Assembly (NCBI RefSeq): GCF_001467955.1
Contig: NZ_LNYR01000022.1
Span: forward strand, 15,632-79,631
Reading direction: 5' to 3'
Source of the DNA: Legionella quateirensis
GTDB taxonomy: Bacteria; Pseudomonadota; Gammaproteobacteria; Legionellales; Legionellaceae
Length of the DNA stretch: 64,000 nucleotides
The position numbers were made by a program, and so were the translations under genes. The notes under the pieces were generated by a model, which was not told the DNA's origin, did not search any database, and saw only the letters and a list, made by a program, of their open reading frames with translations. Shown one piece after another: positions 1 through 64,000 of the stretch (position 1 is its first letter; the number at the start of each line of letters is the position of its first letter).

Positions 1-568
1 AGCACCTCACTCGACTTCCAGCCACATCCAGGAGATCCCTCGCTTCACTCGGGATGACGGTTTCTTATTCGTCATCCTGAATGCATACGCCATCCTAAAT
101 GTACACGTCATCCTAAATTTACACGTCATCCTGAACGCAGTGAAGGATCTCCCTTCAAGTGGCACTGCACTCGACTTCCAGCCACATCCAGGAGATCCCT
201 CGTTTCACTCGGGATGACGGTTTCTTATTCGTCATCCTGAATGCATACGCCATCCTAAATGTACACGTCATCCTAAATGTACACGTCATCCTGAACGCAG
301 TGAAGGATCTCCCTTCAAGTGGCACCGCACTCAACTTCCAGCCACATTCAGGAGATCCCTCGTTTCACTCGGGATGACGGTTTCTTATTCGTCATTCTGA
401 ATGCACACGTCATCCTAAATTTACACGTCATCCTGAACGCAGTGAAGGATCTCCCTTCAAGTGGCACCGCACTCGATTTTCAGCCACCACCAGGAGATCC
501 CTCGTTTCACTCGGGATGACGGTTTCATATTCGTCATTCTGAATGCACACGCCATCCTGAATTTACAC
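1..568. repeat. Tandem array of palindromic repeat with 18-bp sub-repeats
   Basis: Four units follow one another with spacings of 160, 160 and 142 bp, measured at the shared TCGACTTCCA stretch (positions 11, 171, 331, 473). Each unit has a 94-bp imperfect palindrome (copies at about 125-218, 285-378 and 427-520, plus a partial copy at the window start) running from GTCATCCTGAACGCAGTG to its complement CACTCGGGATGAC. Units are joined by two to three copies of an 18-bp module like GTCATCCTAAATGTACAC. The 18-bp period explains the 142-bp spacing, which is one module short. The open frames through the array are repetitive and not credible genes. The array may extend left of the window. Confidence 0.9.
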
Positions 569-599
569 GTCTTAAAAGAATCATTTTGATGTTATGAGT

Positions 600-1208
600 T
601 TAAACTGAGAAAAAGTGTTCTTTATAATTGCTGTCATTATTAGAAAATACTTTGGACTTTCTTGCCCATACTAAATATCCAGCAATTGCCAAACCGGTAT
701 AAATCATCATTAATCCGCAGTGGAAGGGTAGACTTTTATTTAGATACATCACAGCATATAAAGCATCTGTTATAAACCATAAAACCCAGGTTGCGATTAT
801 TTTGTGGCACATTAACCATTGTGCTACAAGACTCAGCGAAGTGGTTGCTGCATCAAGAATCGCGACAGTAGAGTGGGTTAGTGTATGTAATATATAATAA
901 ATGAAGAGAAAAACTGCTCCAAGCGTGAGTGACAGTAATAGCCATTGGGTCAGGCCAAGAGTTTTTAAAGGATTTTCTATAGCCGTTTCTTCAATTAATG
1001 ATTGTCTATACCATATTGACCAGCCATAACACATGCTGAGGAAGTAAAAAATTTCCAACATCATGTCGGCATAAATTCCTTTATGCCAATAAAGCCATCC
1101 ATTCAGGATAGTTGCTAATATCCCCAGAGGCCAGGCTTTATTATTCAGACGAATAAAAAAATAGGTTGATAGCAGGGAGGCTAAAGCACCTAATAAATCA
1201 AATAGCAT
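600..1208 (-). CDS. pnuC: PnuC-family nicotinamide riboside/NMN transporter
   Basis: This 202-residue inner-membrane protein has about seven hydrophobic segments and the Trp-rich pattern of PnuC carriers, for example the N-terminal WPLGILATILNGWLYW stretch and the following YADMMLEIFYFLSMCYGW. PnuC proteins take up nicotinamide riboside or related NAD precursors by facilitated diffusion. Length is close to the family norm (about 200-240). The gene stands alone, divergent from the downstream stress-protein gene, with 210 bp between their starts. No adjacent nadR or kinase gene is present, so the exact substrate (nicotinamide riboside, thiamine-like or riboflavin-like in other subfamilies) cannot be fixed from context. 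Confidence 0.8.
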   Translation of the reverse strand: MLFDLLGALASLLSTYFFIRLNNKAWPLGILATILNGWLYWHKGIYADMMLEIFYFLSMCYGWSIWYRQSLIEETAIENPLKTLGLTQWLLLSLTLGAVFLFIYYILHTLTHSTVAILDAATTSLSLVAQWLMCHKIIATWVLWFITDALYAVMYLNKSLPFHCGLMMIYTGLAIAGYLVWARKSKVFSNNDSNYKEHFFSV

Positions 1209-1421
1209 AGAGGGTACCGTGATAAATGCCGAAACATATTCCCAAACGATTATGTTTAGTGCAATTATAAGTGAGAGATCTATACCATAATTTGCATAAT
1301 ATTAACAATCAGAATGAGACAAAATGCTCAAGTTTAAAGGAATCAATTAAATCCAATTATGGGAAATTTAGCCGGGATCTGCTAATCTTAACTCAGACAT
1401 CGGATTTTTAAGGAGAAAATG

Positions 1422-1853
1422 ATGTATAAGAGGGTATTATTTGCTACGGACTTTGATGAAGTAGGGGTCAGGGCTGCCGAGAAAGCAAAGAAAATTTCAG
1501 ATGAAAATGGTGCTGATTTGATTCTGGTTCATGTTGTTGAACCTATACCGGCCTATGCATATCCTGGATTTGCAGGTTTTGCTGAAGTCGAGTTATCCAT
1601 TCGTGAACAAGCTGAGAAAGAACTGGATGAGCTAGCGAATAAATTGGGCGTTGATGCGAAGCACCGATTTATTGAATTTGGTTCTACTAAAAATGAGATA
1701 TTAAGAGTAGCTAAAGAACATAAAATTGATTTAATCGTAACAGGTAGTCATGGTAAACATGGCTTGTCTTTATTATTAGGGTCTACTGCTAATGCAATAC
1801 TGCATGGCGCTGAATGTGACGTATTGATTGTCCGGCCTAAAATCGATCATTAA
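1422..1853 (+). CDS. Universal stress protein, UspA family
   Basis: A small cytoplasmic protein (143 residues) of the Usp fold. It starts with the strand YKRVLFATDF and ends with the ATP-binding signature GSHGKHG-x4-GSTAN (family motif G-x2-G-x9-G-S/T), so it is an ATP-binding type. Usp proteins form dimers and support survival under starvation or stress. Two ATGs lie back to back at 1419 and 1422; the AAGGAG at 1410-1415 is 3 nt from the first and 6 nt from the second, so the second is preferred. It is a single gene that converges on the ankyrin gene. Confidence 0.9.
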   Translation: MYKRVLFATDFDEVGVRAAEKAKKISDENGADLILVHVVEPIPAYAYPGFAGFAEVELSIREQAEKELDELANKLGVDAKHRFIEFGSTKNEILRVAKEHKIDLIVTGSHGKHGLSLLLGSTANAILHGAECDVLIVRPKIDH

Positions 1854-1981
1854 TTGAATGAGAACTGCTTGCGATTGCAATTAAATTCAGGGTGTGTTGA
1901 TAAGCCATTAATTAATACCTACGCTTTGAGATATGCCGAGTGAATCTCAGCATTTTTTAAACCTACCCTATCTGGCTCGAT

Positions 1982-2020
1982 ATCCGCTCTCCACCACGCG
2001 CAACGTGGGGGAGAGCGGAT
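1982..2020. terminator. Strong hairpin between convergent genes
   Basis: ATCCGCTCTCCACCACG pairs with CGTGGGGGAGAGCGGAT across a 5-nt loop, with one mismatch in 17 bp. It lies between the stops of two convergent genes (1853 and 2085), where a bidirectional terminator would fit. There is no good T-tract on either side, so it may equally be a dispersed palindromic repeat. Confidence 0.5.
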
Positions 2021-2084
2021 TTGACTTCCTTAGCCTGTCGGCTAATTGGCAAAGTGCCCGACATTACTATCCTGTTCACAAGAC

Positions 2085-5000
2085 TCATCTCTTTAATGCT
2101 CTTAGTTTGCCAGGACTGACTGGATCTGGTGGAGCTACTGACCCCTGACTGAACATTGAATGAGAGCTAAGAAGGGTAGAAGTATCGGTCTCTGATGAAG
2201 ACGCGGTGAGTAATAGAGCAGAGCCTGAATCGTGGTTGGGTATGGTGGAATCCACGGTAGTTGGAGTGGTTGTCTGTTTCTTTGCTTGCTCTTGTAGCGA
2301 TTTAAGAAGATGCAAGGATTTAGAACACCTTGCGCGTTTAACCAGATCCAAAATGGTAATGCCATCGCAGTTCTTTACCATTATGGCATCTGCTCTTGCT
2401 GTCTCAGGCAGATAATCCAGAAGCCAATTCAGAGATTGGATTTGTCTTGCTGCGGCAACGTGCAGCAAGGTATTGCCATAAAGGCTCTTTACCATCACGG
2501 CTTCCGCCCTTGCTGCTTTGGGCAGGCAATCCAGAAGCTTTTTCAGGATTTTAGGGTGTTTTGCTGCGGTTAGATGCAGCACTGAGTTTCCATACTTGTT
2601 ACATATCATCAATGCCCCAGCTCTTGTCTCCTCAGACAGTCTATTCACAAGCGGTTTCAAAATCGCAGGACGGGTTGTTTCTACCTCGTGCAGCACTGTA
2701 TTGCCATCTTCGTTAGTTACCATCAAAGCGGCTGCTCTTGCGGCTTTGGGTAGGCAGTCCAGAAGCTGTTTCAGGTATTTGGGGGCATTTTTTGCAATCC
2801 GATGCAATGCGGTATTGCCATCAGCATCGGTTGCCATCAAAACTTCCGCCCTTGCCGTTTTAGGTAAATAGTCCAGAAGCAGTCTTATGGTTTTTGGGCT
2901 ATCTTCCAGGGTATGAAGTACTGTATCCCCTTTGTTGTTTTTCGTCATCAAGACTTCAGCCCTATCCTTCTCGGGCAGCGTTTTCATAAGTAGTTTCAAG
3001 ATTTTCGAGTCATTTCTGGCCAGGTGCATCACGGTATAGCCAATATAATTCTTTGTTATCAGGGCACTTGCTCTTTCTTCTTTCGGCAGGTAGTTCAGAA
3101 GCAGTTTCAAAGTATTGGGATAATCTACGGCAAGGTGCAGCATACTAATGCCACAGTAGTTTTTATCTATCACCACATCAACCCTTTGATGCTCTGGTAA
3201 TGTCTGCAGAAACCATTGAATAAAAGAAAGGTGTTGGTTCTCGATGGCTTCTTGAAGGGGAGGGAAGCGGCCTTTGTATTTCACCCTATAGTTTGCTCCT
3301 TTGTCAATCAGGGCGGCAGCTAATTCTGTATGTCCGAAGGATGCAGCAATATAAAACGGAGTTAAACTTTTGTTGTCGGTAGCATTGGGATCAAAACCCG
3401 GATGAGCAACAATTTGACGAACTATGGCTTCGGGCAAATCGGTAGACAGTGCAATAAGTCCTGCGATTTCCGGGCTAAATTCGGGCGTGATATAGCCGGG
3501 TGTGATCATCACCGGAAAGGGAGTTTCTCCTTCCGGGGCAGGGGCATTCAGGCGTTCAATCTGAGCAAGCAGTGCTTCGGGCCAGGAGTCTCGTGCAAGC
3601 GCATCACCTGCAGAATTCTCCGTCTGATTGCATCGGTTGCGGATGAATTTGAGCAGGATGGGAAGGCACTGTTGAAACAGGAGAGACCAGTTGTCAGCAG
3701 GATAACATAGGGCATGAAGCAGGATGCGGTTTATCTGATAGGGCGTTACTTCCAGTACGCCGTCTTCTTCTGTCCTGGCTATCCATTCGGCAAGCATCGC
3801 ATCCTGTACTCGGATGACAGGATTGCAGTTGTTCCCCTCGGTATTTTCCTTAAAGAACAGGTCACATAGTTTGGTAAAGAGGCTGGCGTAAGTAAAGGCT
3901 CTGTCATCACCACTTGCCGCAAACCAGGTTGCCGTATAAATACTGATGAAGTCATGATAGGCGCTGGTTCGCCATACTCCAAAACCGCGCTCAAAGGTGC
4001 GCAGGCGTTCTTCCATCGTAGCGGTATCTTCAAGCAATGGAGCAAGAGAAAGGTCAGGGTTATGAAGGCATTGACTATGAAAATGAAGCACATTCACCCA
4101 GGCGTCTTTGTTGTCATCCGGCATGTCGCAGACGTCTAGCAGATTTTTATAGTCTTTGTACTGATAAAGCGTATCGTGAAACCTTAAGACTAGGTACAGG
4201 ATACTGAACGGGTCTTTTTCGTTTGCAGAGTTCACAAGCGACTCCGGACTGAAGTCTGCTCCCTGAAGCCAGACGAGTGTGTCGTCAGCAAGCGATCGCA
4301 GACCGGTTGCTGTGATGCTGCCAGAACTTGTGGCCAGAGTCTGGCGTTTGGCATGACTTTCAAGGGCAGCAAGGATGGGGATGAAATTACAGGGGATGGA
4401 TTGTAACCCTATCTTGCTGCAATACCCGTTGATTTTCTGCATCATCAGCTCATCTGGCACTATCCCTATTGTGCGAAAACGCTCAAGCACGTATTCCCGC
4501 GCCGCGTCTGAGCCTCCGGCATTCTTGATGGCATCCCGGACAGTACCCGGCATGGTGCCGTATGCCCAAGGCAAAAACAGGGACTGAAAATGAGCATGAA
4601 ATGTGGCGCGTTCATCGCCCACCGGGTCACGCCCGTCGGGAAGATGGATTTTCTTTTGCTTTCCAAGCACTTCACGCACCATGAAATCGAACAACCCCTG
4701 CATGAGGACATCCTCTGCATTTAAAGGCAGGCGCTTGCCATCATAGCCATCAAGTGCCATGAGCCAGGCATGGCGAATGCCTGTAGCGCAGACGCGCGGT
4801 GTGGCTTTCGCCAGCGCATTGTTGATACGGTCAAATTCCTGAAGGCGCAGCAGCCGCTCTTTTTGGGCGGTACTGCGAGGCGGTACTGGCCATCGCCTTT
4901 CATCCTTATCAATCAGTGCCGAGAGAACGACTGCATAGACCTCGGGAAGTGGCAGGTACCATTCAGTAGAAATCCGATGCCCGTTGTGCTCCTCAACCAG

Positions 5001-5375
5001 GGTGACCCGGTCAAGTTCTCTGCTCAAAGTACGTGAACTCAGCGTTTCTGCCAGCCAGGCTTTAGTAAGCGGTTCCAGCTGAGAAGATTTGACTCGTTCT
5101 TCATACCTCTTTTTGACATGACTCATCCGCTCTTGTGCTTTGTAATTACCGGTAATTTCAATAGTCATCGTTGAGGTGGGTACAACAACTGATGAAGAGG
5201 TTGCAGCAGGAGATGAAGCGGGTTGAGCTGGCGCTTCGATATCAACTTTTTGCAACAGATACCGTGAAGCCAGTCGGATGGCGAGTATGGCCGCTGCATT
5301 CGAGGTCACTGTGTTGTGCGTGCTCTGTGCGTCCTGAGCGCTTTTAATGATTGCCTGCGTGAGGTTGCCTGGCAT
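2085..5375 (-). CDS. Large ankyrin-repeat protein, candidate Dot/Icm effector
   Basis: A 1096-residue protein with three parts. Residues 1-75 are Ala/Ser/Thr-rich and probably disordered. Residues about 80-650 form a helical region I do not recognise. Residues about 660-1020 are ankyrin repeats; from 740 on they become very regular, with a 37-38 residue period marked by LPK-x-x-RA followed by G-N-T-x-LH. The last 60 residues are Ser/Thr-rich and flexible (SSSETDTSTLLSS), as in many Dot/Icm substrates. Ankyrin proteins bind host proteins in Legionella and Coxiella. The first two thirds look more GC-rich than neighbouring genes, suggesting later acquisition. Effector status is inferred; no catalytic motif was seen. 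Confidence 0.75.
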   Translation of the reverse strand: MPGNLTQAIIKSAQDAQSTHNTVTSNAAAILAIRLASRYLLQKVDIEAPAQPASSPAATSSSVVVPTSTMTIEITGNYKAQERMSHVKKRYEERVKSSQLEPLTKAWLAETLSSRTLSRELDRVTLVEEHNGHRISTEWYLPLPEVYAVVLSALIDKDERRWPVPPRSTAQKERLLRLQEFDRINNALAKATPRVCATGIRHAWLMALDGYDGKRLPLNAEDVLMQGLFDFMVREVLGKQKKIHLPDGRDPVGDERATFHAHFQSLFLPWAYGTMPGTVRDAIKNAGGSDAAREYVLERFRTIGIVPDELMMQKINGYCSKIGLQSIPCNFIPILAALESHAKRQTLATSSGSITATGLRSLADDTLVWLQGADFSPESLVNSANEKDPFSILYLVLRFHDTLYQYKDYKNLLDVCDMPDDNKDAWVNVLHFHSQCLHNPDLSLAPLLEDTATMEERLRTFERGFGVWRTSAYHDFISIYTATWFAASGDDRAFTYASLFTKLCDLFFKENTEGNNCNPVIRVQDAMLAEWIARTEEDGVLEVTPYQINRILLHALCYPADNWSLLFQQCLPILLKFIRNRCNQTENSAGDALARDSWPEALLAQIERLNAPAPEGETPFPVMITPGYITPEFSPEIAGLIALSTDLPEAIVRQIVAHPGFDPNATDNKSLTPFYIAASFGHTELAAALIDKGANYRVKYKGRFPPLQEAIENQHLSFIQWFLQTLPEHQRVDVVIDKNYCGISMLHLAVDYPNTLKLLLNYLPKEERASALITKNYIGYTVMHLARNDSKILKLLMKTLPEKDRAEVLMTKNNKGDTVLHTLEDSPKTIRLLLDYLPKTARAEVLMATDADGNTALHRIAKNAPKYLKQLLDCLPKAARAAALMVTNEDGNTVLHEVETTRPAILKPLVNRLSEETRAGALMICNKYGNSVLHLTAAKHPKILKKLLDCLPKAARAEAVMVKSLYGNTLLHVAAARQIQSLNWLLDYLPETARADAIMVKNCDGITILDLVKRARCSKSLHLLKSLQEQAKKQTTTPTTVDSTIPNHDSGSALLLTASSSETDTSTLLSSHSMFSQGSVAPPDPVSPGKLRALKR

Positions 5376-5666
5376 GGGAAATTCCCTAATACTGGATTTG
5401 TTGGGTTGAATTGTATCATTATGGCGATATTTTCGTCAAAAGTAACGGGTTGATTGCTCAATTTAAAAACTTGCTGTGGTGTTATTTGGTCATTGAGCGT
5501 ATCGATGCTCCCCTATTAAAATGTTTTACTAAGCCTACGTTGTATTTTGATATCCCTGAATTATCAGGTATCTGTTGAAATCGAAAATATAATGAATACT
5601 CTATTTCTCAATAGGCAATAAAACCAGTATACTATAGTACTTTAATTCGTACGATTTAGTTGATTA

Positions 5667-6617
5667 ATGAAACTGTTGCGTGGTGTTCAACATCTTGCTG
5701 AAATTGAAAAGGGCGTAGTCGCTACGATTGGTAATTTTGATGGCATTCATTTAGGCCATCAGAATCTGATTAAATCCTTAAAAGATAAAGCGAATAGCAT
5801 GAAACTGCCTTTGGTGCTGGTTCTATTTGAACCCCAACCCAGAGAGTATTTTCAACAAGAAGCTGCACCTGCCAGACTTTCCAGTTTAAGGGAAAAATTG
5901 GAAATGCTGAAGTCATGTCAAGTGGATTATATTTATTGTATTAAATTTGATCGATCCATGGCTGAAACTACTGCTGTGGATTTTGCGACTCAATATCTTT
6001 TTCACGCATTAAAAGTAAAATACCTGCTTGTAGGTGAAGATTTTCGATTTGGCATGAACAGGTCCGGAGATGTGTTCATGCTGAAAGCTTTAGGTGCACA
6101 ATACTCATGTCAGGTAGAAACCTGTTCTGATTTTTTAATTGAAAATGAAAAGGTCAGTTCAACAAAAATAAGAAATGCATTGCAGCAGGGTGATCTAGGT
6201 CTGGCTGCTCGATATTTAGGAAGAACTTATAGCTTATGTGGTAGAGTGATCCGAGGAGATGGTCGCGGACGACAGTGGGGGATTCCTACAGCTAACCTAA
6301 GTTTACATCGATTAGCGCTCCCATTAACGGGTGTTTACGTAGTTCAAGTTCGTATGGGTTCTAAATATGTTGAAGGTGTTGCCAATATTGGAAAACGCCC
6401 AACAGTAGATGGAACTAAAAACATATTGGAAATACATTTATTGAATTTTAATGATTCAATTTATGGTGAGTTATTGCAAGTGTTTTTCTTGCACAAATTA
6501 CGTGATGAGGTTAAATTCACAACAGTGGATGCCTTGATTACGCAGATTCAAAATGATATTGCGGCGGCAAAAGCATTTTTTAACTTGAAGTGCAGTAGTA
6601 GATTGAGCTGTACATAA
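5667..6617 (+). CDS. ribF: Bifunctional riboflavin kinase / FAD synthetase
   Basis: RibF phosphorylates riboflavin to FMN, then adenylylates FMN to FAD. The N-terminal nucleotidyltransferase domain shows the GNFDGIHLGH motif (residues 22-31) and SSTKIRNAL further on. The C-terminal kinase domain starts near residue 185 with GRVIRGDGRGRQWGIPTANL. The 316-residue length is normal. It leads the conserved gammaproteobacterial cluster ribF-ileS-lspA, with 38 bp to ileS. The usual upstream murJ/rpsT is absent; an ankyrin gene is transcribed divergently instead, across a 291-bp gap. Confidence 0.96.
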   Translation: MKLLRGVQHLAEIEKGVVATIGNFDGIHLGHQNLIKSLKDKANSMKLPLVLVLFEPQPREYFQQEAAPARLSSLREKLEMLKSCQVDYIYCIKFDRSMAETTAVDFATQYLFHALKVKYLLVGEDFRFGMNRSGDVFMLKALGAQYSCQVETCSDFLIENEKVSSTKIRNALQQGDLGLAARYLGRTYSLCGRVIRGDGRGRQWGIPTANLSLHRLALPLTGVYVVQVRMGSKYVEGVANIGKRPTVDGTKNILEIHLLNFNDSIYGELLQVFFLHKLRDEVKFTTVDALITQIQNDIAAAKAFFNLKCSSRLSCT

Positions 6618-6655
6618 TACCGTCAAAACTTAACGATTTCGCAGAGTAGGCAGCA

Positions 6656-9451
6656 ATGGCAGAATATAAAGATACATTAAACCTTCCTAATACTTCTTTT
6701 CCAATGAAGGCAAGTCTTGCAACAAGAGAACCGCAAATGCTGGCCGATTGGAACGCCAAAGGGGTGTATGAAAAAATTCGTAAAAACCGAAGTGGAAGTA
6801 AAAAATTTATTCTGCATGATGGTCCTCCTTATGCAAATGGACATCTTCATTGCGGTCATGCGCTGAATAAAATTCTTAAAGATATTATTATAAAATCCAA
6901 ATCGTTTAGTGGCTATGATGCTCCTTTTGTACCTGGATGGGATTGTCATGGATTACCTATAGAGCTGAATGTAGAAAAGAAAGTAGGAAAAGCCGGGGTA
7001 AAAATTTCACCCAGAGAGTTTCGTGTTAAATGCCGTGAATATGCAGCCAGTCAAATTGATATTCAGCGTGATGAATTTCAACGTTTGGGAGTATTTGGCG
7101 ATTGGTATAATCCTTATGTGACTATGGATTTTCGCTATGAAGCCAACATAGTCAGGGCGTTGGGATTGATGATTAAAAATGGACATTTGCAACAAGGCTT
7201 CAAGCCCGTGCACTGGTGTATTGATTGTAGCTCAGCTCTTGCTGAAGCAGAAGTCGAGTATGAGGAAAAAACCTCTCCTTCAATTGATGTGGCATTTGTT
7301 GCTGTTGATTCGGCGGATTTTATTAATAAATTCAACATTACATCAGAAAATAAACCTTTGATTCTTCCTATCTGGACAACCACACCATGGACTCTGCCAG
7401 CCAATGAAGCGGTTTGTTTGCATCCCGAGATTGATTATTCGTTAATTGATGCAGGAACTGCTTATTATATAGTAGCTACCGACTTGGTTGAGTCAGTCAT
7501 GGCGCGTTACGGAGTGAGCGAATACACGATCTGCAGTTCAGTTAAAGGGGCTGTATTTGAATATCTCAAATTAAAGCATCCATTTAATGATCGTCAGGTG
7601 CCAGTAGTTCTTGGTGAACATGTTACTACCGATTCTGGAACTGGTTGTGTACATACCGCACCTGCGCACGGCCCAGATGATTACATGGTGGGTAAAGCTT
7701 ATAATCTGCCTTTATTCAATCCAGTAAAGTCTAATGGTTGCTTTGCTGACGATGTTGAGTTTTTTGCGGGTATTTCTGTATTAAAAGCAAACGATGCTAT
7801 TCTGGATAAATTATCCGAAAATGGGGCGCTATTAGCCAAAGAATCCATTAGACACAGTTATCCTCATTGCTGGAGACATAAGTCACCGATGATTTTTCTG
7901 GCTACTCCTCAGTGGTTTATTTCTATGGATAAATCCAATTTAAGACAAGCAATAATAAGAGAAATTGATAAAGTCAACTGGGTTCCTGACTGGGGGAAAG
8001 CGCGCATTAGTAATATGGTTGAAAACAGACCGGACTGGTGTATTTCAAGGCAAAGAGCCTGGGGTACGCCTATGCCATTATTTGTTCATAACACCACACG
8101 GGAGCTTCATCCAAATACTTTGGAACTCTTGGAACAAGTAGCCTTAATGATAGAAAAATCAGGAATTGATGTCTGGTTCGAGTTAGACGCGGCTGAATTA
8201 ATTGGTGATGACGCCAAAAATTACGATAAAATATCCGATACTATGGATGTCTGGCTTGACTCTGGTGTATCTCATTTTAGTGTATTGAAACAAAATAAAG
8301 ATTTGGATTTTCCTGCAGATGTTTATTTTGAAGGTTCTGATCAACACCGTGGCTGGTTTAATTCGTCACTGACTACTTCAGTGGCCATGAACGGAGTAGC
8401 GCCCTATAAGACGGTATTAACCCACGGTTATACAGTTGATGCAGAAGGTAAGAAATTATCAAAATCCAAAGGCAATTATGTAGCACTGGATAAATTAGTG
8501 AATCAGCATGGAGCAGACATATTACGTTTGTGGGTTGCTTCTACTGATTATAGAAATGAAGTCAGTATTTCAGATGAAATAATTAAACGTAATGCAGATG
8601 CATACCGAAGAATTCGTAATACCAGTCGTTTTTTACTGGCTAATCTGTTTGATTTCGATCCAACTAAGGATTGCGTAGAGCCGCAAGACTTATTGGAATT
8701 AGATAAATGGGCATTAAAGCGTTGTCAAATCTTGCAGGATGAAATTGTAGCAGCTTATGAGGCATATCAATTCCATGTAATATATCAGAAAATTCATAAT
8801 TTCTGCGCAGTAGATATGGGCAGTTTTTACCTGGATCTGATTAAAGATCGGCAATACACTACAGCAAAAGACAGCAAAGCAAGACGTTCCTGTCAAACCG
8901 CTATGTATCATATAGTAAAGGCCTTTACTCTTTGGCTTGCGCCTATATTATCATTCACTGCAGAAGAGATTTGGCAATCCATTCCCGGGTACCAGGGCGA
9001 GTCTATTTTCATTGAACGCTGGTATGATGCCTGGCCTGCAATTGATGCCGTGAATATGGATGATTGGGAGCAATTGCATCAGATTCGTGATGAAGTAAAT
9101 AAGTCTTTAGAGGAAACAAGGCAGAAAGGTGCGATTGGTTCCGCATTGGCTGCTGAAGTTAACCTGTATGCAAAACCCGAGGTAGTGCCAAAACTGACTC
9201 GTTTGGGAGAAGAGCTGCGTTTCTTGTTAATGACTTCAGGCGCGAATGTTTTGCCGATGAGTAATGCTCCCGCTGGGTTGAACGCAACAGAATATGGAGT
9301 AGCGATTGAAGTTACTGCAAGCTCTCATGAGAAGTGTGCGCGTTGTTGGCATAGAAGACCTGATATAGGACAAAATAAGGAGCATCCAGAGCTTTGTTTG
9401 CGTTGCGTGGGCAATATCAGTGGTCAAGATGAGGTGAGGCTTTTCATATGA
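6656..9451 (+). CDS. ileS: Isoleucyl-tRNA synthetase
   Basis: A class I aminoacyl-tRNA synthetase of 931 residues that charges tRNA-Ile and edits misactivated valine. Visible signatures are the HIGH box as HCGH (about residues 65-68, in [12 protein letters not shown]), the KMSKS box as KLSKS (about residue 600), a CP1 editing domain between them, and a C-terminal zinc-binding CARCWH...CLRC knuckle near residues 893-914. Size matches the bacterial enzyme (938 in E. coli). Its TGA stop overlaps the ATG of lspA by 4 nt, so the two are translationally coupled. Confidence 0.98.
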
Positions 9452-9912
9452 AGAAATGGTATTGGTTTTTACTCAGTATTTTTGTAATTATCTGCGACCA
9501 AACAAGTAAATACTGGATTGGTGTTTTATTAACTCCTTATAAACCAATGCCTGTAATGCCAATGCTAAATATAACTTTAGCTTATAACACCGGGGCTGCT
9601 TTCAGTTTTTTAAGTGGTGCGGGTGATTGGCACAGATGGTTTTTTGCTGGTTTCAGTCTTCTGGTCAGTATTATTTTAGTGATATGGTTATGGCGAACTC
9701 CTGATAATGCACGCATGCAATCTGCAGGAATCAGCCTTATATTAGGAGGCGCGCTAGGTAATCTTATTGACAGAGGATTACATGGCTTTGTCATTGACTT
9801 CATAGATGTTTACTATAAATATCACCATTTTGCCACTTTTAATATTGCTGATAGTGCTATATGTATAGGAGCTGCAATTTTAGTTTTGGATTTGTTAATA
9901 CATAGAGAATAG
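9448..9912 (+). CDS. lspA: Lipoprotein signal peptidase (signal peptidase II)
   Basis: An inner-membrane aspartyl protease that removes the signal peptide from prolipoproteins after lipid modification. The 154-residue protein has four hydrophobic helices and both catalytic aspartates, D117 in GNLIDRG-x-x-GFVIDF and D135 in FNIADSAI. The start overlaps the end of ileS (ATGA), which is the standard arrangement. The fkpB and ispH genes that often follow are missing here. Confidence 0.97.
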
Positions 9913-10007
9913 AGCGTGCTTTCAATTCACCTTAAGTTGTTCTAGGCAAAATGTTTAATGTATCATTTCAAAGAATGATGTTTGATCCCCTCATCCGCCT
10001 GTCGGCA

Positions 10008-10035
10008 CCTTCTCCCTCAGCCCGAAGGGAGAAGG
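10008..10035. terminator. Perfect 10-bp stem between convergent genes
   Basis: CCTTCTCCCT (10008-10017) pairs with AGGGAGAAGG (10026-10035) across an 8-nt loop, between the stops of lspA and the convergent aldolase-like gene. There is no T-tract, and the surrounding CCCCTCATCCGCCTGTCGGC text is a widespread intergenic repeat type. It could therefore be a dispersed element that also acts as a terminator. Confidence 0.5.
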
Positions 10036-10097
10036 CGATTCTAGCGAGATCTCGCAAAACTTTGATGAGACTCATCTGGTACTCTTCTCGAAGCATA

Positions 10098-10655
10098 TTA
10101 AACCAGGATCCCTGAGGATAGAGCGCCCAGTTGTTTTTTATCAGGGTTATGAATACCTACAGCAGCAACTGCGGGCAGATTAAGGAAATGTTCTGCTTCT
10201 TCCCACTCTATTTCAGCTGGAAATAAATGAAGGTTAGGTAAACATTTATTTAACAGAGTGCAAAAAGCTAAACTTGCTGGAAAAGGACAGACTTGTTGGT
10301 AGCCCAGATGTAATGCCGCCATGGCTTCGGAAATAGTTGCCACACCTGGCAGATAGTTCATTGAATACACGTTCGCAGTTTGTGCAATTGCAGGTAAAAA
10401 ACCAGGGCTTGAGGCAAAATGAACGCCTGCGTTATAACATTGTTCCAGTTGTTGCGTGTTAATTATGCCGCAAGCACCTATTTTGATCGTAGGGCATTGT
10501 TTAATAATCTGAGTTAATAACTGCGGATCTGTAGAGTTAATTTCAATCGTTGTAAAACCGGCTTCTTTTATCTGTTCTACTCGCTCAAATAATAAATTAT
10601 CAACATCCAGTGATACAATAACAGGCTGGTTTACCATTAATTTATCGATGATCAT
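10098..10655 (-). CDS. KDPG-aldolase-like protein lacking the catalytic lysine
   Basis: A 185-residue TIM-barrel-type protein related to 2-keto-3-deoxy-6-phosphogluconate aldolase (Eda). The family pattern is visible as IGACGIINTQQLEQCYNAGV, then FASSPGF, then LPGVATISEAMAALHLGY. The Schiff-base lysine of Eda, in K-x-FPA, is replaced by Cys123 (VCPFPA), and the basic residue after the active-site Glu38 is Asn/Ser. As read, the protein should not work as a classical aldolase. It may be an inactive or repurposed paralogue. It stands alone on the minus strand. Confidence 0.65.
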   Translation of the reverse strand: MIIDKLMVNQPVIVSLDVDNLLFERVEQIKEAGFTTIEINSTDPQLLTQIIKQCPTIKIGACGIINTQQLEQCYNAGVHFASSPGFLPAIAQTANVYSMNYLPGVATISEAMAALHLGYQQVCPFPASLAFCTLLNKCLPNLHLFPAEIEWEEAEHFLNLPAVAAVGIHNPDKKQLGALSSGILV

Positions 10656-10796
10656 GTTTTATTTCCGCAAGTGCTGCATTATTTTTCAATGTTAGAAGAC
10701 TTGATTTAAGTTGGCAAGTAAATTGACCATAAAAATGGTTGGAACAACTTATAAAGTGTTTAATTTGGGGATCTGTTCAATTAAATCGTACTAACA

Positions 10797-10837
10797 GAAT
10801 AACCCGCTACAAGCCTGGATGCTTGGAGCGGGTTATT
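10797..10837 (-). terminator. Hairpin downstream of the coiled-coil protein gene
   Basis: ATAACCCGCT and AGCGGGTTAT pair across an 18-nt loop that itself can fold (AAGC/GCTT). The structure ends 11 bp beyond the stop codon of the minus-strand gene at 10848. It lacks a strong T-run, so termination strength is uncertain. Confidence 0.55.
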
Positions 10838-10847
10838 GCAATAGATA

Positions 10848-12653
10848 TTACTTAGGACTGGTGCTCAAAGGTGTTGGTGATGAATATTGTTCTTCTTCCT
10901 CTTTTGCCACTTCTTGCGTACTTTCCTTTGAGCTTGTTTGTTTCATTTCGTTCTTTTTATCATCATTTAATTGCATCAATTCTGAAGGGTTTTTAAGGTT
11001 GGTTACTGATTCTTTTGTTGCATCAACACCAAATCGTTCCATATTTTTAAGCATGGACTGCATGGTCTGGAAGGGAATATTTCCTGTTCTCGGCATATTA
11101 ACAAACATCATTTGTAAATAGGCATTTGCTGCAGTTTTGTTGTTTGCAGGAGCTAGACTTGCCAGATTAAACAAATCTTCACGTGAGATCTCTTTTGCTT
11201 GTTGCAATTCTGCCATACGGTTTTTGTAAAGATCTATAGGTGATGCCTGACTGGATTTTGGAGTAGCAACACTTCCTCCTGACTTAGGTGTAGGTACAGG
11301 AGTAGGTACTGGTGATGAAGGGAGTTGCCCCATTGATACAGTGGATTGATTCGTCTGATTCGCTTGATTTGCTTGATTCAGCAAATTGCCACGGACTGCC
11401 GTAAGTTGGGAAATCTCGTTATTAATTAATGTTTTTTGAGCCTGGGTTTCTTGTTTCAGTGCTACGACTTCTTGAACCCGTTGACTGTGAAAGTCATTTT
11501 CGAGTCCTTTATTATGCTGGATTAATTTTTTGACTGACATCGCATCGGGATTTTGTTTTATAGCTTCGTAGCCTTTACGAGCTGCAGCTTTTGCTTCGGG
11601 ATCCTCTTTTATTTTTTCCCAATCATCTGTTGATTTTATAAGATGCAGCTGACCATTTTCATCTTTAACCAGTTTTTGATTGGCGTTTAATGTTAACTCT
11701 GCTTCTTTAGGTGAACTGACTGTATCTCCATCTGCATTCACATAATATTTCTCGTTTCGATGTACATCAAGCATGTCATTGTAGGCACCAACCTGAGAGG
11801 ATAGACCCTTCCAAACTTCCCTTAAAGCATAAGCTTCCTCATCTCTATCCATTTCAATTAATTTTTGAATTTCGTCATCTAGTGCAATTGCTTGAGCGTC
11901 CAGATCTATTAATTTTTGTTGGATTTCTTCTGGAGATAAATCAGGGTTGTCATCCAGTGACTGTTCAAATATATTCATATTGTAATCGAATATATTATAT
12001 TTCTCTTCCATAAGAGATTTTTCAGCTTCTAATTGTTCCATTTTTTGATCAAGGACTTTTTCTTTGGCTTCAATTTTCTCTAATGCGGAAGAATAATTGG
12101 CCAAGCTAGTATCAACACTTTTAATGGATTTATCAATGGCTGCGCTTTTAGTTTCAGGGACTGGGGTTTTTGCTCGCTCTATAGCTTGTTCATTTTGCTG
12201 CATTACTATTTCTTTGATTTTATCTGAAGCGTGTGCTTTCTTATCCAGAAACCATAGAAACAATAGTGCTTGTATCCTGCTCATTAAGAGTCGTTGTTGT
12301 TGTTGTTCAAATTGTCGTTCTTCTTCAATTGCTTTTTCCAGAGCGATTTCAGCGCCTATCTCTCCAATAACCGCCTCTCCAGCAGGGGAATGTAGAAATT
12401 TCTTTACATCTTCCGGAGTTTTTAATCCAAAACGACCAAGATTTATTGTTGGTCTGTAATCTTCATTGGATGTTGCATCTTTTGCAAAAATAGAGTCAAC
12501 CCATGCGTCTAATGATTGAGGTGCTTTACCGAATAGATTTTCTGATAGCGGACTGGGTACATTTGATGGACTAGTGCTTAAACCAGCCATGTTAGTTTGT
12601 TCAACAATTTTTTTTTCAACTTCAAATGTGTTTGATTGTTTATCAATAGCCAT
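10848..12653 (-). CDS. LidA-like coiled-coil protein, candidate Dot/Icm effector
   Basis: A 601-residue, Gln/Glu/Lys-rich protein. Residues about 45-110 contain RPTINLGRFGLKTPEDV and FLHSPAGEAV, followed by IALEKAIEEERQFEQQQQ; this arrangement recalls the N-terminus of the Rab-binding Legionella effector LidA, though I cannot align it here. Long coiled coils follow (about 170-330 and 380-430), then a Pro/Thr/Ser linker with VPTPVPTP. The C-terminus KEEEEQYSSPTPLSTSPK is a textbook E-block type Dot/Icm signal. The start is supported by AAGGA 8 nt upstream. A Rab/vesicle-traffic role is inference. The next gene upstream on this strand is another orphan effector-like gene. Confidence 0.7.
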   Translation of the reverse strand: MAIDKQSNTFEVEKKIVEQTNMAGLSTSPSNVPSPLSENLFGKAPQSLDAWVDSIFAKDATSNEDYRPTINLGRFGLKTPEDVKKFLHSPAGEAVIGEIGAEIALEKAIEEERQFEQQQQRLLMSRIQALLFLWFLDKKAHASDKIKEIVMQQNEQAIERAKTPVPETKSAAIDKSIKSVDTSLANYSSALEKIEAKEKVLDQKMEQLEAEKSLMEEKYNIFDYNMNIFEQSLDDNPDLSPEEIQQKLIDLDAQAIALDDEIQKLIEMDRDEEAYALREVWKGLSSQVGAYNDMLDVHRNEKYYVNADGDTVSSPKEAELTLNANQKLVKDENGQLHLIKSTDDWEKIKEDPEAKAAARKGYEAIKQNPDAMSVKKLIQHNKGLENDFHSQRVQEVVALKQETQAQKTLINNEISQLTAVRGNLLNQANQANQTNQSTVSMGQLPSSPVPTPVPTPKSGGSVATPKSSQASPIDLYKNRMAELQQAKEISREDLFNLASLAPANNKTAANAYLQMMFVNMPRTGNIPFQTMQSMLKNMERFGVDATKESVTNLKNPSELMQLNDDKKNEMKQTSSKESTQEVAKEEEEQYSSPTPLSTSPK

Positions 12654-12890
12654 AAATATGATCCTTTTTACACCCAGTTATGTTAATTATACACAAATAT
12701 GAACAAATAAGCATCAGTTTTCTACGGAATCTGCTTAGTGTCAACGTACTGGCAGCCATTTTTGCCTTGGTATAATGCGGTTTGATAAAGGCAATTGTTC
12801 TATCATTCATTTTTGATACTTAATCTTAGGTATAACGTATTGATTTTGCAAATAAATGTGATGAAGCATACATAACAATCATTATGCTTC

Positions 12891-15800
12891 TTATATATTC
12901 ATCATGGGTTGTTCCTGATTTTCGTTTTGATTCTTGTGTTCTGATTGACGAAATAAATTGGAGTAAGCCGGCTGAGAATCGGGAATTTCTGCTGGAGTGT
13001 TCTGTTGTCCACTGTCGAGCAGATTACGTATTAAACAATGACTTTCTGTATGAGGGACTAATTCTGAACGTCTTGGTTCACTGGAATAGTATTGTTGGTC
13101 ATTCAGAATTGTATGTAAAAGAATATCTTCCTCATGAAATGCCCAACTGAATAAGTTACTACGGGTGATTTCTATTTGGGATAGAGCATACTGCTTAGCT
13201 TCTCCAGCTGTGTTATCCAACCAATTGCATAGCTCCGTAAGAATGGTAGCGCTGATTGAAAATACCATGCCAATTGAGTTATCCCAATAAGTTCCAATCT
13301 CACTTAAAACAGTACCTGTTGAATAGGCCAGTATTCGACTGATTGGATTAATAATGGTTAAAGAGATACGTAACCCCAATGAAAATGCATCAAGAAAAGG
13401 CAGAATGAGTATATTCTTGATGAGCTGAAGTGGTGGTATAAAAAGTACTCGTAAAGCATTGATACCTATATTAATGATCAGGGTATCGGAACAATGCTTT
13501 ATTGGAAAGCTGAAGCCATAAAGTCGTGAAAATTGAAATTCGGCAATAAAATTATTTAGGGAAGGTCTTTCTGCAATTTCAATTAGTAACCGTCCTATAG
13601 CCCCAATATTTCCGAGAGTTGCGCATAATTTACGTATTATATTGGTTATCCCTCTGAATGGTACATGAATTAACAATGCACTTCCTTCAATTAAGGGAAC
13701 CGTCAGAATCGCAAGGAAGAAATCAGTAATGGCAGCAGTAAAGTGTTTTCCTGATCGAAGAATTTGGGCGCCGCTCTTTTTCAGGCCATTGATAAATCCG
13801 TTGTTATAGCCGTAAAAATACCATTCGACAAAAGGTGCTAAACCTATTTTTGCAAGAGTAATAATGTTTTTACAAATCCATTTACAGGTACCTAATAACC
13901 AATCATCTCCGGGATGCATAATCGTATCATACAGTGCAGCTCCGCCTTTACCACCCAGTGCTGCATAATTGGTATAAGGAAAATCGCCCATTTCATTTTG
14001 TAATGAAGGGATTGCTTTGGTTAAGCCATAGCCAAGACTAAGCGCTAAAGCAGCTATAATGGCGATTTCACCCGGATCTTCCTTGAGAATTGAAACGGCT
14101 TCGACAAAGAATTTATCCAGATTACCAACGGTAATCATCCCTTGCCATAAAGTAACCGAGGCTGAAATAGCTTCGGATATGGTGCCATGGTTCATTAATC
14201 GTGCCAGTTTCTGAGTGGGTTCAATTCCTGATATCAGGCCACTTAAATAGAGTTTGGTTAAAACGGATTCCAAGGCTTTGGGAGCGAGTACCGCACCTGC
14301 ACCATATAAATAAGCAGCCATGGCCAGAGTGCCCACCATGGGATTTCGTTCACTGGTATCAATGAAAAAACTGCCCAGATGCCTCAATACTCCTAAAATT
14401 CGGTGCAGAGGATTATCATAGGGGGGTGGGCTGGGCGGATGATTTGCGCGAGCGATAACATAAGGAGAACTGCTGATTTGTTCTTTAATAAATTCTTCCA
14501 GGGTTTGGCCATTGGCTAGTAAGCCTTTATTTTCAAGCGCATCGTGGAGAGAGCTTCGTTTTAGAACTGCTGATCGAGGTTTGGTTTCCTGAGGTACGGT
14601 TTCCTGTTTTTGCGTATGAGTCGCATGGACATGACCCATAAAATCTTCATGTAAATCATGAATTATAAAATGGCTCAGCCGTTCATAGAAATTTTGGAAG
14701 AAGGTTGGAATACGTGAAATAAATCCTTGTATTCTTAAACTGAGACGTTCAGGTAAATAGAGATGACGTTTGCTCACCTGACTTAGAGTATAGAGATCCT
14801 GTCCTTCCGGAAGAGGGTAGAACTGTGCGTCTTTTATGAAATAATTCAGAGCCAACAGTTTGTTTTCCAGGCGCAGGATGATTTGATTTTTTTGAGCTAC
14901 AATCACCCAATTGCCATTGGGGAGTTCGCCAAGGTACTTTTTTGCTTTTCTGAGCGATTTTGCCTGAATTGGTTCAAATGAACTGTTTGTTAAATGGAAT
15001 ACTAATTCGTTTAAACTGGAATATCCCTGTTGGGGTAGCCCTTTAAGGGTATAGTAAGGCTTTATTTTAGTTATTGTAACTCCATCGGGTCTTTGTTTTA
15101 TTTTCGTCCTATGGGTTGGTTTTTCTTCTATTGATAAATAATTTAACCAATCCTGGCCATCATTCCATAGGGAGCGTAGAAACATTTCAAATTTTGAGAA
15201 TCGGTTTGCTGGTACGTCGTTAAGATGAGATGCTGGTATCAAATTATAATGGGTGCAAATGACCCTCAAGGCATCATCAAGATCACGATTATCATGTCCA
15301 ATATGCAGTTCGCTGTCCCAGATAAAACAAAGAGGTTTTTGTCTGGAGTCGAGGGTTTTGTGGATTTTAGAAAAATCCATTTGATCTTGACGTGAGACCG
15401 AAAAAACACGATTGAATTGATGGCGTTGCGCTGCAATGTGTGCGTCATAAAGTAAATAACCTAAAGATCCTTCAGAGATTACTGGATTGTTAGAAACTCT
15501 TCGGTTGCCATCTTCGCATGTTTTTATGATAGCCAGAATTGTTCTTCTTAATTGCTCCTGTCCAGTGGAATCACGGGCTTTTATGTGACGTTCCTCTCTG
15601 AGCAGAGTGCTTAATGAGCTGATGCATTCATTGACTAATCGCAATTTGGTCTGTTGTTCAGGACTAAGCGATTGTTTATAACTTTCTGAACGAATTCGGT
15701 AGCGATGAATTTTACTTATAATATTAGCAACCAGAGAAGAGGGGCGGTCACCTGGAAGCAATTTTAACAGGTCCGTACTATGAGTAAACAGCATCAATTG

Positions 15801-16097
15801 CACTGTTTTTTTATTATGATTGGCTATGAGTCGAAGTCTGTCTCCATCCTGAAGGAGATACTCCATAGTGTAATTTCCATAAAGTACAGTACCTGCCTCA
15901 TGACTGAACGCATTGCCAGTTATCGTAGGCATTTCTTTATGGTTGTAGGGTTTTATACGTAATGGAACAATTACTTGTGTATGACCATCCGTAGTCAGGA
16001 ACTCAGGCATAAAATCCGTATTTTGCACATATCGTATACAGATTAATGGGTTTTGAGGGAAAATAGCAAGTAGAAAAGCTACAATTTTTATTTCCAC
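12891..16097 (-). CDS. Large protein of unknown function with hydrophobic C-terminal half, candidate effector
   Basis: About 1068 residues if the GTG at 16097 is used; an AAGG overlaps that codon. An ATG at 16010 (MPEFLTTDG) is an alternative that would remove 29 residues of hydrophobic, signal-like sequence. Residues 1-560 are soluble-looking. A Pro-rich stretch (HPPSPPPYDN) lies near 570, then residues about 590-990 contain many amphipathic or hydrophobic segments (for example VGTLAMAAYLYGAGAVLAP). The tail is Gln/Asn/Glu-rich (EHKNQNENQEQ). I recognise no family. Size, composition and context beside the LidA-like gene suggest a Legionella-restricted, possibly membrane-inserting effector. 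Confidence 0.65.
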   Translation of the reverse strand: MEIKIVAFLLAIFPQNPLICIRYVQNTDFMPEFLTTDGHTQVIVPLRIKPYNHKEMPTITGNAFSHEAGTVLYGNYTMEYLLQDGDRLRLIANHNKKTVQLMLFTHSTDLLKLLPGDRPSSLVANIISKIHRYRIRSESYKQSLSPEQQTKLRLVNECISSLSTLLREERHIKARDSTGQEQLRRTILAIIKTCEDGNRRVSNNPVISEGSLGYLLYDAHIAAQRHQFNRVFSVSRQDQMDFSKIHKTLDSRQKPLCFIWDSELHIGHDNRDLDDALRVICTHYNLIPASHLNDVPANRFSKFEMFLRSLWNDGQDWLNYLSIEEKPTHRTKIKQRPDGVTITKIKPYYTLKGLPQQGYSSLNELVFHLTNSSFEPIQAKSLRKAKKYLGELPNGNWVIVAQKNQIILRLENKLLALNYFIKDAQFYPLPEGQDLYTLSQVSKRHLYLPERLSLRIQGFISRIPTFFQNFYERLSHFIIHDLHEDFMGHVHATHTQKQETVPQETKPRSAVLKRSSLHDALENKGLLANGQTLEEFIKEQISSSPYVIARANHPPSPPPYDNPLHRILGVLRHLGSFFIDTSERNPMVGTLAMAAYLYGAGAVLAPKALESVLTKLYLSGLISGIEPTQKLARLMNHGTISEAISASVTLWQGMITVGNLDKFFVEAVSILKEDPGEIAIIAALALSLGYGLTKAIPSLQNEMGDFPYTNYAALGGKGGAALYDTIMHPGDDWLLGTCKWICKNIITLAKIGLAPFVEWYFYGYNNGFINGLKKSGAQILRSGKHFTAAITDFFLAILTVPLIEGSALLIHVPFRGITNIIRKLCATLGNIGAIGRLLIEIAERPSLNNFIAEFQFSRLYGFSFPIKHCSDTLIINIGINALRVLFIPPLQLIKNILILPFLDAFSLGLRISLTIINPISRILAYSTGTVLSEIGTYWDNSIGMVFSISATILTELCNWLDNTAGEAKQYALSQIEITRSNLFSWAFHEEDILLHTILNDQQYYSSEPRRSELVPHTESHCLIRNLLDSGQQNTPAEIPDSQPAYSNLFRQSEHKNQNENQEQPMMNI

Positions 16098-16186
16098 CTT
16101 ATATACTTGGATCTACGGTGTTAAAAGCTGGATGTTTTACAGCTCGACTGCTAAAATGATTTAAAAATAAACAGGAACCAATTTGA

Positions 16187-17074
16187 ATGGCTAGTTATTG
16201 TGGATATATCGCTTTGGTCGGAAGACCTAATGTAGGCAAATCAACCTTGCTTAATCGTATTTTGCAACAAAAATTAAGTATTACTTCTAAAAAACCACAA
16301 ACAACGCGTCATAGTATTTTGGGAATTCGCTCCGAGGGCGAGTATCAATTCGTTTATGTCGACACGCCAGGAATTCATCAGGGTAACAAAAAAGCGATGA
16401 ATCGCCTGATGAATAAAACAGCCATTAGTGTGTTACGAGATGTTGATGTAGTTGCTTTCCTGGTGGATGGAACTCATTGGGAAGAAGAAGATGAGTATGT
16501 TCTTGGCTTGATAAAGCAGGCACAGGTTCCTTGTATTCTTGTAATTAATAAAGTAGATAAAATTAGTGAAAAAGATCAGCTGCTGCCCTGGATTGAACAC
16601 ATGAGTCAGCGCCATGATTTTGCCGCAATCATTCCTCTATCGGCTAAAACAGGGGTGCAGGTTGAGGAATTAGAGACCCGTTTAATTCCCTTTTTACCTG
16701 AAGGCCCTCATTTATTTCCCGATGATCAATTTACGGATAGATCAATTAAATTTTTATGCGCAGAGTTGTTGCGGGAAAAAATATTTCGCTTCTGCGGTCA
16801 GGAGATACCGTATTCGGTTTCTGTGGAAATTGAATCTTATAAAGATGAAGGCAATCTGGTTCGTATCCATGCCTTGATTTGGGTTGAAAAAGACAATCAC
16901 AAACGCATGGTGATTGGAGATAAGGGTCAAAAATTAAAAGAAATGGCGACGAGCGCCCGTTTGGATATGGAAAAAATGCTTGATAAAAAAGTATTTTTAC
17001 AATGCTGGTGTAAAGTAAAGTCCGGTTGGGCTGATGACGAGCGTATGCTAAAACAATTGGGCTATGACAACTAA
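16187..17074 (+). CDS. era: GTPase Era
   Basis: Essential GTPase that binds 16S rRNA and checks 30S subunit maturation. The G domain shows G1 GRPNVGKST (residues 12-20), G3 DTPG (59-62) and G4 NKVDK (about 124-128). The C-terminal KH domain carries the GDKGQKLKEMATSAR signature. Length 295 is normal. It overlaps recO by 11 nt. In most gammaproteobacteria lepB-rnc lies directly upstream; here a divergent orphan gene does. Confidence 0.97.
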   Translation: MASYCGYIALVGRPNVGKSTLLNRILQQKLSITSKKPQTTRHSILGIRSEGEYQFVYVDTPGIHQGNKKAMNRLMNKTAISVLRDVDVVAFLVDGTHWEEEDEYVLGLIKQAQVPCILVINKVDKISEKDQLLPWIEHMSQRHDFAAIIPLSAKTGVQVEELETRLIPFLPEGPHLFPDDQFTDRSIKFLCAELLREKIFRFCGQEIPYSVSVEIESYKDEGNLVRIHALIWVEKDNHKRMVIGDKGQKLKEMATSARLDMEKMLDKKVFLQCWCKVKSGWADDERMLKQLGYDN

Positions 17075-17750
17075 ATCTCTGCAGGCATGGGTTATTCATA
17101 AACAATGGTCTGGAGATACCAGTGCCAGAGTGAATTTTTTTTCTCGTGAGTCAGGACTGGTTAATTGTCTCTGCAAGGGGGGTAGAACCCCTAAAAAACA
17201 ATCTTTGTTACAGCCATTCACTCCCTTATGGATTAGTGTTGATGAACGCCATGATCGGTATTATGCCCGTTCTATGGAAAGCATTTCTCCCATGTTACAT
17301 CTTGAAGGTAATTCTCTTTTTTCCGGTTTATACATTAATGAACTGTTGTATCACGCTTTGCGTCCAATATATCCAGATGCAGAGCTATTTGATGCTTATT
17401 TAATGACATTAAATGGATTGGCATCGACAGATAATCGATTGCTGATCGAATCCATTTTACGCCGTTTTGAATGGGCTTTGCTTAACTCTTGCGGTCATTC
17501 CTTTTCATGGATTGATGAGGCGCGAACCGGGGATCTGGTTCGCGCCGATCAGTGTTATCAATTTATTGCCGGTGAAGGATTTGTTGCTTCTGATAAAGGT
17601 ATTCCAGGTGAGCATATTCTTGCTTTGGCGGAAGATAAACTGGATGAAGCATCCTATCTAAAATCAGCGAAGCTTATTATGCGTCAGGCAATAGATCATC
17701 TTTTAGGCGGGCGTGAAATTAAGGCAAGGGCTTTATACAGCAGCAGTTAA
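17064..17750 (+). CDS. recO: DNA repair protein RecO
   Basis: RecO loads RecA onto SSB-coated single-stranded DNA together with RecR. The 228-residue protein has the N-terminal OB-fold pattern (AWVIHKQWSGDTSARVNFFS, then VNCLCKGGR) and a helical C-terminal domain. The start lies inside the end of era, so translation is coupled. In the usual gene order pdxJ follows directly; here a 633-bp repeat-rich gap separates recO from pdxJ. Confidence 0.93.
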   Translation: MTTKSLQAWVIHKQWSGDTSARVNFFSRESGLVNCLCKGGRTPKKQSLLQPFTPLWISVDERHDRYYARSMESISPMLHLEGNSLFSGLYINELLYHALRPIYPDAELFDAYLMTLNGLASTDNRLLIESILRRFEWALLNSCGHSFSWIDEARTGDLVRADQCYQFIAGEGFVASDKGIPGEHILALAEDKLDEASYLKSAKLIMRQAIDHLLGGREIKARALYSSS

Positions 17751-17787
17751 TCAATATTCATATGCAAAGGCGTTAAGTTAAGCCTGA

Positions 17788-17876
17788 GTAGCCTGTATTA
17801 GCAAAGCGTAATACAGGATTGAAGAGGCAACAAGCTCGATTGTTTCCCCGTATTACGCTTTGCTAATACGGGCTAC
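17788..17876. repeat. GTAGCC palindromic dispersed repeat, copy 1
   Basis: GTAGCCTGTATTAGCAAAGC...AATACAGG (17788-17817) is inverted as CCCGTATTACGC...GGGCTAC (17847-17876). The same 89-bp element occurs twice more in the window, at 40442-40530 and 40721-40809. It contains no coding potential and resembles a REP/MITE-type non-autonomous repeat. It lies downstream of recO, where it could also end transcription. Confidence 0.85.
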
Positions 17877-17939
17877 GAAAAGAGTTTATCTATATGAAAT
17901 AATTCTTAATTTAACGCTATTGCATTCAGATGCTGACCC

Positions 17940-18288
17940 AAATGGCACTTACTTAAGAGATTTTTAGCTAAATTTTATTCATTTCGAATTACCGCGGCTT
18001 GACCACGGTACCCAGAGATCTAGGCACAGAGCGAGATTTCTAGATATCGAGGTCAAGCCCTGAACGATCCTCACTTTTTTATACGTCATCCTCGCGAAGG
18101 CGGGGATCCACGCAACAATGTGGCATTGTGCTAAATTTTAGAATGGATCCCCGCCTACGCGAGGATGACGATCTTATAAAAATTGCAAATTAAGATTAAT
18201 TAATGTGCAATTTTAAAAAGTGAGGAACTCTCAGGGGCAAGCCGCGGTAATTCGAATCTTGGGCAAATCCCTTAAGTAAGTACCATTT
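17940..18288. mobile_element. MITE-like element with 11-bp flanking direct repeats
   Basis: The terminal inverted repeats are AAATGGCACTTACTTAAG at the left end and its near-complement CTTAAGTAAGTACCATTT at the right. A second inverted pair follows inside: TTCGAATTACCGCGGCTTG near 17983 and CAAGCCGCGGTAATTCGAA near 18237. The 349-bp element is flanked by exact copies of GATGCTGACCC (17929-17939 and 18289-18299), which look like a target-site duplication. There is no open frame of note. Together with the 17788-17876 repeat it fills the recO-pdxJ gap. Confidence 0.8.
18084..18170. repeat. Palindromic repeat nested inside the MITE-like element
   Basis: CGTCATCCTCGCGAAGGCGG at 18084 is inverted as CCGCCTACGCGAGGATGACG ending at 18170, with 27-bp arms (18084-18110 and 18144-18170) and one mismatch. 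This is a widespread GTCATCC-type intergenic palindrome. Its central position inside the outer inverted repeats suggests either nested insertion or carriage as internal cargo. Confidence 0.8.
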
Positions 18289-18383
18289 GATGCTGACCCC
18301 GGACAATTTTGACATGAAGCACATCAATAGCAGTTTGGAACGAAGTCTATTATACTTTCCATTTTAAGTTTTTGTGGTGCAGA

Positions 18384-19130
18384 ATGAATAAAGAGCTATT
18401 GTTAGGTGTTAATATCGATCATATTGCAACGTTACGTCAGGCCCGTGGAACACGTTACCCCGATCCAGTTCAGGCAGCTATGGATGCTGAGGAAGCAGGG
18501 GCTGATGGCATTACTTTGCATATGAGGGAAGATTTACGACATATTCAGGCTCGGGATGTTCGTTTAATTAAACAGGTATTACAAACCCGAATGAATCTTG
18601 AATTAGCAGTTACAGATGCTATGCTGGATTTTGCGGAAGAAATTTCACCAGAACATACTTGTTTAGTTCCGGAAAAACGTGAAGAATTAACTACAGAGGG
18701 TGGTCTCGATGTAGTGACTCATCAGAAGGCTGTAGAACATGCGGTTCGACGTTTGGAGCGAATTGGAAGTGAAGTGTCCTTGTTTATCGATCCGGACAAG
18801 AAACAAATAAAAGCGGCCGCTGAAATTGGCGCGCCTGTTATCGAGTTGCATACCGGATGTTATGCTGATGCAACTAATGTTGAACAGCAAAGTTATGAAC
18901 TGGAGCGAATCAAGCGGGCAGCAGAATATGCATCCAGTTTGAATCTTATTGTAAATGCAGGTCATGGGCTTCATTACCATAATGTGAAACCCATTGCCGC
19001 AATAAAAGAATTACTTGAACTTAACATTGGTCATGCCATTGTTTCCCGAGCCTTGTTTTGTGGGTTAAAGGAGGCAGTGCGGCACATGCGCCAACTAATG
19101 CAAGAAGCGAGACTTTATGTCAATGACTGA
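18384..19130 (+). CDS. pdxJ: Pyridoxine 5'-phosphate synthase
   Basis: PdxJ condenses 1-deoxy-D-xylulose 5-phosphate with 3-amino-1-hydroxyacetone 1-phosphate to give pyridoxine 5'-phosphate, the last ring-forming step of the DXP-dependent vitamin B6 pathway. Signature segments are [20 protein letters not shown] at the N-terminus, ELHTGCYA, and [10 protein letters not shown] near the C-terminus. The ATG at 18384 gives 248 residues and fits the family; the frame also has a TTG four codons upstream. The 3' end overlaps korA by 14 nt. Confidence 0.96.
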
Positions 19131-20934
19131 CGTGATTGTTATCCGAATTACTGGAGACTCTGGTGACGGAGTACAGTTGGTGGGGGAGCAGCTGACCATT
19201 AGCGCCGCACTTACAGGGCGTGATGTACGGACACTTCCAGATTTTCCAGCTGAAATCAGAGCACCTGCAGGAACTGTTGCTGGTGTTTCGGGTTTTCAGC
19301 TTGCTATGGCCGAACGAGCCATTTTCACAGCCGGCGAATCCCTTGATGTTTTAGTGGCTTTGAATCCAGCGGCCTTGAAAAACTCTCTTCAACACCTTAA
19401 TCAAGGCGGTTTATTGATTATCAATGAAGACAGTTATACCGATAAGGACTGGCAAAAAGCAGGTATGGACAGGAGCTTCCTGGATCATTGCGCTGAACAA
19501 TATCAGGTTGTCTCTTTTCCTTTAATTACTCAGACATTGCAAGCAGTAGATTCTATAGCCTTGACAAAACCACAAGCATCAAAAACCAAGAATTTTTATA
19601 TTTTAGGATTGGTTTTATGGTTGTTCGATTTACCCACTACAACCTGCCAGTCTTTTATCAGTAAGAAATTTAAAGCTAAGCCCGAAGTAGCCAAAGCCAA
19701 TGAACTGGCGTTATTAGCAGGGTACAATTATGCCATGACTCTTGAGTTGTCCCGTCGTGAATACATGCTGGGCGAAGTCAACCGACACGCTGGGGAGTAT
19801 CGGCAGATAACCGGAGTTGAGGCTGTTGGTTTAGCTCTCGCTACTCTTGCGACTCACACTAAAACGCCTATGCTGGTATCTGGATATCCCATAACTCCTG
19901 CATCGGCTATTTTACATGAGTGTGCCCGACTTTCTGATTATGGCATTCAGTTAATTCAGGCTGAAGATGAAATTGCTGCCCTATGTTGTTGTATCGGTGC
20001 CGCATTTGGCGGACGACTGGCATTAAGCTGTACTTCAGGTCCTGGTCTTGATCTGAAAAGTGAAAGTTTGGGACTGGCAGTTGTTACTGAATTACCTTTA
20101 GTTTTAATCGACGTACAAAGAGCAGGCGCTTCAACAGGATTGCCAACTAAAACAAGTCAAAGTGATTTACGGCAGGCTTTATATGGTCGTCATGGCGAAG
20201 CTCCTTTGCCTGTACTTGCTGCTCAATCACCATCAGATTGTTTTTATACAGTACTTGAAGCCTTTCATATTGCCATCAAGTACATGACCCCGGTCATTGT
20301 ATTGCTGGATGCTTATCTGGCTAACGCGGCTGAACCCTGGGAAATTCCGGCAGTTGAATCATTAACTCTGCCCACTGTTGAATACAATCGTTTTGCTAAA
20401 TCATTTCAGCGTGATGAATCCTTAAGCAGAAGTTGGAATATTCCTGGTACTCCCGGATTTATTCATCAACTAGGCGGTTTGGAAAAACAAGGGGATGAAG
20501 GACGAGTAAGTTATGATGCGGAAAATCATCAAAAAATGGTGAATTTGCGTATTAATAAAATTAAAGGTATTGCGCGAACCTACTCTAAAACAGTTATTGA
20601 AGGGGACGTTTCTGCTTCGATATTAGTAGTCGGTTGGGGGAGTACTTATGGCAGTTTAAAATCAGCGGTAGCTCAATGTTGTGAGCAGGGTATAGCGGTC
20701 GCCTATATTCATTTGCGTCATCTTAATCCTTTGCCTGATGATTTTGCAGCACTATTGAAGTCTTTTGATAAAGTATTTGTCGCTGAATTGAATTCGGGTC
20801 AATTATGTCAGATTATTAGAGGAGCTTATCTGGTTGATGCTCAATCAATTAATCAGTGTAATGGTCAGCCATTTAGCGTAACCCATTTAGTCAACGCCAT
20901 TAAAGCGGAAGCCAATTATGAACAACAATTATAA
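19117..20934 (+). CDS. korA: 2-oxoacid:ferredoxin oxidoreductase, fused gamma-alpha subunit
   Basis: One chain of a two-subunit enzyme that oxidatively decarboxylates a 2-oxo acid (2-oxoglutarate in KorAB) to the acyl-CoA and reduces ferredoxin. Residues about 1-190 are the gamma domain ([17 protein letters not shown]), and residues about 210-600 the pyrimidine-binding alpha domain ([26 protein letters not shown]). Length 605 fits fused KorA. Overlap with pdxJ upstream (14 nt) and korB downstream (17 nt) points to one transcript. The substrate, 2-oxoglutarate rather than pyruvate, is by family resemblance. Confidence 0.92.
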
Positions 20935-21886
20935 GCGTGAAGACTTTACTAATGCTACAGAAGTTCGTTGGTGTCCGGGCTGCGGTGATTACGCGATTTT
21001 GGCAGCGCTGCAAAAAGTGTTGCCGGAACTGGGACTGGCACCTGAACAACACGTATTCGTTTCAGGAATAGGCTGCGCAGGCCGATTACCTTATTACATG
21101 AATACCTATGGATTCCATACTATTCATGGCAGGGCAACAGCTGTCGCAACTGGTTTAAAAACCATGCGGGATGATTTAACCGTATGGGTAATTACCGGAG
21201 ATGGTGATGCTCTGAGTATTGGTGGCAATCATTTGATCCATATTTTAAGACGTAATGTGAATGTGAATATTTTATTATTTAACAATCAAGTATACGGTCT
21301 GACCAAAGGGCAGTTTTCACCTACCTCTCAAAAGGGGCAAGTTACGAAAACCTCTCCTCAGGGAGTAACTAATGAGCCTATTAATCCACTGATGATTGCT
21401 TTGGCTGCCGGAGCCAGTTTTGTTGCTCGCGCGGTGGATAAAGATCCGGCGCACCTGGGCTCCATTTTGAAAAAAGCATACGAACATCAAGGCTGTTCAT
21501 TTGTTGAAATTTATCAGGATTGTAATATTTTCAACCATGGGGCCTTTGATGAATTTGCTGTTAAAAGCAACCGGGCAAATAACACCATATTATTGGAAGA
21601 GGGCAAGCCATTAGTGTTTGGAGCTGAGAAGGAATATGCTTTAAATTTGAACGATGGGCAATTTGAGCGTGCAGGATCAGATGCGAATGGTCTATACACT
21701 CATGATTCAGCTCATTTGATTGATGCGATGCGCCTGGCTCAATTAACCTTTCCAGCTTATCCTGTTCCTTTAGGGGTGTACTATCAAAAAACCAGAGAAT
21801 TGTTCTCTTTGCCTCAAGAGATTAAAAAATCAATCAATGATTTGCCGGCCTTATACAGGGCTAAGGCAAGCTGGCAACAAAGTTAA
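20918..21886 (+). CDS. korB: 2-oxoacid:ferredoxin oxidoreductase beta subunit
   Basis: This is the thiamine-diphosphate-binding partner of KorA. The 322-residue protein shows WCPGCGDYAI near the N-terminus and the ThDP motif GDGDALSIGGNHLIH followed by NNQVYGLTKGQ. KorB-type subunits also bind an Fe-S cluster through N-terminal cysteines, and the CPGC pair is present. GGAAG about 5 nt before the ATG, inside the korA end, serves as RBS. Confidence 0.93.
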   Translation: MNNNYKREDFTNATEVRWCPGCGDYAILAALQKVLPELGLAPEQHVFVSGIGCAGRLPYYMNTYGFHTIHGRATAVATGLKTMRDDLTVWVITGDGDALSIGGNHLIHILRRNVNVNILLFNNQVYGLTKGQFSPTSQKGQVTKTSPQGVTNEPINPLMIALAAGASFVARAVDKDPAHLGSILKKAYEHQGCSFVEIYQDCNIFNHGAFDEFAVKSNRANNTILLEEGKPLVFGAEKEYALNLNDGQFERAGSDANGLYTHDSAHLIDAMRLAQLTFPAYPVPLGVYYQKTRELFSLPQEIKKSINDLPALYRAKASWQQS

Positions 21887-22003
21887 GGTTTTTTGAGGAC
21901 TTAATCCTTATTTATCTCACCATGCACCAATGGATTTTTCATCAATTTACACTATTCATAAATCATATAGATGATCTGTATGTACTTATTGTGAGGGATA
22001 ACA

Positions 22004-23017
22004 ATGCTTTTAAAGATTTTCAAGAATAAGATTTTTCTTTATTTTGGTGAACATGGGCCTGAGCTTGATTACATTGTCGGAACAACTATTACTGATTTAA
22101 CCAATTTAAAAAACAGCGCAAGCAGTACGCAGCTATCCCCTGCAACGATTACCAAAATAATTGTAGGGTGGAATTACATCGATGCACTCTTTAATTTTAT
22201 GTTTGCTACCAGTTTGTTTGCTGATACAACGGATTATCGTTATAGATACAATGTAGTAAAAGGGATACTCAATGTATTTGAAGGAGTTGAATTATTTGTT
22301 TTCTCTTATAATCCACCCTTAAATGCGGCATTGAAATTAAAAGGAGGTATTGCACTGGCCGGTACTGCATTTGCAATTGGCATGGTGGCTGATGTGGTGT
22401 GCGCCTCCATAGATTTTCAAAAAATTTACCGAGAATCCTATTTTCCAACCTGGCTGGAGGAAAAACTAAAGGCATATAAATATGCTTTGGCTAATGACCT
22501 TGATACTAAACAGTTAGTAAAAGAGATACGAACGCGCTGTAAGGCCCATATTAATGGAAATCCAATTGAGGCAAATTTAATTACCAATTTATTTAAAAAT
22601 CAATTAATAAGTACTACTGAAAATCCACCGTCAATTGAAGAATTAACCCACAAATTAGACTCGGTAAATTCAAAACACATAATCAAAGATCAATGGATGC
22701 AGGAGCAGCTGGAAGAGGCATATAAAAGGAACCGAACTTTTTTGGGAGTTAAAATAATCAGTATGGTCGGTATGATTTTATTAGCTGTTGCAGGCTTTTT
22801 GGAAAACGCCAATGATAATAAGGATTCCTATCCTACACTCCTGACTTTTGGGTTGGCGCTGACCACTTTTGTTGGATGCTATTATTTTCTGGTTAATGCA
22901 GAACGATGCACTAACCAGGTTACTACGCTGTATCATCGATTTTTTCCTGCTAAAAAGAATGATAACAACATAGTAGAGCTTGAGGAGATTCACAGTGAAC
23001 CTCCGGTTTTAAGTTGA
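22004..23017 (+). CDS. Orphan membrane protein, possible effector
   Basis: A 337-residue protein of no family I recognise. It has hydrophobic stretches at about 60-75, 115-140, 248-268 and 278-300 (GGIALAGTAFAIGMVADVV; KIISMVGMILLAVAGFL), and a soluble middle rich in Lys/Glu. The tail after the last helix is polar and acidic (NNIVELEEIHSEPPVLS), which would suit a type IVB signal. The start is preceded by GAGGGATAACA. It is convergent with the next orphan gene, 24 bp away. Confidence 0.6.
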   Translation: MLLKIFKNKIFLYFGEHGPELDYIVGTTITDLTNLKNSASSTQLSPATITKIIVGWNYIDALFNFMFATSLFADTTDYRYRYNVVKGILNVFEGVELFVFSYNPPLNAALKLKGGIALAGTAFAIGMVADVVCASIDFQKIYRESYFPTWLEEKLKAYKYALANDLDTKQLVKEIRTRCKAHINGNPIEANLITNLFKNQLISTTENPPSIEELTHKLDSVNSKHIIKDQWMQEQLEEAYKRNRTFLGVKIISMVGMILLAVAGFLENANDNKDSYPTLLTFGLALTTFVGCYYFLVNAERCTNQVTTLYHRFFPAKKNDNNIVELEEIHSEPPVLS

Positions 23018-23041
23018 TTTTTGGAACAGGTTCTAACGCGC

Positions 23042-24628
23042 TCATTTAACTTTTATACCTGCGTCGCAACAATCTGCATCGATTTTTTGTTCAACTAACA
23101 AACGTTCAAACTCTTTGACGCTATGGGGTGTAGCCCAAAAATGTAATGAATTTCGTTTTTGGGAGCATACTTTATGAATCTCATTGATCCAGTGCGGCAC
23201 TTTATCATTGGATAACGCTGTTTCTTTTTGCAATTCTTGCTTTATTTTTTCAAACAGGGATGTTTTCCAATGACTGTTTCGTGAAGTTTGACGGCCATTG
23301 CGCTGGTGATGAATGTTATTTATCAGAATGTCAATTATTTTAATCAGCTTATCTTGCTCAGGATTGCTGCTGGCAGAATCCTGTTGCAGTTGATCATTAC
23401 GAACCGATTGGCTATCCAACTGACGGGACATTGATTGGGGATTAATCGTTTGCTCTCTTGTTTGAACGATGTTTGGTTCATCCTGATGTGCAGTCAATTG
23501 CTCAATGGGGTGAGGGTTAATCGTCTTGATAACGCCATCCAGAATAGTTGATAATTCCTTATCCTGATTGATGACTGCATACTGCAATAAATACATGAGC
23601 GTTGTAACTTTGGGTGGCACAGTATCGCGCAGTTGGTTAATCTGTATACCTGATAAAATAGCGGCATAATGGCAAAATTGACTGATATTACATACCTGAC
23701 TCAGATAGGATTGAGAATCAGGCTGTCTTGATTTGCCTTGAATAAATCGAAATGTGTATTCAGTATGATCGCCAAGCGATTTCAAGAACAGTTCTATTTG
23801 ATGTTTAAAAGAGAGCGGATCTTCATCTGTAGCCCCAATAGTATTATTAATGGCATAAATTGTTTTGGTGTTTCTGTCCAATATTAAGAAGTGTTGATGA
23901 CCACCACCAAGATTACGCAAGTCATTTGTGGATTCGAGTAGTTTTGATACGCCCCGAACGTTAAATGCCACTCGGTTTTTTTCCAATAATTTGAATTTTA
24001 AGGATGCTACAATTCGATCAGTATTAATTGAATCCTGAAGAGAGTTTTTAATTGCAGATTCTATATCGGTATTTTCGGTGCTATTCGCGGTTCTTAACCA
24101 TAAATTCAATCCATTAATCTGATGTAATTCTACAAAATAACCTCCAGAATCTAATGAGTTACCTTCATCATCAGTAGTTATTTTTTTTCTCTCTATTGGA
24201 TGACGTTTGTTGCGCATACATAGGGAAATTTCCTGATATAATTCCTGGTATTCATCTCTAAAGAGCATGCTTAAATTATTAGCCAGAATTGTATCTTCAA
24301 GAAAACGTGCGCAAATTGCCTGTTGTGAGGATAGATTGGAGTGAGTCTTCATTCGCAGGGGTATATCACGAATGAGGGGGATTTCGGGTGTCGTTAGTGG
24401 TAGTATCCCCATCTTCTGAAAAAATAATTGATAAGCTTTTACCGTGGGGTTATCCGATGCAGAACCGAAAAAAAAATCCGGAGATAACATTTCAAATTGC
24501 TGGTTCGTATCGATAAGATGATCATTGACAGTTAATAGACCATTACCTAATTCATTAATGGTGAGATTGTTCTCTAATAATGCTTCTATCTGGTCAAGAT
24601 GCTCATAAAAATTAGGCATGTTCGTCAT
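23042..24628 (-). CDS. Orphan protein with cysteine-protease-like motif and shared RNSLHFWA C-terminal module
   Basis: A 528-residue cytoplasmic-type protein. The segment GGGHQHFLILDRNTKTIYAI (241-260) followed by NN matches the H-x6-D...N/D spacing of CE-clan (Ulp1/YopJ-like) cysteine proteases, with H244 and N261. Further on, SQVCNISQFCHYAAI (310-324) places C313 where the nucleophile would be, with Gln306 or Gln311 before it. Residues about 380-425 are a Gln/Ser-rich linker. Residues about 426-528 (with KRNSLHFWATPHSV) are shared with the ankyrin protein at 29827-32433. The protease assignment is a hypothesis from motif spacing; the shared module is seen directly. Probable Legionella effector. 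Confidence 0.65.
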   Translation of the reverse strand: MTNMPNFYEHLDQIEALLENNLTINELGNGLLTVNDHLIDTNQQFEMLSPDFFFGSASDNPTVKAYQLFFQKMGILPLTTPEIPLIRDIPLRMKTHSNLSSQQAICARFLEDTILANNLSMLFRDEYQELYQEISLCMRNKRHPIERKKITTDDEGNSLDSGGYFVELHQINGLNLWLRTANSTENTDIESAIKNSLQDSINTDRIVASLKFKLLEKNRVAFNVRGVSKLLESTNDLRNLGGGHQHFLILDRNTKTIYAINNTIGATDEDPLSFKHQIELFLKSLGDHTEYTFRFIQGKSRQPDSQSYLSQVCNISQFCHYAAILSGIQINQLRDTVPPKVTTLMYLLQYAVINQDKELSTILDGVIKTINPHPIEQLTAHQDEPNIVQTREQTINPQSMSRQLDSQSVRNDQLQQDSASSNPEQDKLIKIIDILINNIHHQRNGRQTSRNSHWKTSLFEKIKQELQKETALSNDKVPHWINEIHKVCSQKRNSLHFWATPHSVKEFERLLVEQKIDADCCDAGIKVK

Positions 24629-24656
24629 GTTCCTTTAAGTCATTAACTCAATAGAC

Positions 24657-24711
24657 CTCTTGCATAACCAGTATCTTGCTTTACAGATAAAATCTATAGC
24701 TTATGCAAGAG
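24657..24711. repeat. Short inverted repeat between divergent genes
   Basis: CTCTTGCATAA (24657-24667) is exactly inverted as TTATGCAAGAG (24701-24711), 33 bp apart. It lies between the start of the minus-strand orphan gene and the transporter gene. The preceding CAATAGACCTCTT text recurs at about 61791, so part of this is a dispersed repeat. Confidence 0.6.
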
Positions 24712-24918
24712 TTCTCATGTTGGGTTAAGGAATGGATTTTGAGTATTCATTCATAATTGTTCAATATTATATCATAATGTTTGTGTGGGATCATCCTGTC
24801 CTATCCGGGATATTTGAACCAGTGTTTCACGTGTTGATGCCTGTTTTCTTGAATAAAACAATTTAATTTGTGGGCTTTATAATGTTAGAGTCATATATTA
24901 GAGGATCTCGAGAGAAGC

Positions 24919-26388
24919 ATGTCTAAATTGATACCCAAGATGCCTGGTGGTGTAATTCCTTTGTATTGCATCCAAGGATTTTCAACGTTCTCATTTGCCG
25001 TCCTGTACTCGTCATTAGCACTATATAGTACTAAGCAACTCGGTTTATCCAATGTTCTTTCTAACAGCATTGTGGGTTTATTCATCGCCTTCAATTATAT
25101 TTTGCAATTAACCGGTGGATTGATTGGCGGACGATTATTAAGTAATAGAGTATTATTTTTTATCACTATTATAATCCAGAGTATCGGTTTATTAGTCCTG
25201 GCATTGGCTCAGTCTTCTTTACTCTATCTGGGATTGAGTTTGTTTCTTGTTGGTTGTGGATTAAATACGACCAGTTTTAATAGCATGTTAACGCAACGAT
25301 TTCAACAAAGTGATGATCGTCGGGAAACCGCTTTCTTTTTTAATTATGCGGCAATGAATCTGGGATTTTGTGCCGGATATTGTGCTAGTGGATTTTTTGA
25401 TTTTTCCAATCAATATCAGAGATTATTTTATGCCTGCATCATCACCAATACCATTACCCTGTGTTTAATAATAAAATTTTGGTCTGTTCTTAGAGATATA
25501 AATACTCCCTTGATGCAGGGAGGAGACTCGCATTATCAGTTATTGAAAAAGAGTATCGGCTTCACGATTACATTGTTTCTAATACCTATGATGTTTTTGT
25601 GTTTTCATTCGACGAATTTAAGTAATACCGTAATTGCTGTGCTAAGTATTATGATGCTCTGTGTCATTCTGATCATCGGAATAAAACAAAAATCTCCTGT
25701 CGATAAACACAGAATTATGGTTTATCTCATCCTTGCGGTGAGCACTTTGTTTTTTTGGATGATTTATCTGACAGGCCCTATGGGGGTGACTCTTTTTATT
25801 AAACATAATGTAGATAAAAGCTTTTTGGGAGTTGAGTTGGCAACTCAATGGATTAGAAACATAAATCCAATAGTTATCATCATTGGTGCGCCCATTATCG
25901 CTATCGTTCTGAATAAATTAAATTCTAAAGGTTATTATGTTTCGGTGTCCATGCAGTTTGTCTGTGCATTTGTGCTCCTAGCCGGCTCTTTCTTTTTTCT
26001 ATCCTGGGGCATTAGTTATGCAAACCCACAGGGCTATTCTCATCTATTTTGGGTTTTAGGTTATATTATCCTGCAAGGAATGGCTGAATTAATGTTAGCG
26101 CCCGTAGGTTATGCCATGATAGGGCGTATTGCCCCTCCCCAATTTCAGGGTATTTTAATGGGCACCTGGATGTTGGTCTCTGGAATTGCTGCGTCTTTTT
26201 CCCAGTATTTCTCAAATGCTATGGTCACATCAGAAATCACTGATCCCCTGATAACCAACAATGATTTTCACCTGGTATTCAAACAATTAGGTATTTTGTC
26301 ACTATCAGGAGCGATATTGCTCTATTTCATCTCGAAAAAAATCAGTACCGAACTGATGAAACCCTCTGAAATTGCCACAGCGGTTTGA
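24919..26388 (+). CDS. POT/PTR-family proton-coupled peptide transporter
   Basis: A 489-residue inner-membrane protein with about 12-14 transmembrane helices. POT features include the early GG-rich helix pair (YILQLTGGLIGGRLLSNRV), the conserved FFFNYAAMNLGF segment, which corresponds to the family FYxxINxG motif, and a late GMAELMLAPVGYAMI helix, like the E-x-x-x-S/A-P-x-G segment of POT carriers. These proteins import di- and tripeptides or amino acids with protons, which suits an amino-acid-consuming intracellular bacterium. Substrate unknown. It is a single gene with its own upstream region. Confidence 0.8.
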   Translation: MSKLIPKMPGGVIPLYCIQGFSTFSFAVLYSSLALYSTKQLGLSNVLSNSIVGLFIAFNYILQLTGGLIGGRLLSNRVLFFITIIIQSIGLLVLALAQSSLLYLGLSLFLVGCGLNTTSFNSMLTQRFQQSDDRRETAFFFNYAAMNLGFCAGYCASGFFDFSNQYQRLFYACIITNTITLCLIIKFWSVLRDINTPLMQGGDSHYQLLKKSIGFTITLFLIPMMFLCFHSTNLSNTVIAVLSIMMLCVILIIGIKQKSPVDKHRIMVYLILAVSTLFFWMIYLTGPMGVTLFIKHNVDKSFLGVELATQWIRNINPIVIIIGAPIIAIVLNKLNSKGYYVSVSMQFVCAFVLLAGSFFFLSWGISYANPQGYSHLFWVLGYIILQGMAELMLAPVGYAMIGRIAPPQFQGILMGTWMLVSGIAASFSQYFSNAMVTSEITDPLITNNDFHLVFKQLGILSLSGAILLYFISKKISTELMKPSEIATAV

Positions 26389-26441
26389 TTATTCAGTGAT
26401 GGAGTTGTTTAAAAGGGATGTGCATCAATGGGGATGCAGAT

Positions 26442-26466
26442 AAAAAAATCCCGGCTAAAGCCGGGA
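26442..26466 (-). terminator. Rho-independent terminator of the BI-1 family gene
   Basis: On the minus strand, TCCCGGC and GCCGGGA form a 7-bp GC-rich stem with a 4-nt loop, followed directly by seven Ts. It begins about 20 bp beyond the stop of the gene at 26487. Confidence 0.9.
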
Positions 26467-26486
26467 CTCAGGTAGAGGAGACGTTA

Positions 26487-27161
26487 TCAGTCACGACCTG
26501 AAAATGCACTAAGCAGGTTAAGCAGGCTAACGAACAGATTGTATATTGACACAAAGAGGCCTACCGTTGCTGAAATATAGTTTGTTTCGCCACTATGAAT
26601 AATTGCGCTGGTTTGTAACAGAATCAATCCAGATGAAATTAGGACAAAAGCTGCGGAAATTGCTAGCTGCAGAGCGGGTATCTGAATAAATATTCCAGCT
26701 ACCATTGCCAGTAAAGCAACCATTACGCCCACAAAAAGAAATCCGCCAAGGAAGCTGAAATCTTTTCTGGTTGTTAATGCATAGCCTGACAAAGCGAAGA
26801 ATATCATACCAGTACCACCTAAAGCTGTGGCAATAAGTTGTGGACCATTAGAAAATCCGGTCATATAGTAATTAAGCAATGGGCCCAGGGTGTATCCCAG
26901 AAAGCCGGTAAAAGCAAAAACGCTGACCAGACCCCAAACGCTGTTTCTCAAAGCTTGAGTTAAAAACATTAAACCGTATACGCCAACTATCATAAGCAGC
27001 GGATTCATTGGAGCCGCACCACTGGCATAAGACATGTAGGCTGTAAAGGCACTGAATATAAATGTTAAGCTCAGTAACAAGTAGGTATTACGCAATACTT
27101 TATTAGTAGCAAGTACAGACTCACTACGTTGAGTAAGGATTGTAACATCGTTTCGGTTCAT
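26487..27161 (-). CDS. Bax inhibitor-1/YccA family membrane protein
   Basis: A 224-residue protein with seven predicted membrane helices and a polar N-terminus, the layout of BI-1/YccA/YbhL proteins. Typical segments are NTYLLLSLTFIFSAFTAY, FALSGYALTTRKDFSFLGGF and the C-terminal SIYNLFVSLLNLLSAFSGRD. Bacterial members act as pH-sensitive calcium leak channels or interact with FtsH (YccA); the specific role here is unknown. It is a single gene with its own terminator. Confidence 0.9.
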   Translation of the reverse strand: MNRNDVTILTQRSESVLATNKVLRNTYLLLSLTFIFSAFTAYMSYASGAAPMNPLLMIVGVYGLMFLTQALRNSVWGLVSVFAFTGFLGYTLGPLLNYYMTGFSNGPQLIATALGGTGMIFFALSGYALTTRKDFSFLGGFLFVGVMVALLAMVAGIFIQIPALQLAISAAFVLISSGLILLQTSAIIHSGETNYISATVGLFVSIYNLFVSLLNLLSAFSGRD

Positions 27162-27334
27162 CTTTAGAACTCCAGTTATTTATATTTAGTCTAGCATATC
27201 TATGGTCAAGTTTCCTGTTTTCAAGGGCTTTACTTGAAATTTTCAGGGTAAACCATCCAATTTAGATAAAAGCTGACACGTTATTATTAAGTTGAAAACA
27301 GTTTCCTGTCAATTTTGTTTTTTTAGTCCCTTGT

Positions 27335-27355
27335 GCACTATCGGTTCTATAGTGC
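27335..27355. promoter_or_regulatory. Small hairpin upstream of the nitrilase gene
   Basis: GCACTAT and ATAGTGC flank a 7-nt loop about 58 bp before the start of the nit gene, in the divergent intergenic region. It could be an operator or part of an mRNA leader. Nothing ties it to a known regulator. Confidence 0.3.
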
Positions 27356-27412
27356 TATATACTCAAGATATAGTAAGATGAAGAACAATAAAAATTTAAT
27401 TCGGGGAATACT

Positions 27413-28219
27413 ATGAAACGGGTTGCTCTGGTACAAATGGTGTCTTCATCCAGTGTGGATGAGAATTTGCAGCATATAGAACAGTTTATGTTGCAGGCTC
27501 GGAACGAGCGCGCCGAATTGGTAGTATTGCCTGAAAATTTTGCATTTATGGGGCTAAAAGAAACGGATAAATTGAGCATTGCAGAATCCTATGGTGAAGG
27601 ACCAATTCAGCAAAAAATCAGTCAATTAGCAAAAAAAACAGGACTATGGGTTGTCGCTGGTACTATTCCAATAAAAGGAAACGGTACAAAAGTCAGAGCA
27701 AGTTGCATTGTTTTTGATGATCAAGGTCAGCATGTCGCGCGTTATGATAAAATTCATTTATTTGATGTGCGTGTTTCTGAACAAGAGGCTCATCAAGAGT
27801 CGTCAACGATAGAACGTGGACATAACGTGGTCGTAGTTGAAACTCCTGTAGGTAAAATTGGACTGACTGTTTGTTATGATTTGCGATTTCCAGAATTGTA
27901 TCAACAATTATTGCTTAAAGGCGCAGAACTATTTACTGTGCCATCTGCTTTTACCGCAGTAACAGGGCTTGCGCATTGGGAAGTTCTGCTCAGGGCAAGA
28001 GCAATTGAAAATTTATGTTATGTATTAGCCCCTAATCAAGGCGGGCAGCATGAAAATGGACGACACACTTATGGTCATAGCATGGTGATAGAACCTTGGG
28101 GTAAAATTCTGTCGCAAAAACAGATTGGTGCTGGCATGATTACAGCCGATATTGATTTGCAGCGATTAGAGCAACTAAGAAGGCATTTTCCCTGTGTAGA
28201 TCATCATGTTTTAGCTTAA
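27413..28219 (+). CDS. Carbon-nitrogen hydrolase, Nit-type (deaminated glutathione amidase-like)
   Basis: A 268-residue nitrilase-superfamily amidase with the complete catalytic triad: E41 in VLPENF, K113 in YDKIHLFDV and C154 in [11 protein letters not shown]. The YDKIHLFDV and RFPELY signatures place it in the Nit1/NIT2-like branch, whose members hydrolyse deaminated glutathione as metabolite repair. It precedes tldD by 29 bp; nit-tldD is a common gammaproteobacterial pair, so they are likely co-transcribed. Confidence 0.9.
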
Positions 28220-28248
28220 TCCTGAATACTAATTTTATAGGTAACGAA

Positions 28249-29691
28249 ATGACACAAGCTCTTGCGATAGCAAAAAAAATGTTACTGGCTCCTGCTTCTT
28301 TGGATGAGTCAGGTATCGAAAAGCTATTTAAAACAATGATGAATCGTCATATTGATGATGCTGATTTGTATTTTCAAAGCTGCAGCTATGAATCCTGGTA
28401 TTTAGAAGATTCTGAGGTAAAAAGCGGCAGTTATTCTTTGGATAAAGGTGTTGGAATACGAGCAGTGAGCGGTGATAAAACAGGCTTTGCCTATTGTGAT
28501 GATATCTTATTACCTTCCATGCTGCGCGCTGCAGATGCTGCACGTTCCATTGCGCTCACCGGTTCAAAAGTAGTTCAGCCCATTCATGTCAGCAGTTCTC
28601 CAGTCAGCCGTTATCAAGGACTTAATCCTATAGAAGGAATGAGCAAACAGGAAAAAATTGCTTTATTGGAAGCCATTGATAAAGAAGCACGAAGCATTGA
28701 TCCCAGAGTGATTCAGGTGAATGCTTCATTAAGCGGCTGTTATGAGGTCGTTATGGTCGCTGGAATGAATGGTCAAATGATCGCCGATGTTCGACCTTTA
28801 GTCAGTGTCAATGTCAGTGTTATTGTTGAAGACAAACAAGGGAGACGTGAGGCAGCACGAACCGGGGGAGGTGGCAGGGTCGCTTATTCCTATTTCACAG
28901 AGAAAGAGAATGCATTAAGTTATGCCAGAGAAGCAGTCCGAGAGGCTTTGATTAATTTAGAAGCAAAACCTGCTCCAGCAGGTACTATGCCTGTTGTATT
29001 AGGCCCGGGTTGGCCTGGGGTGTTGTTACATGAAGCAGTGGGGCATGGTTTAGAAGGCGATTTTAATCGTAAGGGGCTTTCTGCGTTTTCAGGTCGATTA
29101 GGTCAACAGGTTGCTGCTGCAGGAGTAACGGTAGTGGACGATGGAACCTTGGCAGATAGACGTGGCTCGTTAACGATTGATGATGAAGGAACTCCTTCTC
29201 AATGTACCACCTTGATTGATAATGGAATCCTGGTGAATTACATGCAGGATAAATTAAATGCAAAATTGATGGGGATGCAATCAACAGGTAACTGTCGTCG
29301 CGAGTCTTATGCCCACATTCCCATGCCCAGAATGACGAATACGTATATGTTGGCAGGACAACATGATCCTGAAGAAATAATTCGTTCAGTGCACTATGGA
29401 TTGTATGCCGTTAACTTTGGGGGTGGACAGGTCGATATTACTTCGGGTCAATTTGTCTTTTCTGCAAGTGAGGCTTATTTAATCGAAAACGGTAAAGTGA
29501 CTCAACCCGTAAAAGGCGCGACTTTAATTGGTAATGGTCCTGATGTAATGAAAAAAATCAGCATGATAGGTAATGATTTGGCGCTTGATCGAGGGATTGG
29601 TGTTTGTGGCAAGGATGGACAATCAGTACCTGTTGGTGTGGGACAGCCAACTCTTAAAATTGATGCTTTGACTGTTGGCGGTACTAATTAA
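28249..29691 (+). CDS. tldD: Metalloprotease TldD
   Basis: TldD is the catalytic half of the TldD/TldE heterodimeric zinc protease that degrades unfolded peptides and, in some bacteria, processes microcins or supports antitoxin turnover. The 480-residue protein has the active-site [11 protein letters not shown] (near residue 262), followed by the conserved [12 protein letters not shown] and [19 protein letters not shown] segments. Length equals E. coli TldD (481). The partner TldE (PmbA) is not in this window. Confidence 0.96.
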
Positions 29692-29736
29692 TTAACTTTT
29701 GGTTTGTTAGAAAAAAAGCTGAATGCGGGGGGCATT

Positions 29737-29795
29737 GGGGCAGGCCTTAGCTTTTGCTGCTGTGATGTACTAAGAGCAAAAAGCCAGGCCTTCCC
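29737..29795. terminator. Long imperfect hairpin between convergent genes
   Basis: GGGCAGGCCTTAGCTTTTGC on the left pairs with GCAAAAAGCCAGGCCTTCCC on the right, about 18 of 21 positions, across a 16-nt loop. It sits between the stops of tldD and the minus-strand ankyrin gene and probably terminates both. Confidence 0.55.
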
Positions 29796-29826
29796 ATAAT
29801 GTAAGTTACAAGATAACCTGATAATT

Positions 29827-32433
29827 TTATCTTATCGTGCACGATCGATGATCAGCAGGTAACATGATGTTATTGTCTTTTAGTAACGCTTTATATTCAT
29901 TAACACTATGGGGTAGCGCCCAGAAATGTAACGAGTTACGTTTTATTTTGCACACATCCATGATCTTGCCAACACACTCATTTTGAATTTTACCTGATTC
30001 ATCATCGTTTCTAAGTGTTTTCAGTATGGATTTTAAATCAGTTACTTTTTTATGATCTGTACTTGAAGTATATCGTCCTCCAGCTCCTTCACTAATATTT
30101 TTGATTAGGATTGAAACGATATTGATTAATTTTGTTTTAACATCTTCTGATATTGGGTTTATCGAACTTTCACGTGATGTTTCTTCTGATGCTTTTTCAA
30201 GAGGTTTTTCAAAGCGACTTGTGACCGAGTTATCGATCTCATGTTCTTTATTCAGATCCTGGAGCTCGATTTCATTGGCACCTTGTTTTTTTAATTGAGG
30301 CTGAGATAGCTCTTCAATTTGATTCGGTTGAACTATTGCTTCCGCACGCTCTATTGCTTGTATTCGTTCATGTGCACTTCGTTCAATTATATCTTTTTTG
30401 TTTTTAATGGTTTTTATTAATAAATCATTACTTGTGCTTAGCGCATCACTTTTATCTTCATCAGGATTTACGGATTTGGGGTAATTGATGTGAAGCAGGT
30501 GAGCGATCTCATCCAATCGCGCTTGAACTTCAGGATCATTTGACGTCGGTAGAAGATCATGAGCTTGTTTGCCATCTTTTCGTTGTAAAGTAAGATCTGC
30601 TCCTGCGTTAATCAATGCCTTGATGATCTTGGTGGTGTCATCTGTATCACTTTTCATTACCGCAAGCATTAGGGCAGAGTTGCCATTTGACATTTGTAAA
30701 TTAACGGATGCATTTTTAGCAATAAGCAATTGAACCGCATCGTAATCATTGGCAAGAATTGCCTTCATTAAAAAGGTGTTTCTGTCTGTACCAATTCGCT
30801 CATCAAATTGATTTATATCAAGCCCTGCTATGATGTACCTATTAAGAATTTGTTCAGTAATTGACATTTTAGGTTGTACTTTAGCAGGCCTCCATGGAAA
30901 CGGATTACTGGATTGTGGATTAAAATATATATAAATTGAGTCTAAATTCGGTTTAATTCCTTTTTGATGTATTACCTTGAAGTCCTTTTCATTGAGGATA
31001 TTGTCAGTACATAGGGCACGACGAACTAATTGTTCCAGATAGTTCCTATCCGTTATTTGTCTGAGATATTCCTGCACAGCATCTCGATTAGTATTTTTCA
31101 CTGCTTCTTCACACAATTCTTTTAATTTGGCCTGGTTTAATTGTTGAAATGATTTCGGATTATTATTTTTTGATAACTGCTCGATTGCGGTTATTATCGC
31201 CGCGTGATTCCATGAAATTTTGCTTGCTTTGGATAATAACGCGTCCAAAACTTTGACATGATCATCGTTTGTTGTTTTTGTTACTATCAAAGCGATTATG
31301 TCTTCTGGTGATTTAAGTTTATAGCTGTATTCTTCAATGAGAAATAATGCGATGTGAATCTGTTTGTGTTCGATAGCTGTTCTTAACGCCGCTTCAACTG
31401 CTTCATGAGACCGGCCAGCTCCTCGTAATAACAAGGTGATATCAAAAACAGATTTTTGGTTTTTGATCGCATCCACAAGTTCTTTTGTACTAATTGGTTT
31501 GGCACCTTTTTGGAGCAGAAAATCAATTAAATCAGGGTTGGAATGTTGATAGATTGCTGCCTGAAGAGGAGTAAAACCTTTCGCATTTCTTTCTTCAAGA
31601 GCGGCACCATTGCTAATCAGCCGATCTAAAATATGGAATGTGAGTTTATGAGCATTCTCCAGGTAGTTGAATAGGCTTGGTCTTATCGGCTCGGCGAATT
31701 GGGTTGTAGTGAAACCTAGATTATGTGTTTGTATATGAGCAGTTAATTGTTCAATCAGGCTTTTTTCAGGAGCAAGAGTGCCATCAACGGCTGCTGATAT
31801 TAATTTTTTAATTTCGATTAATTGTTTATTGAATTCAATCACTTCTGAATTTGTGAATTGGAAGTTAGGGACAATGGTTGCGCAATAATAAGAAGCATAT
31901 GCAAAGGGGATTATATTATTTGCATTTGTTGAATACCGTCCAACAGATAAATCGATAGTATTTATTATTCCATTAGGCATCTTTTCAAACAGGATGATTG
32001 CAGCACTCCCTTTTCCGCCAGGACACACTGCTAACAGATTTTTATTTTGATTAAACAGAACACCGTAGAACTCTCTGCCATGTCCATTAGGTTCAATTAC
32101 AGTGCCCAATTTTCCTTCAGGAACAGTTGAGTGTTCAGTGGTATACAGTCTCAGATAGTCTTGAATCAGTGCTAATGAACTATGTGGATAGTCGCAAAAT
32201 GGTTTATCGTATCCTGTTGTTACTGATTTCATCGCATCTCTATAAGGATTTGGTTCGTCAGGATTTATTGCGGATAATTTTGTTTTGAATTGATCGGTAT
32301 TGAGTATCTCCCATGATTCCTCCGTTAATGGATAATGTCTTATAGGGGATTGTTCTGCTGGATGACTGGTGGCTGCAACGCGCGTATTCGTCTTATTATT
32401 ATCTTTAGTCATTAAAGATGTATCGTGTTTCAT
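29827..32433 (-). CDS. Ankyrin-repeat protein with RNSLHFWA C-terminal module, candidate Dot/Icm effector
   Basis: An 868-residue protein. The ATG at 32433 (MKHDTS) is chosen because TAGGAGT sits 7-8 nt before it; a further ATG seven codons upstream has no RBS. About 70-230 is a globular domain I do not recognise. Ankyrin units occur at about 275-375 (RNAKGFTPLQAAI) and again at about 555-650 (NTFLMKAILANDYDAVQLLI; NGNSALMLAVM). Then comes a charged linker with E/S-rich blocks (EKASEETSRESS). The last ~100 residues, including KRNSLHFWALPHSV, match the C-terminus of the 528-residue protein at 23042-24628. Likely host-directed; no enzymatic motif recognised. Confidence 0.75.
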   Translation of the reverse strand: MKHDTSLMTKDNNKTNTRVAATSHPAEQSPIRHYPLTEESWEILNTDQFKTKLSAINPDEPNPYRDAMKSVTTGYDKPFCDYPHSSLALIQDYLRLYTTEHSTVPEGKLGTVIEPNGHGREFYGVLFNQNKNLLAVCPGGKGSAAIILFEKMPNGIINTIDLSVGRYSTNANNIIPFAYASYYCATIVPNFQFTNSEVIEFNKQLIEIKKLISAAVDGTLAPEKSLIEQLTAHIQTHNLGFTTTQFAEPIRPSLFNYLENAHKLTFHILDRLISNGAALEERNAKGFTPLQAAIYQHSNPDLIDFLLQKGAKPISTKELVDAIKNQKSVFDITLLLRGAGRSHEAVEAALRTAIEHKQIHIALFLIEEYSYKLKSPEDIIALIVTKTTNDDHVKVLDALLSKASKISWNHAAIITAIEQLSKNNNPKSFQQLNQAKLKELCEEAVKNTNRDAVQEYLRQITDRNYLEQLVRRALCTDNILNEKDFKVIHQKGIKPNLDSIYIYFNPQSSNPFPWRPAKVQPKMSITEQILNRYIIAGLDINQFDERIGTDRNTFLMKAILANDYDAVQLLIAKNASVNLQMSNGNSALMLAVMKSDTDDTTKIIKALINAGADLTLQRKDGKQAHDLLPTSNDPEVQARLDEIAHLLHINYPKSVNPDEDKSDALSTSNDLLIKTIKNKKDIIERSAHERIQAIERAEAIVQPNQIEELSQPQLKKQGANEIELQDLNKEHEIDNSVTSRFEKPLEKASEETSRESSINPISEDVKTKLINIVSILIKNISEGAGGRYTSSTDHKKVTDLKSILKTLRNDDESGKIQNECVGKIMDVCKIKRNSLHFWALPHSVNEYKALLKDNNIMLPADHRSCTIR

Positions 32434-32643
32434 GATGTCACTCCTAATGTACATAAACTGATGATTTAGCTTTTCTAAGTTTCATTTTGGCATTTGGAGA
32501 TTAATTGAACATTAATTTTGCTGAGTGTTTATTCATGATTGCTATGAGTAATCTTAATGCCCTTGCAACACTGTAGTTATAATTCCTGTTAGGGATATGG
32601 GCAGATTAATAAAGCGGATTAGTTGAAGAGAATATTAGGAAGT

Positions 32644-32672
32644 TTAACTTGTAACTCGTTCTCTACTATTAT
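32644..32672 (+). promoter_or_regulatory. Putative sigma-70 promoter of the patatin gene
   Basis: TTAACT (32644-32649) and TATTAT (32667-32672) match the -35 and -10 consensus at 4/6 and 5/6 with a 17-bp spacer. They lie about 40 bp before the patatin start codon, followed by AAAAAGG as RBS. By eye only. Confidence 0.35.
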
Positions 32673-32710
32673 ATTAACTAAACACTGATTTCTAAAAAGG
32701 TGTCTCCTTG

Positions 32711-33586
32711 ATGACGAAACGACTTAAAATTGGTTTGGCCTTGGGTAGTGGGTCCGCTCGTGGTTGGTCTCACATCGGGGTGATCAAGGCATTAACGCAA
32801 CTGGGTGTTTGTATTGATTGTGTTGCCGGTTGTTCCATTGGTTCATTGGTAGGGGCTATCTATGCCTGTGGAACACTTGATGCATTTGAGCAGTGGGTGT
32901 TAAAACTTGACAGAAGAAAAATGAGCAAACTTATTGATTTGAATTTCACGGGAGGAGGTCTGATCTCGGGCAGTAGATTAATGAATTTTTTTAAAGAATT
33001 TGGCCTGGAAAATAACATTGAGGATCTTAAAATTCCATTTTGCGCAGTGGCTACTGATCTGAATACGGGTCGCGAAATTTGGTTGAACAAAGGGTCATTG
33101 GTCCCCGCGATTCGATCTTCAATATCATTACCTGGTTTATTTACACCTTTAGGTCATGAAGATCGTTGGCTGGTAGACGGTGGATTGGTTAATCCCGTTC
33201 CTATTTCTTTATGTCGAGCTATGGGTGCAGAAGTAGTCATTGCAGTAAATCTTAATCACGAATTATTACGCATAGCTCCTAGTCCAATTGAACAATCGGG
33301 ATTATTTTCTTCTTTTAGTCTTCGCTTTGATAAATTATTAAAACGAATTTTTGGGTATAGTGAAGGACCAGGTTATTACGATGTATTAACAAAAAGTATT
33401 AAAATAATGCAAGATCGAATCACTCGTGCCAGGGCTGTCGGTGATCCTGCTGATTTAACCCTTATTCCTCAGTTGTCTCAGATTGCTTTACATGATTTTC
33501 ATCGAGCCGAAGAAGCAATAAAAGAAGGGGAGGCCTGTGTATTTAGAGAGAAAACTAATATTTTACAATTAGTTGGTCTAGACTAG
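32711..33586 (+). CDS. Patatin-like phospholipase, RssA/NTE type
   Basis: A 291-residue lipid acyl hydrolase. The oxyanion loop GSGSARG (12-18), nucleophile S42 in GCSIGS and catalytic D156 in VDGG are all present, so it should be active. The short single-domain build resembles E. coli RssA and bacterial NTE-like patatins. The frame begins at a TTG directly before the ATG; the AAGG 8-9 nt upstream favours the ATG. Legionella encodes many patatins, some secreted into the host; no signal peptide or clear type IVB tail is seen here. It sits 42 bp upstream of an acyl-CoA synthetase gene, suggesting coupled fatty-acid release and activation. Confidence 0.9.
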   Translation: MTKRLKIGLALGSGSARGWSHIGVIKALTQLGVCIDCVAGCSIGSLVGAIYACGTLDAFEQWVLKLDRRKMSKLIDLNFTGGGLISGSRLMNFFKEFGLENNIEDLKIPFCAVATDLNTGREIWLNKGSLVPAIRSSISLPGLFTPLGHEDRWLVDGGLVNPVPISLCRAMGAEVVIAVNLNHELLRIAPSPIEQSGLFSSFSLRFDKLLKRIFGYSEGPGYYDVLTKSIKIMQDRITRARAVGDPADLTLIPQLSQIALHDFHRAEEAIKEGEACVFREKTNILQLVGLD

Positions 33587-33628
33587 TATTATAGTAATTT
33601 AATAGAACCAATCGCTTAAGGATAAGTC

Positions 33629-35296
33629 ATGCAAAATGAAACTACCACTAATTCATTGTTTCAGTTGCTTTTAAAAAATGAAAAAGAATCAGCTGATCGA
33701 GTCTATTTAAGACAGCCTAAAAATGGAGTATGGCATGAATACACCTGGGCAGAAGTCATGCTTCAAGCCCGTAAAGTAGCTGGATTTTTGCATCAATTAA
33801 AAATTAAAAAGGGAAGTCATATTTCCATTATTTCTAAAAATTGTGCTGAATGGTTTATTACAGATTTTGGTATTCATCTAGCCGGTATGGTAAATGTTCC
33901 GTTATTTTCAAATCAGAATGCAGAAAGTGCTCGTTTTGTATTGGAACATGCGGATGTGAAACTGGTATTTATAGGCAAGTTGGATGATCACCAGCTCGTT
34001 CGTCAATTCATCCCTGATAATTATATTACTGTCGATTTTAACTATCACCACGATTTAAAGGTCAATTACAAATGGGCTGATGTAATGGCAAGTAATCCTT
34101 TAGTCGATTTGAACGAACCAGGCCTTGATGATTTATACACCATTATTTATTCGTCTGGTACTTCTGGCTCTCCTAAAGGGGCTATGTATACGAATAAAGT
34201 GATAGCGAATTATCTTACTTTATTTCCCAAAGACATTCTTAGAGTCAGGGATTTGAGCCATTATAAATTAATTTCCTATCTACCTCTGGCCCATGTTTAT
34301 GAACGTTCTGCCATCCAGTTAGCAAGCGTGACGATTCATTGTGATGTCTCTTTTGTTGAAAGCCTGGATAAGTTCGCCGAAAATTTACGGGAAATTCAAC
34401 CTACATTTTTTACCGCAGTACCTCGAATCTGGGGGGTATTTAAACAAAAAATTGAGCAAAAAGTACCACCAGCCAAACTGAATTTTTTATTAAAAATACC
34501 GTTTATTTCTTCACTAGTAAAAAAGAAGATAATTCATGGTCTTGGTCTGAACGATTGTGTCAATTCCTTTTCGGGAGCGTCGCATTTACCCATTCCCATT
34601 ATTGAATTTTTTGAGAAAATTGGCATCAACATACAAGAAGGTTACGGTCAAACTGAAAATCTGGCATATGCGACTTTATCTATGTTAAACGAAAGAAGAG
34701 CTGGGTATGTCGGTACTCCACGGTTGGATGTAGCAGTTAAAATGGGTGAGGACTCTGAGTTATTGATCAACTCACCCTGTCTCATGTCCGGATATTATAA
34801 AGACAAACAAGCCACAAAAAATGCCTTTACTTCTGAGGGTTGGTTACGTACGGGAGATGTCGTGGAGTTGGATTCCCTGGATCGAGTTAAAATATTGGGA
34901 CGACTTTCAGAAAACTTTAAAAATCAGACCGGTGAATTCGTTGCTCCTTCCCCTATAGAAAAGCGATTTGCTTCGAATAGCAAGATTGAACAATTATGTC
35001 TGGTTGGACGGGGATTACCAACTAATGTGTTATTAGTCACCTTAAGTGAAGGAGCTCGGTTGAGCAAAAACAAGGATGAGATAAACCAATCATTGCAAGA
35101 GAGTTTGCATAAGGTAAATGCCAAGCTGATGAAATACGAAAAAGTCAGCCATATCATTGTTGTAAAGGATACTTGGTCTACAAATAACGATATGTTAACG
35201 CCTACTCTCAAGGTAAAACGCAAAGTAGTTGAAAAAAACTACGATAAGTTGATTCAGGAAGTTTTAACAAAACATCAAACTGTGGTCTGGGAGTAA
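33629..35296 (+). CDS. Long-chain acyl-CoA synthetase (AMP-forming)
   Basis: A 555-residue ANL-superfamily enzyme that activates fatty acids with ATP and CoA. The ATP-binding motif is YSSGTSGSPKGAM (near residue 180), the A4/A5 motif EGYGQTEN (near 340), and GWLRTGDV with the hinge following near 410. It resembles FadD15/ACSL-type synthetases. The stop is only 6 bp from the convergent transporter stop. It probably forms an operon with the patatin gene. Confidence 0.9.
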   Translation: MQNETTTNSLFQLLLKNEKESADRVYLRQPKNGVWHEYTWAEVMLQARKVAGFLHQLKIKKGSHISIISKNCAEWFITDFGIHLAGMVNVPLFSNQNAESARFVLEHADVKLVFIGKLDDHQLVRQFIPDNYITVDFNYHHDLKVNYKWADVMASNPLVDLNEPGLDDLYTIIYSSGTSGSPKGAMYTNKVIANYLTLFPKDILRVRDLSHYKLISYLPLAHVYERSAIQLASVTIHCDVSFVESLDKFAENLREIQPTFFTAVPRIWGVFKQKIEQKVPPAKLNFLLKIPFISSLVKKKIIHGLGLNDCVNSFSGASHLPIPIIEFFEKIGINIQEGYGQTENLAYATLSMLNERRAGYVGTPRLDVAVKMGEDSELLINSPCLMSGYYKDKQATKNAFTSEGWLRTGDVVELDSLDRVKILGRLSENFKNQTGEFVAPSPIEKRFASNSKIEQLCLVGRGLPTNVLLVTLSEGARLSKNKDEINQSLQESLHKVNAKLMKYEKVSHIIVVKDTWSTNNDMLTPTLKVKRKVVEKNYDKLIQEVLTKHQTVVWE

Positions 35297-35302
35297 TTGA
35301 GA

Positions 35303-36754
35303 TTAGTACAAAACTCCCAGGCTGTACCAAAAAGGTATAGACGCCAGAATGACGAATAATTTTAAAAAAGTGAACCAGGCATTTAACTTTAACAGTGGTT
35401 TGAGCAGAAAATTATTTTTGCGTTTAAGTAGTTCTTCAAAACATAGAAAGTAACTGGATTGATAGGGAAATATCCAGGCTTCTGTAGCCAATAAAATGAC
35501 AAAAGCGACTATCCAGTTGCAAACGGGACTTTGCAGAGCGAAGGGGATAATGGCGGTAAATAATATAGCAGGAGCAATCATTGTTCCTAAAACCAAACCG
35601 CCAACCCAGCTGATGGCGTAAATCAGGGCAATGAAACAGGCTACATTACTTTGAGCGAGATGAGTCAGCCACTGGAAATGATTAATTAACCAGAGATCAA
35701 CACCGAGGCTTTGAATGGTACGCATTACCCCAATAATGGCACCAAAATAGAACAGGAAGCCCCAGTTTATTTTATGGTGTATTTCTTTTGAAGTTAAAGC
35801 ACCGGTAACATACAGAATGATAAAGATGATCAGGCAAGTCCAGAGACCCGATATATTGCACCAGGTAGATAGAATTGTTCCCGCAAAAAAAACAATGAAA
35901 CTTATTATCGCCACTTGCTCGATTAACGAGGTTTTTCCCATAGAACACAGTTCTTTTTTAAGCTTATAGCGATTGATATTCAGAGTGTTATTGGGTTTGA
36001 ACAGCAGGGATTGCAGAATAAAAAATACAGCAATAAGCATCAGTCCCGGGAATGATGCTAACCATAGCCAACTGAACCAATTGCCTTGCCATTGATGTTG
36101 TTCGGAAAGTAATCCATAGATAATAAAATTACTTGATTTTCCTGTAAGAAAAATAGTGGAGAGCAGTATGCAGCCGTTAAATGCAGAATTAGCTAATGCA
36201 TTTGCCGAACTACTGCGTGGTTTTATGCGACTGCTTTCCATAATATCATTCAATAATGGAGCTATGAGTGCGACTCTGGAACTTTGGACGCTCATCATCG
36301 GTGTCATAAATGCCCCAAGAAAAAACAAGCATTTTTGCAATACTGCTTGTTTAAATGGCAGTTTAATTAACATGATCAAGGACAATCGATAAAAGAGCCT
36401 TGACTTGGTTAATAGAGCGCCAATACTAAAAACACTTACTGCAAAATAAAAACTATCAGAATTAAATCCGGATAATATTAAGGTGCCAGGGGCGATGTGA
36501 AGCAACATAGCAGTAATCATAATTATTAAGGAAGGGATGTATTCAGGTACCAGCCTAAAGATCCACATGACCAGTGCAGCGACCAGAATGATTGAGAATT
36601 TGGAATAAGTCAGGCTGATGGCGTAATTCTGCGTAATATCGAATACAATCAGGGAACTTAAAATAGTGATTAACCATCCCAATACAGCGACGCTGTTTTG
36701 GGATGCAGTGATTCTGGTTTTATTCAATAGAATTCGACTGTGATGGAGCATCAT
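35303..36754 (-). CDS. DASS (SLC13-like) dicarboxylate/anion transporter
   Basis: An inner-membrane carrier with about 12 hydrophobic segments. Features typical of the divalent anion:sodium symporter family include the early region IPSLIIMITAMLLHIAPG, SFYFAVSVFSIGALLTKS, and a late helix with WVGGLVLGTMIAPAILFTA. I chose the ATG at 36754 because AGGG lies about 7 nt upstream; the frame is open to an ATG at 36790 with no visible RBS. It lies 80 bp downstream of mfd on the same strand. The substrate (C4-dicarboxylate, citrate or sulfate) cannot be told. Confidence 0.75.
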   Translation of the reverse strand: MMLHHSRILLNKTRITASQNSVAVLGWLITILSSLIVFDITQNYAISLTYSKFSIILVAALVMWIFRLVPEYIPSLIIMITAMLLHIAPGTLILSGFNSDSFYFAVSVFSIGALLTKSRLFYRLSLIMLIKLPFKQAVLQKCLFFLGAFMTPMMSVQSSRVALIAPLLNDIMESSRIKPRSSSANALANSAFNGCILLSTIFLTGKSSNFIIYGLLSEQHQWQGNWFSWLWLASFPGLMLIAVFFILQSLLFKPNNTLNINRYKLKKELCSMGKTSLIEQVAIISFIVFFAGTILSTWCNISGLWTCLIIFIILYVTGALTSKEIHHKINWGFLFYFGAIIGVMRTIQSLGVDLWLINHFQWLTHLAQSNVACFIALIYAISWVGGLVLGTMIAPAILFTAIIPFALQSPVCNWIVAFVILLATEAWIFPYQSSYFLCFEELLKRKNNFLLKPLLKLNAWFTFLKLFVILASIPFWYSLGVLY

Positions 36755-36833
36755 ACTCGAACCCTGTAAAAAATAGTTAAAAATTGCCATCAGTACATAG
36801 TGCCAAAATGGGTGATTACTCAGTAACGCGAAC

Positions 36834-39800
36834 TTATTTATAAGCTAATTTACTTAACAAAGAGCTTATTTCAAAGATGCGTTCATCGGGGGCTGTGCTA
36901 TCCAAAGTGAAGCGCAGGCGCTGTGGACCTTCCATTTGATAACGTTTTGCATGTACTTGAATCAGACTAATTAATGCGCCTGGGTCTATTGATGGTTTTT
37001 CGTTAAAATCCAATTTTCCCTGTTGTCCACTGGCACTGATCTTTTGAATGCCTAACTCTGCGGCCTTTAATTTCAGTTCAGTAATCAGTAGTAAATGTTT
37101 AACAGGTTGAGGTAATAAACCGAACCTGTCGATTAGTTCTATTTGTAAATCGTGAATCTGTTGATTGCTTTTAGCATTGGATATCCTTTTATACATGATT
37201 AAACGATTATGAATATCTGCTATATAATCCTCAGGAATAATCGCGCTGATGCGCATATCAATTTCTGGCCCCTGGTACATGGGCGCAGATAATTCCGGAA
37301 TTTTTCCAGCTTTTAAATCATGCACTGCTCTATCCAGCATTTCCATAAACAAATTAAAGCCTATGGCCTGCATATTTCCACTTTGATCTTCTCCGAGTAA
37401 CTCACCTGCTCCTCTAATTTCAAGATCATGAGTTGCCAGAGTAAAGCCTGCCCCCAGGTCTTCAAGAGACACTATGGCTTCCAGGCGTTTTACGGCATCA
37501 GGGGTTAATGATTTTTCTTCAGGTGTTAACAAATAAGCATATGCTTGATGATGGGAGCGTCCTACGCGTCCACGGAGCTGGTGTAATTGCGCCAGACCGA
37601 ATTTGTCTGCTCTATCAATGATGATGGTATTGGCGGTAGGTATGTCTATCCCGGTTTCTATAATTGTTGTACAGACTAATACATTAAAACGATGATGGTA
37701 AAAGTCAGACATCACCCGTTCCAGTTCTCGTTCACGCATTTGTCCATGAGCACTACGAATTTTTGCTTCGGGTACCAACGTTTGTAAATCCTGGCATACT
37801 CTATCGATGGTCTGTACATTATTATGCAGGAAAAATACTTGTCCACCTCTAAGAATTTCCCGAAGCAAGGCTTCTCGCACTACGATGTCTTTCTTTTCCT
37901 GCCAGAAGGTTTTTATCGCCAGCCGTTTTGCCGGTGGCGTTGCTATCAACGAAATGTCCCTGATTCCGGCCATGGCCATGTTGAGCGTTCTGGGAATTGG
38001 AGTTGCGGTCATGGATAAAATATCTACATGAGTTCGTAACGATTTCATGTGTTCTTTTTGTTTTACGCCAAATCGATGTTCTTCATCAATGATCAATAGG
38101 CCCAGATTCTTAAAATTAATGTTACTTTGGAATAATTTATGAGTTCCAATAACGATATCAACTTTGCCTGATGTTAATGACTGGAGCACCGACTCTGATT
38201 CTTTAGCGCTGCGAAAGCGGGATAAGAGTTCAATATTGATAGGGAAATCCGCGAAGCGATCTCTGAATGACTCGAAATGTTGACCAGCCAGAAGGGTAGT
38301 AGGTACCAGAACACACACTTGCTTTCCATTTTGTACGGCCACAAATGCTGCCCGCATGGCAACTTCAGTTTTACCAAAACCTACATCACCACAGATTAAT
38401 CTATCCATCGGCCTTGGGGATTGCATGTCTTTAATGATCTGGTCTATGGCCTGTAGTTGGTCTACCGTTTCAGTAAATGGAAAGGCACTGGCAAATTTTA
38501 TATATTCGCTGTGATTAAACTCATACTGATGTCCTGGTTGTGCTTCTCTTTTGGCGTACAGATCCAGTAACTCAATAGCCACATCATGAATTTTTTCAGC
38601 TGCTTTTTTTCTTTCTTTTTGCCATTGATCCGTACCGAGTTTATGCAGTGGAGCATGGTCACTGTCAACACCTGTATAACGGCTGATCAAATGAAGCGAG
38701 GTGACGGGGACGTATATTTTATCATCACCAGCATAGGCCAGTACCAGGAATTCGCTGGAAGTATCATTAGTGGTGATGTATTGCAACCCTTGATATCTTC
38801 CTACGCCAAATTGCAGGTGGACTACCGGAGCGCCCAGTCTTAATTCAGCCATATCACGTATGATTAAATCAGGATCTACCGTTTTTTGCGTCGCTCTGCG
38901 CTGTGGCGTACTTTGTTCACCAAATAACTGGGATTCTACAATTAAGATAATATTTTTATTATTTAATTCACAGCCGTAAATCAGTGGTCCTGTGGTAATA
39001 CTGACTGGAGAATTATCATTAATAAAATCAACCCAGGTATTTTGTACCGTTGGGAATATCCCACTCGCTTTAAGAAGATCCAGTAGTACTTCACGTCGCC
39101 CGGCGCTTTCAACAACGATTAAGTATCGGGAAGAAGTTATCGAGCAGTACTGGCGCAATTGCAGTAAAGGTTCCTGATTTTTTCTGTCTATAGGTAACTG
39201 AGGCGCTTTGGAAATATCAAAATTTACCACTGCACCTTTTTTCTCTGAGGGTTTATGGAATACGCGCAATTGTTCGTACGTATTAGCATAGGTTAGTAAT
39301 TCAGTAGGATTGATGAAGCATGCACCTGGAGTTAGAATTGGGCGGCTTACATCATAACGTCTTTGATCGTATCGTTCATTTAATTCTTGCCAGAATTGTT
39401 CTGCGTTTTCCTGTATGTCTTCAATAAGACATACTCTGGAGTCTTCAGGGAGGTAATCAAAAAAGGTTACGGTTTTATCAAAGAACAGGGGAAGATAATA
39501 TTCTATACCTGAAGGAAACTGACCATTAGAAATGGATTCGTAGATAGGGCATTGACTGGGATTTCCTGGGAAAAGTTCTCTGAAGGATCTCCTGAAGAGG
39601 GTTTGACTCTGTTCATTTAAAGGAAACTCACGTGCCGGCAATACATTGATTTCTGAAATTTTTTCTATGGTTCGTTGTGTTTCTGTATCGAATTGTCTTA
39701 AGCTTTCGATTTCATCATCAAACAGTTCAATTCGAAAAGGAAGTCCGCTTCCCATTGGATAAACATCTATTATGGAGCCACGTAAGGCAAATTCTCCATG

Positions 39801-40283
39801 TTCCAGAACCTTGTTGACACAGTGATAGCCTGCTTGCTGTAATTGATTTCTAAACGTATTCAGATCAAGTTTTTGACCTTCTTTCAACATCAATGCGTAG
39901 TGATTTAAAAACTCGGGAGGGCAGAGTCTGTGCATTAACGTGCTGGCTGAAGTAATTACTACAGCATCCTTTACCTGTTGCATACGGCTTAAGGTATAAA
40001 GTCGTTCTGAAATAATGTCTTGATGTGGTGAGAACTGATCATAGGGTAATGTTTCCCAATCAGGAAAAAATAACAGTTCTTGTTGTTTTTTTTGTGGGTT
40101 CAGGAAAAACAGCAGTTCGTCCTGTAACTGGCTTGCACTAAGATTGTCTTGCGCAATCAGTAATTTAATTCCAGGTGTTTCCTGGCAATATTCAGCCAAG
40201 GCAAGAGCCAGACTGCTACCGTATAGTTGCCCCCAAATTTGTTTATTTTTTGTTGGATGGTAAAGCAGTGTTTCTGTAACCAT
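36834..40283 (-). CDS. mfd: Transcription-repair coupling factor Mfd
   Basis: Mfd removes RNA polymerase stalled at lesions and recruits UvrA. The 1149-residue protein has the UvrB-like N-terminal domains, a CarD-type RNA-polymerase-interaction domain ([20 protein letters not shown]), and a RecG-like translocase with Walker [10 protein letters not shown] (near 628), the Walker B box DEEHRFG (near 730), [11 protein letters not shown] and the LRGRVGRS motif VI. The C-terminal TRCF domain is complete. Length matches E. coli (1148). No strong RBS is visible before the ATG. Confidence 0.97.
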
Positions 40284-40441
40284 GGGATTATAAAGCAGTC
40301 AAAACCGAAAAGAGGGTTATTATACCTGTATATTTTCTATTCTGCATCCTAAAAGACACACATCAGGGTAAACGTGTCTAATTTTCGAACTAGGTTGTTG
40401 CCATTAAGTTAAGGATTATTTATTGTAGATTGGCTCATTTC

Positions 40442-40530
40442 GTAGCCCGTATTAGCGAAGCGTAATACGGGGAAACTATGGAGTTTGTTGCTCTATCGAT
40501 CCTGTATTACGCTTCGCTAATACAGGCTAC
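40442..40530. repeat. GTAGCC palindromic dispersed repeat, copy 2
   Basis: GTAGCCCGTATTAGCGAAGC with its inverted arm ending in TACAGGCTAC, the same family as 17788-17876. It lies between mfd and the permease remnant, and its GC-rich arms could end transcription. Confidence 0.85.
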
Positions 40531-40575
40531 TTAGGCTTTGCCGAGGGGTAAAAGCGTCGCAAAGCGGCTTAGTCC

Positions 40576-40718
40576 CTAAGTCGGCATGGACTCCAGTTCA
40601 AAGGTTATTTCTTTATGCTCTTCAGGATTTAATACGATTTGAGACATATAAAGAATGGTGATGCTTAAAGGCAGCAGGCACATGAGATCTACTGGAAATT
40701 TAAGGACACCAATTCCGC
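40576..40718 (-). pseudogene. Duplicated 3' fragment of the amino acid permease gene
   Basis: The fragment encodes GIGVLKFPVDLMCLLPLS...TFELESMPT, the same tail as the intact permease at 40854-42410, with one substitution (SITILY against SIIILY). It has no promoter-proximal part; upstream on this strand it runs into the second GTAGCC repeat. It is a by-product of the 279-bp tandem duplication and not a functional gene. Its preservation without frameshift suggests a fairly young event. Confidence 0.85.
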
Positions 40719-40720
40719 TC

Positions 40721-40809
40721 GTAGCCCGTATTAGCGAAGCGTAATACGGGGAAACAATGGAGTTTGTTGCCAAATCGATCCTGTATTACGCTTCGCTAAT
40801 ACAGGCTAC
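40721..40809. repeat. GTAGCC palindromic dispersed repeat, copy 3
   Basis: A near-identical partner of the copy at 40442-40530, lying just beyond the stop codon of the intact permease. It differs mainly in the loop (AACAATGG against AACTATGG, and CCAAATCG against CTCTATCG). Confidence 0.85.
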
Positions 40810-40853
40810 TAAGGATTTGCAGAGGGGAATAACATCGCAAAGAGGATTAGTCC

Positions 40854-42410
40854 CTAAGTCGGCATGGACTCCAGTTCAAAGGTTATTTCTTTATGCTCCT
40901 CAGGATTTAATACGATTTGAGACATATAGAGAATAATGATGCTTAAAGGCAGCAGGCACATGAGATCTACTGGAAATTTAAGGACACCAATTCCGCCAAA
41001 AGATCCAAGGTACGAAACCAAAAGCAGTGAAAACATATAGAATATAAACCAATATAAGGAGTAGTTATGAAGGATAAAACTCTTACGATGGTAGGCAAAA
41101 CTGATTAATAGACCGATCAATAAAGCGACATCAAGTTTCCATAAAATAGAGAATCCACACCAATACAGCATTAAATTACAAAAATAAAATGCGAGATGAG
41201 AACACACCAGACTGCCTGACAGTTTAAAGGGTCTGTGTGTATTGGGTTGCAATTTGCGCATTGCCAAAAGACAAATAGGCCCAATGCTATAAGAGAGTAT
41301 ACTTGCCGACGATAGGAACGCCACCAGTTTCTGCCAACCGGGAAAGGGTAAAAAGGAAAAAATACCAACCAAAAAATTGGCATAAAGGGTTACATAAGGG
41401 ATCTTGTGACGATTTACTTTTAAAAATAATTTGGGTAAATGATTATTCAAAGCCATGCCGTAAACAATTCTTGACGTTGCGGCGGTATATACAAGGGTAG
41501 TTCCAAAAGGAGAGAAGGCGGCATCAATCATCAACAGAGTAGCGACGACTCCAAGACCCAGCAATAAAGTCAGTCCAACCAAGGGACCGCTATCACCAGG
41601 ATAACTTAATGCACTCCATCCGTGGGTCAAGTATTTTTGCGGCATGGCTGCAATAAAACTGAGTTGCAACATGAAATAAAGAAGAAAACCAATCAGAACA
41701 GCACCCAGTATGGCAATTGGAATGTTGCGTTGTGGGTTTTTAACTTCTCCTGCCAGAATCAGGCCATTTTGAAATCCGGTAAACGCAAAAATAACACCAC
41801 CTGCTGATAGTGCGGAAAAAATATTCACCCAGCTGCTTTTATCGCCCAGACTCAGACTAATATTTCCCATGTCAGGGGCGCTGTGCAGAAGAGCGATGAT
41901 TGCCACGCTGGGCAGGGCAAATTTGATGAGGCTGGCATATTTGTTACATTCTGCCAGTAACTTGATGCCGTATGAGTTGAGAATGACGACAAACAGCATA
42001 ATGCCGATGGCTACAATATAGCCTGTTCCTGACAGTTTAAGCGTTGCCGGATCGTCAACAATCAGTGTGGGGAAAAAATGACTGGAATACTGAAGGATTG
42101 CCTGTATTTCAATGGGAGTCATTACGACGTATGAAAGCCATGAAGTCCAGGCAAATAAAAAACCTACTTCCTGTCCATGAGTATAAGTTGGATAATTTGA
42201 CATCCCTCCGGAAACGGGAAACATAGTACCCAGTTCACATAAGGGAAGAGCGATGAATAGCATGAACAGAGCGGCAATGATCCAGCTTATCAATGCGTTG
42301 CTTCCCGCCATCTGGGCGCTGATATAAGGACTAAAAAGCCAACCTGAACCAATCATTCCGCCAGCAGAGGCGACCAATATATTAATAGTTGAGATATCAC
42401 GTTTTAACAA
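40854..42410 (-). CDS. APC-superfamily amino acid permease
   Basis: A 518-residue inner-membrane carrier with about 12 helices. The APC signature is clear in helix 1 (ASAGGMIGSGWLFSPY), followed by PLCELGTMFPVSGGMSNYP and by FAFTGFQNGLILAGEVKNP in helix 6. It probably moves amino acids by symport or antiport; substrate not assignable. The start is a TTG (LLKRDIS read as MLKRDIS) with GAGGA 7 nt before it. It follows rmuC by 16 bp on the same strand. Its 3' end has been duplicated downstream. Confidence 0.88.
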   Translation of the reverse strand: MLKRDISTINILVASAGGMIGSGWLFSPYISAQMAGSNALISWIIAALFMLFIALPLCELGTMFPVSGGMSNYPTYTHGQEVGFLFAWTSWLSYVVMTPIEIQAILQYSSHFFPTLIVDDPATLKLSGTGYIVAIGIMLFVVILNSYGIKLLAECNKYASLIKFALPSVAIIALLHSAPDMGNISLSLGDKSSWVNIFSALSAGGVIFAFTGFQNGLILAGEVKNPQRNIPIAILGAVLIGFLLYFMLQLSFIAAMPQKYLTHGWSALSYPGDSGPLVGLTLLLGLGVVATLLMIDAAFSPFGTTLVYTAATSRIVYGMALNNHLPKLFLKVNRHKIPYVTLYANFLVGIFSFLPFPGWQKLVAFLSSASILSYSIGPICLLAMRKLQPNTHRPFKLSGSLVCSHLAFYFCNLMLYWCGFSILWKLDVALLIGLLISFAYHRKSFILHNYSLYWFIFYMFSLLLVSYLGSFGGIGVLKFPVDLMCLLPLSIIILYMSQIVLNPEEHKEITFELESMPT

Positions 42411-42426
42411 GGATAATTCCTCTTGG

Positions 42427-43683
42427 TTACTCAGTTTCGATTAATTCTACTTTAGCCAGCTCCAGCTCATCCAACTCAATTTCTACTGATTCAATTTTTT
42501 GGAAGCGCGAAGTAATTTTTTTGGCGGAAGTATTCACTTCATTGACGTCCTGATGTGCTAAATCAATGTGTTTGGACAGCTTATCCATACGTTTTTCAAA
42601 ACGTTGGAAATCATCTGCAAGAGCGTGTAAATGTTTTTGGATAATGTGTACCTGTTTTCGTGTGGCATCATCTTTAAGTACTGCTTTAGCAGTAGTCAAT
42701 ACAGCCATTAAGGTACTGGGTGAGACCAGCCAAACTTTTAATCGTTGTGATAATGAAATCAGATCTGGGTAATTAGCATGAATTTCCGCAAAAATGGATT
42801 CAGCAGGTATAAACATCATGGCACCATCTGTGGTTTCATTGGGGATGATGTATTTTTCTGCAATGTCCTTAATGTGTTTCTGGATGTCCTGACGAAATTG
42901 CTGTTGGATGGATTTTCTTTCAACGGACATGGCATCCGTGTTGATTAAGCGTTGATAGGTTTCCAGGGGAAATTTGGCATCGATTACTACATTGCCTGTA
43001 GGTTCTGGTAAAAATAAAATACAATCTGCCCGTTTTTGATTGCTCAGAGTGTATTGCATTTGATAATGAGCGCTTGGGATCATATTGCTGATTAATGTCG
43101 AAAGTTGCACTTCGCCAAAGGCGCCTCGGGCTTTTTTGTCCACCAGTACATCCTGTAAACTGACCACATGATTGGACAGTTCGGTAATTTTCTTTTGCGC
43201 TTCATCAATAATGGTCAGTCGTTTGACTACATCAATAAATGTTGATGATGTCTTTTCAAAACCTTCGGTTAATTTATGGTTAACCTGCTGAGTCAGGCTG
43301 TGCAGATGATTGCGTATTTCTTCCGTAAGAAGGTGTAAATGAGAGGTGAGTGAGCCTGCATGCTGCTGAAAACTATGACTCATTTGTTCACGAACATCAG
43401 TCATTTGTTTTTGAATCGTATCACTGATGATTTGTTGAGTAATCAGTTGTCCATGAGCTATTTTCTCATTAATACTGTTTTGGCTGCTTTGATATGATTG
43501 AGCCAGATCCATATGCAACTGGTGCAATTGAGTGGTCAGAGCGTGCTGGATTTTTTCGTTAATACTTTCGCTCAGCGCTTTTTGTTGATGTTGCTTTTTG
43601 ATAAACCAGAGTGTCAGGATCACTTGCAGGGCAATAGCGCATGCTATGCCCTCAATAAGGGTGAAGGAAGAAAAGGATATCAT
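42427..43683 (-). CDS. rmuC: DNA recombination protein RmuC
   Basis: RmuC proteins limit inversions at short inverted repeats and belong to the PD-(D/E)XK nuclease-like fold. The 418-residue protein has an N-terminal membrane segment (residues about 8-28), a long coiled coil (about 30-180), and the RmuC core with KARGAFGEVQL, VIDAKFPLE and MMFIPAESIF. Length is somewhat below E. coli RmuC (475). It starts 3 bp after the DUF4785-like gene ends, so the two are probably co-transcribed with the permease. Confidence 0.93.
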   Translation of the reverse strand: MISFSSFTLIEGIACAIALQVILTLWFIKKQHQQKALSESINEKIQHALTTQLHQLHMDLAQSYQSSQNSINEKIAHGQLITQQIISDTIQKQMTDVREQMSHSFQQHAGSLTSHLHLLTEEIRNHLHSLTQQVNHKLTEGFEKTSSTFIDVVKRLTIIDEAQKKITELSNHVVSLQDVLVDKKARGAFGEVQLSTLISNMIPSAHYQMQYTLSNQKRADCILFLPEPTGNVVIDAKFPLETYQRLINTDAMSVERKSIQQQFRQDIQKHIKDIAEKYIIPNETTDGAMMFIPAESIFAEIHANYPDLISLSQRLKVWLVSPSTLMAVLTTAKAVLKDDATRKQVHIIQKHLHALADDFQRFEKRMDKLSKHIDLAHQDVNEVNTSAKKITSRFQKIESVEIELDELELAKVELIETE

Positions 43684-43686
43684 GCA

Positions 43687-44862
43687 TTATTCCACTAATT
43701 GGGTAAGCTTGATAGGTTGATTATATTGGTAAACAGTTTTTAGCTGACCGTAATCTATCAAACGTAAATAACCTAAATAAAGACTATCGTCTGCTAATTG
43801 ATTGGAATTGTCAAAGGTAAATTGAATAACCTGTTTTCCAGGTTCAAGCCATTGCGCCCGTTGGGAGGTCTCAATAGGGGTTACTTCACCTTTACCATTT
43901 TTTCGATATAAGACACTCTGTAGTGCGTAGCGGCTTGCAGTAGCTACATCAAGGGTTGCGACAAAGGTTAAGGGTTTTGATGATAATTTCTTGACACTTA
44001 TCATACTGGCAGAGGGAACAGAATAAGAAAACGCGGTGTGTCCGCTACGTCGAATCAGTTGTTGTCCATATTCAGACTGGATGTTCGTTTCAAGATACCA
44101 ATTCTCGCCATGGTCATTGCTTTCCGAGTTTAATACTGTAGTGGCTTCAAACTGGTTTTTTTTAACCTTGCTTAATTTCAGAGGTACATATTGTCCGCCG
44201 GGTCCAATGAGCGATGCATTAATATCATAAATATCATGATCGATATAATCATCGACCAACGTTATTTTTGCAGTTAACTTATCGCCATATTGATAATGGA
44301 TTGAGTCCGTCTGGACATCCAGATAGGTTGGGGAAAATTTGTCATACACGTTAATCAGATAGGCGTCTGCATCATTTGATGAGTGCTCTTCGCTTTTAAG
44401 AATGAATGTTCCAAAACCTAGCTCAGGCTTTATTTGCAGCATGGTTTGATGTTTTGTCGATAAGGTTTTATCACCAAAAGGTTCATCCTGACTGAATAAG
44501 GCTGAGGCTTCCTGTAAACTCAATAATTGATTTTTAGGCGTTTTGATTTTTAACTGTGGAATCAGTTTATTTTGCATGGGAGTAATGCGCACAACTGCTC
44601 CCGGGGCTGTTGTGGTGATCAGGACTCCAGCACGAAGCTGTTCCAGGCTGATGCGTTCTTTATAGCCATAACTTTTTTGGCTGTTATTGATTGTACGATT
44701 CAATGGCTCATTGGATATGCTCCATTTATCCTGCAAATTTTCATGAGATAATTGACTGCACACATCACACTCATAGGATTTGACAGGTTGTCTTGGTAAG
44801 GTCAGTGCATGTGCCTGGGTAAAACACAATGCAGAGATTAGTACGAGTTGAGTCGTTTTCAT
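43687..44862 (-). CDS. Exported DUF4785-like protein
   Basis: A 391-residue protein with a signal peptide (residues about 1-19, ending TQAHA before LTLP). A CDVC pair lies near residue 33. The rest is beta-rich with Ig-like character (YLDVQTDSIHYQYGDKLTAK, then LIGPGGQYVPLKL), resembling the DUF4785 family of Legionella and related gammaproteobacteria; this match is from memory. No catalytic motif seen. The start codon overlaps the upstream hydrolase stop (ATGA), so the two exported proteins are translationally coupled and may act together, perhaps as type II secreted products. Confidence 0.7.
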   Translation of the reverse strand: MKTTQLVLISALCFTQAHALTLPRQPVKSYECDVCSQLSHENLQDKWSISNEPLNRTINNSQKSYGYKERISLEQLRAGVLITTTAPGAVVRITPMQNKLIPQLKIKTPKNQLLSLQEASALFSQDEPFGDKTLSTKHQTMLQIKPELGFGTFILKSEEHSSNDADAYLINVYDKFSPTYLDVQTDSIHYQYGDKLTAKITLVDDYIDHDIYDINASLIGPGGQYVPLKLSKVKKNQFEATTVLNSESNDHGENWYLETNIQSEYGQQLIRRSGHTAFSYSVPSASMISVKKLSSKPLTFVATLDVATASRYALQSVLYRKNGKGEVTPIETSQRAQWLEPGKQVIQFTFDNSNQLADDSLYLGYLRLIDYGQLKTVYQYNQPIKLTQLVE

Positions 44863-45758
44863 TGTACAGCTCCTTCTGTAGATAAGGCACTTATCAGAAT
44901 TTGATCAAAGCCAAAACAGGAGTGACGGCTTTGGTTATGGCTTAAGGGCGCATTATCTTCGGTTTTATCCCGGTCGTAAAACCACAGTTCTCCAGCAGCC
45001 AGTTGTGAGGTGCAATTTAAAAAACCATCCGCGCACGTGTCCAGATACAGTTTAGTGATTTTCAAACCACTGTTTTGTAAATAACCATTGCAATAACTTG
45101 ATGTAGAAAAGGGAGAGGCATAAACATCGGTCCCCACAATGACTTTAAATGGAGTTGACAGAGAAGGGCGTCCTTTACCGCCTAATAGTAATTCTTCATT
45201 ATAAATGAGCATATCGCCTACACGTTGTTGTTTGACTGCATCAGAGAGATAACCCAGCAACCAGGCAAGGCTGGTTTCAAATACTCCACCGCCAAGAACT
45301 TCATCCGCCAATGGTGTTCCTGAACTGGAGGGTGCTATGGCGATGACCTGACTAATTTTGTGTTTCAGTGCCAGATAGCGACCGTCATAAGTAGGATTGG
45401 AGAGTATCCAGCGAATAATATTGGCGCCATCAGAGTGGGTGTAGACGGTCATGGAACTGATGTTTTTTCCTTTAATAAACTCAAGGAGTTGGTCTGCGAC
45501 GCAGTTTGCAGCGTCTTCATGCCACATATACTGACTAAAATCGCAATGTACTACTAACAGGTTTTCCGGTTTAGCCAGGGCTTTAGAAATACTGTCAACA
45601 AAATCTGTTTTCCAATAACCACCATAGGCGTCTTCTCTATGATCACGGGTACCATGTACTAAAGCGATGCCTGGATTGGGTGTGTTTTCTGGAAGAGCCT
45701 GGATTAAAGTTGAGAATAAAAACAAACAGAGAGCTATTATTTTGCGTTGAAGGTCCAT
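44859..45758 (-). CDS. Exported alpha/beta hydrolase, lipase-like
   Basis: A 299-residue protein with a signal peptide (residues about 5-21, ALCLFLFSTLIQA). Features of alpha/beta hydrolases are an oxyanion-type HGTRDHREDAYGGYW segment near 35 and a nucleophile elbow YTHSDGAN with S109, where Thr replaces the first Gly of G-x-S-x-G. D/H candidates lie towards the C-terminus (HSCFGFD near 280). Six or more cysteines suggest disulfides in the periplasm or outside the cell. It could be a secreted lipase or esterase; substrate unknown. It is coupled to the DUF4785-like gene by ATGA. Confidence 0.75.
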   Translation of the reverse strand: MDLQRKIIALCLFLFSTLIQALPENTPNPGIALVHGTRDHREDAYGGYWKTDFVDSISKALAKPENLLVVHCDFSQYMWHEDAANCVADQLLEFIKGKNISSMTVYTHSDGANIIRWILSNPTYDGRYLALKHKISQVIAIAPSSSGTPLADEVLGGGVFETSLAWLLGYLSDAVKQQRVGDMLIYNEELLLGGKGRPSLSTPFKVIVGTDVYASPFSTSSYCNGYLQNSGLKITKLYLDTCADGFLNCTSQLAAGELWFYDRDKTEDNAPLSHNQSRHSCFGFDQILISALSTEGAVQ

Positions 45759-45897
45759 TTCTAAAATACCCCAATTAAATCAGAAACGTATCTATATCAT
45801 AATTAGGTTCATGGATACAAGCGGTATAAAATGAAGTGTAAAGTGTACTTTTTTGATGTTCGAAAGTAGGAATAAAAGTGATAAACTGGATTTTTAA

Positions 45898-47940
<2,043 letters not shown>

Positions 47941-47972
47941 AAATGACCCTCGCTAATCGGTGTGAGATAAGG

Positions 47973-48105
47973 TAATTTCTCAATATCCTGGGAAACGTCA
48001 CCGCGAACGCAGTGAGGGATCTCCTGATAGTGGTACTGTGCCTGCATTTGAAGATCCTTTACTACGTTCAGGATTACGAAATTTCCGGGGTTATTGAGAA
48101 GTTAC
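47973..48105. mobile_element. MITE-like element with 9-bp flanking direct repeats
   Basis: Imperfect terminal inverted repeats (TAATTTCTCAATATCCTGGG at the left; CCGGGGTTATTGAGAAGTTA at the right) continue into a GAACGCAGTGAGGGATCTCC / AGATCCTTTACTACGTTC palindrome related to the array at 1-568. Exact GAGATAAGG copies flank it (47964-47972 and 48106-48114), as expected for a target duplication. It separates ligA from the ABC transporter genes. Confidence 0.75.
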
Positions 48106-48160
48106 GAGATAAGGATATACTTTCATGAATATTCTATTATTTTTGGCACAGGGAATTTAA

Positions 48161-50341
48161 GTGCGGCGACTTTCTGTTAAAGTGATGTTGTTGGTTTTAT
48201 TGCACTACAGCCTGGGCTTGGCTAATGCCAGCTCCTGGGTGTTAAATAATCCTTATCCTGAAAATGAATCCAATGAAAATATTTATTATTCATCTTTTAA
48301 TGAGCAACCTAAAACCCTGGATCCGGCAAAATCCTATTCCGCCAATGAGTATGTTTTTATTGCCCAGATTTACGAACCATTACTTGAATACGATTATTAT
48401 CTAAGACCTTATCAATTAATTCCGTTAACGGCCACTCAATTACCCCAGATTAGGTATCTGGATGATAAACGAAATCCAATTCCGTCTGGTGAACAGATTA
48501 ACCCCTCGTACAGTGTTTATACCATCCAAATTAAGAAAGGAATTTTTTATCAACCTCACCCCGCTTTTGCCAGAACTAAAAAAGGCACCTATCGCTACCA
48601 TCATTTGTCAGAAGATTATCTTGATGATCACGATATTAATCAATTATCTGATTTTAAGTATACAGATACCAGAGAACTGGTCATTGATGATTATATTTAT
48701 CAAATTAAACGGATGGCTAATCCTGTGGTGAATTCACCAATCTATGGATTAATGAGTCATTATATAGAAGGTTTTAAGGAGTATGGTGAAACAGTTCCCC
48801 AGGTACCCTTATCAAATTATCGCTACATCGATTTGAGAAAATACCCCTTGCAGGGAATAAAAAAAATTGATGACTATACTTTTGAACTGACTTTGAAAGG
48901 GCAGTACTCACAATTTTTATTCTGGTTGGCTATGCCTTTTTTTTCCCCGGTTCCCTGGGAAGCCGATTTGTTTTATTCACAACAAGGTATGGATGATAAA
49001 AACTTATCTTTCGGTTGGTATCCAGTGGGTACGGGCCCGTTTATGTTGGCTCAAAATAATCCAAACAGACAGATGGTTTTAGAAAAAAACCCGAATTATC
49101 GTGAAGTCTATTTTCCAGTAGATGCTACTGAGAGGGATAGACGAGAAGGATTTACAACGAATATAGGCAAAAGGTTACCCTTGATTGCCAAGGCAGTTTA
49201 TACCCTTGAAAAAGAATCCATTCCTCGTTGGAACAAATTCATGCAAGGATACTATGACATTTCTGGGGTCAGTGCCGACAGTTTTGATCAGGCAATCCAT
49301 ATAAACCGTTTTGGAGAAGCGATTTTAAGCCAGGAAATGGTAGATAAAAAATTACATTTAACGCAAACCCTTGAGCCTTATATTTTTTATATGGGCTTTA
49401 ATATGCTCGATAGTGTAGTCGGCGGACGAAGCGAACGGGCACGTAAATTAAGGCAAGCCATATCCATTGCAGTGAATTACGATGAAAACATAGCCATATT
49501 TTTTAATGGTCGTGGTATTCCTGCTCAAGGCCCCATTCCCCCTGGGATTTTCGGTTATAAGGAAGGAAAAGAGGGCATTAATCCCTATGTTTATCAATGG
49601 ACAGATAATGCGCGTCAACGGCGTTCATTGGTTGAGGCACAACAATTGATGAGACAGGCAGGATATCCTGATGGCATTGATCCCAAAACTGGCAATGCTC
49701 TGATTTTGCATTACGATGTGACCACCAAAGGTGGTCCTGAAGATAAATCCATGTTGGACTGGATGCGAAAGCAATTCGCCAGTATCGGTATTGATCTGAA
49801 CATCAGAGCGACTTTGTATAACCGATTTCAGGAGAAAATGCGAACTGGAGATGCGCAAATCTTCAGCTGGGGTTGGAATGCGGATTATCCGGATCCTGAA
49901 AACTTCCTGTTTCAACTCTACAGTAAAAATGGAAAAGTGAAATTTGGGGGCGAAAATGCAGCGAATTATTATAACCCTGAGTTTGATCGTTTATTTGATT
50001 TAATGAAAAATCGAAGTAATGATGAGCTCAGGCAGAAATATATAGATAAGATGGTGGAGTTAGTCCGGTATGATGCGCCCTGGGTATGGGGTATGCATCC
50101 AGAAGATTTTATTTTATCTCAAAGTTGGGTTTCTAATGTAAAACCTAATGCCATAGCGCTCGGTACTTTAAAATATGTTTCTATAAATACCAAGGAACGC
50201 AATACATTACGCGATGTCTGGAATCAACCTGTATTTTGGCCTTTGATTGTCATTATACTTTTGTTGGTGGCATTAACTCTCCCATTGATAGTGGCATATC
50301 GGAAAAAAGAGAAGCAACCTGCAACGAGGTTTAAATTATAA
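48161..50341 (+). CDS. Peptide ABC transporter substrate-binding protein with C-terminal membrane anchor
   Basis: A 726-residue family-5 periplasmic binding protein (SBP_bac_5 type: YSSFNEQPKTLDPAKSYSAN, then LRQAISIAVNYDENI and QIFSWGWNADYPDPENFLFQ). The start is GTG with AGGGA about 6 nt upstream. The signal peptide ends near residue 24 (LGLANA). Unusually, residues about 697-718 form a hydrophobic helix followed by YRKKEKQ, so the protein is probably anchored in the inner membrane at its C-terminus. It is longer than DppA/OppA (about 540). The stop overlaps the first permease by 1 nt. Confidence 0.88.
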   Translation: MRRLSVKVMLLVLLHYSLGLANASSWVLNNPYPENESNENIYYSSFNEQPKTLDPAKSYSANEYVFIAQIYEPLLEYDYYLRPYQLIPLTATQLPQIRYLDDKRNPIPSGEQINPSYSVYTIQIKKGIFYQPHPAFARTKKGTYRYHHLSEDYLDDHDINQLSDFKYTDTRELVIDDYIYQIKRMANPVVNSPIYGLMSHYIEGFKEYGETVPQVPLSNYRYIDLRKYPLQGIKKIDDYTFELTLKGQYSQFLFWLAMPFFSPVPWEADLFYSQQGMDDKNLSFGWYPVGTGPFMLAQNNPNRQMVLEKNPNYREVYFPVDATERDRREGFTTNIGKRLPLIAKAVYTLEKESIPRWNKFMQGYYDISGVSADSFDQAIHINRFGEAILSQEMVDKKLHLTQTLEPYIFYMGFNMLDSVVGGRSERARKLRQAISIAVNYDENIAIFFNGRGIPAQGPIPPGIFGYKEGKEGINPYVYQWTDNARQRRSLVEAQQLMRQAGYPDGIDPKTGNALILHYDVTTKGGPEDKSMLDWMRKQFASIGIDLNIRATLYNRFQEKMRTGDAQIFSWGWNADYPDPENFLFQLYSKNGKVKFGGENAANYYNPEFDRLFDLMKNRSNDELRQKYIDKMVELVRYDAPWVWGMHPEDFILSQSWVSNVKPNAIALGTLKYVSINTKERNTLRDVWNQPVFWPLIVIILLLVALTLPLIVAYRKKEKQPATRFKL

Positions 50342-51318
50342 TGCTTATTTATTTATTTCGAAGAATAATTTACGCGATTCCCATTTTGTTTGGAATTAAT
50401 TTGTTAACCTTTGTTCTTTTTTTTATGGTCAACACTCCTGACGATATTGCGCGTATGCATCTGGGGAACAAGCATGTTGAGCAAAGTACGGTTGATGATT
50501 GGAAGATGGCTCACGGATATGATTTGCCATTATTTTTCAATCAGAATAAACAAGGAATGAGTCGCTTTGAACAGACTTTGTTTTATCAGAAATCATTGCT
50601 GTTGTTTACCTTTAACTTTGGTGTATCTGATGCAGGACGGGACATCAGTCATGACATTACCTATAGAATGTGGCCAAGTTTGGCGATTGCTGTTCCTATT
50701 TTAATTTTTGGAATTTTAATTAACATATTTTTTGCAATGGGAATGGCGTTTTTCAGGACCTCTTATCTTGATCTGACTGGAGTGGTTATCTGTATCATTT
50801 TAATGTCCATATCCAGTCTTTTTTATATCATCGGTGGTCAGTATCTTTTTGGAAAAATACTGCGTTTGTTCCCTATCTCTGGTTATGATGGGGGTTTTGA
50901 GGCGCTTAAATTTATTATTCTTCCCGTGTTGGTTGCCGTTTTAGGTCAATTAGGAGCTGGGGCCAGATGGTATAGAACTTTGTTTTTGGAGGAAATACAT
51001 AAGGACTATGTTAAAACGGCTAAAGCCAAAGGTTTGTCGGATCAACAGGTATTATTTAAACACGTGTTAAAAAATACCATGCTGCCCATTCTGACAGGAG
51101 TCGTGGTTATTATCCCTTCATTATTTATGGGAAGTCTGGTACTGGAGTCATTCTTTGGAGTGCCCGGTTTGGGTAGTTATATCATAGACGCAATCCAGCA
51201 GCAGGATTTTGCCATCGTTCGTGCCATGGTATTTCTGGGGTCGATTCTCTACATGATTGGACTGGTTATGACGGATTTCTCATATATGCTGGTAGATCCA
51301 CGTGTACGATTGTCATGA
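50341..51318 (+). CDS. Peptide ABC transporter permease, DppB/OppB-like
   Basis: A 325-residue inner-membrane permease with six predicted helices, a large periplasmic loop after helix 1, and the EAA loop EEIHKDYVKTAKAKGLSDQQ that contacts the ATPase. The C-terminal VLESFFGVPGLGSYIIDAIQQQDF is characteristic of DppB-type subunits. It overlaps the binding-protein stop (TAATG). Confidence 0.92.
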   Translation: MLIYLFRRIIYAIPILFGINLLTFVLFFMVNTPDDIARMHLGNKHVEQSTVDDWKMAHGYDLPLFFNQNKQGMSRFEQTLFYQKSLLLFTFNFGVSDAGRDISHDITYRMWPSLAIAVPILIFGILINIFFAMGMAFFRTSYLDLTGVVICIILMSISSLFYIIGGQYLFGKILRLFPISGYDGGFEALKFIILPVLVAVLGQLGAGARWYRTLFLEEIHKDYVKTAKAKGLSDQQVLFKHVLKNTMLPILTGVVVIIPSLFMGSLVLESFFGVPGLGSYIIDAIQQQDFAIVRAMVFLGSILYMIGLVMTDFSYMLVDPRVRLS

Positions 51319-51364
51319 GGAACATTATTTTAATGAGCATTGAATATCACTCGAGAGTTGAATC

Positions 51365-52711
51365 ATGAGCTTTGAATTTCTATGGACAGACACCTGTTTT
51401 CTTACCCTGTTGGTATTAGGGGTGATTATCACTTTATTCAGCTTACGAAAACAACACATCAGATTATCCTTCTCCATCATATTACACCGACCGATAGCGC
51501 TAAGCGCTGCGATTGTATTATTGCTGTTTTTAACTATTGGCGTGCTGGATTCAATCCATCTTAAATCGGGTGAAAGTGGCTCTGATATTGCTGAATCCCT
51601 TTTGGATAAAATTTTAGCTCCCCTTGATACTGCTTATGAAAAAACCTACTCTGCTCCTTTGGCCTTAACTATGTTTGTTACTGAAACCGAGCTGGTGGAT
51701 GGGATTACAAAACAGGTCTATCCTCGCTTAAAGTATCCTCCAGCTTCCATCAACACAGATGCAGATAAAGTGATTGTCATAAAAGCTGTTGCGGAGCGTG
51801 CACTGTTGTATAGTATAGGGATAACCTTAGCCTGTTGGGTGCTGGTTTTTCTAATTAGATTAGCGACGCAGTCGAAGCGATTGTATCAATTAAGCGCTCG
51901 AGGCATCAGTGTTTTATTGACCGTAGGACTGCTCACTTTTGTCGTGCTTTTGAGTTATTGGTTATCACGTTCATTCCATGTCTTTGGAACCGGTCAGATT
52001 GGACAGGATATCTTTTATTTTAGTGTGAAAAGTATTCGAACAGGATTAATTATTGGATTGTTAACTACTTTGTTCATGCTTCCTTTGGCTTTATTTTTGG
52101 GCATAGTCGCTGGATATTTTGGTGGGGTAGTGGATGACATCATTCAATATATTTATACCACTTTAAGTTCTATTCCAGGTGTTTTATTAATCACTGCTTC
52201 AGTTTTATCGTTACAAACCTATATTGCCAGTCATCCGGAGCAATTCGCTACTTTGGCGCAAAGCGCTGATGCCCGATTATTGGCATTATGCCTGATCCTT
52301 GGCGTAACCAGTTGGACCAGTTTATGTCGTTTGTTGCGGGCAGAGGCTTTGAAATTGCGTGAAGTAGATTATGTGATTGCTGCCCGAGCTTTGGGGAGCA
52401 GCTGGTTTACGATCATTCGTAAACACTTGCTGCCTAATGTGATGCATATAGTGGTGATTACGTTGGTGCTGGATTTCAGCTTTTTGGTCATGGCAGAGGC
52501 CGTGCTGTCTTATGTTGGCGTTGGTGTCTCTCCAATGACTATTAGCTGGGGAAACATGATCAATGGTGCTCGACTGGAGTTAGCTCGTGATCCTTTGGTC
52601 TGGTGGCCAATTTTTGCTGCATTTCTTTTTATGTTTATTCTGGTTCTGGCAATTAACTTGTTTGCCGATGCAGTGAGAGATGCATTTGATCCTCATCAAT
52701 CTTTAGCGTAG
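51365..52711 (+). CDS. Peptide ABC transporter permease, DppC/OppC-like, extended N-terminus
   Basis: A 448-residue permease, about 150 residues longer than normal DppC. The typical core starts near residue 200 (GTGQIGQDIFYFSVKSIRTG) and includes the EAA loop EALKLREVDYVIAARALGSS. The extra N-terminal part holds four hydrophobic segments around a ~75-residue soluble loop. No ATP-binding subunit gene follows; a 372-bp gap with a repeat element and then dnaE come next, so the ATPases must come from elsewhere. Confidence 0.88.
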   Translation: MSFEFLWTDTCFLTLLVLGVIITLFSLRKQHIRLSFSIILHRPIALSAAIVLLLFLTIGVLDSIHLKSGESGSDIAESLLDKILAPLDTAYEKTYSAPLALTMFVTETELVDGITKQVYPRLKYPPASINTDADKVIVIKAVAERALLYSIGITLACWVLVFLIRLATQSKRLYQLSARGISVLLTVGLLTFVVLLSYWLSRSFHVFGTGQIGQDIFYFSVKSIRTGLIIGLLTTLFMLPLALFLGIVAGYFGGVVDDIIQYIYTTLSSIPGVLLITASVLSLQTYIASHPEQFATLAQSADARLLALCLILGVTSWTSLCRLLRAEALKLREVDYVIAARALGSSWFTIIRKHLLPNVMHIVVITLVLDFSFLVMAEAVLSYVGVGVSPMTISWGNMINGARLELARDPLVWWPIFAAFLFMFILVLAINLFADAVRDAFDPHQSLA

Positions 52712-52728
52712 TGGAAGTACACTCAGTT

Positions 52729-52944
52729 CTGAGGTATCCCCCTCATAATTTATAACGCCGGAAATGTACTTATTTAAGTCTTAATGGCCAATTAAACACC
52801 CGTCTTTGCGAGCAACGCGAAGCAATCCACAACGGAGCCTTATTGGATATTTATTCTGGATTACTTCACTTCGTTCGTAAAGACGACAGCTTATACTGAA
52901 TAGTAGATAATTATCCTCACTAGAATTATGAGGGGATACCTCAG
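52729..52944. mobile_element. MITE-like element, nested palindromes, 9-bp near-duplicate flanks
   Basis: The outer inverted repeats are CTGAGGTATCCCCCTCATAA and TTATGAGGGGATACCTCAG. Inside lies a second palindrome, CGTCTTTGCGAGCAACGCGA (from 52802) paired with TTCGTAAAGACGA (ending 52886), a widespread GTCTTTGCGAG repeat. Flanks are CACTCAGTT (52720-52728) and CACTCAATT (52945-52953), 8 of 9 identical. It fills most of the gap between the permease and dnaE; no coding sequence seen. The remaining 52954-53083 should contain the dnaE promoter, but none is clear by eye. Confidence 0.75.
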
Positions 52945-53083
52945 CACTCAATTTATAAACCAGGAGATAGGAACACGTTTTTAAAAAATTGGGCAGTACA
53001 GAGAAAAATTGATACAGCTAGTGGATTCGATCCCGCTATTTAGGTTAAAGTTCCTTAATTAGGCTTAATGAGTTTATCCACTT

Positions 53084-56000
53084 ATGCAACAACGTTTTGT
53101 TCATTTACGTGTACATACTGAATTTTCTTTGGTAGATGGTTTGGTTCGGGTTAAACCTTTAATGAAAGCGTTGCCGGCAAGGGGGATGTGTGCGGTAGCG
53201 GTGACTGATTATTGTAATTTATTTGCCGCAGTAAAGCATTTTAAAAATGGTGTCGATGCCGGAATCAAACCCATTATCGGAAGTGATCTTCCTTGTCATA
53301 ACCCCGAAATCCCGGATATAACCAGTTCTTTGGTTTTATTATGCCTTGATGCTCAAGGTTATAAAAATTTAACCTGTCTTGTATCCAAAGCCTATCAGGA
53401 AGGCCAATATCATGGCCAACCCAGAGTACAATTTCAATGGATTGATGACTACTCTGATGGATTAATCGCTCTGTCAGGAGCCAAGTCGGGTGATATTGGT
53501 CAGGCGCTTCTGGCTAATGATGAATCCCTGGCTACTGAACGGGCATTACACTGGATGAACTTATTTCCCAACCGTTTTTATCTGGAGATTCAACGTACGG
53601 GTAGGGCAGATGAAGACTTATATAATGAGAAAGTCATTGCTTTAGCCGATAAATTGCAGTTACCCATAGTGGCAACTAATGATGTACGTTTTCTTGATCG
53701 GGAAGATTTCGATGCTCATGAAGCCAGAGTGTGTATTCATGAAGGATATACTTTGGCAGATCCTCGCCGAGTTCAACAATACAGTTCACAGCAATATTTA
53801 CGCTCTGCAGATGAAATGGAAGCTTTATTTGCTGATTTGCCGAGCGCTATAGCAAACACGGTGGAAATCAGTAAACGGTGTAATGTCAAACTGAATCTTG
53901 GAAATAATTATCTGCCCAATTTCCCTATACCTCAAGGATCCACGGTTGAGGAGTATTTATCTCACTTATCAGAACTGGGTCTGGAGGAACGATTAAAACA
54001 TCTGTTCAGAAATAAATCCGAAGAAGAATTAAATGCTTCAAGAGATGAATACGATAAACGTCTGCAAATTGAGTTAAAAGTAATTAATAACATGGGTTTC
54101 GCGGGTTATTTTTTAATTGTTGCTGATTTTATTCAATGGGCAAAACAAAACGGTGTTCCTGTTGGTCCTGGCCGTGGATCCGGAGCTGGATCGCTCGTGG
54201 CTTATGCATTAAAGATTACTGATCTTGATCCCTTGGAATTTGAGTTGCTTTTTGAGCGCTTTCTGAATCCAGAACGGGTTTCAATGCCGGACTTTGATAT
54301 TGATTTTTGCATGGAAGGCCGCGACAGAGTTATCGAATATGTTGCTGAAAAATACGGCAGACAAAGTGTGTCGCAAATTATCACCTTCGGTACAATGGCC
54401 GCTAAGGCTGTGGTACGTGATGTGGGGCGTGTCTTTGGTCATCCTTATGGTTTTGTTGACAAATTAGCCAAACTTATTCCGTTTGAAATTGGCATTACCT
54501 TAAGCAAAGCAATGGAGCAGGAACCGGAACTTCGTCGTCGTTACGAAGAGGAAGAAGACGTTAAAGAATTAATCGATCTTGCTTTAAAACTTGAAGGAAT
54601 CACACGAAACGCGGGCAAACATGCTGGAGGGGTAGTAATTGCTCCGTCACAACTTACTGATTTTACAGCTATTTACTGTGAAGAGGGGTCGACCCAAATC
54701 GTAAGTCAATTTGATAAGGATGACGTAGAGGCTGCCGGACTGGTTAAATTTGACTTTTTGGGCTTGCGAACTCTTACTATTATCGATTGGGCATTGGCGA
54801 CAGTAAATAAGCAACGTGATCTGGCTGGTTTGCCACCAGTTGATATCAGCCATATTCCAACCGATGATAAAATTACCTTTGATTTGCTGAAAGCGTGCAA
54901 GACAACCGCTGTGTTTCAGCTTGAATCACGTGGTATGAAGGAGTTGATCAATCGATTGCAACCAGACTGTTTTGAAGAAATCATCGCGTTGGTTGCTTTG
55001 TTCCGTCCCGGTCCTTTACAGTCAGGGATGGTGGATGATTTTATTGATCGAAAACACGGTCGAGCTGCGGTGGATTATCCTCATCCTGATTTGGAACCCA
55101 TTCTAAAACCAACTTATGGGGTTATTTTATATCAGGAACAGGTCATGCAGATTGCTCAGGTATTAGCAAATTATACCCTGGGCGCCGCGGATATGTTACG
55201 TCGAGCCATGGGTAAGAAAAAACCGGAGGAGATGGCCAAGCAACGCGAAATTTTTACCAAGGGAGCAACCGAAAGGGGAGTAGCCGAAGAGGTGGCGACT
55301 CACATTTTTGACTTGATGGAAAAATTCGCTGGATACGGCTTCAATAAATCGCATTCAGCAGCTTACGCTTTAGTGGCCTATCAAACCGCATGGTTAAAAG
55401 CCCATTACCCAGCCGCATTCATGGCAGCTGTAATGTCTTCTGATATGGATAATACGGATAAAGTAGTCACTTTTATTGATGAATGTGCGCATATGAAACT
55501 TAAAGTATTACCGCCATCCATTAATAATTCCATGTATCCTTTTACCGTGAGTGATGATTCAACAATTATATACGGGCTTGGAGCCATAAAAGGAGTAGGG
55601 GAGTCCGCGATTGATTGCATTACTCAGGAACGCTCGCTGAGTGGATCATACACTGATTTATTTAGCTTTTGCCAACGACTGGATTTACGCAAGGTTAACA
55701 GGAGAGTTCTTGAAGCGTTAATTAAAAGTGGTGCATTTGATGATTGGCAGATTGAGCGGGCAGTATTAACCGCTTCTTTGGAAAAAGCATTAAAAGTGGC
55801 TGAAAAAGAGCATCAGAATCAGTCGAGCGGTCAATTTGATTTATTTTCCCTTTTGGATGATAAGGCAGATGAACAGGATTATATCCAGTCCAAGCCATGG
55901 TCTGAAGCCCATCGACTGGAAGGTGAGCGAGAAGTATTGGGCTTTTATCTTACTGGCCATCCTGCGGATCAGTACCGACGTGAGTTTGGAGATTTTATAG

Positions 56001-56530
56001 TTCCTATTAGTCAATTGAATCCTTCCATGCATAAAAAGGCGAACATCTGTGCCCAGGTTACAGCTATTCGCAAAATCATTACTAAACGGGGCAAGAAATT
56101 AGTGATCATTGGTATGGATGATTCTACTGCTCGCATGGATGTTGTTGTATTTGGCGAGATATTTGACCTTTTTAATGAGCCATTGGCTACAGGAAACATG
56201 CTGGTTGTAGAGGGTGAAGTAGCCCATGATGATTATAATGGGGGGGTAAAAATGACGGCAAATCAACTGCATAGCATTTCATCATCCCGAACCAAATTTG
56301 CCCGTTGCCTGGAATTAAGATTGAATCAATCAAATCAGTCTGTGCTGCCAGCCATCCAAGCCATTTTGAAAGCTCACTCTGGCTGTTGTGTGGTGCAATT
56401 TTCATATACGAATGATCATGCAAGGGCTAATTTAAGTCTTGCTCAGCAATGGCATGTAACGCCCAGTGATGAGTTGCTCGGACTTTTAGTTAATGTTTTG
56501 GGTGAAGAGCATGTAGTAATGCGTTACTGA
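53084..56530 (+). CDS. dnaE: DNA polymerase III alpha subunit
   Basis: Replicative polymerase of 1148 residues. The N-terminal PHP domain begins with FVHLRVHTEFSLVDG. Catalytic aspartates of the polymerase palm are in MPDFDIDF (near 401-408), after GPGRGSGAGSLVAYAL. A C-terminal OB-fold region (MDVVVFGEIFDLF) follows the helix-hairpin-helix part. Length is close to E. coli (1160). It stands alone here, without the accA or rnhB neighbours of E. coli. Confidence 0.98.
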   Translation: MQQRFVHLRVHTEFSLVDGLVRVKPLMKALPARGMCAVAVTDYCNLFAAVKHFKNGVDAGIKPIIGSDLPCHNPEIPDITSSLVLLCLDAQGYKNLTCLVSKAYQEGQYHGQPRVQFQWIDDYSDGLIALSGAKSGDIGQALLANDESLATERALHWMNLFPNRFYLEIQRTGRADEDLYNEKVIALADKLQLPIVATNDVRFLDREDFDAHEARVCIHEGYTLADPRRVQQYSSQQYLRSADEMEALFADLPSAIANTVEISKRCNVKLNLGNNYLPNFPIPQGSTVEEYLSHLSELGLEERLKHLFRNKSEEELNASRDEYDKRLQIELKVINNMGFAGYFLIVADFIQWAKQNGVPVGPGRGSGAGSLVAYALKITDLDPLEFELLFERFLNPERVSMPDFDIDFCMEGRDRVIEYVAEKYGRQSVSQIITFGTMAAKAVVRDVGRVFGHPYGFVDKLAKLIPFEIGITLSKAMEQEPELRRRYEEEEDVKELIDLALKLEGITRNAGKHAGGVVIAPSQLTDFTAIYCEEGSTQIVSQFDKDDVEAAGLVKFDFLGLRTLTIIDWALATVNKQRDLAGLPPVDISHIPTDDKITFDLLKACKTTAVFQLESRGMKELINRLQPDCFEEIIALVALFRPGPLQSGMVDDFIDRKHGRAAVDYPHPDLEPILKPTYGVILYQEQVMQIAQVLANYTLGAADMLRRAMGKKKPEEMAKQREIFTKGATERGVAEEVATHIFDLMEKFAGYGFNKSHSAAYALVAYQTAWLKAHYPAAFMAAVMSSDMDNTDKVVTFIDECAHMKLKVLPPSINNSMYPFTVSDDSTIIYGLGAIKGVGESAIDCITQERSLSGSYTDLFSFCQRLDLRKVNRRVLEALIKSGAFDDWQIERAVLTASLEKALKVAEKEHQNQSSGQFDLFSLLDDKADEQDYIQSKPWSEAHRLEGEREVLGFYLTGHPADQYRREFGDFIVPISQLNPSMHKKANICAQVTAIRKIITKRGKKLVIIGMDDSTARMDVVVFGEIFDLFNEPLATGNMLVVEGEVAHDDYNGGVKMTANQLHSISSSRTKFARCLELRLNQSNQSVLPAIQAILKAHSGCCVVQFSYTNDHARANLSLAQQWHVTPSDELLGLLVNVLGEEHVVMRY

Positions 56531-56795
56531 CGATTTGATAAGATGCGGTTTTGGGAACAACTTGTGTAAAGTCCCCCCAAATTTATCATCCATAACTGGT
56601 TGCGACACTCCGTCTACCCAATTCTCTACTTGCAAAAAGACATGATTATTCTATTCATGTTCAGTGCACGGGGGGGGAGTTTATGGGCTTGGGGAGTAGC
56701 GTTAGATCTCTTATCCATAATATTTCAAAAATAGTTTTCATTTAGGAAAAAGGTAGCTCAGTATTTCATGTGCCCAACAAGAACACTACAGTGAT

Positions 56796-57338
56796 TCATT
56801 CATAAGAAATTTTTAATACAGTTAATTTATGTTCCCCATCACTAACGCGCAAGGTCAAATTATCCCCTACTTTGGCTTTCAATAATGTCTTCGCTAACGG
56901 TGAGACCCAACTTATTTTTCCGACATTTATATCCGCTTCATCAAGACCTACAATTTTGACAGAATGAATTTCCCCTTTTTCATTGCTGTATTGAACAGTT
57001 GCCCCAAAAAAGACCTGGGTAAGACCCACTTGAAGTTTAGGGTCGACTATTACCGCGCTTTCTAATCGTTTCGTCAAATAACGAATGCGTCTGTCGATTT
57101 CTCGTAAGCGCTTTTTTCCATAGATATAATCCCCATTTTCCGAGCGATCACCATTACTTGCCGCCCAACTGACTACTTTCACAATTTCAGGCCGTTCATT
57201 ACTCACTAAATTCCTTAATTCAGTTTGCAGCATTGAAAAACCAACTGGGGTCATATAATTTTTAATGGTTGGTATCTCCAAGTCTGGACGCTCAGGCTCT
57301 GTATATTCATCTTCTTTTGTAAAAGCTTTACTCATCAT
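56796..57338 (-). CDS. greB: Transcription elongation factor GreB
   Basis: GreB enters the RNA polymerase secondary channel and stimulates cleavage of backtracked RNA. The 180-residue protein has the N-terminal coiled coil with acidic tip region (DRSENGDYIYGKKRLREIDR) and the C-terminal FKBP-like domain ending TVLKISYE. Its N-terminal ~25 residues (KAFTKEDEYTEPERP) are longer than in E. coli GreB (158). Two ATGs lie back to back at 57338; AGGA is just upstream. Confidence 0.95.
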   Translation of the reverse strand: MMSKAFTKEDEYTEPERPDLEIPTIKNYMTPVGFSMLQTELRNLVSNERPEIVKVVSWAASNGDRSENGDYIYGKKRLREIDRRIRYLTKRLESAVIVDPKLQVGLTQVFFGATVQYSNEKGEIHSVKIVGLDEADINVGKISWVSPLAKTLLKAKVGDNLTLRVSDGEHKLTVLKISYE

Positions 57339-57377
57339 AAAGTCCTGTTATGAAATATAATTCGATTATATCACTTA

Positions 57378-57534
57378 GCAAGCGTAGGTCGGGCGCTTCG
57401 CCCGACATTTCCATTTCTTTGGGCGCATTGAAATCAAAACTTTTGTCCATACTTTTATAAGATAAACTATCTAATATGAACTAAAGAAGAGAGATTAGAT
57501 GCAACGTCGGGCGAAGCGCCCGACCTACGCTTGC
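57378..57534. mobile_element. GTCGGGCG MITE, copy 1
   Basis: A 157-bp element bounded by perfect 29-bp inverted repeats beginning GCAAGCGTAGGTCGGGCGCT. The core (TTTGGGCGCATTGAAATCAA ... AAGAAGAGAGATTAGATG) has no open frame. A second copy, same orientation, lies at 59747-59895. The repeat ends can fold on themselves (GGGCGCTTCGCCC). Confidence 0.9.
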
Positions 57535-57583
57535 TTGCTGCCCCCTTTTTGCATTCGAGGGAGCTTTGTGATTGACGTTACGC

Positions 57584-57730
57584 TCATTTCAATTGTGTAT
57601 TTCGACATTTATCAGAACAGTATTTTACCTCATCCCATACCTTCTCCCACTTTTTACGCCATTTGAAAGGTCTGGCACACACCACACATATTTTTTCTGG
57701 CAAATGGTGTTTTTTTATTCCCTTAGGCAT
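57584..57730 (-). CDS. DUF2256 small zinc-ribbon-like protein
   Basis: A 48-residue gene starting at the ATG at 57728-57730. The protein shows the DUF2256 hallmark: [20 protein letters not shown] followed by [12 protein letters not shown], with four cysteines placed to bind zinc. DUF2256 proteins are usually near DASH-type cryptochrome/photolyase genes; their function is unknown. None is seen here, but a DUF3429 gene, another frequent neighbour, lies directly upstream on the same strand. It overlaps no other credible gene. Confidence 0.85.
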
Positions 57731-57754
57731 AAGCCTCCCTCTATTTCTTTAAAA

Positions 57755-58186
57755 TCAAGCGACAACTAGCGCAAGAATAAACGTGAAAATAACAATCAAA
57801 GTAGCGTAGCAACGTGTTTGAAAATAATCAGGAGTTATTTCATCATGTTTAAATAAATGATAATCAATAAACAATAAAACTAAAAAAGCAATAATAAAAA
57901 CAGTCATTAGCCATTTAAAAGGAAGCAATAGAAAGGCAAACCATAGAACCAGGACAATCACGTTACTCAATATGGACAAAACAGAACATCATTTTCCCTT
58001 AAGGTGAAGATGCTGCCCCCAATGTGCTCCCGCCAAAAAAACAGCAATAACTAAAGCATAAGAACACATAATATTTTTGACTGCCCCAGGCCAGGATAGA
58101 TTATCCCCATACAATAGAAGCCAAAAAGCGCTCACAATAAAGGGGATTGTTCCTGCGTAGGTCAGGAAAGGGTAGCTTTTTTTCAT
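57755..58186 (-). pseudogene. DUF3429 membrane protein gene interrupted by an in-frame stop
   Basis: The first part (MKKSYPFLTYAGTIPFIVSA ... GAHWGQHLHLKGK) ends at a TGA at 57989-57991; reading on in the same frame gives CSVLSILSNVIVLVLW and the rest of a typical DUF3429 protein, ending PDYFQTRCYATLIVIFTF. The stop sits where a Trp would fit (TGG to TGA). Full length would be about 143 residues, normal for this four- to five-helix inner-membrane family of unknown function. No frameshift is needed. It could be a recent nonsense mutation, or readthrough or restart at the TTG at 57979 could give two pieces. Confidence 0.8.
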
Positions 58187-58217
58187 TTATGTTTCTCGCA
58201 GGTTTTGAGGTATAGCG

Positions 58218-58261
58218 GATTAAAATTTAAATGAACGTTCTACGTCATTTAAATTTTAATC
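58218..58261. repeat. AT-rich palindrome
   Basis: GATTAAAATTTAAATGAACG and its complement (ACGTCATTTAAATTTTAATC) form about a 20-bp stem with a 3-nt loop. It lies just upstream of the DUF3429 start (minus strand) and overlaps the end of a possible small gene. It may be a terminator, an operator or a repeat. Confidence 0.7.
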
Positions 58262-58452
58262 GACTGAAAGAGAACATAGATTTTATCCCAGTCTTTAGGA
58301 AGATGATAGACAATACCCTTGTTATTGAACAGCCCTAGACTTCGCCAAAACCCTTTAGGGTGTTGATTAGAAAACTCCAGCAATTCACTGATAAATACTT
58401 TGGTAAAAATATTCAGTCTTAATGAGTGTAAGAAAGCGATAAGAGTAAACAA
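58249..58452 (-). CDS. Possible small gene or gene remnant, unknown
   Basis: A 67-residue frame opening with TTG. Its sequence (FISELLEFSNQHPKGFWRSL; YHLPKDWDKIY) looks protein-like rather than random, but I recognise no family and see no clear RBS. It ends inside the AT-rich palindrome. It may be the 3' remnant of a longer gene. The rest of 58187-58572 holds only the palindrome and the probable promoter of the toxin-antitoxin operon. Confidence 0.3.
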   Translation of the reverse strand: MFTLIAFLHSLRLNIFTKVFISELLEFSNQHPKGFWRSLGLFNNKGIVYHLPKDWDKIYVLFQSIKI

Positions 58453-58572
58453 AATCCCTGTTTTATTAACGATTCAAAAATCAATTTATTTATTTGTATA
58501 AGTGATTTTAATGACAGGAACTTGCAAATGAAAGTAAACACAACTATAATTTCATTTGAAAGGAGGTGTGAA

Positions 58573-58947
58573 ATGAAAACTTCAAATAATATGCTTCATC
58601 AAGAAGAAACTGTTTTGACTAAAGCTGTAAGCAACTTGGCAAAATTTTATTCTTTAACTGGAAAGGATTTAAGTAAAATAATTGGTATAAGCGAATCTAG
58701 TGCCTCCCGTATTAGTCAAGGGACTAAATTAATTTCACCTTATACTAAGGAGGGTGAAATAGCTTTATTGCTGTTGAGAGTATACCGAAGTCTAAATGCA
58801 ATGGTTGGAAATAATCATGAAAAGGCTAAATTATGGCTGAATAGTCAGAATAAATACTTTAGAAATACACCAATTGAGGAAATGAAAACTATTCCAGGTT
58901 TAATTAATGTACTTAATTATCTAGATGCAATGCGCGGAAAACTATGA
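58573..58947 (+). CDS. Xre/MbcA/ParS-type antitoxin
   Basis: A 124-residue antitoxin paired with the RES toxin that follows. The N-terminal half is a helix-turn-helix (LTGKDLSKIIGISESSASRI), and the C-terminal half is the toxin-binding region (KAKLWLNSQNKYFRNTPIEE, then MKTIPGLINVLNYLDAM). An excellent Shine-Dalgarno, AAAGGAGGTG, 4-5 nt before the ATG fixes the start; the frame is open further upstream but without an RBS. Antitoxins of this family repress their own operon. The stop overlaps the toxin start (ATGA). Confidence 0.88.
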   Translation: MKTSNNMLHQEETVLTKAVSNLAKFYSLTGKDLSKIIGISESSASRISQGTKLISPYTKEGEIALLLLRVYRSLNAMVGNNHEKAKLWLNSQNKYFRNTPIEEMKTIPGLINVLNYLDAMRGKL

Positions 58948-59666
58948 GTATATGGACTGAATCTGAAGGAATAAAATTAGTTAAAAGTCTTAATTTGGAA
59001 CCATGGAGGATGATTGAGTCTCAATATATTTCAAGTTCTCGAGACTTGGTCGAAAGTAGAGAAGAGCACGATCTCTTGGAAGAGTTGCTAGAGAATTCAA
59101 AGCCGGGAATAGCAAATAATAAGCACTATTTAATCTATACTCCTTTCAGATATCCACCACTTAAGTATGGTTCTAGATTTGGTAATACTTATGAACAATC
59201 TCTTTGGTATGGATCTATAAATCTCCTTACGGCATTAGCAGAAGTTGCCTTTTACCGTCTAAAATTTTTTGCTGATACTTCAGCAGATCTCGAGTATGTT
59301 GAAATTCCAATGACAGCTTTTAAAGCATATATACAAACAGAACATGGTATTGATCTAACAGCACCTCATTTTAAAAAATATCAAGATAAAATATCTAATA
59401 AAACAAGTTATGCGGAGAGTCAGAAGCTGGGTGCAGAGATGAGGGATGCAAATATAGAGGCTTTTATTTTTACTTCAGCAAGAGATAAGGCGTTTGGAAA
59501 AAATGTGGCTGCATTTACCCCTGATGTATTTAAGATGAAGGATAATCAATATATAACAGGTATGCAAAATTGGCGTTGTATTGCGAACCAAAATATTATT
59601 GAATTTACTCGAGATGAAATTCTGTGTAGAAAACATCACGAATTTTTTAAAGAAGAATTTGAATGA
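58944..59666 (+). CDS. RES-domain toxin (NAD+-degrading type)
   Basis: A 240-residue RES-family toxin; characterised relatives (MbcT and other RES toxins) deplete NAD+. The R, E and S that name the family are visible: R22 in PWRM and R78 in YGSRFG, E100 in TALAEVAFYR, and S178 in FTSARD. It is longer than the minimal ~150-residue RES proteins, with an extra N-terminal ~55 residues. All expected active-site residues are present, so it looks intact. It is coupled to the antitoxin by a 4-nt overlap. Confidence 0.88.
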   Translation: MSIWTESEGIKLVKSLNLEPWRMIESQYISSSRDLVESREEHDLLEELLENSKPGIANNKHYLIYTPFRYPPLKYGSRFGNTYEQSLWYGSINLLTALAEVAFYRLKFFADTSADLEYVEIPMTAFKAYIQTEHGIDLTAPHFKKYQDKISNKTSYAESQKLGAEMRDANIEAFIFTSARDKAFGKNVAAFTPDVFKMKDNQYITGMQNWRCIANQNIIEFTRDEILCRKHHEFFKEEFE

Positions 59667-59746
59667 AGGATTTTCCGGGGGAAGGTCAGGATACGTGTGC
59701 AAATTATCCATTTCTATGAAAAAAGGCTATAGCCCATATGTGGCAA

Positions 59747-59895
59747 GCAAGGTCGGGCGCTTCGCCCGACATTTCCATTTCTTTGGGCGCATTAAAATCA
59801 AAACTGTTGCCCATACTTTTATAAGATAAACTATCTGATATGAACTAAAGAAGAGAGATTAGATGCAAGGTCGGGCGAAGCGCCCGACCTTGTGC
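59747..59895. mobile_element. GTCGGGCG MITE, copy 2
   Basis: Nearly identical to 57378-57534 in core and orientation, with shorter ends (AAGGTCGGGCGCTTCGCCCG in place of the GCAAGCGTAGG start). The two copies bracket a 2.2-kb segment with DUF2256, DUF3429, the possible remnant and the toxin-antitoxin pair. Confidence 0.9.
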
Positions 59896-60124
59896 AACTA
59901 ACAAATTTAGAAAAAATTGATTTACGTTGTAACCACAAACTTATAAAGATGCCATGGTTAGATGACCTAATATTAAACGGTTGTAATATTCTGCTATAAG
60001 ACATAATTGTTCTATAAACGATCGGTTTCTGAAAGACCTAGGTTAGAGAAATTACAAAGTTATCTTAGAAAGCGAGATGTTTTATAGGGCTCTCTCTCAA
60101 ACATCTCATAGAGAGATAGAGGGG

Positions 60125-60174
60125 CAGATCTTGCTTTTTGCTTTTCTCTATCATAAAACAAAAGGCAAGATCTG
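60125..60174. repeat. Inverted repeat in a gene-free stretch
   Basis: CAGATCTTGCTTTTTG (60125-60140) is inverted as CAAAAGGCAAGATCTG (60159-60174), one mismatch, with an 18-nt loop. It is the main structure in 59896-60306, which otherwise holds no credible gene; the frames there are short and unlike known proteins. Confidence 0.65.
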
Positions 60175-60247
60175 ATCCTCTTCTGTGCTTGGCCTCTATC
60201 ATTTTTAATCTAAGATGGATTGAAGATAGCTTGTGAAAACTAGTAAA

Positions 60248-60268
60248 GCTCCCGTTATTGTAGGGAGC
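60248..60268 (-). terminator. Probable terminator of the orphan membrane gene
   Basis: On the minus strand, GCTCCC and GGGAGC enclose a 9-nt loop and are followed by TTTACTAGTTTTC. It lies about 40 bp beyond the stop at 60307. The T-run is weak. Confidence 0.5.
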
Positions 60269-60306
60269 CAATGGGTATAAATAAGAGAACTACAAGGGCT
60301 GTGATT

Positions 60307-61575
60307 CTAACTGCTCATAGTCAGTGCAGATGGTTCAGGGCTTTCGGAACTGCTTGATAGTTCCATCATCTCAGGACTTAATTTTAATTTTAATTGTTCA
60401 AGAACTTCCAACGGAAGTTGAATTCCTTTATCGGGAATTGCAAATTGTTGACCATTGATATACAGGCTACCATCCTTCATTACAACGGATTGCATCTCAG
60501 GGTGATGTTCTAAAGCAGCATCTGATTCTGGAAGGAATTTTATTTCCATTCCGCTTATCATGTTCGCTCCGTCTTTAATACGAATACCGGTTGTGGTATT
60601 GGGAATGTCAGAATAGTACCCTCCAATTACCGCACAGGCCTTCCAAAGCAAGTTATAAGCGGCGTCTAAGGGTAAACCTACTCCCATTCCAACTCCTTGA
60701 CCCACTATCCCCATTGCTGTACTCAGTATATGAGCCATACTGATGCTACAAAACGTAGTGATTAATTTACATGCGATAACTTGAGAAAATAATGCAACCC
60801 CCATAGGCCCAGCTGAACCAATCATCAGTAATGAGCTGCCGATAAGAGCAGTGAGTTGAAATTTTAAAGGGATGACCTGTACTGAGTCGCTGACCATTTG
60901 GCCGCCCATACATCCCAATGTTGCGCCAGTATAGGCGAAGGCTGCACCAAACATGGGTTGAGTGATTGAGGTTACCGGGTAATTTTTATAGGGATTATCA
61001 GCGCCGGATTTTTTGCATGTTTTGCTAAGGAACGTGGAAAATTTGTTCCACTCTTCGTCTGAAAATGGCTCCATTCCTGCTTTTTTAAGGGCTATATTCG
61101 CATGGCTAAGTGCCATTAATGATGAATTAATAAAGGTATTGGCTGCCATAAAACAGATTAATTTGTCATCCTCTTCAAAATAGTTTTCCGCGTTGATGCC
61201 TAAATCTCGATTGATTAAATTAAACAAAGCGGAATTTTTCTTGGGCGATGATATTTGCGTTTGAACGTACAGACAGGTGGCAAGCATGATTCTGGAAGCA
61301 ATAAAATGTGCTTCTAACTGACCAGCCCATTGTTCTACATTTTGCATCATGGCTTGAACTTGGTCATCATTAAGCAAATTGGATGAAAAAACAACAAGCA
61401 TTTTTTTTATAAATTTTGTCTGAGCATCACGCGCTACTACATCTGTTCCTCCCAATAGGATGGGGGTGCCAAACATTGATGGTGATTTATCCAGGTCGAC
61501 TTTTCGTTCCTTCTGATAATCATCGCGCAAAAAATTGATACTTGTAAATGCACCGGGTGGTAAAATATAACGCAT
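60307..61575 (-). CDS. Orphan protein with hydrophobic core and E/S-rich tail, candidate effector
   Basis: A 422-residue protein; the ATG at 61575 (MRYILPPG) is preferred because GAGGT lies 7 nt before it, over an ATG four codons earlier. Residues 1-190 are soluble. About 200-325 is a Gly/Ala/Met-rich hydrophobic region (FAYTGATLGCMGGQMV; SAMGIVG-like AMGIVGQGVGMGVGLP) that could form helical hairpins. The last 25 residues (SPEMMELSSSSESPEPSALT) combine Glu with a Ser-rich end, as in Dot/Icm signals. No family recognised. It is isolated, flanked by non-coding DNA on both sides. Confidence 0.65.
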   Translation of the reverse strand: MRYILPPGAFTSINFLRDDYQKERKVDLDKSPSMFGTPILLGGTDVVARDAQTKFIKKMLVVFSSNLLNDDQVQAMMQNVEQWAGQLEAHFIASRIMLATCLYVQTQISSPKKNSALFNLINRDLGINAENYFEEDDKLICFMAANTFINSSLMALSHANIALKKAGMEPFSDEEWNKFSTFLSKTCKKSGADNPYKNYPVTSITQPMFGAAFAYTGATLGCMGGQMVSDSVQVIPLKFQLTALIGSSLLMIGSAGPMGVALFSQVIACKLITTFCSISMAHILSTAMGIVGQGVGMGVGLPLDAAYNLLWKACAVIGGYYSDIPNTTTGIRIKDGANMISGMEIKFLPESDAALEHHPEMQSVVMKDGSLYINGQQFAIPDKGIQLPLEVLEQLKLKLSPEMMELSSSSESPEPSALTMSS

Positions 61576-61931
61576 AATAAACCTCATATCCTTTGAAGAA
61601 TTTCCTTATGTGTTTTTTATATTACTTATTCATTGGTTAAATGCAATCATATTTGATTATTTTTTACTAAATAAATTCATAAATTTAAATCAATTATTTT
61701 TATTTCTATTTTAACTTATTGAAATGATGATTTTTTTGAGGATTATGGTACTTTTAGCAGAAGGTTTCATCTTAATAGTGTCGAACAGTACAATAGACCT
61801 CTTCGGAACCTCTTTGTAGGGTGAGGTCTAATGATGCCCATGTCCTGTGGCCTGCTATATAAATCATTTCATTTGTTTGTTGATTGAAAGAATTGATTTA
61901 AGTTGTTTTAAATAGTTTTGGGAAGATTATT
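61576..61931. other. Gene-free divergent intergenic region, AT-rich
   Basis: It holds the promoters of the orphan gene (left) and the UbiA-like gene (right). The first ~150 bp are extremely AT-rich. A hairpin TAGACCTC ... GAGGTCTA lies at 61794-61830; its CAATAGACCTCTT start recurs at 24650, so it is probably part of a dispersed repeat. No reliable promoter could be picked by eye. Confidence 0.5.
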
Positions 61932-62816
61932 ATGATCGAATTGGTGAATAACTCCGACAAGGTACGTTACATGGGTAGGTTAATTAATTTCTTTTTACTT
62001 TTGCGAGTTTCGCATTGGAGTAAATCTGTATTTGTGATGTTGGGTTTTTTCTATACTCCGGTTCCAGGATATCTGGTTCCTGCGCTGTTGGCCTCATTAG
62101 CGTTCTGTCTTATTTCCAGCGCAGTATATATTTATAATGATATTCAGGATAGGGATGAAGACAGTCTGCACCCTTATAAGTGCCATAGACCTTTAGCCAG
62201 CGATCAAATCACAGTATCCGATGCGATTTTTATGCTGTTTTTGTTGTTAGTAACCGGCCTTGTGCTTGGCGTACTGATCTCGAAACAGTTGGCTATTATT
62301 CTAACCATATACTTGTTGATTAATTTGGCTTATAACCATGTGTTAAAGTTAATTCCGATACTGGATGTTACCTGCATAGCTATGGGGTTTATGCTGCGTG
62401 TTCTGGCTGGAACTGTTGGCATAGGGGTTGCTATTTCTGGTTGGTTGATAGTAGCCGCAACCTTGCTTAGTTTATTTATCGCATTAAACAAGCGCCAATT
62501 GGAAATGCATTTGGGATTAAAAAATTCTACCCGGACAGTACTGAGAAAATATAACCCGGATCTGTTACAGCAACTCATAGTGGGAACTGGATTAGCCTGT
62601 TTTGTTACTTATTTGTTTTATACTGTATACGCACGAGGAGAGTCATTTTTCTTCATATTAACCTTGCCATTTGCTGCGATTGCTCTATGGCGCTTCGCCT
62701 GGCTATCCAATCAGAATGTCGAAAATGATGATCCTGTTAATGTATTTCTTGGTGATCGATTATCCCGATTAAATCTGTATTGTTTTGTCATTCTTACGTT
62801 TATGGCATTGACTTGA
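61932..62816 (+). CDS. UbiA-family prenyltransferase, decaprenyl-phosphate phosphoribosyltransferase-like
   Basis: A 294-residue membrane protein with about eight helices. The first Asp-rich motif is YIYNDIQDRDEDSLHPYKCH (N69-D73, D77) followed by RPLAS, close to the ND-x-x-D-x-x-x-D-x-x-HP-x-K-x-RP-I/L-A signature of phosphoribosyl transfer to decaprenyl phosphate in mycobacteria (Rv3806c type), rather than of ubiquinone-biosynthesis UbiA. The second motif appears as ALNKRQLEMHLG near 186. It would make a polyprenyl-phosphate-linked ribose 5-phosphate, precursor of lipid-linked arabinose. It overlaps the next gene (TGATG). Family is clear; substrate is inferred. Confidence 0.75.
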   Translation: MIELVNNSDKVRYMGRLINFFLLLRVSHWSKSVFVMLGFFYTPVPGYLVPALLASLAFCLISSAVYIYNDIQDRDEDSLHPYKCHRPLASDQITVSDAIFMLFLLLVTGLVLGVLISKQLAIILTIYLLINLAYNHVLKLIPILDVTCIAMGFMLRVLAGTVGIGVAISGWLIVAATLLSLFIALNKRQLEMHLGLKNSTRTVLRKYNPDLLQQLIVGTGLACFVTYLFYTVYARGESFFFILTLPFAAIALWRFAWLSNQNVENDDPVNVFLGDRLSRLNLYCFVILTFMALT

Positions 62817-64000
62817 TGAGATCGAGTTTACGTTGGTATGACGCTATTTTTGTTTTAGTATTTTTTTATCTGTTAGTTTTGCAAGTTCAGGCAATTTGGC
62901 CGTTTACAATTGATGATATGTACATTTCCTTACGCTATGCGAGAAATTGGGCGTCAGGAGATGGCTTGTTATGGAATCTTGATTCACCACCAGTCGAGGG
63001 ATATTCCAATTTTAGTTTCGTTGCATTGGGAGCATTGTCCTTAGTATTTAATGGAAATCCGATTGTTACTTTAAAAACGGCAGGTTTTATTGGCTTGGTG
63101 GTTACTTGTTGTTTTCTTTTTTTGATAAGCCGTTTTTGGTTTACAAAACGTGAATCTCTGATTCCTTGCATTATTTTATTATTATACAAAGGACAAATCA
63201 TCTGGGCAGTTAGTGGGTTTGAGACTACTGTCTATCAAGCTTTAATCTGTGGTTCTGTATATTTTATTTTTCGGGGACAAGGATATGATTTATATCCAGG
63301 AGGACGGGGTGAGTTCCGATACTTCAATTTTTTTATTGCGGGTATGTTACTTGCCCTGGCTGGAATGACGCGACCTGAAGCACCTGCTTTCATGATACTG
63401 TTTTTTATTTTAATATGCTGGGATAAGCCGAAATCCAGCCTAAACCGCTACAGGAAGGAGTTACTGTATTATTTTGTTCCTCTAGTGTTGTTTTATCTGC
63501 CTTATTTTCTCTGGCGATGGCATTATTATGGATATTTGTTTCCTAACTCAGTTTATTGCAAAGGGTTTACTGCGGCATTTTTATATGAGCTGGATCTCAA
63601 CTACCTGAAACTCATTTGGCCATTTGTTATTTTAGCTCTTCTTGCCTTTATAAAGGATTGGGATAAGCGTTACTTCTTTTTATGCTTGCCGAGTTTCGCT
63701 TATCTCATCATGTTACGAGATGCAGATCCCATCGTTGCTTTTGATAATCGCCTTTTTTTACCCGCATTTGCACTGTTAATACCCCTTGCATTGAAAGGTC
63801 TTGACCAACTTAATTTGTTTTTATGTAAAAAAAAGGAACCCCTTACATTATCCGCCTTCTACCTTGTACTATTTGTTGTGCTTGCTTCGTTTATGCCCTG
63901 GATGACTCTTGCTCAATATCGATACTTTAGCGAGAATCCTGTCCGAGGCGAGCAATTAAGAATGTCTGTTATTCAGTGGTTGAATGCTAATGCCAGGATT
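62816..64000 (+). CDS. GT-C membrane glycosyltransferase, AftB-like (3' end outside window)
   Basis: Partial: 395 codons from an ATG overlapping the UbiA-like stop, still open at the window edge. A multi-pass membrane protein with a first-loop acidic motif IDDMYISLRYARNWASGDG (D33, D34), then PPVEGYSNF, then MTRPEAP near 185. This pattern (DD ... LRYARN ... G-x-G ... EGYSN ... TRPE) is that of GT-C enzymes using polyprenyl-phosphate sugars, notably the arabinofuranosyltransferase AftB group. The overlap with a DPPR-synthase-like gene supports a pentose donor. Acceptor unknown. Confidence 0.7.
   Translation, partial: MRSSLRWYDAIFVLVFFYLLVLQVQAIWPFTIDDMYISLRYARNWASGDGLLWNLDSPPVEGYSNFSFVALGALSLVFNGNPIVTLKTAGFIGLVVTCCFLFLISRFWFTKRESLIPCIILLLYKGQIIWAVSGFETTVYQALICGSVYFIFRGQGYDLYPGGRGEFRYFNFFIAGMLLALAGMTRPEAPAFMILFFILICWDKPKSSLNRYRKELLYYFVPLVLFYLPYFLWRWHYYGYLFPNSVYCKGFTAAFLYELDLNYLKLIWPFVILALLAFIKDWDKRYFFLCLPSFAYLIMLRDADPIVAFDNRLFLPAFALLIPLALKGLDQLNLFLCKKKEPLTLSAFYLVLFVVLASFMPWMTLAQYRYFSENPVRGEQLRMSVIQWLNANARI

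What the first reader, a model, noticed from the sequence alone, without database searches (positions are those of the whole stretch)
61932..64000. Mycobacterium-like lipid-linked pentose pathway in a Gram-negative intracellular bacterium
A UbiA-family protein with the DPPR-synthase motif (ND-x-x-D...HP-x-K-x-RP) overlaps a GT-C enzyme of the AftB pattern. In mycobacteria, DPPR synthase starts decaprenyl-phospho-arabinose synthesis and AftB uses the product. Related genes arabinosylate pilin in some Pseudomonas and Nod factors in Azorhizobium. Here the pair could decorate LPS, pili or a surface protein with arabinose or ribose.
Basis: partly seen in the sequence, partly recalled or inferred. 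Interest (0 to 1): 0.7.

Follow-up and report, generated by a model that had tools for sequence, protein, structure and literature searches.

The report
Legionella's lipid-linked arabinose pathway
A Legionella genome carries, as conserved genes of its genus, relatives of the enzymes that tuberculosis bacteria use to make and transfer a membrane-bound arabinose sugar, which suggests that these Gram-negative bacteria put such a sugar on some still unknown surface molecule.

The parts
61932..62816 (+). Polyprenyl-phosphate phosphoribosyltransferase (PPPRS / DPPR synthase), UbiA superfamily, 294 aa
62136..62192 (+). PRPP/Mg motif N69-D-x-x-D73 ... H80-P-x-K83-x-x-R86-P87
   Evidence: equal to Rv3806c N73, D77, K87, R90; N69, D73, K83, R86 invariant in 21 aligned relatives
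62816..64000 (+). AftB-like GT-C pentosyltransferase, first 395 of 503 codons (gene continues to L004:5959); start codon overlaps the PPPRS stop by one base
   Evidence: profile of 16 relatives hits AftB 9dlf E 1.1e-8; GT-C fold of the L. bononiensis copy
62912..62917 (+). DD motif D33-D34 of the GT-C (D34 aligns with AftB catalytic D62)
   Evidence: invariant in 23 of 23 and in 16 of 16 wider relatives
63371..63373 (+). R186 of the GT-C (aligns with AftB R221, donor-phosphate ligand)
61588..61931 (.). Divergent intergenic region upstream of the PPPRS gene; GGGAAG ends 6 bases before ATG 61932
   Evidence: no excess of promoter-like sites over L004:3150-8100 (7 found, 16.8 expected)

Best explanation
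The two window genes are the first and last steps of a lipid-linked pentofuranose pathway. The UbiA-fold PPPRS moves 5-phosphoribose from PRPP to polyprenyl phosphate (probably undecaprenyl phosphate). An unidentified phosphatase removes the 5'-phosphate. The unlinked DprE1-DprE2-like pair epimerises C2 to give polyprenyl-P-D-arabinofuranose. An unidentified flippase turns it outward. The AftB-like GT-C enzyme, translated next to PPPRS, transfers the sugar in the periplasm to a glycan or protein, using D34 of its DD motif as the catalytic residue. Shown by sequence: the PPPRS family and its active site, the GT-C fold and AftB kinship, the existence and widespread co-occurrence of the DprE1-like gene. 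Inferred: lipid, sugar, order of steps, periplasmic transfer. Unknown: phosphatase, flippase, acceptor.
For: PPPRS; 9 of 12 PRPP-site residues of Rv3806c named in PMC10994848 are identical. GT-C: AftB is the only PDB hit of profile A1 at E up to 1 (E 0.0091) and leads for wider profile A6 (E 1.1e-8; next E 0.28 and 0.68, antibodies); D62, E172, R221 of AftB align with D34, E136, R186, invariant in 23 of 23 and 16 of 16. DprE1-like protein in the own genome: found by a profile that did not contain it (E 6.5e-89), PDB DprE1 E 7.4e-46, NCBIfam DprE1 its best model (241.8 bits), followed by an overlapping DprE2-like SDR. Co-occurrence over 140 genomes: PPPRS 105, DprE1 105, both 102; GT-C 86, of which 84 have both. 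PPPRS relatives share a stretch with DprE1- and DprE2-like genes in 6 of 8 accessory loci inspected. Synteny: at 44 loci of the genus (chosen by their PPPRS), the dehydratase is full length at 39 and the GT-C at 35.
Against: The own DprE1-like and DprE2-like proteins score under the curated equivalog cut-offs (241.8 < 500; 63.4 < 250); the best model of the DprE2-like protein is a general SDR model (NF005489, 144.7 bits, itself under its cut-off) and its best PDB hits are general SDRs. In G016 the DprE1 match holds a stop codon. The GT-C is lost, split or reduced to a C-terminal remnant at 7 of 44 inspected loci while PPPRS is full length in all. G027 keeps PPPRS and dehydratase but has neither DprE1 nor GT-C. 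18 of the 102 genomes with PPPRS and DprE1 lack this GT-C. Outside the family, G146 has a distant GT-C relative without a PPPRS match at E 1e-40. No linked phosphatase or flippase found; the stand-alone GtrA gene sits beside a GT2 gene. The Legionella LPS structures that I recall contain no pentofuranose (recalled, not checked).
Confidence: 0.7

Rival explanations
1. The donor stays polyprenyl-P-ribofuranose, as in Citrobacter O1, and the AftB-like GT-C adds ribose; the DprE1/DprE2-like pair serves something else.
For: PPPRS and GT-C are adjacent while the DprE pair is unlinked; the pair is below the equivalog cut-offs; G012 (81% complete), G027 and G050 have PPPRS without a DprE1 match; ribose-only systems are documented (PMC11127046).
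Against: 102 of 108 genomes with either gene have both; 6 of 8 accessory loci hold PPPRS relatives with DprE1/DprE2-like genes; AftB itself uses arabinose.
Confidence: 0.17
2. The GT-C is a transferase for another lipid-linked sugar (for example one made with the neighbouring CapD/WbpM-like dehydratase), co-located by chance with PPPRS.
Against: Only AftB is credibly hit by sequence; AftB's D62 and R221 are kept; the genes overlap; 85 of 86 genomes with the GT-C have PPPRS and 84 have PPPRS and DprE1.
Confidence: 0.1
3. The UbiA protein is an ordinary quinone, heme or lipid prenyltransferase.
For: Shared superfamily fold.
Against: ubiA_proteo 27.5 and cyoE 24.2 bits against 413.9; the genome has two other UbiA-superfamily genes with far better UbiA scores; tree; PRPP-site residues.
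Confidence: 0.02

Closest known systems
Mycobacterial decaprenyl-P-arabinose pathway (Rv3806c DPPR synthase, DprE1/DprE2, AftB)
   Same: PPPRS with the PRPP site; a DprE1-DprE2-like pair; a GT-C with AftB's DD motif, SGxE and RPE elements
   Different: PPPRS is beside the GT-C but not beside DprE1/E2; GT-C 503 aa and 13-14% identical to AftB over the structural alignment; no arabinogalactan known in Legionella (recalled); no Rv3807c or Rv3789 counterpart identified; Ala aligned where DprE1 has the Cys of GWNICVDF
Three-component pentofuranose systems, Citrobacter youngae O1/O2 (PPPRS ORF15, MATE ORF14, GT136 ORF12; PMC11127046)
   Same: PPPRS plus a GT-C for periplasmic transfer; epimerases decide the sugar
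   Different: no HAD phosphatase domain on this PPPRS and no MATE gene recognised beside it; GT-C of AftB type, relation to GT136 not tested; conserved across the genus instead of serotype-specific
Pseudomonas pilin arabinosylation (TfpW; name recalled and seen in the listing)
   Same: a Gram-negative PPPRS proposed to start a polyprenyl-P-arabinose donor (as told in PMC11127046)
   Different: no pilin gene recognised at this locus; likeness of the GT-C to TfpW not tested

Membership tests
PPPRS / DPPR synthase (NF008977, Rv3806c) | whole-protein score over the curated cut-off | tested here: met
   413.9 bits against 234
PPPRS / DPPR synthase (NF008977, Rv3806c) | PRPP, Mg and K/R-cluster residues of Rv3806c | tested here: met
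   R22,K28,Y70,N73,D77,K87,R90,Y138,K143 identical (R25,K31,Y66,N69,D73,K83,R86,Y134,K139); Q135 is N131, Y157 is F153, K208 not kept: 9 of 12
PPPRS / DPPR synthase (NF008977, Rv3806c) | fold closest to Rv3806c | tested here: met
PPPRS / DPPR synthase (NF008977, Rv3806c) | PRPP-dependent transfer to polyprenyl phosphate | not testable with these tools
   needs an enzyme assay
AftB arabinosyltransferase | sequence relationship | tested here: met
   only credible PDB relative: E 0.0091 (A1), 1.1e-8 (A6); the single sequence finds none
AftB arabinosyltransferase | essential D62 and R221 | tested here: met
   D34 and R186, invariant
AftB arabinosyltransferase | essential R372 | tested here: inconclusive
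   outside the aligned stretch; invariant R312 is a candidate
AftB arabinosyltransferase | GT-C fold | tested here: met
AftB arabinosyltransferase | transfer of arabinofuranose with retention | not testable with these tools
   needs an assay
DprE1 (NF053785) | curated equivalog cut-off | tested here: not met
   241.8 bits against 500, though it is the best model; hence called DprE1-like
DprE1 (NF053785) | closest solved proteins are DprE1 | tested here: met
   9 DprE1 sequences lead, E 7.4e-46 to 2.2e-40; next E 3e-4
DprE2 (NF053786) | curated equivalog cut-off | tested here: not met
   63.4 bits against 250, second to a general SDR model; the assignment rests on its place after the DprE1-like gene in 10 of 10 loci
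Three-component pentofuranose system | PPPRS plus GT-C in one cluster | tested here: met
   full-length GT-C beside PPPRS at 35 of 44 loci of the genus besides the window's (loci chosen by PPPRS)
Three-component pentofuranose system | dedicated flippase (MATE) | tested here: inconclusive
   none recognised in the 19 kb of L004 (by reading); genome not searched for MATE; GtrA gene beside a GT2 gene
Three-component pentofuranose system | 5'-phosphatase (PRP/HAD domain or separate enzyme) | tested here: inconclusive
   no HAD domain match on this PPPRS; 4 PAP2 matches in the genome, none on the window's contig; HAD phosphatases not searched
GT136 | sequence membership | not tested
   no ORF12 sequence fetched

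The most novel reading that the evidence does not exclude
Arabinofuranosylation by polyprenyl-P-arabinose is a near-universal, core-genome trait of Legionella and widespread in Legionellaceae: a lineage-wide, Gram-negative counterpart of the mycobacterial arabinan machinery acting on a conserved but undescribed envelope glycoconjugate, with an AftB-like retaining enzyme whose fast evolution tracks a changing acceptor, and with paralogues recruited elsewhere, including beside the Dot/Icm genes.
Probability: 0.33. Interest if true: 0.78.

Novelty: new variant of a known kind. Interest (0 to 1): 0.6.

Why it matters
PPPRS is kept in 45 of 45 genomes of the genus, including one of about 2 Mb, whereas it is sporadic in the class (18 of 369 over the same cut-off, 64 of 369 at E 1e-40). 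A genus of intracellular bacteria therefore probably makes a lipid-linked pentose for a molecule that I found no description of. It would add a surface glycan to Legionella biology, place AftB-type chemistry outside the Actinobacteria, and give a GT-C family that Pfam does not yet model.

Tried and rejected
Rejected: (1) Quinone/heme prenyltransferase reading. (2) First impression that the genome has no DprE1: the Pfam ALO model found nothing, but a profile of Legionellaceae DprE1s taken from accessory loci found one. (3) GtrA gene on contig C34 as the flippase: it overlaps a GT2 gene that I read as GtrB-like, hexose-type (not tested by profile). (4) Type IV pilin next to the GT-C paralogue: the 150-aa neighbours proved to be IcmW and IcmV, not pilins. 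(5) Promoter- or terminator-like sites in L004:3150-8100: not above shuffles. (6) Rfam: no hit in the window at the gathering score.

Led nowhere: Pfam and NCBIfam on the GT-C; Pfam on 23 relatives gave one chance DUF at E 0.97; NCBIfam on two paralogues gave one chance permease match at E 4.9e-4 and nothing; phmmer of the single GT-C gave a chance hit at E 0.53; two out-of-family GT-C relatives (G146, G154) had no blast hit to PPPRS or DprE queries in their fetched stretches, though G154 has a PPPRS match elsewhere. Paper searches gave no report on this pathway in Legionella. In one search three listed papers hold 'Legionella', 'DprE1' and 'benzothiazinone' (PMC10248350, PMC8766476, PMC9045290); I saw only the listing, 20 of 196. 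By fold alone AftB is not distinguished from other GT-C enzymes.

Dropped or limited rows: 15 genomes without a match are not listed, and 34; the sets were typed by hand from the listed hits. The hits count core and accessory copies of PPPRS and DprE1, and paralogues, split and partial copies of the GT-C. Profiles A1 and A3 were built from members of some of the same genomes. In one search two of the nine loci without a full GT-C (L077, L078) end at a contig edge; in G038 (L078) one search found no GT-C anywhere. DprE1 is missing in G012, which is 81% complete. 'Accessory' and 'core-type' loci are my grouping (under 36% or over 38% identity to the window's PPPRS).

Full report
What is there. 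The window's last 2 kb hold two genes on the + strand. ORF 61932-62816 encodes 294 aa. The next gene most likely starts at ATG 62816, whose first base is the last base of the preceding TGA stop (TGATG). Its first 395 codons lie in the window, and the full 503-aa gene is at L004:4448-5959. A 622-aa CapD/WbpM-like nucleotide-sugar dehydratase follows 65 bases later (PF02719 384.9 bits). A divergent gene at 60307-61587, weakly like Dot/Icm substrates (PF16848, 22.5 bits, under its cut-off of 25), lies upstream. The organism is a Legionella: L. bononiensis is the nearest named record (99% in this protein), then L. moravica 94% and L. worsleiensis 87% (the window's own record may be left out there).

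The epimerases exist elsewhere. The Pfam ALO model found no DprE1. In accessory loci of other genomes of the family (PPPRS relatives under 36% identical to the window's), DprE1- and DprE2-like genes lie in the same stretch in 6 of 8 loci inspected (L111-L113, L132-L134; not L114, L123); both are adjacent to the PPPRS relative as a run in five, and in L132 the DprE2-like gene is about 6 kb off. A profile of those six DprE1s finds a nearly full-length relative in the own genome (contig C12, E 6.5e-89, positions 31-431 of 434). It is the first of an overlapping pair. L146:9181-10470 is closest to DprE1 in the PDB (E 7.4e-46, 9 leading DprE1 sequences, then E 3e-4) and in NCBIfam (241.8 bits, below the cut-off of 500). 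L146:10467-11189 is an SDR that matches a general SDR model best (NF005489, 144.7 of 267 bits) and the DprE2 model second (63.4 of 250 bits); its PDB hits are mixed, DprE2 among them at E 3.7e-6. DprE1-like and DprE2-like genes are adjacent in 10 of 10 loci looked at, eight of the own kind and two of the closer accessory kind. In G016 the DprE1 match holds one stop codon.

The set travels together. PPPRS over the cut-off: 45 of 45 genomes of the genus. In the order, with the window protein at E 1e-20: 105 of 140 (all genomes listed lie in one family). DprE1: 105 of 140 at E 1e-40. Both: 102; PPPRS only: G012, G027, G050; DprE1 only: G074, G116, G120; neither: 32 (Fisher p 1e-24, which ignores kinship). 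GT-C: 86 of 140 at E 1e-30, paralogues and partial copies included; 84 of them with both others, 85 with PPPRS. In the class, NF008977 passes its cut-off in 18 of 369 genomes, three of them Legionellaceae, and reaches E 1e-40 in 64 of 369; this model may favour Legionella-like proteins over other PPPRS branches. The GT-C profile reaches E 1e-15 in 5 of 369, three of them Legionellaceae. Thus the trait is core in the genus, common in the family and sporadic around it.

Results that cut against a simple story. The GT-C is the labile part. At 44 loci of the genus, chosen by their PPPRS, PPPRS is full length at 44, the dehydratase at 39, the GT-C at 35. Of the nine others two end at contig edges, four keep a C-terminal remnant (G001, G004, G011, G017), one is split in two ORFs (G021), two show no trace (G026, G027). 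Three of the four remnant genomes carry a 46-47% paralogue elsewhere (G001, G004, G017). At all 33 loci with the three genes the GT-C is less alike to the window's than both neighbours are (medians, each over its own loci: 60.6% against 73.2% and 75.6%). In other genera of the family the GT-C is beside PPPRS in 12 of 16 core-type loci and the dehydratase near it in 14 of 16. G027 has PPPRS but neither GT-C nor DprE1. 18 genomes with PPPRS and DprE1 lack this GT-C. So the donor may serve other enzymes in some species, or the pathway is decaying there. Outside the family, G146 has a GT-C relative without a PPPRS match at E 1e-40, while G154 has both.

Missing steps. The own genome has four PAP2 matches as candidates for a 5'-phosphatase, none on the window's contig; HAD phosphatases were not searched. 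Of two GtrA-like matches, the stand-alone gene overlaps a GT2 gene and looks to me like part of a hexose pair. I did not search for MATE flippases. The acceptor is unknown; nothing at the locus names it. The conserved dehydratase hints at a glycan with a 6-deoxy-amino sugar (inference from family).

Against what is known. PMC11127046 (outline with abstract, passages, the sections on ORF15 and ORF12 and the discussion read; SI not available) describes PPPRS, flippase and GT-C as a widespread kind of pathway, with DprE1/E2 homologues where arabinofuranose is found; its main text does not contain the word Legionella. PMC10994848 and PMC12041299 were seen as passages. I found no paper on this pathway in Legionella, within an open-access library only. 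Hence: a new variant of a known kind, not a new kind. The new parts are the near-universality in a genus of intracellular bacteria, the split layout, and an AftB-like GT-C family that Pfam does not model.

Verdict. Family-level identity of PPPRS: about 0.95. The whole reading (polyprenyl-P-arabinofuranose made and transferred by these genes): 0.7. Interest 0.6.

Noticed in passing
L159:9059-10642; also L160, L161, L162, L163: A second AftB-like GT-C (29-33% identical) lies end to end with icmX-icmW and near icmV-dotA of the Dot/Icm system in 5 of 5 loci inspected; the Icm/Dot names come from NCBIfam for L159 and from clustering for the other four.
   Followed up: partly
L111:7303-10817, L112, L113: Accessory loci in some Legionella carry a HAD-UbiA fusion (NF006088, 674.6 bits in L111) with DprE1- and DprE2-like genes, resembling the Citrobacter ORF15 arrangement.
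   Followed up: partly
window 58522-59666: Xre/MbcA/ParS-type antitoxin and RES-domain toxin pair, overlapping.
   Followed up: no
window 60307-61587 (-): Divergent gene weakly like Dot/Icm substrates (PF16848 under cut-off), kept near PPPRS at 40 of 44 loci of the genus but fast evolving, median 43.5% identity.
   Followed up: partly
L146:9181-10470: The DprE1-like protein has Ala where mycobacterial DprE1 has the Cys of GWNICVDF, the residue that I recall as the benzothiazinone target.
   Followed up: no
window 2085-5375 (-): 1096-aa protein with ankyrin repeats, of the sort often found among Legionella effectors (recalled).
   Followed up: no
G000:C34:55637-55978 (L192): GtrA-like gene overlapping a GT2 gene that reads as GtrB-like: probably a separate lipid-linked hexose system.
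   Followed up: partly
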